Origin: Gammaproteobacteria bacterium
GTDB lineage: Bacteria; Pseudomonadota; Gammaproteobacteria; Pseudomonadales; Azotimanducaceae
Direction: 5' to 3'
NCBI GenBank assembly: GCA_009837725.1
Contig: VXSY01000141.1
Location: 1 to 32,989, forward strand
Length of the DNA: 32,989 nucleotides
In this document: positions 1 through 32,989 of the stretch, in pieces
Layout of the letters: every line of letters starts with the position of its first letter
Numbering within the stretch: the first letter of the stretch is position 1
Translations under genes and position numbers: made by a program
The notes under the pieces: generated by a model
Databases searched by the model: none
Seen by the model: only the letters and a program-made list of their open reading frames with translations
Told to the model about the DNA's origin: nothing

Positions 1-84
1 TCGTCGACAACCCAACACCGGCGATTCGCAACGCCAGTTCAGAGCTTCCCTAACAGCGACCGGTTTTCCTTCCGTTCCAGTGCG

Positions 85-522
85 ATGACGATACACGTGG
101 GAGTTCGTAACTCTCACGAAAAGCCCCAGTTTTTTCGCGCTGAGTGGCAAGCGCCGGCACCGGGAACGGATGCTGGCCCCGATACCGTGACCGGCCCAGG
201 CCATCCGCACTGGCAGGTCGACGCGGTCGAGAGCTTCAGCGAGTACGACGAGCAGGCGCAGGAGCTCTTGCGGTTGCTGAAGGATGAAGGCCAAGGGATA
301 GTAGCACGCGACTTCCGTCCCACCGACCTGCTTTCTCAAGAGCGCGAGGAAGTAATGGCTATTCGAAACAACCTCAGCAGGGTGCATTTTGCCAGTGCGG
401 CGGCGTGGTGGCGTCCTGCTCCGCACAATATACACGCCCATATCCCTGCATCAATGCGTGAAATCGAGACTTGGCTGCAGTCTACCTTGGACTACACCGT
501 TGCGGAACTTGCCCGACTGTAG
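85..522 (+). CDS. Hypothetical protein, possibly 5'-truncated by window edge
   Basis: Soluble protein of 145 residues from the ATG at 85, with no family I can name. It contains an HVGVRN stretch near the start, an FFRAEW segment, and a Trp/His-rich part (AAAWWRPAPHNIHAH) before a C-terminal helix-like end. The frame stays open from base 1 to the ATG and no Shine-Dalgarno sequence precedes 85, so the real start may lie outside the window. It points toward the IS256 remnant and lies next to a methylase/helicase operon, so a role in that defence-like block is possible but unsupported by any motif. Reality as a gene is moderately sure; function unknown. Confidence 0.55.
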   Translation: MTIHVGVRNSHEKPQFFRAEWQAPAPGTDAGPDTVTGPGHPHWQVDAVESFSEYDEQAQELLRLLKDEGQGIVARDFRPTDLLSQEREEVMAIRNNLSRVHFASAAAWWRPAPHNIHAHIPASMREIETWLQSTLDYTVAELARL

Positions 523-584
523 GCCCGTCAGGCAACGGGCGGAAGCGTGCGTGATGTGACGGTATGTCGAGCGACCGAGCCTTT

Positions 585-1266
585 GTCAAATCTGGTGTAC
601 GGCGAGTCGGTCATGCGGCGGCTCTGCTGTCCTCGATGATTTCGATGCCGTCGGTGAATGTCACGCCCTCGATGACCCTGGTGAGTTGCCGGAAGCCGCG
701 CAGCCGGCGCCACGATTTCTCGTCGCTCATGCCCATCTTGCAGGTCATCGAGAGCATGGTCTGCCGGGAGACGCAGCCCTTCGCCCGCGAGCTCCGGTGT
801 CGGATCGTGGCGAAGGCCGACTCGATCACGTTGGTGGTGCGGATGCGTCCAGTGCGCGGCCGGGAAGTCGTAGAAGGCGAAAAGCTCGTCGCGGTCGCGT
901 GCCAGGCAGTCCGACGCCTTCGGGTACCTGTCCTCGTAGCGCTCGAGAAAGCTGTCGAAGGCGCGCTCGGCCACGGCGCGGGTCTCGGCCATCCAGATCT
1001 CGTGCAGTCCCTGCTTCGCCTTCGCCTGTCCGGACTTCGGCAGGCAGTTGAGGACATTGGCGGTCTGGTGCATCCAGCACCGCGGCCTTGATCAGACGCC
1101 GGGTGCCGCTGCGAAGAAGATCGGTGAGCGGATCGGAACCGGTCGCTGGCGCCGCATTATCGTTGTCCATGTGCGGTCGTGCTCCGTGCTGAACCTTGAA
1201 TCTGCAAAACTCAATTTCAGCAGAGGCACGCCGCAGGACTCAACTCATCCGTACACCACTTTCGAC
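585..1266 (-). mobile_element. IS256-family element, internally deleted remnant
   Basis: Short remnant of about 0.7 kb around a broken IS256-type transposase. Imperfect terminal inverted repeats are visible: plus-strand 585-607 (core ggtgtacgg) and 1243-1266 (core ccgtacacc). They share about 20 of 24 positions when aligned. IS256 elements are usually about 1.3 kb, so roughly half is missing. No target-site duplication could be identified with confidence. It ends about 27 bases from the stop codon of the methylase gene. Confidence 0.7.
611..1170 (-). pseudogene. IS256-family transposase, deleted and frameshifted
   Basis: Three reading-frame pieces make up the remnant. A start-proximal piece (MDNDNAAPATGSDPLTDLL, from 1170) resembles the N-terminus of IS256-type transposases. 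It joins near 1080 directly to a C-terminal part in another frame (CWMHQTANVLNCLPKS...EIWMAETRAVAERAFDSF...DELFAFYDFPAAHW), so the catalytic middle of the protein is gone. Around 830-840 the homology changes frame again and continues as TTNVIESAFATIRHR...KGCVSRQTMLSM...VIEGVTFTDGIE, ending at 611. The HW..I.TTN.IES.FA.IR.R pattern is a recognisable IS256/MULE-type signature. The gene cannot encode an active transposase; any movement would need a transposase in trans. Confidence 0.85.
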
Positions 1267-1293
1267 CATAGTATTCTTGGTGACCCGGCCACC

Positions 1294-4200
1294 CTAGGCG
1301 AAACCGTAGAGCTTGGCCACCGCTTGGTCGAGCGCCTCCTCCAAACCTACCACATCCGCATCGGCGGCTGCCGCCAAAGCGTCCAAGATGTCATCAACGA
1401 GCTTCACAATACGTTCTTGTTTGTCGGTCGCTACGTCCGGGATTGGCAGGGGTTTCCAGTCGTCGGGAAAGATGTGGAGGTTGCTACGACGGTGTGCCTG
1501 AAGGTAATCCTGAGCGCTCGAAGAATTCATGATGCCCAAGACATACTTCACTAGAAATCTGCGGCTGATCTTCTCCAGTTGGCGCCGGTCAGGCCGAAGA
1601 GTTCCACCTCTCTCGCCCGGATATCGAGCCTGCTTACGGATAGCGCGGTTTCGGACGTCGGCAAGGGCGGGCCAAGGCACAAAGCACCAAACGGAGTGGT
1701 TGTGGTAGGTCTGATTGTGGTCATATGTTACTCTCGGCCGGCTTTCGCTGGCCGACATGTCGACCGATAGGACCTTCTCGGGAACCTCATACATCTCCGA
1801 GAATGTGGGCCGGCTGAAAAACGTGGGTGCCCTTTCCGTGCCCCACTCTAGCCATTCATTTTGCGTCAATGTCCAACGGGACAGGTGTTTCCCTTGCACG
1901 AATCTCCGTGGATGCACTTTGTCGCGGCTTGTCGAGACCAAATCCTTGAGCTTGAAGCTCGTTTCGCTTTTGGTCTCATGTGCATGAACGGCCATGCCCT
2001 TCGAGATGTAGAAGATAGACGAAAGCTCAACGGTTGGCACGTTGGAGCGGCGATACTCGCCCGACTCCGGGAAAAAGCATCGTTCATCCAGTGCATTTTG
2101 CGGGGCACTCGGAAGCTCTTTAACCTGCCCGAAGCTCCCCTCATGCGCTCGTCGAAGGGGCGTGTTTTCAGCACCTGCCCCTCGCCGAACGACATAGGAA
2201 ACATTATGTACGGCGGCATCGAAGATCTTGATCTTGCCGTAGAAGTCAATTCTTTCTACAACCGCATTTCGGAGATACCAATCACGAGCCTTTAGTGCGT
2301 ATTTTGCATGACAGAAGGCATCCGAGACGATGAGGCTACTAACGCCGTTCTCCCGTAACAGTTGGAGGCTACGCTCCATAAAAGCGAGAAAGAGATCCCA
2401 CTTCTCCCAAAGTGTCTCATACGCACCGCTTTCAGCAACCAGTTGCCTAGACTCCTGATGCTTGGGGTGTCGAAAGTCCGCACGAACGTACGGCGGGTTA
2501 CCAATAGTAACGTCGAAGCCCTGCCGGATGTCAAACATGTAGCGCGGGTCGAACCACCCAACCGTTGCGTTCTGGTCGTAGGGGTCCCACTCCGAAACGC
2601 GTTCGGCATCCTCAGAAGCCAAACCACCGCGCTTAAGCTCATGCGTCAGGTCGTTGCGGATTCGGGTATCCGCATCCATTGCATCCAGCTTTTGCTGGCG
2701 GGTACGAGCGTGGAAGTAGCGTTCCCGGTTCGCTTGCAGTTCTCGCTGTAGGGCGTTCGAGGCGGATGTTCCAAGTCGCAGCTCGCCGGAAAGTGGAAGC
2801 AGGGTGTTCGCCGCAACGAAGCGAGTCTCCAGGTTGGGAAGGGGCTTGATTCCTAGGTTGTCCTCCGAGACTGCGACCCGCTGCTCGATCGCAAGCGAAA
2901 TGAAGAACCGGAGCTTGGCGATTTGGCAAGCGACCGGTTGAATGTCGACACCGAAGATGCTGTTCTGGATCAGGAAGAGCTTGCGACCGAAGTCAGAGCC
3001 CCTATAGCGCTCGAACGTGGCGCTGATTTCCGTGAGCTCCGCGTCCCGGGCCCCTTGGTCGTGGGTGTCGAAGGCTGCTGCCGCCCGTTCCTGCGCAAGT
3101 TCCTTCTGCAGCCGTTCCCACCTCTCGTTGGCAGGATCAAGCCGGCGGAGCGCGAGCGTGAGTTTGTGCAGGATACCCATTGGAAAGGCACCGGACCCGC
3201 AAGCGGGATCAAGCACCTTCAAGTCAGCGATCGCACGGATCACTCCGTCGGTTTCGGACTCTTCGAAGAGGTCGCTTGCGTCACCGAAGGCATCCTCGTA
3301 ATCGAGCAGGTAGTGGAGCCGGTCGCGCCAGAAGGCTTGGTCTCCATCAGCCGGTTGTGCCTTGAGGGCAAGGCTTGCCACCAAGGCTTCGTCCGCCATG
3401 TAGTCCACCACCGGTCGCGGTGTGTAGTAGGAGCCGGTCTGCTTGCGAGCGGTTTCTCTAGTCTCTGGGTTGTACGCGGCCAACAGGTTCTCGAACACTC
3501 GACCGAGGAGTTCGGGGTCGAGAGCCACTTCCACTTCCGCTGGCGTGTTCTCCTCCACCGTGAACTTGTAGCGGTTGAACAGCGTGATGAGCCCCTCCTC
3601 GTCGTCGAAAAAGAGTCGGTTTGGAATCGATACGATGCCGTACTCTTTGGCCCGCTTTTCTGTCACGTTGTCCGAAAAGCAGTCGATGCGATAGCCCCCT
3701 TGGGAAAGGGATTCCACGCTGTCCAGACAATCGAACAGGCCGCCATTGATGAAGGGTGTGCGTGCGAAGAGCTCAAGCAGGGCATCGGGGTCCTCGATCT
3801 CCTTACGGTAGCGGTATCGGTCGAAGAGGCGGTGCGTCGATTGGCGTCGCTGACTCCAGCCACGCAGGTCAACCTCGCAGTTGAGCGTTGCGAAGAATAG
3901 GTTTTGCAGGATGGCGCGGTAGTACGAGTCACCCTCCGCCCTGTCGTAGCCCTTGAGCAGTTGGCCGACCTGTTCCTCGATGAACAGGTCGTCGGCAATC
4001 AGCTTCTTCTCCTTGATGAACCAGACGAACAACAGGCGGGTGATCAGCCGAATGACATGTTCTTCCGACGAAAGCGTGCGACGTTGCCCCGTGGGGAACG
4101 TTGCCTCCTCGACGGCGCGATTGAACCACCCGAAAAGGTCGCGATAGAACCGCTTGTTGAGTTCCTGGGTATCCAGGGTGTCAAGGAGGGCCGCCAGCAA

Positions 4201-4875
4201 ACCGTCAAAGTTGGTCGGCTTGGCATGGGTGTCCATCCAGGCGAGACGGCTCGGCAGGGAAAGTTCAGCCAAGATGTCCTGATGAGCCCGGTGGGGCTTG
4301 GAGGGGTCGATCTCGCGGATGAGCGCGACATTGCCTAGTACCTGGCGCCTGCCGTCTCTCTTGTGCTTGCGCCGGTGCACGAAGGCGAGCGTGAGCGAGC
4401 CACCCTCGGCACGGAAGAGCACGAATGCTGGCATGGCGAACCGCTTGTTTATCTCCCTCGCGAAACCGGCGTAGTCAGTGCGCGAGTAGCTCGTTCCGCT
4501 GAGTTCAATAGCAAGGAAGACGAAGCTCTTCTGCAGACCATCTTTGAAACCAGTTTCAGCGAGCAAGGAGCCTTGGTGCTGGTCCCTGATTTCCTCGTCG
4601 GACACTTGGAACACGATGTGCGCCGACGTCGCGCTGGCGCGGAACGCCTCCTCAGATTGCGTCTGCGTAGAACGTGCGTTGTCCTTAGGCGGTAGTTGTG
4701 CCAGGAAGTCATCGACATCGCCGGTTTGGTTCGCCAAGGTTAGTTCACTCGCATAGCCCAAGCAGCGTAGCAGCGACTCTGCGGCTTCGGCGAACGGGCG
4801 TTCCACTCCGGCCTTAAGCGCCTCTCGGATGGTGGCTGTCGTGTCGTCTGCCCGATGCGTCGCGTTGGCTCGCAT
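1294..4875 (-). CDS. Eco57I-type adenine-specific DNA methyltransferase, large (1193 aa)
   Basis: Probable N6-adenine DNA methyltransferase of a restriction/defence system. SAM-binding motif I (LDPACGSGAFPMG) is near residues 553-565 and the catalytic NPPY motif (IGNPPYV) near 792-797; the order I then IV is that of the gamma/Eco57I class. The roughly 550-residue N-terminal region precedes the methylase core, and the last 350 residues probably hold target recognition. No PD-(D/E)XK nuclease motif could be assigned, so it may modify only. The start ATG lies 6 bases after the stop of the PLD-SNF2 helicase gene, whose last codons supply an aaaggg ribosome-binding site, so the two are an operon. 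Sequence appears intact. PglX of BREX is similar in size, but no other BREX gene is present here. Confidence 0.85.
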   Translation of the reverse strand: MRANATHRADDTTATIREALKAGVERPFAEAAESLLRCLGYASELTLANQTGDVDDFLAQLPPKDNARSTQTQSEEAFRASATSAHIVFQVSDEEIRDQHQGSLLAETGFKDGLQKSFVFLAIELSGTSYSRTDYAGFAREINKRFAMPAFVLFRAEGGSLTLAFVHRRKHKRDGRRQVLGNVALIREIDPSKPHRAHQDILAELSLPSRLAWMDTHAKPTNFDGLLAALLDTLDTQELNKRFYRDLFGWFNRAVEEATFPTGQRRTLSSEEHVIRLITRLLFVWFIKEKKLIADDLFIEEQVGQLLKGYDRAEGDSYYRAILQNLFFATLNCEVDLRGWSQRRQSTHRLFDRYRYRKEIEDPDALLELFARTPFINGGLFDCLDSVESLSQGGYRIDCFSDNVTEKRAKEYGIVSIPNRLFFDDEEGLITLFNRYKFTVEENTPAEVEVALDPELLGRVFENLLAAYNPETRETARKQTGSYYTPRPVVDYMADEALVASLALKAQPADGDQAFWRDRLHYLLDYEDAFGDASDLFEESETDGVIRAIADLKVLDPACGSGAFPMGILHKLTLALRRLDPANERWERLQKELAQERAAAAFDTHDQGARDAELTEISATFERYRGSDFGRKLFLIQNSIFGVDIQPVACQIAKLRFFISLAIEQRVAVSEDNLGIKPLPNLETRFVAANTLLPLSGELRLGTSASNALQRELQANRERYFHARTRQQKLDAMDADTRIRNDLTHELKRGGLASEDAERVSEWDPYDQNATVGWFDPRYMFDIRQGFDVTIGNPPYVRADFRHPKHQESRQLVAESGAYETLWEKWDLFLAFMERSLQLLRENGVSSLIVSDAFCHAKYALKARDWYLRNAVVERIDFYGKIKIFDAAVHNVSYVVRRGAGAENTPLRRAHEGSFGQVKELPSAPQNALDERCFFPESGEYRRSNVPTVELSSIFYISKGMAVHAHETKSETSFKLKDLVSTSRDKVHPRRFVQGKHLSRWTLTQNEWLEWGTERAPTFFSRPTFSEMYEVPEKVLSVDMSASESRPRVTYDHNQTYHNHSVWCFVPWPALADVRNRAIRKQARYPGERGGTLRPDRRQLEKISRRFLVKYVLGIMNSSSAQDYLQAHRRSNLHIFPDDWKPLPIPDVATDKQERIVKLVDDILDALAAAADADVVGLEEALDQAVAKLYGFA

Positions 4876-4881
4876 CTGGTA

Positions 4882-7800
4882 CTACCCTTTTGCTGCGAGG
4901 ATCGCGAGCCAAGTCACCAACTCGTACTCCGAGTCGTCCTGGGTGGGCTGGTCGCTAGCCTTCGGAAGCCGGCCGTCAGGCTTGGCGAGCTGCGCCACGG
5001 CCTGCCTGCCGAAGGTTCGGGCGATGCTCTGCAGCCCAGCTTGGATCAAGGTGTCGTAATGGTCCATGTCTGAGCCTTGCTTGGTCCGTTGATCGAAGAG
5101 GTCGCATAGGTCGTTGTGCGCCGCCTCGATGCCTGCCGCGAGATCTCGCAATAGACTCAACGATCGCTTCGCGGACGTGAAACCGAGGCGGACGTCGCCG
5201 TCGTCCCTGACGTAGATCAGGTAGTGCTTGCCGAGCGGGTTGACCCACGCCGAATCGTCGCCGTCGCGGCGGCTTGTCGTGGCGTCATCTCCCGACCCGG
5301 TGTGGCGCAGGCAGAAAATGGCGCCGGGCTGCGCCATGGAGTTGCTCGAAACGGGCGGCACCACCGCGTACAGGCCCAGGTCGGCCGCTTCAAGTTCCTC
5401 CCGGCGAGATTCAAGAAAGCGCAGCAGGTCGATGCGGAACTCGTCCAGCGAAAAGTCCGCCAAGCTGATGGTGTCATCGAGGTCGTCCAGATCAACCACT
5501 TGGTCCTTGAGCCGAACCAGTTGCCGGTCGCGGAACTGCAGCTCTTGCTGAATCTGTTCCGTGGCTTGCGCATCCTCCAGCAGGTTGTCGCCGCCAGTTG
5601 CGGTTACGTCAACCAGCGCCATGCGCGCCTCGACCCGGTTTTGCACATTCAAGTACCGATCCAGATCCTTGACAGGCCAGAAGTTCACCAACCGAACGGC
5701 ACGGCTGTGCGAACTGATGCGGTCGATGCGCCCAAAGCGCTGGATGATTCGCACGGGGTTCCAGTGGATGTCGTAGTTGATGAGCAGGTCGCAGTCTTGC
5801 AGGTTCTGGCCTTCGGAGATGCAGTCGGTGGCGATGAGAACATCGATTTCCTTGGAGGGCTCCGCGCCCGCACGATCTGCTCGGTGCTTCGAGATTGGGC
5901 TAAAGTTGGTGAGAATGTCGTCGAACCCCGTCCGACCGAAGGATGTCTTGTTGCGGCCGTCGCCGCGAACCAAGGCGATCTCTGAACCTGCCGCCCTGGC
6001 CTTGCCCTGCAGGTTTTCGTACAGGTAGTCCGCCGTGTCCGCAAACGCCGTAAAGACGAGAGTCTTGCGGTTTCTACGGTTTTCCTTCGTCTTCGTCGGT
6101 TCTTCAAGTTTGGAGGCGATGCGACTCCAAAGATCCGAGAGCTTAGCGTCTCGCTTCGGCGACACGGCCTCAGCCTCCGCAAGTAACGCCTTGAGCGCGA
6201 CCCCATCCGTGTCGAGCAGCTCACGCCATTTGGGGACATCGATGTGGCCGAGATGGAAGCGGCGCTTGCCGCCGATGGCGAAATCGCCGTCGTCATCTTC
6301 CGGATCGTCCATGTCGTCCAAGGCGACCTCGTTGTACTCAACCTCGGGGTTCGCTTGCTGGTGCTCTGCAAAGGCATCCATCCGTTCCAGCAGATGGTCG
6401 ATTTTGGCCAATGTGCGGGTGAGCGTCAGGCGAAACGACTCGACCGAACTCTCAAGCCGCTTCAAGAGATTGACCTTCATCATGCCGATGAGGATGCGTT
6501 CGCGCCCCGCTTGCGTGAACCCGTTCACCACCTCCTTCTCGTACTCGGCCTTGACCTCATCGGCAAGGTCTTTGCGCAAATAGCCGGCAGGGTTGTACAA
6601 GGCCAGCGAGAGTCGGTTGATGCGTTCGTCGAGCCTCTCGAAGGAGAAATCACCGTTCTTTAGGTCCATGGCGGGATAGACGGCTTCCGGCTTTGCTCGT
6701 TTCGGGAAGCCGCCGAGCCTTTCCATCTCCTTCGCGTAATGTCGCCGGATGTGGGTCCGTGAGCGGGCGATGCTCAAGCCATCCAAGAGCCTGAAGAAGT
6801 CGCCCCCGATGTCCTCGAGCAAAGTCGCCACCTTGCGTTTGCTCGCCGGTGACTTCGACCAAGCATCGAACTTCCGCTGGGCCGCGTGAATCGTCTGCTG
6901 AACCGAGGAGAGGCCAAGCGGTACCTTGAATGCGGCATCGGCCGCAGACTCCAGGGTGACATCGCCCCCGCCGATGAAGGAAATCTGATTCCGCAGGTCA
7001 CGAAGGTCGTTGTTGACAGGCGTTGCCGACAGAAGCAGCACCTTGGTCTTGATGCCGTGCTTGACGATGTCCTCGATCAGCCTTTGGTAGCGGGACTTCC
7101 TGGCGGGTTCGCCTTCTACTTGGCGCGCTCGGTTGTTGTTCCGAAAATTGTGGGACTCGTCGATCACCACGAGGTCGTAATTGCCCCAGTTGATCGTGGC
7201 GAGGTCAATGTCCCCGGTCATGCCCCCATCGCGGGAGAGGTCTGTGTGGGATAGGACGTCGTAACGAAATCGGTCCTCCAAGAACGGGTTGAGCTTGCTG
7301 TTGTTGCCGTAGATCGTCCAGTTGAAACGCAGCTTCTTGGGGCAGAGCACCAGCACCCGTTCGTTCTTGAGCTCGAAGTACTTGATCACGGCCAATGCCG
7401 TGTAGGTTTTGCCAAGGCCCACGCTGTCGGCCAGGATGCAACCGTTGAGGGCTCGCATCTTGGCGATGATCGCTCTAGCACCGTCCCTTTGGAACTCGTA
7501 AAGCGTCCGCCAAATGTGGGTTTCCGGCAAAGCCATACCACTGACTTCAGCATCGGTGTCTTTCTGCCCGTCCAGCAGGTCGCGGAAAAGATGGAACAAC
7601 GTGAGGTAGTAGATGAACTCCGGCGGCTGGTTGGCGTAGAGGCTCGCAAGCTGATCGAGCACATCTTGCTTCACGTCTTCCGTGCGCTCGTCGTCTCGCC
7701 ACCATTCGTCGAACCACGCCAAGAGGTCTTCTCGGTCGCGGGAACTGTCAACCACGAGGTTCAGTTCTACGTTCGGATTCACGCCCAGCCCCAATCCGGG

Positions 7801-8355
7801 CACCGTAAAGTTCGAACTACCGAGCAACGCGTGGTCCTCGTCTCGGCGCAGGTGGTAGAGCTTGCCGTGGACGAAGCCACCCTTGACGGAGCGAATCTCG
7901 GCCTTGCCCTCTATCCATGCGGCACACTGACGAGCCAACGCGCTTTGTGCGAGCTGATTCGCCAGCGTCAGGCCTTGCTCTGTGAGCCGAAACGCTTTCG
8001 ATTCCAGATCGTCCCGCCGCATCCTACCCACCAACTCGGGGGCCCCGTAGAGGAAGCGCATTCCTTCGATCTGCTCAAGTTCGTCCCGCAATGCGCCGTA
8101 GGCGCTGATGGTGAAGTACCCGGACACGACGGAGAGGCGGGTGTGCGGGTACAGGTGGGACTTGAGGAAACTGCCGGCCGTGCCGCGCTCCCGATTGTCG
8201 CGAATGCCGGACCGAAGTTGCGGTGCGGCAGTTGTGGGCGCAACCGGAGCGGATTGGCCGGTTCGCTTCCGGTTACGGGCTCGTTTGTTGGCGGAGGATG
8301 GCTTTGGCATACGGCGAATGCGAACGTCGGCCTTGAAGAACGACGTGCGAATCAT
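4882..8355 (-). CDS. PLD-family nuclease fused to SNF2 helicase/translocase (1157 aa)
   Basis: Likely restriction/translocation partner of the adjacent methyltransferase. After a basic N-terminal tail there is a phospholipase-D-like domain at about residues 60-215, with an HxK motif (HGKLYHLRRDEDHALLGSSNF, H163/K165) typical of PLD nucleases. The SNF2 ATPase follows: Walker A in LADSVGLGKT (308-317), DESH Walker B (399-402), and the C-terminal helicase lobe with TDCISEGQNLQ and RIIQRFGRIDRI near residues 830-880. PLD plus SNF2 in one chain beside an Eco57I methylase recurs in DNA-modification-based defence loci, so nuclease-coupled translocation on foreign DNA is the inference. An internal ATG at codon 16 (MPKPSS) is an alternative start. 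It is divergent from hemH with a 105-base gap. Confidence 0.85.
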   Translation of the reverse strand: MIRTSFFKADVRIRRMPKPSSANKRARNRKRTGQSAPVAPTTAAPQLRSGIRDNRERGTAGSFLKSHLYPHTRLSVVSGYFTISAYGALRDELEQIEGMRFLYGAPELVGRMRRDDLESKAFRLTEQGLTLANQLAQSALARQCAAWIEGKAEIRSVKGGFVHGKLYHLRRDEDHALLGSSNFTVPGLGLGVNPNVELNLVVDSSRDREDLLAWFDEWWRDDERTEDVKQDVLDQLASLYANQPPEFIYYLTLFHLFRDLLDGQKDTDAEVSGMALPETHIWRTLYEFQRDGARAIIAKMRALNGCILADSVGLGKTYTALAVIKYFELKNERVLVLCPKKLRFNWTIYGNNSKLNPFLEDRFRYDVLSHTDLSRDGGMTGDIDLATINWGNYDLVVIDESHNFRNNNRARQVEGEPARKSRYQRLIEDIVKHGIKTKVLLLSATPVNNDLRDLRNQISFIGGGDVTLESAADAAFKVPLGLSSVQQTIHAAQRKFDAWSKSPASKRKVATLLEDIGGDFFRLLDGLSIARSRTHIRRHYAKEMERLGGFPKRAKPEAVYPAMDLKNGDFSFERLDERINRLSLALYNPAGYLRKDLADEVKAEYEKEVVNGFTQAGRERILIGMMKVNLLKRLESSVESFRLTLTRTLAKIDHLLERMDAFAEHQQANPEVEYNEVALDDMDDPEDDDGDFAIGGKRRFHLGHIDVPKWRELLDTDGVALKALLAEAEAVSPKRDAKLSDLWSRIASKLEEPTKTKENRRNRKTLVFTAFADTADYLYENLQGKARAAGSEIALVRGDGRNKTSFGRTGFDDILTNFSPISKHRADRAGAEPSKEIDVLIATDCISEGQNLQDCDLLINYDIHWNPVRIIQRFGRIDRISSHSRAVRLVNFWPVKDLDRYLNVQNRVEARMALVDVTATGGDNLLEDAQATEQIQQELQFRDRQLVRLKDQVVDLDDLDDTISLADFSLDEFRIDLLRFLESRREELEAADLGLYAVVPPVSSNSMAQPGAIFCLRHTGSGDDATTSRRDGDDSAWVNPLGKHYLIYVRDDGDVRLGFTSAKRSLSLLRDLAAGIEAAHNDLCDLFDQRTKQGSDMDHYDTLIQAGLQSIARTFGRQAVAQLAKPDGRLPKASDQPTQDDSEYELVTWLAILAAKG

Positions 8356-8460
8356 ATCAATGGCTGCTCGTGCGCCCTTGCGGGCGCGTTGGCGGTTCGC
8401 TGCGCGAACTGTTGGCTTTCGTGCCTACAATCACCCTCCCGCCCCGACACGGGTTGCGCG

Positions 8461-9474
8461 TTGACCACTCGCGGCATTCTCCTTGCCAATCTCGGTTCCC
8501 CCGCTGCGCCCGAACGCGACGCGGTGCGCCGCTATCTGAACGAGTTTCTGATGGACCGGCACGTCATCGACGCGCCTTGGCCGCTGCGGCGGACAATCGT
8601 GTCGTTGATACTTCGGCAGCGGCCCGAGGCGAGTGCGAAGGCATACGGAGCGATCTGGCGTGACGAGGAGCCGGGATCGCCATTGCTGCATTGGAGCGAA
8701 CGGCTTGCCGATGCGCTTCGGCAGCGTGTCAACATCCCGGTGGCTCTGGGGATGCGGTACGGGGCTCCCAGCCTAGAAGACGCCCTCAAGGCTCTGACGG
8801 CCGCATCGGTGGATGAAATCCTGCTCATGCCGCTCTATCCGCAACACGCCGGTGCCACCCGGAGCACGACGATCGAACGCGCGAGGACCCTCGCCGACCG
8901 CCGCAAGCTCCTCGTCCTGCCGGCCTTCTACGACCGACCGGAATACCTCCAAGTCATGCGCGACTTACTGTCGCAAGAGCTACCCAACGACGCCGACCAT
9001 CTGCTCTTCAGCTACCACGGCCTGCCCGAGCGCCAAATCCGCAAGGCCGACCCCACACGAGAGCACTGCCTACAACGCCCAGACTGCTGCGAGGCGCCCT
9101 CCTCCGCACACGCAGGCTGCTATCGACATCAGTGTTTGGCGACCACCAGGCGGCTCGCCGCCGGCCTCACGATCCCCCACAGCACGAGCTTCCAGTCCCG
9201 CCTGGGGCGCCTGCGCTGGCTCACGCCCTACACGGAGGAACACCTCGGCGAACTCGCGGGGGCCGGCGTGCGCCACGTCGCGGTCGCCTGCCCGTCCTTC
9301 GTTGCCGACAACCTCGAAACCCTCGAGGAACTCGGCATAAAGGGAGAAGCGGTCTTTCGCGAAGCCGGTGGCCACCGCCTGACCCTCATCCCCTGCGTGA
9401 ACGACCGCACTGACTGGGCAGACGCCTTGGCGAAATGGACCACGCTGCCCCGCGAGGAGCTCGACCTGACATGA
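8461..9474 (+). CDS. hemH: Ferrochelatase
   Basis: Inserts Fe2+ into protoporphyrin IX in the last step of protoheme synthesis. The start is taken as TTG at 8461, because the family begins with GILLANLGSP-like sequence at once and no ATG or GTG fits. The catalytic His is H186 in FSYHGLPER, and the C-terminal PYTEEHL...CPSFVADNLETLEEL region carries the second catalytic acidic site. Between them is an insertion with five cysteines (C203, C209, C210, C220, C225: HCLQRPDCC...GCYRHQC). This resembles ferrochelatases with an internal [2Fe-2S] cluster. Length of 337 residues is normal. Its TGA overlaps the ATG of the next gene (ATGA at 9471), so it heads a tight operon. Confidence 0.93.
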   Translation: MTTRGILLANLGSPAAPERDAVRRYLNEFLMDRHVIDAPWPLRRTIVSLILRQRPEASAKAYGAIWRDEEPGSPLLHWSERLADALRQRVNIPVALGMRYGAPSLEDALKALTAASVDEILLMPLYPQHAGATRSTTIERARTLADRRKLLVLPAFYDRPEYLQVMRDLLSQELPNDADHLLFSYHGLPERQIRKADPTREHCLQRPDCCEAPSSAHAGCYRHQCLATTRRLAAGLTIPHSTSFQSRLGRLRWLTPYTEEHLGELAGAGVRHVAVACPSFVADNLETLEELGIKGEAVFREAGGHRLTLIPCVNDRTDWADALAKWTTLPREELDLT

Positions 9475-10232
9475 CTTTGGCCCTCGCCGCGGGAATCCTC
9501 TTCGCCGTTCTGGCGACATCCATCCTCTCCGGCATCCTTGGAATGGCCGGCGGCGTCATCCTGATGGCGGTTCTTGTCGCCACGCTTTCTGTGTCCGGGG
9601 CGATGGTGCTGCATGGCGCCGTGCAGGCGGCGTCGAACGGCGCTCGGTTCGTGTTCCTCCGGCAGCACATGATGTGGTCGGTGGTGCCGCCGTACATCGC
9701 CGGCGCGGCGTTGGTTGTCATCCTGTTCTCGCTCGCCGCGTTCGTCCCCGACCCCGCCGTGGTGCTGGTGCTCGTCGGCACGCTGCCATGGCTCGCCCGC
9801 ATCCTGCCGAAGACCGGCAAGCTCGACGTGCGCCAGCCGGTCACCGCCATGTGCTGCGGCAGCGTCGTCACCGGTGCCCAGCTCCTCGCCGGTGCCTCCG
9901 GCCCCCTGCTCGACGCCTTCTACGTCAATACGCCAGTGGATCGATTCCGCATCGTCGCCACCAAGGCGTTTACGCAAACCCTCGGTCACACGGTCAAGCT
10001 CGCCTACTACGCCACGCTCGGCGGTCTCGCATGGGGTGAGGCGTCGGCAGGGGCTGTACCCATCTGGATCATCCTCGCCGGTATGGCAACCGCCGTCGTA
10101 GGCGCCCGCATCGGCACCAGGTTCCTCGCCCGCTTTGAGGACAACCAGTTCCGCCGCGTTTCCGGGTGGGTGATCCTCGCACTCGCCACGTTGTGTATCG
10201 TCGGCGGGCTGCGCCAGATCATCGGAAACTGA
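9471..10232 (+). CDS. TSUP (TauE/SafE) family membrane permease
   Basis: Integral membrane protein of 253 residues with about eight hydrophobic segments, in the two-repeat arrangement of the TSUP family. The N-terminal SGILGMAGGVILMAVL segment and a second Gly-rich segment after residue 120 (CGSVVTGAQLLAGASGPLLDAF) are the family's paired motifs. TSUP proteins move small sulfur compounds or organic anions such as sulfite, sulfoacetate or taurine; the substrate here cannot be read from sequence. The start is set by the ATGA overlap with hemH, and the next gene begins 3 bases after its stop, so all are probably cotranscribed. Confidence 0.88.
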   Translation: MTLALAAGILFAVLATSILSGILGMAGGVILMAVLVATLSVSGAMVLHGAVQAASNGARFVFLRQHMMWSVVPPYIAGAALVVILFSLAAFVPDPAVVLVLVGTLPWLARILPKTGKLDVRQPVTAMCCGSVVTGAQLLAGASGPLLDAFYVNTPVDRFRIVATKAFTQTLGHTVKLAYYATLGGLAWGEASAGAVPIWIILAGMATAVVGARIGTRFLARFEDNQFRRVSGWVILALATLCIVGGLRQIIGN

Positions 10233-10235
10233 TTC

Positions 10236-11321
10236 ATGCCTGAACTCCACTTCCCACCCGCCGGAACCTGGACCCGTGCCGATGCTTCCGACCTGGGATT
10301 CAATGCCGGCGCGCTGCGAGCAGCCGTTCGCCACGCCAAAGACCACGAATCCCCGTGGCCCGTCGACGTCGGCGGCATGGTGGCAAAGGACGATCCGCCA
10401 CCGTTCAACCGCCCGATCGGCCCCACCCGCCCTCGCGGCCCCGCTACCGGTCTCGTGGTGAAGGACGGCCTGATCGTCGCCGAGTGGGGCGAACCTGGGC
10501 GTGTGGACATGACCTTCAGCGCCACCAAGAGCTATGTCTCCACCTGCGTTGGGCTGGCGTTGGACCGCGGCCTGATTGGCGATGTGGACGAGCCGGTCTG
10601 CCACCGCGTGGCGGACGGATTCGCCGGCGAGCACAACGAGCTCGTGACCTGGCGACATTTGCTACACCAGACGAGCGAGTGGAGCGGCACCCTGTTCGGC
10701 ATCCCGGACACCGTCGATCACAACCGTTCCGCCGCCGACGCCCCGGCGCGCAAGGGCATTCCCCGCCCCCTTCAACAGCCCGGCACCTTCTGGGAATACA
10801 ACGACGTGCGCGTCAACGCGCTGGCGCTGGCGGCGCTCCGCATCTGGCGCGAGCCGCTGCCGGACGTGCTGGCGCGCGAGGTGATGCAGCCCATCGGCGC
10901 ATCGTCCGGCTGGCGGTGGGAGGCCTACGACAACGCCACCGTGTCCATCGACGGACGCGACATGGCCTCCGTGCCCGGCGGCGGCCACTGGGGCGGGGGC
11001 CTGATGATCGACAGCTTCGACCACGCCCGCTTTGGCCTGCTGTGGCTGGCGCAAGGGCAATGGAACGGGCGGCGCATCCTGCAGCCGTCCTGGATCCAGG
11101 CCGCGCTTGCGGCCTGCCCGCAGAACGACCGCTACGGCTTCATGTGGTGGCTGAATCCGGTGCAATCGGTCTGGCCAAACGCTTCCGAGGGCGCATTCGC
11201 AGCCATCGGCGCTGGCGGCAACGTCGTCTTCGTCGCTCCTGAACGCGGGCTTGTCATCGTCACCCGTTGGGCCGCCAACCCCAACAACGTCATCGACCGA
11301 GTGCTGGCTGCCCTGCAATGA
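10236..11321 (+). CDS. Beta-lactamase-fold serine hydrolase (class C-like)
   Basis: Penicillin-binding-protein-like serine hydrolase/esterase of 361 residues. The nucleophile motif SxxK is S95-A-T-K98 in MTFSATKSYVS, followed by the general-base Tyr at Y188 (EYNDVRVN). A C-terminal GAGGNVVFVAPERGLVIV segment matches the beta-strand near the third motif of the family. No signal peptide is apparent at the N-terminus, which suggests a cytoplasmic enzyme or a non-standard export route. The Tyr motif reads YND rather than the usual YxN, so catalytic detail is uncertain. The ATG follows the TSUP stop by 3 bases, and its own TGA overlaps the next ATG. The substrate is unknown; amide, ester or peptide hydrolysis are all possible. 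Confidence 0.85.
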   Translation: MPELHFPPAGTWTRADASDLGFNAGALRAAVRHAKDHESPWPVDVGGMVAKDDPPPFNRPIGPTRPRGPATGLVVKDGLIVAEWGEPGRVDMTFSATKSYVSTCVGLALDRGLIGDVDEPVCHRVADGFAGEHNELVTWRHLLHQTSEWSGTLFGIPDTVDHNRSAADAPARKGIPRPLQQPGTFWEYNDVRVNALALAALRIWREPLPDVLAREVMQPIGASSGWRWEAYDNATVSIDGRDMASVPGGGHWGGGLMIDSFDHARFGLLWLAQGQWNGRRILQPSWIQAALAACPQNDRYGFMWWLNPVQSVWPNASEGAFAAIGAGGNVVFVAPERGLVIVTRWAANPNNVIDRVLAALQ

Positions 11322-12619
11322 CCGCGTGGCTTGAGCAACGCTTTCGGGTCTCAGAACGGGGTTCCAGCCTCGGCCGCGAAGTGACGGCCGGGTTCACGAC
11401 CTTCCTTGCCATGGCCTACATTGCCCTCGTCAACCCCGCCATTCTGGCGGATGCAGGCATGGACTTCGGGGCGGTGTTCGTCGCCACTTGCCTGGCGGCG
11501 GCGGTCGGCACGTTGGTGATGGGACTGGCGGCGAACTACCCGGTGGCGCTTGCGCCGGGCATGGGGCAGAACGCGTTCTTTACCTACACCGTGGTGCTGG
11601 CCAGCGGCCAGACGTGGCAGGCGGCGCTCGGCATGGTGTTCGTGTCCGGCGTGCTGTTCGTGGCGTTGAGCGTGCTGCCGGTGCGGGCCTGGCTGATGGA
11701 TGCGATGCCGCGCGGCCTCAAGGCCGGCACGGCTGCGGGCATTGGCCTCTTCCTCGCCTTCATCGCCTTGCGCAACGCTGGCATTGTCGTCGCTAGCCCA
11801 GCGACCCTAGTCGAGCTAGGCGACCTCACGACGTTCCCGGCGCTGGCGGCGATTGCCGGCTTCTGCCTCATTGTCGCGCTGTCCGTGCGGCAGGTTCCGG
11901 GGGCGCTGGTGATCGGCATACTGGCGGTGGCGGCCGTCGCCTGGCTCACGGGGCAAGCGGAGTTTCACGGCGTTGCGTCCCTGCCGCCGTCCCCCGCTCC
12001 CGTGCTTCTTGCACTCGACATATCGGCGGCATTGAGCCTGACTGCCATGACCATCGTGCTGGCCATGCTGCTCGTGGACGTGTTCGACACCCTCGGCACG
12101 TTGGTGGCAGTGGGTACTCGCAGCCGCCTGGTCGATGCCGAGGGCCGGTTGCCCAGGCTTCGGCGAGCGCTTCTGGCCGACTCAACCGCAACGGTTTTCG
12201 GCAGTCTTGTCGGCACCTCTTCCACCACCAGCTACATCGAGAGCGCAGCCGGCGTCGAAAGCGGCGGACGAACCGGCTTGACGGCGGTGGTCGTGGCGGC
12301 GCTGTTCCTGGCCTGCCTTTGGCTGGCACCGCTCGCACAAAGCGTGCCGGGGTTTGCCTCGGCCGCAGCGCTGCTCTTCGTTGCCTGTCTGATGGCGCGC
12401 AGCTTCGGAGACCTCGAATGGGACGACGCGCTGCAAGCGGTTCCGGGTGTGGCCACGGCCATCTGCATCCCACTCAGCTTCTCCATCGCCGACGGCATCG
12501 GCATCGGCTTCATTACCTGTGCCGCGATTCACCTGTTCTCCGGCCGAATGCGCGAGTGCTCGGTGGCGGTGTATGCGGTGGCGGTCATCTTCGCCGTGAA
12601 GTTCGCGCTGCTCGCGTAG
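11318..12619 (+). CDS. NCS2 family purine (AzgA/PbuG-like) permease
   Basis: Inner-membrane nucleobase transporter of 433 residues, probably a proton symporter for adenine, guanine or hypoxanthine. Features of the AzgA branch are present: an N-terminal RGSSLGREVTAGFTTFLAMA(Y) segment followed by NPAIL, the APGMGQNAFFTYTVVL segment in TM3, ALRNAGIVVASPATLVELGD, VDVFDTLGTLVAVG, and GTSSTTSYIESAAGVESGGR between late helices. About 12-14 hydrophobic spans are visible. The start is taken at the ATGA overlap with the hydrolase; an upstream in-frame start would lie inside that gene. It ends the hemH-TSUP-hydrolase-permease operon. Coupling of heme synthesis to purine uptake is not an obvious pathway, so the grouping may be only positional. 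Confidence 0.9.
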   Translation: MTAWLEQRFRVSERGSSLGREVTAGFTTFLAMAYIALVNPAILADAGMDFGAVFVATCLAAAVGTLVMGLAANYPVALAPGMGQNAFFTYTVVLASGQTWQAALGMVFVSGVLFVALSVLPVRAWLMDAMPRGLKAGTAAGIGLFLAFIALRNAGIVVASPATLVELGDLTTFPALAAIAGFCLIVALSVRQVPGALVIGILAVAAVAWLTGQAEFHGVASLPPSPAPVLLALDISAALSLTAMTIVLAMLLVDVFDTLGTLVAVGTRSRLVDAEGRLPRLRRALLADSTATVFGSLVGTSSTTSYIESAAGVESGGRTGLTAVVVAALFLACLWLAPLAQSVPGFASAAALLFVACLMARSFGDLEWDDALQAVPGVATAICIPLSFSIADGIGIGFITCAAIHLFSGRMRECSVAVYAVAVIFAVKFALLA

Positions 12620-12696
12620 TGAGGCGATGCAAACAATTCTCAAATGCGTTTGAATGGCACGATAGGCATTGAGCCAAACAGCCAAGGGGGATTGGT

Positions 12697-13308
12697 GTGG
12701 AGACCATCCAAACCGAGGAAGCGCTTCGCGAGGTGATCGGGGAGGAAATCCCTGGCCTTGGCAAGAAGAACGAACCGGTCTTGAACGAGTTCGCCGTCGA
12801 TTTCATCGCCAGGGCGCCGTTCCTCGTGCTCTCGACTGCCGACGACCAAGGCCGGCTCGACGCCTCGCCCAAGGGGGACGCACCCGGCTTTGTGGCTGTG
12901 GAGGACGAGCAGACGTTGCTCATTCCAGACCGGCTCGGCAATCGGCTCGCCTACGGGCACCGCAACATCCTTGTCAATCCGCACGTCGGCGTGCTGTTCA
13001 TGATCCCCGGCACCACCGAAACGCTGCGAGTCAACGGCAAGGCGTCGCTCACCGCCGATCCCGACCTGCTCCAACGGCTGGCCGCACGCGGTCGCCCAGC
13101 GGTGTTGGTGATCCGCGTGGAGGTGGAAGAGGTGTTCTTCCACTGCTCCAAGGCGTTCCTGCGCTCGAAGCTCTGGCAACCGGACGTCTGGGGCGAACGC
13201 CACAAGGTGTCCTTCGGTAAGCTCTACGCCAAGCGCAACAACGCGTCGGAAGAGACGGCAGCGGCCATCGACGAGGCGATTGAAAGGGACTATCGGGAGA
13301 ACCTGTAG
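12697..13308 (+). CDS. PPOX-type flavoprotein, MSMEG_1061-like
   Basis: FMN-binding split-barrel protein of 203 residues, of the pyridoxamine 5'-phosphate oxidase superfamily. The barrel starts at about residue 30 with ARAPFLVLSTADDQGRLDAS.KGD and runs through NILVNPHVGVLFMIPGT and TLRVNGKASL. The C-terminal FFHCSKAFLRSKLW is the signature of the MSMEG_1061 subgroup. The role of that subgroup is not well defined; some related proteins use FMN or F420 and reduce small molecules. The start is GTG at 12697, 6 bases after a strong aggggg ribosome-binding site. The TAG stop at 13306-13308 lies inside the first arm of a palindromic repeat. A short near-palindrome at about 12636-12655, upstream, could be an operator but is weak. 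Confidence 0.85.
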   Translation: METIQTEEALREVIGEEIPGLGKKNEPVLNEFAVDFIARAPFLVLSTADDQGRLDASPKGDAPGFVAVEDEQTLLIPDRLGNRLAYGHRNILVNPHVGVLFMIPGTTETLRVNGKASLTADPDLLQRLAARGRPAVLVIRVEVEEVFFHCSKAFLRSKLWQPDVWGERHKVSFGKLYAKRNNASEETAAAIDEAIERDYRENL

Positions 13309-13381
13309 GGGACGGGCTTGTCCCGTCCCGCGCTGGACGCGTCGACGAATTCGGCTCGAGATCGGACAAGCCCGTCCCCTA
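13306..13381. repeat. Long inverted repeat (18-bp perfect arms) between convergent genes
   Basis: Arms at 13306-13323 (taggggacgggcttgtcc) and 13364-13381 are exact reverse complements, separated by 40 bases. The left part is a copy of the repeat family seen at 18221 and 18279 and, inverted, at 27855. The hairpin sits between the convergent PPOX and dctM genes, so it could end transcription from both sides, although no T-run follows. It supplies the PPOX stop codon. Confidence 0.75.
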
Positions 13382-13471
13382 TGACAAAATGCGCCAACCA
13401 TCATTGGGTTGCACGATCTGTTCCATGCGAGCGGCGGCCACGCCACGGGCCTGCCGAAGTCCCACAAACCC

Positions 13472-14746
13472 TCAAGGCAAGAACCAGAGCGACAGCGCCG
13501 GTATGTAGGTGATGGCCAGAAGCGCGATTAGCAGCACCAGCATGAACGGCCAGCAGGCGGCATAGAGTTCGAGCACCGGTCGGTCAAAGCGGTAGCTGGC
13601 GATGAACAGGTTCATGCCCACGGGCGGCGTGAAGTAGCCGATCTGAAGGTTCGCGAGGAAGATGATGCCGAGGTGGATCGGGTGGATGCCGTAGCCCGCC
13701 GCCACCGGCAGGAGCAGCGGCACCATGATGACGATGGCGGCAAAGACATCGAGCAGCGCGCCAAGCGCCAGCAGCAGGATGTTGAGCAGGATCAGGAAGG
13801 CAAGCGCGCTTGAGACGTGCTCCTGCATGAACGCGAACAGGCGCTGTGGCACCTCGGCATCCACCAGATAGTTGGTGAACGCCAGCGCTGCGCCGAGGAT
13901 GAGGATGATGCTGCCCACCATCACCATGGATTCCCGCATCACCCCCGGCAGCGCCTTCAGCTTCACTTCCCGATAGAGCCCCACCTCGACGACGAGCACA
14001 TAGAGCGCCGTCATGGCGGCCGCCTCGGAGATCGCGAAATAGCCCGAATAGATGCCGCCGAGCACGACAAACGGCAGCGGCAGCTCCCAGCGGGCCGCCA
14101 CCAGTGCAGCGCGGACGTCCTTGAGATCGAACCTCGTGCGTGGCGCATCGCCGTGCTGCCACCAGGCCCAGGCCGACAGCAGCAGCACCATCAGCGCCGC
14201 CGGCACGAGACCCCCCAGGAAGAGCTGGCCGATGGTGAACGGTTCGCCCACGTCGAGTTGCTGGGCGACGATGCCGTAGAGCAACAGCGGCGCAGACGGC
14301 ACGATCAAGAGGCCCAGACTGCCGGAGGTGGTGACGAGGCCAAGGCTGAAGCGCTCCTCGTATCCCCCCGCCTTCAGCATCGGCAAGAGCAGCGCGCCCA
14401 GGGCCACGATGGTCACGCCAGACGCGCCCGTCAGAGCCGTGAAGAGCGCACAGGCAACGAAGCCGACAATCGCAAGCCCGGCCGGCATCCAGCCGAACAG
14501 CGACCGCACGAGGCCCATCAGCCGCTCCGACGTGTTCGCCGACGCCATGACGTAGCCGGCGAAGGTGAAGAACGGCAGCGCCACCAGAAGCGGCGTGTCG
14601 GAGATGCGGTAGAGCTCGATGGCCACCACCGCAAGGTCGATGTCCGAGGCGAGAAAGCCGAGCATGGCTGCCGCGAGAACGATGGCAAACAACGGCGCAC
14701 CAAGGAGCGCCATGAACGCGACGAGGGCAATGCCGGCCCAGATCAC
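13472..14746 (-). CDS. dctM: TRAP transporter large permease, DctM
   Basis: Main membrane subunit of a tripartite ATP-independent periplasmic transporter, which drives solute uptake with a sodium or proton gradient. It has 424 residues and about 12 hydrophobic spans, and belongs to the ion-transporter superfamily. Typical features are PLLVALPFFTFAGYVMASA, the conserved GASGVTIVALGALLLP segment and the late IGYFTPPVGMNLFIA motif. The GTG start at 14746 follows a ggggagg ribosome-binding site. Unlike the rest of the operon it does not overlap its neighbour: 250 bases containing palindromic repeats separate it from dctQ, although it is still on the same strand. The substrate is unknown and is set mainly by DctP. 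Confidence 0.92.
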   Translation of the reverse strand: MIWAGIALVAFMALLGAPLFAIVLAAAMLGFLASDIDLAVVAIELYRISDTPLLVALPFFTFAGYVMASANTSERLMGLVRSLFGWMPAGLAIVGFVACALFTALTGASGVTIVALGALLLPMLKAGGYEERFSLGLVTTSGSLGLLIVPSAPLLLYGIVAQQLDVGEPFTIGQLFLGGLVPAALMVLLLSAWAWWQHGDAPRTRFDLKDVRAALVAARWELPLPFVVLGGIYSGYFAISEAAAMTALYVLVVEVGLYREVKLKALPGVMRESMVMVGSIILILGAALAFTNYLVDAEVPQRLFAFMQEHVSSALAFLILLNILLLALGALLDVFAAIVIMVPLLLPVAAGYGIHPIHLGIIFLANLQIGYFTPPVGMNLFIASYRFDRPVLELYAACWPFMLVLLIALLAITYIPALSLWFLP

Positions 14747-14996
14747 CGCCGCCTCCCCGCCATGCTCGCCTTTCTCTGAAGGGAGGGCATCTTGCCCTCC
14801 ACCGCGCCGCAGGGTGCGTCAGAGGCGAACATGCACATTTGCTAGCCTCAAGGACGTTTTTGTCTTCAAGCCCGCCATCGTGATCCAGTCGCCCCAAAAA
14901 ACTGCGCGCCTGACGGCGCGTTGGAGGGCAAGATGCCCTCCCTCCGGAGGTCACGCTTCGCCTCAACGTTGGAGGGCAAGATGCCCTCCCTCCAGG
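14747..14996. repeat. Repeat cluster splitting dctQ and dctM
   Basis: This 250-base gap inside the TRAP operon holds three copies of the palindrome ggagggcaagatgccctcc: 14782-14800 inverted with a variant outer base, 14922-14945 and 14970-14993. Between them is a shorter gcgcgcctgacggcgcg hairpin near 14905. A further copy occurs at 29029-29052. Copies are followed by the same ccctcc tail, so these look like mobile palindromic (REP/MITE-like) units inserted in the operon. No gene is recognised. Confidence 0.75.
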
Positions 14997-15488
14997 TCAC
15001 GCTCCATCCTCCGCGTCGGTTCGCGCCTCACCCCCAGTCACCGCACGAACAACGTAGCGCAACGCCATCACCCCGGCCGCCACCGGGATGATGAGCTCGC
15101 ACACCCAGGCCGGCACCGCGCCGAAGCCGATGGTGTCGTCGAGATAGTCCCAATGGATGAAGCGCACCGAGTACCAGCCGAGTAGGCCGCAGACGAGGGC
15201 CGTGAAGGCCGAGGTGATGCGGCTCGCAACGCCGTTCATCCGCTCACTGGCAAAGCGCGAGACGATGTCGATGCGGATGTGGCTATCGGTCGCAGCGGCC
15301 GATGCCGCGCCGATCATGGTCACCCAGAGCACGCTCACGCGCACCAGTTCGTCGCCCCAGACGATGCCGGTGCCGAAGAGATTGCGCGCCAGCACTTGAT
15401 AAACGGCGACGCCAATCATCACCAAGAGGAGGGCGACCAATAGCGCCGTTTCCACGGTGTGAACGGCACGCCTCAAGCGGTCGTTCAC
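14997..15488 (-). CDS. dctQ: TRAP transporter small permease, DctQ
   Basis: Small membrane subunit of the TRAP transporter, 163 residues with four hydrophobic spans at about residues 13-35, 46-62, 87-107 and 128-150. The family pattern is visible in VYQVLARNLFGTGIVWGDELVRVSVLWVTMIGAASA, with the conserved W.DEL.R segment, and in SHIRIDIVSRF. The start is GTG at 15488, set by a GTGA overlap with the dctP stop, so translation is coupled. It pairs with DctM to form the membrane complex that takes substrate from DctP. Confidence 0.9.
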   Translation of the reverse strand: MNDRLRRAVHTVETALLVALLLVMIGVAVYQVLARNLFGTGIVWGDELVRVSVLWVTMIGAASAAATDSHIRIDIVSRFASERMNGVASRITSAFTALVCGLLGWYSVRFIHWDYLDDTIGFGAVPAWVCELIIPVAAGVMALRYVVRAVTGGEARTDAEDGA

Positions 15489-16657
15489 CGACGGCTGGCA
15501 CGCCCTATCCGGCGCGCCGGGGCACCGGACCGACCTCGTGCCACGGAAGAGCTTGCATCGGGCGCGGTGACAGTTGCTGCCGTGCCCCGCGCTGCCGCAA
15601 GTGCAGCCACCAGTTGCCGATACAGGCCGTCCGATATGATGCCCTCACGCACCCAGCGCACCTCCGCCTGCTTGCCGAGCCGACGCCAGTTGGCCAGCTC
15701 ATCCGGCGCGGGGGTTTCGAGCTTCAACCCCTGCGAAATCAACACTTGCATGGTGGCATCGTGGTCGCCGCGATTGCGCCGGTCAGCCTCCGCCACGGCG
15801 TTGCCCAGGATGCGCCGAACCGCAGCCGCGTCAGCATCGGACAAGCGGCGAAAGCGTCGTTCCGACACCGCCAGCAGGCCATAGACATACATGAGCGGGA
15901 TGTCGAGCACATAGTCGAGCTGGGTGTGCCATTGCAGGGCCACCGCTGCCACCGGCGGCGACGCCACCGTGTCGATAAGGCCCGTCTGGAGCCCCGGAAG
16001 CACGTCCACCACCGTGAGGGGGATGGGCGCGATGCCGAAAGTGTCGAGCGCCCGCGCCACGGAAATGTCGCCCTCTGGCGACCACACCTTGGCCCGGCGC
16101 ATGGCTTGCAGAGTGGCGGCGGGGCGCCGGCTCATTGCATAGGCCATGCCCACCTCGGCGATGCCGAAGGCGACGAAGCCGTTTCGTTCCATGCCGGCGA
16201 GCAGCACCCGGTCTAACTGTGCACGCACCGCGTCCACTTCCGACAGGTCACGAAAGATGAGCGGGAGGTTGTAGAGCTGGACGTCCGAATAGATGCGGTT
16301 GAAAACCGTGGTGGTCACCACGCCGCCGTGCAACTGGCCAGCGCGAATCTTGCGCAGCACGGCCCAGTCGTCGCCCATCGCGCCGCCGGGATAGAACCGA
16401 AACGACACCCGCCCTTCCGTGGCTGCATCCACTTCCTCGGCCGCCGCGCGCAGGATGTTCATCCACGTGGAGCCGGCCGGCGAAAGGGTGGCGATCTTGA
16501 AGGTGGTTGCACCCGTCGGGAAGGCGAGCAAGAGACAGGTAAACGCGACGCCGAAGATCGACCTGCGGGAGGTTCGAGACCCGGTGCGGGATTTCCCCAC
16601 GAGCGGTGGCTCCATTGCCGGCGAACTCACGGTTCGCATCCTAGAAAAAGTGCTCAT
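15485..16657 (-). CDS. dctP: TRAP transporter substrate-binding protein, DctP
   Basis: Periplasmic solute receptor of a TRAP transporter. After an N-terminal export signal (basic RTSRR then IFGVAFTCLLLAFPTGA) the mature part begins TTFKIATLSPAGSTWMNIL, the usual first strand of the family. The central VWSPEGDISVARALDTFGIAPIPLTVVDVLPGLQTGLIDTV region matches the DctP ligand-binding hinge. The TatT-associated DctP subgroup may differ in ligand from the classical C4-dicarboxylate receptors. The start is uncertain: ATG at 16657 overlaps tatT by 17 bases, ATG at 16639 lies just after its stop, and a further Met at 16615 would give a more normal signal peptide. The C-terminus is unusually Arg/Ala-rich. 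Confidence 0.88.
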   Translation of the reverse strand: MSTFSRMRTVSSPAMEPPLVGKSRTGSRTSRRSIFGVAFTCLLLAFPTGATTFKIATLSPAGSTWMNILRAAAEEVDAATEGRVSFRFYPGGAMGDDWAVLRKIRAGQLHGGVVTTTVFNRIYSDVQLYNLPLIFRDLSEVDAVRAQLDRVLLAGMERNGFVAFGIAEVGMAYAMSRRPAATLQAMRRAKVWSPEGDISVARALDTFGIAPIPLTVVDVLPGLQTGLIDTVASPPVAAVALQWHTQLDYVLDIPLMYVYGLLAVSERRFRRLSDADAAAVRRILGNAVAEADRRNRGDHDATMQVLISQGLKLETPAPDELANWRRLGKQAEVRWVREGIISDGLYRQLVAALAAARGTAATVTAPDASSSVARGRSGAPARRIGRASRR

Positions 16658-17513
16658 CCGCCGAGTCGAGCAACGCCCGTGCCTGCTCCTGGGCGACGCG
16701 GTTCGACAGGGTTAGCCCCGGGGCGCGGGGGTTGGCCGCCAACACGTCGCGCAGGGTTTGGTCATGCAGTTCGCGGTCGAACACCAGGCGAGCGTACTGG
16801 GATGCAAACATCACGCGCGCCATGAGGTGGCGGCCTTCGGAAACCGCGATGGCGCGTTCAAAATGCTCGCGCCCGACTTCGGGACGGCCACCCAATGCCG
16901 GCGGCGCAAGCGTCTCGAAGACGCCGAGATACATGTGCGGGCCGCCGTGTTCCCAGCTTCCGTCAAGCTCGGCGACGCGCGCCATGAGCGCTTTCACCCG
17001 CCCCAGCTCCGCCACCGCATTCCAGTCCTCGCTGTGTGCCTGAATCCAGCCGGCCCAGGACGTCGCAAAGGTGTAGACGACCGGCACATGCTCCTCTCGC
17101 AACGTCGGCAGTCGCTCTTCGTATTCGGCGAAGGGCATGGTGCGCGCCCCGCAAGTCCACGGCACCTCCGCACAAGCGGCGCGGCTAGCCAGCCGCAGCG
17201 CCTTGTCCGCGAAAGTGCGCGCCTGTTCGGGGTCGTCGGCGAAGGCCGCACCGTAGGCGGCATTGAGGTTGGCGGCGGCCTGCAGCAGCGCCGGACTGTC
17301 GGCGTTCGAGCGCAGGAGCGCATCGAGCATGATGAGATAGGCCGGCGCTCCGTTGCGCACCACCTCGAGATCGTCGTTGTCGAGCATCGCGGCGGTAAGG
17401 TCGCTCGCGAGCGATTCCGTCATTCCCGTGACGACATTGGTGCAGCCCGCGAGCACAAGGCCGCAGCAACTCGCCAGGGCGAGCCGAAGGACGGCAACGG
17501 ATGCGCGGCTCAC
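16641..17513 (-). CDS. TRAP transporter-associated lipoprotein, TatT family
   Basis: Likely outer-membrane-anchored lipoprotein of the TatT (TRAP-associated T-component) family. The signal peptide ends in a lipobox, LVLAGC with Cys24, and the rest is helical, as expected for the TPR-like TatT fold that forms a ring with DctP in the Treponema Tp0956 work. Recognisable parts are AAMLDNDDLEVVRNGAPAYL near residue 40 and a C-terminal LTLSNRVAQEQARALL. Length of 290 residues is usual. The start is GTG at 17513, overlapping the TGA of the upstream redoxin as GTGA. Its position between the redoxin and dctP places it firmly in the transporter operon. Confidence 0.85.
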   Translation of the reverse strand: MSRASVAVLRLALASCCGLVLAGCTNVVTGMTESLASDLTAAMLDNDDLEVVRNGAPAYLIMLDALLRSNADSPALLQAAANLNAAYGAAFADDPEQARTFADKALRLASRAACAEVPWTCGARTMPFAEYEERLPTLREEHVPVVYTFATSWAGWIQAHSEDWNAVAELGRVKALMARVAELDGSWEHGGPHMYLGVFETLAPPALGGRPEVGREHFERAIAVSEGRHLMARVMFASQYARLVFDRELHDQTLRDVLAANPRAPGLTLSNRVAQEQARALLDSADEHFF

Positions 17514-18121
17514 GACTCGCCCTGCTCCCCCTGGGCTGTGCCCACAACCGCCGTCACGGCGCCGAGCAGTTCTTCGAACGGCGGCCGGTCGCGATAGCCC
17601 GGCAGCGCGCGCTTGAGACGGATGATCCCCTCGGCGTCAATGAGGAAGATGCCGGGATGGGCAACGCCATAGGCGCCGTGGCCTTCGCCATACTCCTCGT
17701 TGCGGATGCCGAGAGCGTTGACGTGTGCCGCCCCTTGATCCGACAGCACGGGATAGCCGACGCCGTGCTTTTCCTGAAAGGCGGCGAGCTTGTCCACGCC
17801 GTCATAGGTCATCGCCGCAACTTGCACACCCACCGCCTCGAAGCGTTCCTGCCACTCAGTCAACTCGACCAGTTGACGAATGCAGAAGGGTCACCAGTCG
17901 GCGCTGCGGTTGACGAAGAGGAGAAGGCCCTTCGCGCCCGTGAGGTCGGCCAAGGCACGCGGAGCGCCGGTGTGGTCCGGGGCATCGATGGCCGGCATCG
18001 CGCTGCCTACCGCCGGCCCCCAGTCGTCCTGATAGTCGGCCGCCACGCCCGCGCCAGCAAGCAACATGAGCGCGAGCGAGACAAGCCGCACAACGTGCGT
18101 CGATCGAAGGAGCAGTTTCAC
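17510..18121 (-). CDS. Selenocysteine-containing redoxin (peroxiredoxin/TlpA-like), UGA at codon 77
   Basis: Probable exported thiol/selenol redox protein of 203 residues. An in-frame TGA at 17891-17893 lies at the first position of the active-site motif, giving SADW-U77-PFC80. The usual cysteine form of this family reads SADWCPFC. The same frame runs on both sides: a signal-peptide-like N-terminus (VKLLLRSTHVVRLVSLALMLLAGAGVAA) and AIDAPDHTG...GLLLFVNRSADW before, then IRQLVELTEWQERFEAVGVQV, YPVLSDQ and HPGIFLIDAEGIIRLK after. The start is GTG at 18121, after cggaggtgaat. A strong hairpin sits where a bacterial SECIS should. The stop overlaps the tatT GTG. The alternative is a nonsense pseudogene, but the exact Cys position, the hairpin and the coupling argue against it. 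Sec synthesis genes are not in this window. Confidence 0.85.
17859..17877 (-). promoter_or_regulatory. Bacterial SECIS-like hairpin
   Basis: In the redoxin mRNA, 13 nt after the UGA, a perfect 7-bp stem (GUCAACU with AGUUGAC) closes a five-base loop GGUCG. The first loop G is the 21st base after UGA. This fits the bacterial SECIS rule of a short stem with a G among the first loop bases about 16-37 nt downstream, and the loop closely matches the GGUCU loop of E. coli fdhF. SelB would bind here. Confidence 0.8.
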
Positions 18122-18220
18122 ATTCACCTCCGCTGAACAAGGCCGAAGTTCCGCCCGCGTCTTGGCGCGCCGGCGTCCATCTGCACTGTACTGCATTTTC
18201 CCGACGCGTCAGTGCCCCCC

Positions 18221-18330
18221 GTAGGGTGGGGCTTGTCCCCGCCCGTCCTGAACGCACCGATGGATTCGGTACAGACCCGTAGGGGCGGGGCTTGTCCCCG
18301 CCCGTCCTGGATGCGTCGAGGAATTCGTCG
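18221..18330 (+). repeat. Tandem pair of ~50-bp palindromic repeats
   Basis: Two direct copies at 18221-18270 and 18279-18330. Each has a gtaggg(g/t)(c/g)ggggcttgtcccc hairpin core followed by gcccgtcctg and a less conserved gaattcg-like tail. The same unit recurs at 13305 and, inverted, at 27855. The short palindromic core and intergenic location suggest a non-autonomous mobile or REP-like family. Confidence 0.75.
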
Positions 18331-18370
18331 CGCAAAGCGGTTTCGCTGGCGCAGCAATGTCCGACAGGCC

Positions 18371-18420
18371 GCTAGCGCGCCCCGACGGGCGCGTCGGCAG
18401 TTGCTTCGCAACTGCTGGCC
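18371..18420 (+). repeat. Composite double-hairpin repeat (gcgccc/gggcgc type)
   Basis: A gctagcgcgccccgacgggc hairpin is followed closely by a second hairpin, cagttgcttcgcaactg. Related two-hairpin units occur at 8371-8416, 27781-27826 and, partly, at 30306-30336. A third, less conserved palindromic part follows at 18440-18480 and has a counterpart near 30405-30435. Copies sit between genes, beside gene ends. Probably a REP-like family. Confidence 0.7.
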
Positions 18421-18483
18421 TCCGGGTTCGCCTACGCTCACCCTCCGGCTAGGAGCCAGCGCCGTTTTCTACGGCGCAGCCTC

Positions 18484-19095
18484 CTAGGTCAAGCGGAACT
18501 CCCGGTGGACATATGCGCGCACTTTCCGAACGGACTCCTCGACGCTAAGTCGGTCCGTATCCACCACAAGCTCCGGTGCATCCGGCGCCTCGTACGGGTC
18601 GTCAATGCCCGTGAAATTGGCAATCTCGCCAGCGCGGGCGCGCTCGTAGAGGCGCTTCGGGTCGCGCCGCTCGCACGTCTCGAGGGCGGCGCGAACGTAG
18701 ATTTCGTGGAAGTGGTCGCCGGCAGCAGCCCGTGCTTGGGCGCGGTGTGCGCGATAGGGCGAAATGAAGGCCGATATGCAGATGGTGCCCGACGCCGCGA
18801 ACAGCGCCGCCACCTCTCCCACCCGGCGGATGTTCTCGCTCCGGTGCGCCGGCGAGAAGCCGAGGTCTGCGTTGATTCCCCGACGCATGTTGTCGCCATC
18901 GAGCACGAAGGTGTGGTAGCCATCGGCAAACAGCGCCTCGTCCAGTGAGAACGCCAGCGTGGACTTGCCAGCCCCGGAAAGGCCGGTGAACCAGAGCACG
19001 CCGCCGCGATGGCCGTTGCGCGCCTCGCGCTCGGCGGTGGGCACGCGATGCTCCACGGTGAATACGTTCTCGCTGGTGTCTGTTGCGTCGGTCAT
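18484..19095 (-). CDS. cysC: Adenylylsulfate (APS) kinase
   Basis: Phosphorylates adenosine 5'-phosphosulfate with ATP to PAPS, the sulfate donor for sulfotransferases. P-loop FTGLSGAGKST lies near residues 36-46, followed by VLDGDNMRRGINADLGFS, SENIRRVGEVA and ISAFISPYRAHRAQAR, the standard CysC signature series, and the C-terminal GIDDPYEAP. Length of 203 residues matches stand-alone CysC. The start is ATG at 19095 (MTDATDTSENV); a Met 24 bases upstream is less likely. It is divergent from the glycan genes, two of which encode sulfotransferase domains, so PAPS supply for sulfation is the probable role, not assimilation, since no cysH or cysD/N is near. Confidence 0.93.
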   Translation of the reverse strand: MTDATDTSENVFTVEHRVPTAEREARNGHRGGVLWFTGLSGAGKSTLAFSLDEALFADGYHTFVLDGDNMRRGINADLGFSPAHRSENIRRVGEVAALFAASGTICISAFISPYRAHRAQARAAAGDHFHEIYVRAALETCERRDPKRLYERARAGEIANFTGIDDPYEAPDAPELVVDTDRLSVEESVRKVRAYVHREFRLT

Positions 19096-19569
19096 GCATG
19101 GCGCCCCTTGTCGGCCCAAATTGCTTGAACGGCAACGTTAGCCGCGCCGAGCGTTCGCGTCACGTTGAAGAAAACTCGCACCTTGCGCCGCCACACCGAT
19201 CAAGCGACGCGTTGTTTCGGTTCGGCAGCACGGACAGGGGATGTCACGTTCGTCGGGGAGTCGCGGCACGTGTCGCGGTAGCGCCCGGAACGAGCCCTGC
19301 GGAACGTCAGCCAGGCGGTGTGCGCCGCGCCAAGCTCACGGATAACTCAGGCACCGAGTCATCCCGTTCCTGCCACTGGCGAGGCAAAATGCACCGCCGT
19401 GGAAGCGACTAGACTCAAGCTCGACCATGCTTTTCGGTGAACTTCGAAGCCGACATTTGGCGGCCGCGATGACGCGGCCAACAGGCATCCTGCCACGCCG
19501 TCGGCCAGCTGCCGCTCATGCTCGCCACCCGCTAGGTCACGAGCCCGCCCATCGCCGTGGAGCAAACAC
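19096..19569. other. Divergent intergenic region, cysC / oxygenase
   Basis: 474 bases without a recognised gene, repeat or RNA. It must hold the divergent promoters of cysC and of the oxygenase-glycan operon, but no clear -35/-10 pair stands out in this GC-rich sequence. Confidence 0.45.
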
Positions 19570-20346
19570 GTGACACTGCGCAACCCGTTCACTCGCAAGA
19601 GACCGACCGACCTCTTCTCGTGGTTCCACTCCCACCTGCTCCCCACTGCGACCGACCTAGCCGATACCTATCGCAACGCGCAGCCCTTCCCCCACATCGT
19701 CATCGACGACTTCCTCCCTGACGACATCGCCGCACTTTGCCTCGCCCGTTTCCCCAAGCCCGAAGACGCTCACTATAAGCAGCCGGACGTCGGCGCCCAC
19801 CAAGTTCGCAAGCTCGGCCGCACGCAGGAGAGCTACTTTCGTGGGGTCGATCCAGGGATTCGCCGCGTGTTGTCCGAGTTCAACGAGATGCCCTTCCTTG
19901 ACTTCCTCGAGGGGCTCACAGGCATAGCCGGCCTGATTCCCGATCCGCACTTCCGGGGTGGTGCCTTTCACCAGATTCTCGCCGGTGGCAAGCTCGACAT
20001 GCACGCGGATTTCAATGTGGATGGCCGTCGTCGGCTTCTAAGGCGCATCAACGTTCTCATCTACCTGAACAGGCCCTGGCCCGCAGATTACGGCGGCGAA
20101 CTCTGCCTGCGCCGCGATGGCGCAAGCTCGACGAGCGTGCGCGTGTTGCCGATCTTCAATCGGTGCGTCATCTTCAACACCGACTCGACCTCGCTCCACG
20201 GCCACCCCGAGCCCCTAGCCGCCCCGCAGGGCGTGACGCGCAAGTCCATCGCGCTCTACTACTATACGAGCGATCCGGCGGCATTCGATCCCAACGCCGC
20301 CCATTCGACAATCTGGGTACCAACGAACTCCAATGACGGAACGTAG
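19570..20346 (+). CDS. 2-oxoglutarate/Fe(II)-dependent oxygenase
   Basis: Non-heme iron hydroxylase of the prolyl-4-hydroxylase-like type, 258 residues. The metal triad is readable: H145 and D147 in KLDMHADFN, and H210 in STSLHGHPEP. R224 (TRKSIALYYYT), 14 residues later, is the expected 2-oxoglutarate-binding Arg. The N-terminal FPHIVIDDFLPDDIAALCLARFP segment is typical of the group, which often hydroxylates sugars, lipids or peptides in surface-polymer clusters. The start is GTG at 19570 with a ggag 7-9 bases before it; no ATG fits. The 3' end overlaps the next gene by 14 bases. It may decorate the glycan made by this island, but the substrate is unknown. Confidence 0.87.
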   Translation: MTLRNPFTRKRPTDLFSWFHSHLLPTATDLADTYRNAQPFPHIVIDDFLPDDIAALCLARFPKPEDAHYKQPDVGAHQVRKLGRTQESYFRGVDPGIRRVLSEFNEMPFLDFLEGLTGIAGLIPDPHFRGGAFHQILAGGKLDMHADFNVDGRRRLLRRINVLIYLNRPWPADYGGELCLRRDGASSTSVRVLPIFNRCVIFNTDSTSLHGHPEPLAAPQGVTRKSIALYYYTSDPAAFDPNAAHSTIWVPTNSNDGT

Positions 20347-21856
20347 GGCTGCCACAGCTCGCAGGGCGTATGCCGCGCTGACCCCCTTGGTCGCAGCGTG
20401 CGCTTCGGCAACTGCTCCCGAAGCCACGATGGACCCGTACTCGCCGATTCCGCAAGCCGAGGGCACCATCACCGTCGCGATCGAGGACTTCGCCCACCTG
20501 CCGGACTCGGACCAAGGACTTGGCGAACTGATCCCGGCCCGGATGATGCTGCTCCGAGACGAGCGCGGCACCGGGCGGCTCTTTGTCAACGATCTGAACG
20601 GGCTGCTCTACAGCATCACCTACGATGGCAAGGTGACGCCGTATCTGGAACTCAACGCGGAACGCTGGAACCTGCAACTGGAGCTCGCCGGCCGCCCCAA
20701 GGGCTTCCAGTCGTTCGCCTTCCATCCACAATTCGCCGACATCGGAAAACCCGGACACGGTCGCTTCTACACGCTGATCGATACCAAGGCGACTGCGCCA
20801 ACGCCGGACTACCTTGCTGACCCGTCACTGCGCGCCCACGACACCGTGCTGCTCGAATGGGTCGCCAAGGATCCGAGCGCTGCCGTGTACGACGGCGACG
20901 AACCCCGCGAACTTCTGCGCGTGCAACAGCCTCACTTTGCGCATAACGGTGGCATGCTCTCGTTTCGGCCCCAAGCCACGCAGCAAGACGCGGATTACGG
21001 ATTGCTCTACATGGGCATTGGCGATGGCGGTCGCGGCTCGGACCCGCAACGCCTCGCCCGCAACTTGGGGCGCATCTTCGGGAAGATCCTCCGCATCGAC
21101 CCGCTCGGCTCGAACAGCGTCAACGGCAAGTACGGCATACCGGACAGCAATCCGTTCGCTTCGGACGGCAGCGACGCTACGCTGGGGGAGATCTACGCTT
21201 CCGGCTTGCGCAATCCGCAACGCATGGCATGGGACTCGAAAACCGGGGCGTTCTTCGTCCTCGACATTGGCCAGAACGTCATCGAAGAGATCAGCATCGT
21301 GACGCCCGGCGCGGATCTAGGCTGGAGCGACTGGGAAGGCAGTTTCCGGCACAACCGCCGCAAGGCCAAGTCAGACGTGCTGCCTGCGGGTCCCCGAAGC
21401 GACAGCGCCGTGTCCTTTCCATTCTTGGAGTTCGATCAACTCGACCCGCTGCTGGAGCTCAACCCGCACAAGAAAAACCTGCCCGTAGGGAACCCGCCTT
21501 CGGCGGCCATCACCGGCATTGTCATCTATCGCGATGGCCCCCTTGCGAAGCTTGCCGACAAGCTGCTGTTTGGGGACAGTCCGAGTGGCGAGGTGTTCTA
21601 CGTTGCCGCCGACGAGCCACCGAAGGACGGTTGGAAGCCGAAGCACATTAGGCGCGTGCTGTTCGAGCGCGAGAAGCGGACCATGACTCTGCTCGAGATC
21701 ATCCAAGAAACGAACGTCGTGCAACGTCGCAGACGACCCAATCCACGGGCGGATCTCCGGTTCGGGACGGGCCCAAACGGTCAAGTGTTCCTGCTGAACA
21801 AGGCTGATGGCGTCATCCGTCGGCTTGTGCCCCAAGTGGACGAGTCGAAAGGATGA
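20333..21856 (+). CDS. PQQ-type glucose/sorbosone dehydrogenase-like beta-propeller, probable lipoprotein
   Basis: Six-bladed propeller of the soluble glucose dehydrogenase (GSDH) family, 507 residues. An N-terminal Ala-rich stretch ends in LVAAC, a possible lipobox, although the hydrophobic core is short. The active-site segment HFAHNGGMLSF, then LLYMGIGDGGRGSDPQ, GKILRIDP, EIYASGLRNPQRMAWD and DIGQNVIEEI...GADLGWSDWEG are the characteristic series. GSDH proteins oxidise sugars or aldoses with PQQ and pass electrons on. The gene overlaps the upstream oxygenase by 14 bases and the downstream sulfotransferase by ATGA, so it is in the same operon. The substrate is unknown. No PQQ synthesis genes are in the window. 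Confidence 0.87.
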   Translation: MTERRAATARRAYAALTPLVAACASATAPEATMDPYSPIPQAEGTITVAIEDFAHLPDSDQGLGELIPARMMLLRDERGTGRLFVNDLNGLLYSITYDGKVTPYLELNAERWNLQLELAGRPKGFQSFAFHPQFADIGKPGHGRFYTLIDTKATAPTPDYLADPSLRAHDTVLLEWVAKDPSAAVYDGDEPRELLRVQQPHFAHNGGMLSFRPQATQQDADYGLLYMGIGDGGRGSDPQRLARNLGRIFGKILRIDPLGSNSVNGKYGIPDSNPFASDGSDATLGEIYASGLRNPQRMAWDSKTGAFFVLDIGQNVIEEISIVTPGADLGWSDWEGSFRHNRRKAKSDVLPAGPRSDSAVSFPFLEFDQLDPLLELNPHKKNLPVGNPPSAAITGIVIYRDGPLAKLADKLLFGDSPSGEVFYVAADEPPKDGWKPKHIRRVLFEREKRTMTLLEIIQETNVVQRRRRPNPRADLRFGTGPNGQVFLLNKADGVIRRLVPQVDESKG

Positions 21857-22443
21857 TCGACGCACCAAGCCCGCGCGGAAAATGCTCGTCGGGGCCCAAG
21901 GTTTTCGGTATCGGGTTCCACAAGACCGGGACCAAGTCCCTCGGTGCTGCGCTGGCGATTCTCGGCTACCGCGTCTGTGGTCCTGTCGGCGCGAAGGACC
22001 CCAACATCGCCCAAAGGGCCGAGGGATTGATCGACGCACTCGCGTGGCAATACGATGCATTCCAAGACAATCCGTGGCCGCTTTTCTTCAAGCGGTTGGA
22101 CAGGCATCACCCAGGCAGCCGGTTCATCCTCACCGTGCGATCGGAAAAGGCTTGGCTCGACAGTGTCGTGTCCCACTTCGGACCCCACGACACGCCGATG
22201 CGGCATTACATCTACGGTGTCGGCCACCCAGAGGGCAACGAGCAAGTGTTCCTAGATCGCTACCGGCGCCACAACGAAGAAGTCCGAGCGTATTTCCGCC
22301 ATCGACCGGAGGATATCCTCGTAATCGACATCACGGCCGGCGAGGGCTGGGAGCCGCTTTGCGGCTTCCTTGGTCTGCCAACTCCCGACCATCCCTTTCC
22401 GAAGCTGAACACGCGGGACCGTCGGATGGGGCCGGGCTATTGA
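21853..22443 (+). CDS. Sulfotransferase (P-loop, PAPS-dependent)
   Basis: Transfers sulfate from PAPS to an acceptor, likely a sugar. The phosphosulfate-binding loop is GIGFHKTGTKSLGAAL at residues 19-34, and RFILTVRSEKAWLDS near 93-107 is the 3'-phosphate-binding segment. LGYRV after the P-loop and the C-terminal LGLPTPDHPFPKLNTRD are also typical of Sulfotransfer_4-like proteins. Length of 196 residues is shortish but complete for this group. It starts in the ATGA overlap with the GSDH gene, and the fused glycosyltransferase-sulfotransferase starts 20 bases downstream. APS kinase lies 2.8 kb away on the other strand. The acceptor cannot be determined. Confidence 0.85.
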   Translation: MIDAPSPRGKCSSGPKVFGIGFHKTGTKSLGAALAILGYRVCGPVGAKDPNIAQRAEGLIDALAWQYDAFQDNPWPLFFKRLDRHHPGSRFILTVRSEKAWLDSVVSHFGPHDTPMRHYIYGVGHPEGNEQVFLDRYRRHNEEVRAYFRHRPEDILVIDITAGEGWEPLCGFLGLPTPDHPFPKLNTRDRRMGPGY

Positions 22444-22463
22444 AGCCCGAAGGGAGTTCCGGA

Positions 22464-24068
22464 ATGCCCGACAACCACCACTCGAAGCTGCCCAAGACGC
22501 TCTACATGCTCTGGCTACAGGGCTGGGCCGACACACCGGAAGTGGTGAAGCAATGTCGTAGATCTTGGGAGCATCACAACCCGACCTGGAACATCGTGCT
22601 GCTGGACCAAGGCAACCTGTCCAACCACCTCGACGCGCACGACTTCGACGGGCTTCCGGACCTGCCCCCGGCGTCGCTATCTGACGTCGTCCGTGTGCAC
22701 CTCCTTAAGCGCGGCGGCGTCTGGGTTGACGCGACCTGCTTCTGCTGCATGCCGCTCGACGACTGGGTTCACGAGCACATGTCGTCCGGGTTCTTCGCCT
22801 TCGACCGGCCTGGCAAAGACCGGATGATCTCCAGCTGGTTCATGGCGGCGGTGCCAAGCAATCCGCTGGTGGACATCTATTGCCGAGCAACAATGCGCTA
22901 CTGGCGACGCAATCCCCGCCTCAGGCCAATTGAGCAGGTGAGCCGCATCGAAAGGCTTTTCGCCAGACCCAAGGTACGCCGCTTGGTGACCAACCGGTCT
23001 TGGCTTTGGCATTCGTTCCTCGTCAAGAAAGTCCTTCGCGTTTACTCGTACTACTGGTTCCACTTCCTCTTCGGTCATTGCTATCGGAGGAGTCGTCGGT
23101 TCCGCGCCGTGTGGGACGCAACACCCAAGGTGAGCGCATTGATTCCGCATCGGTTGCTGCACCACGGACTCTTCAAGCCTCTGGGCGCGCTCAAGCTCGA
23201 AATCTCGCGCAGGTTTTCGCCCCTCTACAAGCTGAGGTGGCGATCAGAAGGCGACCTCCATCCAGACTGCGCCATCAAGTTCCTGCCGCAGACGCTGCGG
23301 TCAGGAGACCGGCGCGAACAAGAACCGATGAAGCATTACGTCACCCGATCCGACAAGAACCGGATCATCTACTTCATCAATCCGAAATGCGCTTGCACAA
23401 GCCTCAAGGCCTTCGTCGTGACCAACGATGACCAGATCAACATCGACACCGCCAAGATCGGCAAAGACGGCGCCTTCGCCGGCATCGACAAGACCGAGAA
23501 CATCACGCCGTACCGCGACTACTTCAAGTTTTGCTTCGTGCGGAATCCGTGGGATCGGCTAGTTTCCTGCTACACGGAAAAAGTCCTCGACCAAGGGCGA
23601 TGGACGGACATCTTCGGCGCAGAACCCAGTTTCCGACATTTCGTGAGAACGGTCGCCACCATTCCTGATGAAGACGCCGACATGCACTGGCGTTCCCAGC
23701 ACGTAAACGTCGTGGGCAGCGACAACAAAGTCGTCGTGGACTTCCTAGGGCGGGTGGAGGAAATCGAGGATGGCGTCCGCTACATCGCGGCCCGCACCGG
23801 CCTAAAGTGCAAGCTCGGCCATTACCGCAAGTCCAACCACAGGCCGTACACGTCGTACTACGACGACGAGACGCGGCAACTGGTCGCCCAGCGATTCGCC
23901 GTGGACATTGCGATGTTCGGCTATCAGTTCGGAGGGGCGGTGTCGCAAGCCATGCACTACCAGACCGCACGACTCCTACGTCGATCTGTGCAGCGACCAA
24001 CTCGAACCTTGAGCCCGGTTCGCACAGGGCGCATCCGCTCCCTGCTTGAGTCGGAGCCGAAGCGTTAG
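22464..24068 (+). CDS. Fused capsular-type glycosyltransferase and carbohydrate sulfotransferase
   Basis: Two catalytic domains in one 534-residue chain. Residues 8-110 match the capsular polysaccharide synthesis/GT32-type transferase: PKTLYMLWLQGWADTPEVV, SWEHHNPTW and the sugar-nucleotide motif GGVWVDAT with D89. A linker rich in aromatic and basic residues follows. Residues 289-500 are a type-2 carbohydrate sulfotransferase: the PAPS 5'-loop is IYFINPKCACTSLK (307-316) and the 3'-phosphate site is FCFVRNPWDRLVSCY with R360 and S368. The start is ATG at 22464 with agggag upstream. An internal ATG at residue 289 has no well-spaced ribosome-binding site, so one fused product is favoured. GalE follows directly. 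It likely adds a hexose and sulfate to a surface glycan. Confidence 0.85.
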   Translation: MPDNHHSKLPKTLYMLWLQGWADTPEVVKQCRRSWEHHNPTWNIVLLDQGNLSNHLDAHDFDGLPDLPPASLSDVVRVHLLKRGGVWVDATCFCCMPLDDWVHEHMSSGFFAFDRPGKDRMISSWFMAAVPSNPLVDIYCRATMRYWRRNPRLRPIEQVSRIERLFARPKVRRLVTNRSWLWHSFLVKKVLRVYSYYWFHFLFGHCYRRSRRFRAVWDATPKVSALIPHRLLHHGLFKPLGALKLEISRRFSPLYKLRWRSEGDLHPDCAIKFLPQTLRSGDRREQEPMKHYVTRSDKNRIIYFINPKCACTSLKAFVVTNDDQINIDTAKIGKDGAFAGIDKTENITPYRDYFKFCFVRNPWDRLVSCYTEKVLDQGRWTDIFGAEPSFRHFVRTVATIPDEDADMHWRSQHVNVVGSDNKVVVDFLGRVEEIEDGVRYIAARTGLKCKLGHYRKSNHRPYTSYYDDETRQLVAQRFAVDIAMFGYQFGGAVSQAMHYQTARLLRRSVQRPTRTLSPVRTGRIRSLLESEPKR

Positions 24069-25079
24069 GTGAACATCCTGGTAACAGGCGGGGCCGGCTA
24101 CATCGGCACCCATGTCGCCCTAGAGCTGCTGGCGGCAGGTTGGGAGCCGGTGCTGTTGGACGATTTCTCGAATGCGTCACCTGCTGCCATGCTTGCACTT
24201 GACCGGCTTGCCGGTCGGACGCTGCGTAGCGTTGAGGGCGACATCCGCGATCCGAAATGCCTCGACGGTTTGCTGGAGCAGCACAACTTCTCGGCCGTCG
24301 TGCATCTCGCGGCGCTCAAGGCGGTTGGCGAGTCCGTCGCGGAGCCGTTGCGCTACTACTCGAACAACCTTGGCGGCACGGCCTGCCTGCTTGAGCGCAT
24401 GGCGCACCACGGGGTGACATCGCTGGTGTTCAGTTCCACCGCCATCGTGTACGCGCCATCCGAGACACCGCTCACCGAGCACGCCCCGACGAGGGCCGAG
24501 AGCCCCTACGCCCGAACCAAGCTCGCCGCGGAGGAAATGATGCGCGACCTGGCCGCAGCGGACCCGGGCTGGGGGATTTCGATCCTGCGCTACTTCAACG
24601 CCGGCGGCGCAGACCCAAGCGGCCTGATCGGCGAAAGCCCGCCCGACTCCCCGAAGAACCTGCTGCCGCAGGTGGCCGACGTGGCGACCGGGCGGCGCAA
24701 ACGGCTTTCGGTGTTCGGCAACGACTACCCGACGCCAGACGGCACCTGCATCCGCGACTACGTGCATGTCGTGGACATCGCCCGCGCCCACGTTCGCGCC
24801 GTGGAACGCGTGGTGAGCGAACCCGGCGTCTCAATCCACAACCTCGGAACGGGCCGCGGCCACAGCGTGCTTGAGGCGGTGGAAGCCTTCGAGCGTGCCA
24901 GCGGCGTCGCAATACCATACGAATTCGCCCCGCGCAGGCCCGGTGACGTGGCCATGCTGCGCGCGGACTCGAGCCTTGCGCGACGGGAGCTGGGGTGGAC
25001 GGCCACGTTCGACCTTGACTGCATCTGTGCGGACCTTTGGCGCTGGCGTTCGGGGCATCCAGACGGATACGCGGGCTAG
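24069..25079 (+). CDS. galE: UDP-glucose 4-epimerase
   Basis: Interconverts UDP-glucose and UDP-galactose (or related sugars) for glycan synthesis. It is an extended short-chain dehydrogenase with NAD-binding VTGGAGYIGTH (residues 5-15), active-site SSTAIVY near S122-T124, and the YxxxK pair Y147/K151 in SPYARTKLAAEE. FNAGGADPSGLIGE and the C-terminal R.GDVAMLRAD complete the GalE pattern. Length of 336 residues is usual. The start is GTG immediately after the TAG of the fused transferase, which supports coupled translation. It probably supplies UDP-galactose to the adjacent transferase. Confidence 0.92.
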   Translation: MNILVTGGAGYIGTHVALELLAAGWEPVLLDDFSNASPAAMLALDRLAGRTLRSVEGDIRDPKCLDGLLEQHNFSAVVHLAALKAVGESVAEPLRYYSNNLGGTACLLERMAHHGVTSLVFSSTAIVYAPSETPLTEHAPTRAESPYARTKLAAEEMMRDLAAADPGWGISILRYFNAGGADPSGLIGESPPDSPKNLLPQVADVATGRRKRLSVFGNDYPTPDGTCIRDYVHVVDIARAHVRAVERVVSEPGVSIHNLGTGRGHSVLEAVEAFERASGVAIPYEFAPRRPGDVAMLRADSSLARRELGWTATFDLDCICADLWRWRSGHPDGYAG

Positions 25080-25100
25080 GCCCGCGTGGCGCGTTCCACT

Positions 25101-25123
25101 GCTATGTACCATTTGCATATAGC
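25101..25123. promoter_or_regulatory. Possible VapB operator/promoter
   Basis: Just before vapB, gctatgta and catatagc flank ccatttg as an imperfect palindrome. VapB proteins bind such dyads in their own promoter, and the AT-rich sequence could also include a -10 element. Only sequence symmetry supports this. Confidence 0.35.
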
Positions 25124-25140
25124 TACGCAAGGTGGACGTC

Positions 25141-25389
25141 GTGACAAGGACTGCGAGGGTGTTTTGGTCTGGTCGGTCGCAAGCGGTTCGGTTGCCCAAG
25201 GACTTCCGGGTGCCCGGCGATACCGTTCGAATTCGGAGGCACGGTAGCTCGGTCATTCTTGAGCCAATCGCCGACGATTGGTCGTGGCTTGACGAGATCA
25301 TCGGCGAGTTCTCTGACGACTTCTTCGCCGACGGGCGCAACCAACCGCCTCTTGACGAGCGCGACGAGCTAGACCGTGCCTTCGAGTAA
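25141..25389 (+). CDS. vapB: VapB-type antitoxin (AbrB-like)
   Basis: DNA-binding antitoxin of 82 residues from the preferred GTG at 25141 (an alternative GTG is at 25132); aaggtgg precedes it as a ribosome-binding site. The N-terminal swapped-hairpin domain reads TARVFWSGRSQAVRLPKDFRVPGDTVRIRR, the standard VapB pattern, and the acidic C-terminal tail (LDEIIGEFSDDFFADG) is the toxin-binding part. Its TAA overlaps an ATG (taatg), exactly as vapB and vapC overlap elsewhere, but the toxin does not follow. It may therefore be an orphan antitoxin or may act on a toxin elsewhere. Confidence 0.85.
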   Translation: MTRTARVFWSGRSQAVRLPKDFRVPGDTVRIRRHGSSVILEPIADDWSWLDEIIGEFSDDFFADGRNQPPLDERDELDRAFE

Positions 25390-25401
25390 TGCGCTATCTG
25401 C
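25388..25401 (+). pseudogene. vapC remnant, first four codons only
   Basis: After the taatg overlap the sequence encodes MRYL, matching the usual VapC start (MRYLLDTN), then diverges (HGQTPAG...) with no PIN-domain acidic residue. A stop follows after about 34 codons. The end of the first TIR gene begins about 20 bases later. The simplest reading is loss of the PIN toxin by the rearrangement that brought in the TIR pair. The match is very short, so this is a suggestion. Confidence 0.4.
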
Positions 25402-25422
25402 ACGGCCAAACACCGGCGGGGC

Positions 25423-25833
25423 CTATGCCCCTCGGTAGCCGATGCCCCAAATGCGGAGCAAATCTCGGCAACCAGCGTCGAAATCGCTCCTGAAGTCAAC
25501 CATTTGCATCGCGCCAAGTGTCCAAGACAGGTCGTCGTATGGACAATCTTGGAGGAGAAGGGGGACGATGCGCTGGTCCAAGCGGTACTGACGGAGCGAG
25601 TACAGGAGTTCGCTCTTGACCCATCTGGAACGCACGGCCGCCGGCGACAACACCATCACCACCCAATCGCACCGGCCGAGCGCGGCGCCGATCTCGTCGT
25701 GCCATTGCTGACCGCCCTGGATGTTTATGTCGCTGTACCAGAACGGAACGCCGTGGCGACGCAGCATGGCCACCAAGCGTTCGACAAAGGCCCGGTCCGG
25801 GCTGGCGTGGGAGATGAACGTCTCTCGCGGCAT
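25423..25833 (-). CDS. TIR-domain protein A
   Basis: Stand-alone Toll/interleukin-1 receptor domain of 136 residues. The first strand and BB region read TFISHASPDRAFVERLVAMLRRHGVPFWYSDINI, and the helix carrying the NADase Glu is SRWVKSELLYSL (E75 likely catalytic). No sensor, transmembrane or partner domain is attached. Bacterial TIR domains commonly hydrolyse NAD+ or make cyclic ADP-ribose signals in antiphage defence. It is the second gene of a pair; the other TIR gene ends 26 bases upstream. The 3' end points at the vapC remnant. Effector function is inferred from the family. Confidence 0.85.
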   Translation of the reverse strand: MPRETFISHASPDRAFVERLVAMLRRHGVPFWYSDINIQGGQQWHDEIGAALGRCDWVVMVLSPAAVRSRWVKSELLYSLRQYRLDQRIVPLLLQDCPYDDLSWTLGAMQMVDFRSDFDAGCRDLLRIWGIGYRGA

Positions 25834-25859
25834 GGTTTAGCGGCTTGTTTGGTCAGGGG

Positions 25860-26270
25860 TCAGGCGGCGCTTCGGATTGCATCCGCAATCGGCTTGACCT
25901 CCGGCAGGCCGCCCTGGCCTTCGTGCAGTTCAATCCACGGCATTCGACGAACGATCCAAGGTATGCCCGTGTCCGGAAGGCGTTTCCGGTCGCCGACGAC
26001 AACCGGAATCAAACGGTTGCTGTAGTTCTTCGCGCCGAGCGCATACTCGATCTCGCGGAGTACCCAACCGGAGTCAATGGCGTCCGGCGTGAGTAGTACG
26101 ACCATCGCTTCGGACTCTTCCAGCGCTCGGGCAACCTCCGCAGCCCAGTTGTCACCGGGAAGCAGGTTGGTGTCGGCATCCCAAGCTTCCAAGCCGTTGA
26201 CCTTCAACGCTTGAGCCACCCGAGCGGCCAGAGCCGCGTCTTGGTGCGCGTGGCTGATGAAGACTTTCAA
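25860..26270 (-). CDS. TIR-domain protein B
   Basis: Second stand-alone TIR domain, also 136 residues: KVFISHAHQDAALAARVAQALKVNGLEAWDADTNLLPGDNW, with the Glu helix at SGWVLREIEYAL (E73 probably catalytic). The two TIR proteins share the fold but differ clearly in sequence, so they are not a recent duplication. This gene is first in the two-gene unit, and the promoter should be upstream of 26270. The pair may form a mixed assembly or act separately. Both lack a visible sensor, so activation would need another protein. Confidence 0.85.
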   Translation of the reverse strand: MKVFISHAHQDAALAARVAQALKVNGLEAWDADTNLLPGDNWAAEVARALEESEAMVVLLTPDAIDSGWVLREIEYALGAKNYSNRLIPVVVGDRKRLPDTGIPWIVRRMPWIELHEGQGGLPEVKPIADAIRSAA

Positions 26271-26583
26271 GGACCTGGTTCCGTTAATCGATCGCGTACG
26301 TTCATGGTTCGACAGTAGCAGATGTACCCGTGGGCGTCACGGCGTCGCACCGCTGGTCTGGTCCGCACGACCCGCGATGTGGAGCTTGTCGAGTCTTCGT
26401 TCGCCCACACCGTGTCGGCTTTTCGTCGCCGTGCCGGTGCCGGTCGCCGTGCTCGGTACGCTGGCCTGGTTCGGGTGGCCGATGGCGCTCGCCCTGGTGC
26501 GTTTCTGGATAGGCGACTCTGCAAGTGTAGGCGCAGATACGATACGATTCCGCGCTTGCGTTCAGCACCGTAAGTTTTCTTCG
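26271..26583. other. Intergenic region between TIR pair and hydrolase
   Basis: 313 bases between divergent genes. A plus-strand frame is open across it and encodes a hydrophobic run (about 26420-26510), but it lacks a good start and the hydrolase homology begins only at the ATG at 26584. I see no convincing gene or repeat here. Confidence 0.4.
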
Positions 26584-27474
26584 ATGCCAACATTCCATGC
26601 CCGGGGCGGGGACATCTACTTTGAGCAGCGTGGTGCACGCGCGGACCCTCGCGTGCTCCTCATTCATGGGCTCGGCTGCCAGCTCGTGCAATGGCCCGAC
26701 TCGCTCGTCAATGGCGTCGCCAATGCCGGGTTTTGCGTGGTGATGCTCGACAATCGCGACGCGGGGCTGTCGCATGAGTCGTCCGAGGAACCTCCGGCAA
26801 TCGACGCTATCGTCGCTGCCGCCAACGGAGACTCGGCCCTCGCGCCCGCATACGCGCTCGCGGACATGGCGCAAGATGCAGTGGATTTGCTGGACCATTT
26901 GGGCCAGGCAGGCGCCCACGTCGTGGGACTGTCGATGGGCGGCATGATCGCCCAGCACATGGCCATTTCCCATGCGGAGCGAGCGTTCAGCCTGACATCG
27001 ATCATGTCGAGCACGGGCAATCCCGACCTGCCGCGGCGCGACGAGGCATTGATGGCGTTCCTGCAGCCGCTGGGCGCTGGCGACACCGACGCTGCCATCG
27101 AAGCCCAGACCCGGGCCTTTCAAGCCATCGGCAGCGAGCACTACGACTCCGCTGAAGTGGGGTTTGCCCGCTTTTCGCGTCGCGCGGTGGAACGGTCGTT
27201 CCGGCCGGCAGGGCTGATGCGGCAACTCGGCGCAATCGTCGCCGACGGCGATCGCAGGGAACGCTTGGCGGCGGTTCGCGCACCCACGCTGGTGATCCAC
27301 GGCGTGGACGACCCGCTGGTGCCTGTGGAGGCCGGCCGCGACACGGCAGCGGCCATTGACGGTGCCCGCATCGTCGAAATCGATCGCCTGGGGCACGACC
27401 TGCCGGAACCCGAAGTGCCGCGTGTGGTGGAAGCCATCGTCGAGCACGCCCGGAGCGTCGAGCTCTTGCGCTAG
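26584..27474 (+). CDS. Alpha/beta-hydrolase
   Basis: Esterase/lactonase-like hydrolase of 296 residues. It has the oxyanion segment LLIHGLGCQLVQW, the nucleophile elbow GLSMGGM, the acid in VIHGVDDPLVP and the catalytic His in RLGHDLPEP near the C-terminus, so the Ser-Asp-His triad is complete. The ATG at 26584 is chosen because homology begins at once (FHARGGDIYFEQRG); upstream sequence in frame is not conserved-looking. Similar proteins act on esters, lactones or haloalkanes, and the substrate is not evident. It stands alone, followed by a repeat-rich gap. Confidence 0.88.
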   Translation: MPTFHARGGDIYFEQRGARADPRVLLIHGLGCQLVQWPDSLVNGVANAGFCVVMLDNRDAGLSHESSEEPPAIDAIVAAANGDSALAPAYALADMAQDAVDLLDHLGQAGAHVVGLSMGGMIAQHMAISHAERAFSLTSIMSSTGNPDLPRRDEALMAFLQPLGAGDTDAAIEAQTRAFQAIGSEHYDSAEVGFARFSRRAVERSFRPAGLMRQLGAIVADGDRRERLAAVRAPTLVIHGVDDPLVPVEAGRDTAAAIDGARIVEIDRLGHDLPEPEVPRVVEAIVEHARSVELLR

Positions 27475-27895
27475 CGGGCATTAGCGAGCCCTCGTCGAAC
27501 AAAGCCGGCAACCGCCGAAGCAACAGCCCCTGCCACGCGAGGGCCTCACTGGACGGAGGGCGTCCCGCCCTCCAAGCGTGCCGAAGGCGCGCACGCAGCG
27601 GAGCCGACCAAGGCCACCGCGACCCGCGTCCCAGACAACGCCAACAAAGCGCCAGCCCCGAACAACGCCACCAACAAAGCAGCCTCTCTACGCCAGCGCC
27701 CGTCACGCCCTAACGTGCCCGCGGCACGATGGAGGGCGAGCGCCACCCTCCTTAGGGACCGTGGCAAACCCGACAGCCGCTAGCGCGCCCTGACGGGCGC
27801 GTTGGCAGTTCGCTACGGGAACTGCGGTGCTTCGACGAATCCCCCGTGCGGAAATTCAAAGACGGGCGGGACAAGCCCCGCCCCTACGAAGCCAT
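27475..27895. other. Repeat-rich gap after the hydrolase
   Basis: 421 bases without a gene. Palindromes: ggagggcgtcccgccctcc (27555-27573), a variant at 27730-27753, the composite double hairpin at 27781-27826, and an inverted copy of the gtaggggcggggcttgtccc unit at 27855-27888. Between the convergent hydrolase and LLM genes these may end transcription. Confidence 0.6.
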
Positions 27896-28945
27896 CTACG
27901 CTGTGGCTTCCGCGCGGATCAGGTCCATGGCGCGGCCCAGCGTCTCGAGTCTTTCCTCGACGTTGCGTCCGGCTGGGCTCACACGCAACGTGTTGACGCC
28001 GGCGTCGCGATAGGTGCGGATGCGTTCGCGCACTCGCGCCTCGTCGCCGATGAGGTTGGATTCTTCCACCATGGCGTCGGGAATCACGGCCACCGCGTCG
28101 TCGCGGCGCCCCGCTACCCACAGCGACTGCGACTCCCTTGCCACATCCTCCCAGCCGCCGCGCTTGAAGGCGTCGTTGTAGAAGTTGGTGCGCGCCGAAC
28201 CCATCGCGCCCAAGGTGAAGGCCATGCCCCGCTTGAGAGGTGCCGCGAGTTCCGCCACGTCGCCAAAGGCCACGCTGCCGCCGGCCTGGATGTCCACGTC
28301 CGCGAGGCTGCGACCCGCTGCCCGTGCACCGGCCGAGATGTACTCGAGATGCGCGCCGGCGTGGTCCGGCGTGAAGGATGTGCCGAGCCAGCCGTCCGCG
28401 GCTTCGCCGGTGTATTCGAGCGCCTTGGGCCCCAGCGTCGCGAGATAGATGGGGATGTCAGCGTTGCCGGGCTGCGCCAGCCGCAGCGCCTTGCCCTCGC
28501 CGCCTGGGAGCGGAAGCTGGTGGAAGCGCCCTTCGTAGGAGATTTTCTCGCCGGCAAAGGCGAGGCGCACGATGTCCACGGTTTCCCGCATTCGCGTCAG
28601 CGGGGCTCGGAAGGGACGTCCCTGCAAGCCTTCCACCACTTGCGGGCCGCTGACGCCGAGGCCGAGGATGAAGCGGTCGCCGGAGATGGCGGCCATGGTG
28701 AGCGCCGTCATGGCGGTCATGCTGGGCGTGCGGGCACTGATTTGCATGATGCCGGTGCCGAGGCGGATGCGGCTTGTCTTTGCGGCGAGATAGGCGAGGG
28801 GCGCGACCGCGTCGTGCCCCCATGCCTCTGCCGTCCACACCGCGTCGACGCCAAGCTTCTCCGCTTCCACAACGAAGCGCACATCCTGCTCGAAGTCCCG
28901 GCGCGATCCGGATGCCGCCCCGCCAATGCCGATGCTGACCTTCAT
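27896..28945 (-). CDS. LLM-class (probably F420-dependent) oxidoreductase
   Basis: Luciferase-like TIM-barrel oxidoreductase of 349 residues. Typical parts are VSIGIGGAASGSRRDFEQDVRFVVEAEKLGVDAVWTAEAWGHDAVAPLAYLAAKTSRIRLGTGIM and, later, RFILGLGVSGPQVVEGLQGRPF, then TFTPDHAG-like and IGDEARVRERIRTYRDAGV. The pattern matches F420-dependent methylene-H4MPT-reductase-like enzymes more closely than FMN luciferases, but cofactor choice is not proven by sequence alone. The ATG at 28945 follows a gagaggg ribosome-binding site. It is divergent from the dehydratase gene; substrate unknown. Confidence 0.87.
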   Translation of the reverse strand: MKVSIGIGGAASGSRRDFEQDVRFVVEAEKLGVDAVWTAEAWGHDAVAPLAYLAAKTSRIRLGTGIMQISARTPSMTAMTALTMAAISGDRFILGLGVSGPQVVEGLQGRPFRAPLTRMRETVDIVRLAFAGEKISYEGRFHQLPLPGGEGKALRLAQPGNADIPIYLATLGPKALEYTGEAADGWLGTSFTPDHAGAHLEYISAGARAAGRSLADVDIQAGGSVAFGDVAELAAPLKRGMAFTLGAMGSARTNFYNDAFKRGGWEDVARESQSLWVAGRRDDAVAVIPDAMVEESNLIGDEARVRERIRTYRDAGVNTLRVSPAGRNVEERLETLGRAMDLIRAEATA

Positions 28946-29028
28946 TCCCGTTCCCTCTCCCATCGCCAATGTGCAGCGAGAGCGTAACGCATCACACGTC
29001 ACCCACCGGAACGCGCCTATCGGCGCTT

Positions 29029-29052
29029 TGGAGGGCAAGATGCCCTCCCTCC
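29029..29052 (+). repeat. ggagggcaagatgccctcc palindrome
   Basis: Fourth copy of the palindrome seen three times between dctQ and dctM, with the same ccctcc tail. It lies between the divergent LLM and dehydratase genes. Confidence 0.7.
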
Positions 29053-29141
29053 AGAAATGACGGTTGCGAAGGAAGCAACGGCCAAGCGTGACCGCACCGG
29101 TACACAATAGGGTTCCCTACTCGGAGCAACTGGCCACCGCC

Positions 29142-30305
29142 ATGAAGATCACGGATCTCAAGACCTTCTGCTTTCTCGACGATGGTGGACGCAAGTACTT
29201 CATCGTCAAGGTGGAAACCGACGCCGGTATCCACGGCCTCGGCGAAGTTGGCATCACCCACTGGGGCGGTGCCGTGGACCAGGCCGTTCGGCACCTCGGC
29301 GACGTGGTGATCGGCGAAGACCCAATGGCGACGGAACGTCTCTGGCAGCGCATGTTCCGAGGTGCGTTCTTTCCCGCCGACAAGGTCTATGGCTCGGCCA
29401 TCAGCGCCATCGACATTGCCCTGTGGGACATCAAGGGCAAGGCGCTGGGCCAACCCGTGTATCGCCTCCTCGGCGGCCCTGTTCGCGACCGCGTGCTGTG
29501 CTATCCGCACGTACAGGGCACCGGCACGGAGGCGCTGCTCGCGCATTGCCGTCGGGCGGTGGACGACGGCTGGAAGTTCCTGCGCTGGCACCTGCCAACC
29601 GCCGTGGAAGGCGGCTTCGATGCAGACCCAGCCTTGCTTGACCCCGGCCAGTCCATCGAACTCGCCGTGGAGCAGATGGCCGCGGTGCGCGAGGAAGTCG
29701 GTGACCGCATTGGCCTGTGCCTCGACGTCCACACCCGGCTCGACACGGCGCACACGGTGGAGCTTTGCAACCGCCTTGAACACCTCCGCCCGTTCTTCAT
29801 CGAGGATCCTCTGCGCTCCGAGAACGCTGCCAGCTATCGCACGCTGGCGCGCCACACCAACGTCCCCATCGCCGCCGGCGAGCAGTGGTGCTCGAAATGG
29901 GCCTTCCGGGAGGTGATCGAGGAGGAACTCGTCCGCTACGCCCGCATTGACCTCTGCATCGTCGGCGGCCTCACCGAGGCACTGAAGATCACGCATTGGT
30001 GCGAAACCCACTACATCGACATCGTGCCGCACAACCCGCTCGGGCCCGTCAGCGCCGCCGCCGGGGTGGCGCTCTGCATGGCATCCACCAACGTCGGCGT
30101 GCAGGAGATGCCCCGCGCCCCAGGCACCTTCGCCACCGATCTCTTTCCCAAGCAGATTCACTGGGAAGACGGCCACGCCCATTGCCCGGACGAGCCGGGG
30201 CTGGGCGTGGAACTCGACGAGGAACTTGCGCGGGCCAAGAGCACGTCACTGAACGGCTGGCCGCCGCAGCTTCGGCGCCCGGACGGCGCGTTCACCAACT
30301 GGTAA
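29142..30305 (+). CDS. Enolase-superfamily sugar-acid dehydratase (galactonate dehydratase-like)
   Basis: Mandelate racemase/muconate-lactonising-type enzyme, 387 residues, probably dehydrating an aldonate to a 2-keto-3-deoxy acid. Metal ligands are visible: D195 with H197 in LCLDVHTRL, E221 in FFIEDPL, and E247 in IAAGEQW; H297 in VPHNPLGP is the acid/base. The arrangement and spacing follow DgoD, the D-galactonate dehydratase of E. coli. The N-terminal capping domain is MKITDLKTFCF...RKYFIVKVETDAGIHGLGEVG. The start is ATG at 29142. The neighbouring LLM gene does not settle the pathway. Sugar specificity cannot be read from the sequence. Confidence 0.9.
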   Translation: MKITDLKTFCFLDDGGRKYFIVKVETDAGIHGLGEVGITHWGGAVDQAVRHLGDVVIGEDPMATERLWQRMFRGAFFPADKVYGSAISAIDIALWDIKGKALGQPVYRLLGGPVRDRVLCYPHVQGTGTEALLAHCRRAVDDGWKFLRWHLPTAVEGGFDADPALLDPGQSIELAVEQMAAVREEVGDRIGLCLDVHTRLDTAHTVELCNRLEHLRPFFIEDPLRSENAASYRTLARHTNVPIAAGEQWCSKWAFREVIEEELVRYARIDLCIVGGLTEALKITHWCETHYIDIVPHNPLGPVSAAAGVALCMASTNVGVQEMPRAPGTFATDLFPKQIHWEDGHAHCPDEPGLGVELDEELARAKSTSLNGWPPQLRRPDGAFTNW

Positions 30306-32480
30306 TCGCGCGCCCTGACGGGCGCGTCGGCAGTTTGGGACGCGGACTGAAGGGGCGCAATCGGCGCGCCCCGACGGGCTCGCACTCGCTCGCGCCTTCG
30401 GCTGCGGGCCAGCGCCGCTTCTGCGCCGCAGGCCAAAAGCGCGGTCGGATTCGACACCAAACCCCAATCCCCTGCCCTGCGGCGGTGCGATCCGGCATTC
30501 GTCCCGAAGCATGGCAACGAGCGTCTCGTCGCTATCCTGCACCCCGAGCAGTGCCGCCCGGCGCCGCACCATGCGGAATTCGCCGAGCGTGAGGGAGGCC
30601 GGCAGGCGCAAATCGGCCGGCAGGTCGCGACCAAACCAGAGCCGGTACGCCCTCGCCGCCGTCGCCGGGCCAAGGAAGCCGAACGCGCAGCGAAAGACGA
30701 AGTGGCGCAGTGCAGTCGCCTCCAGCCGCTCCTCGTCCCTAGCGGTGCAGGCGAACGGCAGCGGGTGGCGCTCCATCCACGCCAGCACCTCGCCGGCGCC
30801 CGTCTCCCAGCCAAAGCCCGCGTGGCGTTCGGCGAGCAGCGCTTGCGCCTGGTCGATGACCAGAAACGTGCCCTGCTCCGCGGCCGAGGCAAACACCTCG
30901 GCGATGTTGCGTTCCGTTTCGCCTTGCCACATGCCGAGGAGCTCCGCGCCGCGCACCTCGGCCAAGTCAAGCCCTAAGCGCCCTGCCAAATAGCGCAGGC
31001 TCGCCGTCTTGCCGGTGCCGGGTGGACCTTGCAGGCAGAGGGAGAAGGCGCGAGATTCGGCCTCGGCGAGGCGATCCGCCAAAGCCACGAGGTCGGTGTC
31101 CGCCTCGATCAGGCTCGGGTCGAACGCAACGTCAACGCCGGCGTCGGGGAGGAACTCGGCGGCTGCCCGCTGGACCTGCAAGTCGTGCCCCATGGCGGCG
31201 GAAAGGCTCTTAACCCCGCGCCGAATGGCCGCGAGGCCGCCCTTGCCGATGTGGGCGGCAGCGGTGGCGGCGGCAGCGAGGCCCGGCGCCTCCCCGAACT
31301 CCCGCGCGAGGGTCACCGCATCGTCCTCGGTTGCGTCGATGCCGTGCAGCGCAAGCTGCCGCGACCAGATGCGCGTACGCACCGACACCGGCGGAGCCTG
31401 CATTCGAACCGCGTACATCATGCGCCGCAGCACCGCCGGATGCAGCGCCTCGGCATCGTGCGTCGTCCACAGGGTCGGTGTGGGATTGCGTTCGAGCAGA
31501 CGATGCAGGAACACCCGCGATGCCCCACTCGCCGGCTGTGGCGCAAGTCCGAACGCCACCTCGCCGCCGCTCACAAGCAGGTCTTCGGTTTCGTCGAACA
31601 GCAGCAATGCGCGGCGGTCGGCGGCGAGCAGGGATTGGGCGAGCTCGAGTTCCGACAGGCGTTCGCTGCGCAAGGGCTCCCGGCCTCCGTCACCGGATTC
31701 GCCAACGCTGAACAGCGCAAGCCCAAGGTGCTTGGCGAGCGTCTGGCAGAAGACCGTCTTGCCAGTGCCGGGTGCCCCATGCACGAGGATGTTGACGCCC
31801 CCGGCGCCCTGTTCCGCCGCCCCTCGGATCAGCGCCTCCACGTCCGACCGGACGGCACCGAGATGCTCGAAGTCTTCCCAATCGAGCTCGCTCTCGCCTT
31901 CGCCGCCGAGCAACAGGCGGCGCACATCTGCGTCTCCCGCAGACCACGCGAGGCGGTTCAGGCGTCGCGGCAGGGTCAGACGCTGATCCTCGTCCAAACG
32001 CACGAGGCCAGAACGCACCAGGCGCCCGTCGGCACGGAACAGTCGTTGCACCATGGCAGGGCAGGCGCCGAGCAGCCAACCCAGCGTTGGCTCGCGAAGG
32101 CTGAAGCCGCTCGCCCGAACGCCGCCCACGGCATCGACCATCGCCTGGATGGACGGTTGCGTCTCTGCGCGCAACAGCAGCTCGAGCGCGGCCGACTCCC
32201 GAGCATCGAGCCCCACCACGGCTCGGAGATCCGCAAGGCGCCGAAAGGCGTTGTCCTCTTGGGCGATTTCGGCTTCGGCGGCATGTGCGGGCGGGGCCGG
32301 GGTAGCCAACGCGGAGCCAGTCAAGGCGGCGCGGTCGCCCGCCGGCCCGAGCCCGAGTTCGCCGGCGTTTGCACTCAGCCAGTCGGCTAACTCAAGCGCC
32401 TCTGGCGAATCCGCCCCAACCCGCGCCAGCACGTTGCCACTCCAACGCAAAACCAAGGCCCGTTCGCGACTGTTGAACAT
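30246..32480 (-). CDS. Tandem AAA ATPase with repeat-derived C-terminus
   Basis: Protein of about 744 residues from ATG 32480 (MFNSRERALVL). After a roughly 220-residue helical N-terminal region come two AAA modules. D1: VHGAPGTGKT (231-240) with Walker B LLLFDETEDLL near 292-302. D2: LQGPPGTGKT (482-491), GMWQGETERNIAEVF, and Walker B FLVIDQAQALL near 539-549, where the catalytic Glu is Gln (D-Q), so D2 may bind but not hydrolyse ATP well. The last roughly 65 residues are Arg/Ala-rich and are encoded by palindromic repeats and by the antisense of the dehydratase end, with which it overlaps 60 bases tail to tail. The true stop was probably lost. Role unknown. Confidence 0.8.
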   Translation of the reverse strand: MFNSRERALVLRWSGNVLARVGADSPEALELADWLSANAGELGLGPAGDRAALTGSALATPAPPAHAAEAEIAQEDNAFRRLADLRAVVGLDARESAALELLLRAETQPSIQAMVDAVGGVRASGFSLREPTLGWLLGACPAMVQRLFRADGRLVRSGLVRLDEDQRLTLPRRLNRLAWSAGDADVRRLLLGGEGESELDWEDFEHLGAVRSDVEALIRGAAEQGAGGVNILVHGAPGTGKTVFCQTLAKHLGLALFSVGESGDGGREPLRSERLSELELAQSLLAADRRALLLFDETEDLLVSGGEVAFGLAPQPASGASRVFLHRLLERNPTPTLWTTHDAEALHPAVLRRMMYAVRMQAPPVSVRTRIWSRQLALHGIDATEDDAVTLAREFGEAPGLAAAATAAAHIGKGGLAAIRRGVKSLSAAMGHDLQVQRAAAEFLPDAGVDVAFDPSLIEADTDLVALADRLAEAESRAFSLCLQGPPGTGKTASLRYLAGRLGLDLAEVRGAELLGMWQGETERNIAEVFASAAEQGTFLVIDQAQALLAERHAGFGWETGAGEVLAWMERHPLPFACTARDEERLEATALRHFVFRCAFGFLGPATAARAYRLWFGRDLPADLRLPASLTLGEFRMVRRRAALLGVQDSDETLVAMLRDECRIAPPQGRGLGFGVESDRAFGLRRRSGAGPQPKARASASPSGRADCAPSVRVPNCRRARQGARLPVGERAVRAPKLRRPAVQ
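30306..30435. repeat. Palindromic repeats inside the AAA gene end
   Basis: Contains gcgcgccctgacgggcgcg at 30307-30326, a second gcgcgcc-ccgacggg unit at 30364-30380, and a ggccagcgccgcttctgcgccgcaggcc-like hairpin at about 30408-30435 (two arms around a ttct loop). The whole is read through as the C-terminal tail of the AAA protein on the minus strand. Confidence 0.6.
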
Positions 32481-32640
32481 CTGTGGACTCCCGGTGGATG
32501 AACCGGGGACAACTCTGACGCCCTCACGCGACAAACAAGGTCGCGACTTTGTGCGACATTGCTCATACCCCACACGGGCACGTTCCTCCGCTGCCGCATC
32601 CTCGACCAAAATCACGCCCAACAAAGCCGAGAGCGCTTCC

Positions 32641-32706
32641 GACTCCCAAGGCGGGAGTCGAGCGCCCTCGTTCTTCGTTTGGGGGCAAGCCCCACCAAGG
32701 GGCTTG
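32641..32706. terminator. Two hairpins between the AAA and VOC genes
   Basis: gactccc-aaggc-gggagtc at 32641-32659 and caagcccc-accaa-ggggcttg at 32686-32706 are perfect stems. They lie 3' of the VOC gene stop (minus strand) and upstream of the AAA gene. No T-run follows, so terminator activity is only possible; they may equally be repeats. Confidence 0.4.
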
Positions 32707-32741
32707 AAGGGACGAGTTCCGGCAAGAGCGCCGGTCGCCGA

Positions 32742-32989
32742 CTACTCCGGCGTCGGCGCCTCGTACAACTCGATCTCGTAGCCGTCCGGGTCCCGGAAGA
32801 ACACGATCGTCGGTGGGTTGTCGCCTGGAATGGTGACGAAGCGGGGCTTCGAACCGGCAGCCTCCGCCCGCGCTGCCAGCGCCTCGGCATTTGCCGTGTT
32901 GACGATGACCCTGCCGTACCTGCCCTTGCCTTCCTGCAGCGGCTCGTCATTGAGTCGGGCGAGGACGAGCCCGGCGCCGCCGCCCGGCG
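32742..32989 (-). CDS. VOC-family (glyoxalase/bleomycin-resistance-like) protein, partial
   Basis: C-terminal 81 codons of a vicinal-oxygen-chelate domain protein; the start lies beyond the window. It reads GRYGRVIVNTANAEALAARAEA, then TIVFFRDPDGYEIELYE, where the FxxDPDGYxxEL signature and its metal-binding Glu are clear, before a TAG at 32742-32744. Members include glyoxalase I, dioxygenases and resistance proteins, so the function is open. Confidence 0.82.
   Translation of the reverse strand, partial: PGGGAGLVLARLNDEPLQEGKGRYGRVIVNTANAEALAARAEAAGSKPRFVTIPGDNPPTIVFFRDPDGYEIELYEAPTPE

What the first reader, a model, noticed from the sequence alone, without database searches (positions are those of the whole stretch)
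8461..9474. Ferrochelatase with a five-cysteine insertion
C203, C209, C210, C220 and C225 follow the catalytic His within 40 residues, suggesting an internal [2Fe-2S] cluster of the kind reported in some bacterial ferrochelatases, an unusual cofactor for this enzyme. It also uses a TTG start.
Basis: partly seen in the sequence, partly recalled or inferred. Interest (0 to 1): 0.35.

Follow-up and report, generated by a model that had tools for sequence, protein, structure and literature searches.

The report
Ordinary bacterial ferrochelatase with iron-sulfur loop
This is a normal heme-making enzyme (ferrochelatase) carrying a 22-residue cysteine loop that very probably holds a small iron-sulfur cluster, a variant already described in many bacteria.

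Summary
Of 140 aligned ferrochelatases, the 86 with a CC pair in the insertion all keep C203, C209, C210 and C220; the 54 without the insertion lack all four. C225 is in 53 of those 54 and in an E. coli ferrochelatase, but in only 54 of the 86. Predicted [2Fe-2S] ligands are therefore C203/C209/C210/C220; C225 is a core cysteine. This is the published internal-insertion [2Fe-2S] class (PMC8529089; Myxococcus xanthus characterised). With the insertion removed, the two types fall on either side of one branch. The genome has one ferrochelatase plus HemF and HemJ, and no ChdC match: a protoporphyrin-type pathway. Both close relatives share the TTG start. No spectroscopy or measured geometry: the cluster is inferred. 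Ordinary; new member of a known kind.

The parts
8461..9474 (+). hemH, ferrochelatase, 337 aa, TTG start
   Evidence: PF00762 294 bits, TIGR00109 215.6 bits over its cut-off; TTG at the same codon in L001 and L002
9016..9018 (+). catalytic His186 (SYHGLP)
   Evidence: H in 140 of 140 aligned rows
9055..9120 (+). internal 22-residue insertion, about residues 199-220
   Evidence: 23 residues between D197 and Y221 in 78 of 86 insertion-type rows (22-27 in all 86), 1 residue in 54 of 54 others
9067..9069 (+). C203, predicted [2Fe-2S] ligand 1
   Evidence: C in 86 of 86 insertion-type rows; gap in 54 of 54 others
9085..9090 (+). C209 and C210, predicted [2Fe-2S] ligands 2 and 3 (adjacent CC)
   Evidence: C in 80 of 80 nearest relatives; the 86 rows were defined by this pair; adjacent Cys stated to be ligands in PMC8529089 section 6
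9118..9120 (+). C220, predicted [2Fe-2S] ligand 4
   Evidence: C in 86 of 86 insertion-type rows; gap in 54 of 54 others
9133..9135 (+). C225, core cysteine, predicted not a ligand
   Evidence: C in 53 of 54 rows without the insertion and in E. coli, but in only 54 of 86 insertion-type rows
9316..9318 (+). conserved Glu286, aligned with the catalytic Glu of human ferrochelatase (E343; role and numbering recalled)
   Evidence: E in 140 of 140 rows; alignment to human chain 2qd3_A
8425..8460 (+). hemH upstream stretch shared with close relatives (TACAATCAC...)
   Evidence: similarity to L001 begins at window 8425 and to L002 at 8423

Best explanation
A catalytic protoporphyrin IX ferrochelatase (HemH) of the internal-insertion [2Fe-2S] class. 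It inserts Fe2+ into protoporphyrin using His186 and Glu286. A 22-residue loop inserted between D197 and Y221 holds a [2Fe-2S] cluster on C203, C209, C210 and C220; C225 is a core-helix cysteine and not a ligand. The cluster most likely sits near the active-site pocket as a structural or redox-responsive accessory that is not needed for the chemistry, as reported for cluster-free variants of characterised bacterial relatives. Shown here: family, conserved catalytic residues, insertion, invariance of the four Cys among insertion types, pathway genes. Inferred: presence, type, place and role of the cluster.
For: PF00762 and hemH models; single ferrochelatase in its genome; C203/C209/C210/C220 in 80 of 80 nearest relatives and in 86 of 86 rows with the CC pair, absent in 54 of 54 others; C225 in 53 of 54 without the insertion and in E. 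coli; same pattern in a Caballeronia and a Pseudomonas ferrochelatase; published internal class with 22-34 residue insertion and CC pair as ligands; Cys-to-Ser variants of characterised bacterial enzymes complement an E. coli knockout (PMC8529089, passages); one branch separates the two types with the insertion removed; model with mean pLDDT 93.9, closest to human ferrochelatase; HemF and HemJ present, ChdC not found.
Against: No spectroscopy. The characterised M. xanthus and P. syringae sequences were not at hand for a direct alignment. Four invariant cysteines would also suit a zinc site. The 80 relatives were picked by similarity to the query, so they lean to the same type, and the class set was ranked by the Pfam score, which leans to the plain type.
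Confidence: 0.9

Rival explanations
1. The four invariant cysteines bind a structural Zn2+ ion rather than a [2Fe-2S] cluster.
For: Sequence alone cannot tell four-Cys zinc from [2Fe-2S] sites; the loop is modelled with good confidence, which suits either.
Against: The M. xanthus member of the internal-insertion class is stated to hold a confirmed [2Fe-2S] cluster (PMC8529089), with the same kind of insertion and CC pair.
Confidence: 0.05
2. C225 is one of the ligands, or swaps with one of them.
For: It lies five residues after C220 and is C in 54 of 86 insertion-type rows.
Against: It is another residue (mostly V) in the other 32, it is C in 53 of 54 enzymes without the insertion, and it lies in the core helix 221-233 of the model.
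Confidence: 0.04
3. The cluster was lost and the loop is a relic.
For: A ferrochelatase with the insertion but a partial motif is reported for Porphyromonas gingivalis (PMC8529089).
Against: All four cysteines are intact here and in 80 of 80 nearest relatives.
Confidence: 0.01

Closest known systems
Internal-insertion [2Fe-2S] ferrochelatases (type member Myxococcus xanthus; PMC8529089, which cites Shepherd et al. 2006)
   Same: Insertion of 22-34 residues in the core with C-x(n)-CC-x(n)-C; catalytic His kept; insertion types group together in the tree
   Different: Nothing essential seen. One further nearby cysteine, C225, which plain gammaproteobacterial enzymes have too
C-terminal-motif [2Fe-2S] ferrochelatases (human, Caulobacter crescentus, Actinobacteria; PMC8529089)
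   Same: Same catalytic core; cluster thought to lie in a similar place
   Different: There three ligands are in a C-terminal extension (for human); here all four predicted ligands are in the internal loop
Plain gammaproteobacterial ferrochelatases (E. coli type)
   Same: Core, His186, Glu286 and C225
   Different: No insertion and none of the four ligand cysteines

Membership tests
Ferrochelatase (HemH) | Family profile over its cut-off, full length | tested here: met
   PF00762 294 bits, residues 4-326; TIGR00109 215.6 bits against 124.6
Ferrochelatase (HemH) | Catalytic His and Glu | tested here: met
   H186 and E286 in 140 of 140 rows
Internal-insertion [2Fe-2S] ferrochelatase | Internal insertion of 22-34 residues | tested here: met
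   22 residues longer than plain enzymes between D197 and Y221; range
Internal-insertion [2Fe-2S] ferrochelatase | CX(1,11)CX(1,11)C with a CC pair in the insertion | tested here: met
   C203-x5-C209-C210-x9-C220
Internal-insertion [2Fe-2S] ferrochelatase | Groups with other insertion types in a tree of the core | tested here: met
   49 insertion rows and 54 others split by one branch, SH-aLRT 100, quick method
Internal-insertion [2Fe-2S] ferrochelatase | Bound [2Fe-2S] cluster by spectroscopy | not testable with these tools
   needs purified protein
Internal-insertion [2Fe-2S] ferrochelatase | Cysteines align one by one with the ligands of the M. xanthus enzyme | not tested
   that sequence was not at hand, and the 2006 paper was not held
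Protoporphyrin-dependent pathway enzyme | Genome has HemF and a protoporphyrinogen oxidase (HemJ) and no ChdC | tested here: met
   HemF 333 bits, HemJ 172 bits, ChdC no match in a genome 95.83% complete

The most novel reading that the evidence does not exclude
C225 next to the cluster serves as a spare ligand or disulfide partner, making the loop a redox switch that tunes iron insertion in those insertion-type enzymes that keep it (54 of 86 rows).
Probability: 0.03. Interest if true: 0.5.

Novelty: new member of a known kind. Interest (0 to 1): 0.08.

Why it matters
The function of the [2Fe-2S] cluster in bacterial ferrochelatases was still open in 2021 (PMC8529089, discussion). This gene adds one more member and allows a clean assignment of ligands against a core cysteine; it does not itself answer the question.

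Tried and rejected
Considered and rejected: chance clustering of cysteines (four are C in 80 of 80 nearest relatives); five ligands (C225 fails); coproporphyrin-dependent enzyme (no ChdC match, HemF and HemJ present); HemY-type oxidase (11 weak matches, none over the cut-off); another start (TTG is shared by L001 and L002).

Led nowhere: the model coordinates were not found in the Python box, so no sulfur distances; three literature searches gave one paper directly on the topic, and one review of which I saw only passages and which added little on bacterial enzymes. My first extraction of relatives by a sequence pattern missed 17 of 80 loci; it was redone by tblastn on all 80. A spacing count was blurred by a further Cys upstream of C203 in 18 of 86 rows and could not be read in one row with unknown residues, so only the aligned columns are used.

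Limits of the sets: the 80 relatives are the best of 404 and lean to the query's type. The 30 class loci are the best by Pfam score of 131 matching genomes among 143 searched, own genome included; the window itself ranks low on that list, so this choice leans to plain types, and the share of insertion types in the class cannot be read from it. The 29 order loci are from 29 of 52 other matching genomes (56 searched, own included); the remaining 23 were not read. The tree used 103 of 140 rows; 37 insertion-type rows, mostly near-duplicates, were dropped by hand. The structure was predicted from the window protein and 49 of the 80 relatives, chosen by hand. L081 and L112 (the window's own gene) were left out of counts. 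In one search four relatives (L008, L012, L015, L033) were flagged with a stop inside the matched stretch; they were read from the open frame around the middle, and the flag was not looked into further.

Full report
What is there. Window 8461-9474 on the + strand is an open frame for a 337-residue protein beginning with TTG. It is ferrochelatase, HemH: PF00762 at 294 bits over residues 4-326 and TIGR00109 hemH at 215.6 bits, above its cut-off. It is the only ferrochelatase found in the window's genome of 4.66 Mb in 303 contigs.

The start. The same frame stays open upstream to 7489, so the start rests on comparison. Both relatives at about 90% identity, L001 and L002, have TTG at the same codon. 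Of five further relatives printed, L004 and L005 have ATG at that codon, L007 and L008 have ATG one codon later, and L003 has ATC there. TTG 8461 is therefore the likely start and not remarkable.

The cysteines. I aligned the window protein with 80 relatives (the best of 404), 30 ferrochelatases of the same class (the best by Pfam score of 131 genomes with a match among 143 searched) and 29 from the same order (29 of 52 other genomes with a match), 140 rows in all. Eighty-six rows carry the CC pair; all 86 have C203, C209, C210 and C220. The other 54 lack the stretch altogether: between the columns of D197 and Y221 they have one residue, against 22-27 (23 in 78 of 86) in the insertion type. 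So the insertion is about 22 residues and holds four, not five, cysteines. In the set of 80 relatives alone, which was not defined by the CC pair, all four are C in 80 of 80, while C225 is C in 52 of 80.

C225 behaves differently. It is C in 53 of 54 rows without the insertion and in an E. coli ferrochelatase from a named plasmid record, but only in 54 of 86 insertion-type rows, where V (22 rows) is the commonest replacement. In the predicted structure it lies in the core helix 221-233, outside the loop. It is best read as an inherited core cysteine, not part of the cluster motif.

What it matches. Weerth, Medlock and Dailey 2021 (PMC8529089; I read the abstract, sections 6 and 8, the first of two parts of the discussion and passages found by term) describe two kinds of [2Fe-2S] ferrochelatase: C-terminal, and an internal insertion of 22-34 residues commonly with a CC pair, both adjacent cysteines being ligands. 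M. xanthus (internal) and P. syringae are among the eight characterised enzymes; the text I saw does not say which kind P. syringae is, but places gammaproteobacterial motifs in the insertion. They count the motif in 89 of 482 sequences, with insertion types in Beta-, Delta- and Gammaproteobacteria, Oligoflexia, Bacteroidetes, Verrucomicrobia, Chlamydiae and Ignavibacteriae. The window protein meets each sequence feature of the internal class that I could test. The same pattern is seen here in a Pseudomonas relative (L058) and a Caballeronia one. The primary 2006 paper was not held.

Descent. A tree of the core, with the insertion columns taken out, on 103 of the 140 rows (37 insertion-type rows, mostly near-duplicates, dropped by hand), puts the 49 insertion types on one side of one branch and the 54 others on the other, SH-aLRT 100 (quick method). 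Of the 29 order genomes read, 5 have the insertion and 24 do not. So both types occur in one order, and the insertion types, Verrucomicrobia included, group together rather than with plain enzymes of the same order. This agrees with the single clade of insertion types in the paper. Whether transfer or loss made the pattern was not tested.

Structure. AlphaFold2 on the window protein with 49 of the relatives gives mean pLDDT 93.9 and pTM 0.91; the ten-residue blocks from 191 to 220 have means of 89, 89 and 91. Residues 197-214 show no regular secondary structure, and 215-218 a short helix. The closest solved structures are human ferrochelatase chains, TM about 0.8 by query length.

Pathway. The genome has HemF (333 bits) and HemJ (172 bits) and no match to the ChdC family, at 95.83% completeness. 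HemY matches are all below the cut-off. This fits the protoporphyrin-dependent route with iron insertion as the last step. HemF is an oxygen-dependent enzyme (recalled), which fits the reported link of the motif with aerobic life.

How it most likely works. Ferrous iron is inserted into protoporphyrin IX with His186 and Glu286, both in 140 of 140 rows; their roles are established knowledge of the family, not tested here. The loop holds a [2Fe-2S] cluster on C203, C209, C210 and C220. In characterised bacterial enzymes, loss of the cluster leaves activity (stated in PMC8529089), so the cluster is more likely a structural or redox-responsive accessory than part of the chemistry. The role is an inference; the paper says that the function is undetermined.

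Surroundings. Similarity with L001 and L002 stops at window 8425 and 8423. In L002 the genes upstream of hemH are a class-I glutamine amidotransferase gene (likely hisH) and a histidine biosynthesis gene (likely hisF), running the other way; L001 shares the first 703 bases of what it holds of that region, at 89% identity, which reaches the amidotransferase gene only. In the window a two-gene restriction or defence cassette stands there instead, and the closest match to the L002 histidine gene lies on another contig, C131, at 98% identity. This has no visible bearing on the enzyme.

Verdict. The finding is real and correctly read in outline, corrected from five to four cysteines, and of a class already described in print (PMC8529089).

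Noticed in passing
1294-8355 (-), junction at 8423-8425: A type IIG-like restriction-methylase (1193 aa) and a PLD plus Snf2 helicase (1157 aa; best PADLOC match HKD+Snf2, also DrmD-like) lie directly upstream of hemH, where the relative L002 has amidotransferase and histidine-biosynthesis genes; similarity ends some 36 bases before the TTG start.
   Followed up: partly
14774-14818, 14905-14949, 14967-14995; also about 29013-29053: Short repeats around GGAGGGCAAGATGCCCTCC, direct and inverted, also present once in L002 at 240-280: a dispersed repeat of unknown kind.
   Followed up: partly
9435-10232 (+): A TauE/SafE-type membrane protein frame overlaps the 3' end of hemH; its listed ATG is at 9435, and an in-frame ATG at 9471 overlaps the hemH stop codon, so the two may be translated together (inference).
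   Followed up: no
L113-L141 (order-level sample): Insertion and plain ferrochelatases occur side by side within one order (5 and 24 of the 29 read), suggesting replacement or old transfer of hemH.
   Followed up: partly

Follow-up and report, generated by a model that had tools for sequence, protein, structure and literature searches.

A predicted selenocysteine-containing redoxin with a covarying SECIS hairpin occurs widely in one gammaproteobacterial family, with partial linkage to TatT-type TRAP transporter genes

Introduction

The window analysed here, the whole stretch of 32,989 nucleotides from contig VXSY01000141.1, carries on its minus strand a redoxin gene in which a TGA codon stands in frame at the active-site motif. 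Does this codon mark a decayed or wrongly sequenced gene, is it decoded as an ordinary amino acid, or is it read as selenocysteine (Sec)? The last reading had been put forward in a first-pass annotation made from the letters of the window, and it raises the further question of what such a protein does next to the TRAP transporter genes that follow it.

Going by the accessible parts of the sources, selenoproteins of a comparable kind, called Prx-like, were published no later than 2005 (PMC1088965, PMC2398784, PMC13188914). PMC1088965 described a Prx-like family in which UXXC takes the place of TXXU, and 'Prx-like 1' (pfam00578, UxxC) appears in Table 2 of PMC2398784 with 225 Sec and 2,740 Cys forms. 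The Prx-like thiol:disulfide oxidoreductase is listed for Geobacter and others (PMC1794560) and is given as PF00578 with UxxC or UxxU (PMC9312934; PMC13188914, Table 1); the published family is graded as a high-confidence prediction rather than a verified one (PMC13188914). In the same body of work, as far as accessible, most of what is described of this kind comes from marine metagenome reads and from a small number of anaerobes (PMC2398784, PMC1794560, PMC1088965).

Results

Reading frame and stop codon usage

The minus-strand frame from 18121 to 17510 contains one internal TGA, at codon 77, and is otherwise open (Table 1). With TGA read as U, the translation runs VKLLLRST...NRSADW-U-PFCIRQLVEL... 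and its final codon is again TGA. This bears out the earlier description of a UGA at the first position of SADW-U-PFC in a frame that is continuous on both sides. UGA had also been described as an ordinary stop in the neighbouring genes, and among 24 plausible window genes picked by us, the redoxin included, the terminal codons were TGA, TAG and TAA in 11, 11 and 2 cases, respectively. In the intergenic DNA 5' of the redoxin gene (18200-18300), two copies of a short G+C-rich stretch (about GGGGCTTGTCCCCG) were noted by eye.

Table 1. Features of the redoxin gene and the adjoining TRAP transporter genes in the window
Feature	Position	Strand	Remarks
Predicted selenoredoxin CDS	17510..18121	-	GTG start, 203 residues with Sec77, terminal TGA; PF00578 AhpC-TSA
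In-frame UGA, predicted Sec77 of the UPFC (UxxC) motif	17891..17893	-	TGA in 68 of 71 distinct sites, Cys in 3
Shine-Dalgarno-like GGAGGT	18126..18131	-	4 nt 5' of the GTG start at 18121
Putative signal peptide, about residues 1-28	18038..18121	-	Read by eye; low-confidence N-terminal helix in the model
Predicted SECIS apical hairpin	17859..17877	-	7-bp stem GUCAACU/AGUUGAC, loop GGUCG; fold and covariation of the inner 6 pairs
Predicted SECIS extended stem-loop, window's own sequence	17847..17887	-	Minimum-energy fold; lower stem varies among homologues
TatT, TRAP T-component lipoprotein	16641..17513	-	PF16811 236.5 bits; GTG start overlaps the redoxin stop (GTGA)
DctP, TRAP substrate-binding protein	15485..16657	-	PF03480 88.3 bits
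DctQ, TRAP small membrane subunit	14997..15488	-	PF04290 96.1 bits
DctM, TRAP large membrane subunit	13472..14746	-	PF06808 269.7 bits

Selenocysteine machinery of the genome

The genome from which the window comes (4.66 Mb, 303 contigs, 95.83% complete) was searched for the genes of Sec synthesis and insertion. All four scored above their cut-offs: tRNA-Sec with 67.1 bits (cut-off 47; ARAGORN: SeC, anticodon tca), selA with 515.1 (267.9), selB with 380 (242.25) and selD with 244.9 (125), so that a lack of selB or selC cannot be held against the reading. The selA and selB genes adjoin on contig C70, and the tRNA-Sec gene lies about 4.8 kb further on the same contig. The selD match (L058; C108:8187-9107, minus strand) is part of a 749-residue frame whose N-terminal part looks flavoprotein-like by eye and whose SelD part contains CGGC and no Sec; fusions named Ndh-SelD are described in the accessible part of PMC2398784.

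Across related genomes, selB scored above cut-off in 153 of 294, and a hand comparison of two tables placed it in 113 of the 127 genomes with a TGA-bearing redoxin match. The 14 TGA-bearing genomes without selB (G006, G031, G033, G043, G079, G082, G087, G091, G115, G136, G146, G155, G162 and G177) are assembled in 50 to 1090 contigs each, five of them with a completeness of 90% or more. As selB is general within the window's own family (145/180 genomes), the informative co-occurrence lies outside it, where 8 of 114 genomes have selB. These eight include G182 and G258, the two genomes there with a Sec homologue; of the genomes with a Cys homologue, G222 has selB and the other two (G286 and G282) are without it.

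The window's genome contains 12 PF00578 matches. One of them (L121:2053-2430; C271:8552-8929, plus strand) likewise carries an in-frame TGA, at FTGGU, and is predicted to be a second selenoprotein of the genome, with the TxxU motif of Sec-peroxiredoxin.

Homologues and the codon at the Sec site

Homologues of the redoxin were found at E 1e-20 in 135 of the 294 related genomes, namely in 130/180 of the window's own family and in 5/114 from other families of the order. The clade is thus widespread in one gammaproteobacterial family; among 369 genomes drawn evenly across the class there was no match at this threshold besides the window's own gene. Reading 75 sites in 74 loci codon by codon gave TGA at 72, TGT at two and TGC at one, with neither TAA nor TAG at any of them. 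Once four duplicates had been dropped (L054-L057, whose frames are identical to those of L026, L027, L028 and L025), 68 TGA and three Cys codons remained at 71 distinct sites. Within the own family, an in-frame TGA lies inside the match in 125/125 genomes for which the match row was seen, a count that leaves out five genomes with a homologue (G062, G066, G142, G143 and G158). For the 127 TGA-bearing genomes, the position of the TGA was read by codon at the 75 sites; in the remainder, stops were counted inside the match irrespective of their place, and a few rows had further stops.

The three Cys forms, in which a cysteine aligns with residue 77 as the first-pass annotation had led one to look for, come from G222, G286 and G282 and all belong to other families of the order, as do the Sec homologues of G182 and G258; on the tree, Sec and Cys were exchanged at least twice. 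Since the class-wide draw added no further Cys homologues, the Sec/Cys contrast rests on three Cys sequences. Broken frames or other stop codons in close relatives would have told against Sec, and the four top-scoring relatives (96%, 90%, 63% and 63% identity) have an intact frame and TGA at the same codon. Residue 77 (U/C) and C80 are invariant across 27 aligned sequences. In four comparisons, dN/dS was 0.11-0.38 before the UGA and 0.10-0.23 after it; purifying selection is seen ahead of the codon as well as past it. In G123 (L096 / L115), two Sec redoxins stand in tandem ahead of a TatT-DctPQM cluster, and one of the two has UGSC in place of UPYC.

A conserved hairpin downstream of the UGA

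A 7-bp stem with the loop GGUCG, 13 nt past the UGA, is present as originally proposed, and we presume, as was done then, a likeness to the SECIS element of E. coli fdhF. The fold of 60 nt had a free energy of -22.9 kcal/mol (z -2.21), and 6 of 200 shuffled sequences folded equally well. Such a single-sequence fold is mild evidence; the comparative evidence is strong. With positions numbered from the U of the UGA, the conserved stem extends from pair 18-34 to pair 23-29, and the outermost, seventh pair (17-35) is formed in just 24 of 68 homologues. All six conserved pairs are formed in 64 of the 68 Sec sequences and five of the six in the other four. In the three Cys homologues three, four and five of the six pairs are formed, and pair 22-30 is disrupted in all three; among the 68 Sec sequences this pair is C-G in 31, U-A in 37 and never mispaired. 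Pair 18-34 is C-G in 32, U-A in 22, G-C in seven, A-U in four, a wobble in two and broken in one. The apical loop has G25 in 68/68 and U26 in 67/68 sequences (GU at 25-26 in 67/68). A stem-loop immediately downstream of the UGA with a G in a small apical loop is the hallmark of bacterial selenoproteins given in the accessible part of PMC1088965, and the stem-loop found here lies directly 3' of the UGA with a small G-bearing apical loop.

Pairing and covariation were compared with sequences in which synonymous codons had been shuffled, a procedure that ignores relatedness. Watson-Crick cells amounted to 334 of 340 versus 283 ± 4.7 after shuffling. In a separate count with five measures on 62 distinct rows, paired cells reached 98.9% versus 84.7%, and the covariation score was 0.493 versus 0.192 ± 0.018 for shuffled and at most 0.155 for slid positions; none of 500 shuffles attained either value. 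Two cruder measures of the five gave no excess, with three pairs changed on both sides versus 2.8 and eight further pair types versus 7.6. On the tree, pair 22-30 must have changed at least 6 times, pair 18-34 at least 13 times and pair 21-31 at least 11 times, which argues that the signal does not stem from one inherited change; this tree was built without the columns concerned, and 23 of its 68 inner branches are open, with the bootstrap unsettled. Taken from aligned sequences, the pattern indicates a hairpin maintained by compensatory changes, and it is the strongest evidence for the selenoprotein reading.

These data bear on two other accounts of the codon. That a Cys codon (TGT or TGC) became TGA in one assembly, by gene decay or sequencing error, is hardly conceivable: TGA is one base away from both Cys codons and the assembly is fragmented into its 303 contigs, but TGA recurs at 68 of 71 distinct sites and in other genomes, TAA and TAG are missing there, the frames are open on both sides, selection continues past the UGA and the hairpin covaries. 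It is also very improbable that the UGA is decoded as something other than Sec, either by reassignment throughout the genome or by leaky read-through with Trp or Cys. A read-through product would be under selection whichever residue was inserted, so the dN/dS values suit this account too; the codon, however, terminates 11 of the 24 chosen window genes, the genome has tRNA-Sec together with selA, selB and selD, the three sense homologues carry Cys and not Trp, and a conserved hairpin follows just 3' of the UGA. Pseudogene, sequencing error and genome-wide reassignment were therefore rejected on homologues, hairpin, stop usage and dN/dS. With the Sec machinery, the TGA sites of the homologues and the covarying hairpin in its favour, the proposed selenoprotein has gained support, and the redoxin at 18121..17510 is almost certainly a SelB-dependent selenoprotein in which UGA77 is read as Sec.

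Domain, fold and active site

The protein matched PF00578 with 89.1 bits (cut-off 26) and PF08534 with 61 bits. As none of the 19 NCBIfam matches listed reached its cut-off, automatic annotation may mis-handle genes of this sort, splitting them or labelling them pseudogenes. The predicted structure (pLDDT 89.5, pTM 0.82) places residue 77 directly before a helix formed by residues 78-96, and its best matches in the PDB are BcpB, Bcp4, AhpE and other peroxiredoxins. In this model the fold is that of a BCP/AhpE-type peroxiredoxin whose long helix is headed by a thioredoxin-like UxxC pair. Sequence alignments pair Sec77 with the TPGC Thr of 5enu and with the leading Cys of the WCPHC motif of ResA (3c71); C80 aligns with the following Cys in both. 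The predicted Sec would thus replace the Thr of the peroxiredoxin TxxC motif and C80 would take the place of the peroxidatic Cys; the TxxU motif of Sec-peroxiredoxin is absent from this protein. Because U77 and C80 are its sole Cys or Sec residues, a U77-C80 selenenylsulfide would be the natural oxidized form, and the protein may cycle between this and a selenol/thiol form. The N-terminus resembles a signal peptide by eye, so that the selenoredoxin is probably exported to the periplasm.

Whether such a protein reduces or forms disulfides or destroys peroxides is a separate matter. Among the best 50 fold matches, the first 29 all belong to the peroxiredoxin family and the first thiol-disulfide oxidoreductase, 4nmu, ranks 30th; with C80 at the peroxidatic position, this would fit a true selenoprotein that is chiefly a peroxidase, a peroxiredoxin proper. 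Structure by itself cannot tell the two activities apart, and Sec77 in place of the Thr of TxxC yields UxxC, a thioredoxin-like arrangement (PMC1088965, in its accessible part). We regard the peroxidase as possible though rather unlikely, and a periplasmic thiol-disulfide oxidoreductase as the probable function.

Linkage to TRAP transporter genes

Downstream of the redoxin, genes for TatT, DctP, DctQ and DctM occur together, the same gene set as in TPAT, the TRAP transporter with a Tp0956-type T-component; PMC10942540, in the part accessible, gives both the name TPAT and the T-component family PF16811. L025 and L026, the two closest relatives, share the GTGA overlap of stop and start, and in the other loci the TatT matches begin further downstream of the redoxin. 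Among the 30 loci closest to the window's redoxin, 28 had a TatT match (up to 1.5 kb downstream covered); made up of the top-scoring matches to the window's protein, this set favours its orthologues. Of L061-L100, with about 0.5 kb covered downstream, 11 had TatT and the rest are uninformative at that length. Among 20 larger loci, far members included, six carry the TRAP cluster, in L112 at a distance of about 3.4 kb. In the other 14, among them the three Cys homologues and the two Sec homologues outside the window's family, no TRAP cluster was found with the window's own proteins as queries at E 1e-5, a search that very divergent genes could escape. Ten proteins neighbouring redoxins outside the TRAP cluster, from six loci, had no shared theme.

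Seen from the transporter, TatT is present in 86 of the 369 genomes across the class, and none of the 30 best-scoring TatT loci elsewhere in the class has the redoxin within about 1.5 kb, one of them having a distant redoxin-like match (E 1.5e-8). A TatT-type transporter hence does not need the redoxin, and since TatT is common in the class but lacks the redoxin nearby in these 30 loci, the linkage seems to have arisen within the window's family. It is confined to a subgroup of the clade and not general.

Besides its lipobox Cys, TatT has a CxxxxxxC pair, C114/C121, which is kept in 32/32 family TatT rows covering it (one gene counted twice, as L035 and L113) and occurs in 20 of 29 TatT proteins of other loci. 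This pair is a candidate target of the redoxin, though not restricted to redoxin-bearing loci.

Discussion

In the mechanism that we propose, SelB with Sec-tRNA(Sec) would read UGA77 owing to the downstream SECIS hairpin, whose GU-containing apical loop would be presented at positions 24-28. The overlapping stop and start codons, a matter of position, suggest that selenoredoxin and TatT may be co-translated, and a plausible job of the redoxin would be to keep TatT, or the transporter's cargo, in the correct redox state. A dedicated role with the TRAP transporter nevertheless seems doubtful to us, and equally speculative is the narrower idea that the Sec redoxin is co-made with the transporter and acts on C114/C121 of TatT or on oxidized cargo. 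If it were true, uptake via TatT-type TRAP would be redox-controlled and selenium-dependent, and the linkage offers a first, testable functional lead for the selenoredoxin clade.

By PF00578, fold and UxxC motif the predicted selenoredoxin belongs with the Prx-like thiol:disulfide oxidoreductase selenoproteins, whose representatives were compared by description. It shares with them the PF00578 domain, Sec as the first residue of UxxC and a bacterial-type hairpin just downstream; the window's clade differs in being seemingly exported, widely distributed in one family and partly linked to a TatT-type TRAP transporter. The kind is thus already known, and the exported form, the family-wide spread and the TRAP linkage seem to go beyond it. 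To this kind the present work adds a clade that is large and well supported and whose SECIS is backed by covariation. The redoxin family protein selenoprotein (PF08534; PMC13188914, in its accessible part) likewise has UxxC, but the window's protein scores higher on PF00578, again in a comparison by description. The SelL-related redox protein NF040769 was its second-best NCBIfam match, with 37.5 bits far under the cut-off of 120. With the BCP/PrxQ and AhpE peroxiredoxins it shares the fold (5epf, 3hjp and 1xxu were among the best matches), whereas 5enu has TxxC in place of UxxC.

In a literature search that left subscription journals mostly uncovered, no paper among the matches listed brought together a TRAP transporter, a selenoprotein and a redoxin, and the motif strings RSADWU, ADWUPF and ADWUPY were absent from the texts searched; a Lactobacillus plantarum paper among the matches listed mentions a TRAP transporter and a selenoprotein.

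Elsewhere in the window, two features on the minus strand were noted by eye. Adjacent large methyltransferase-like and helicase-like proteins (1294-8355) resemble a restriction or defence system, and two adjacent small proteins (25423-25833 and 25860-26270) look TIR-domain-like.
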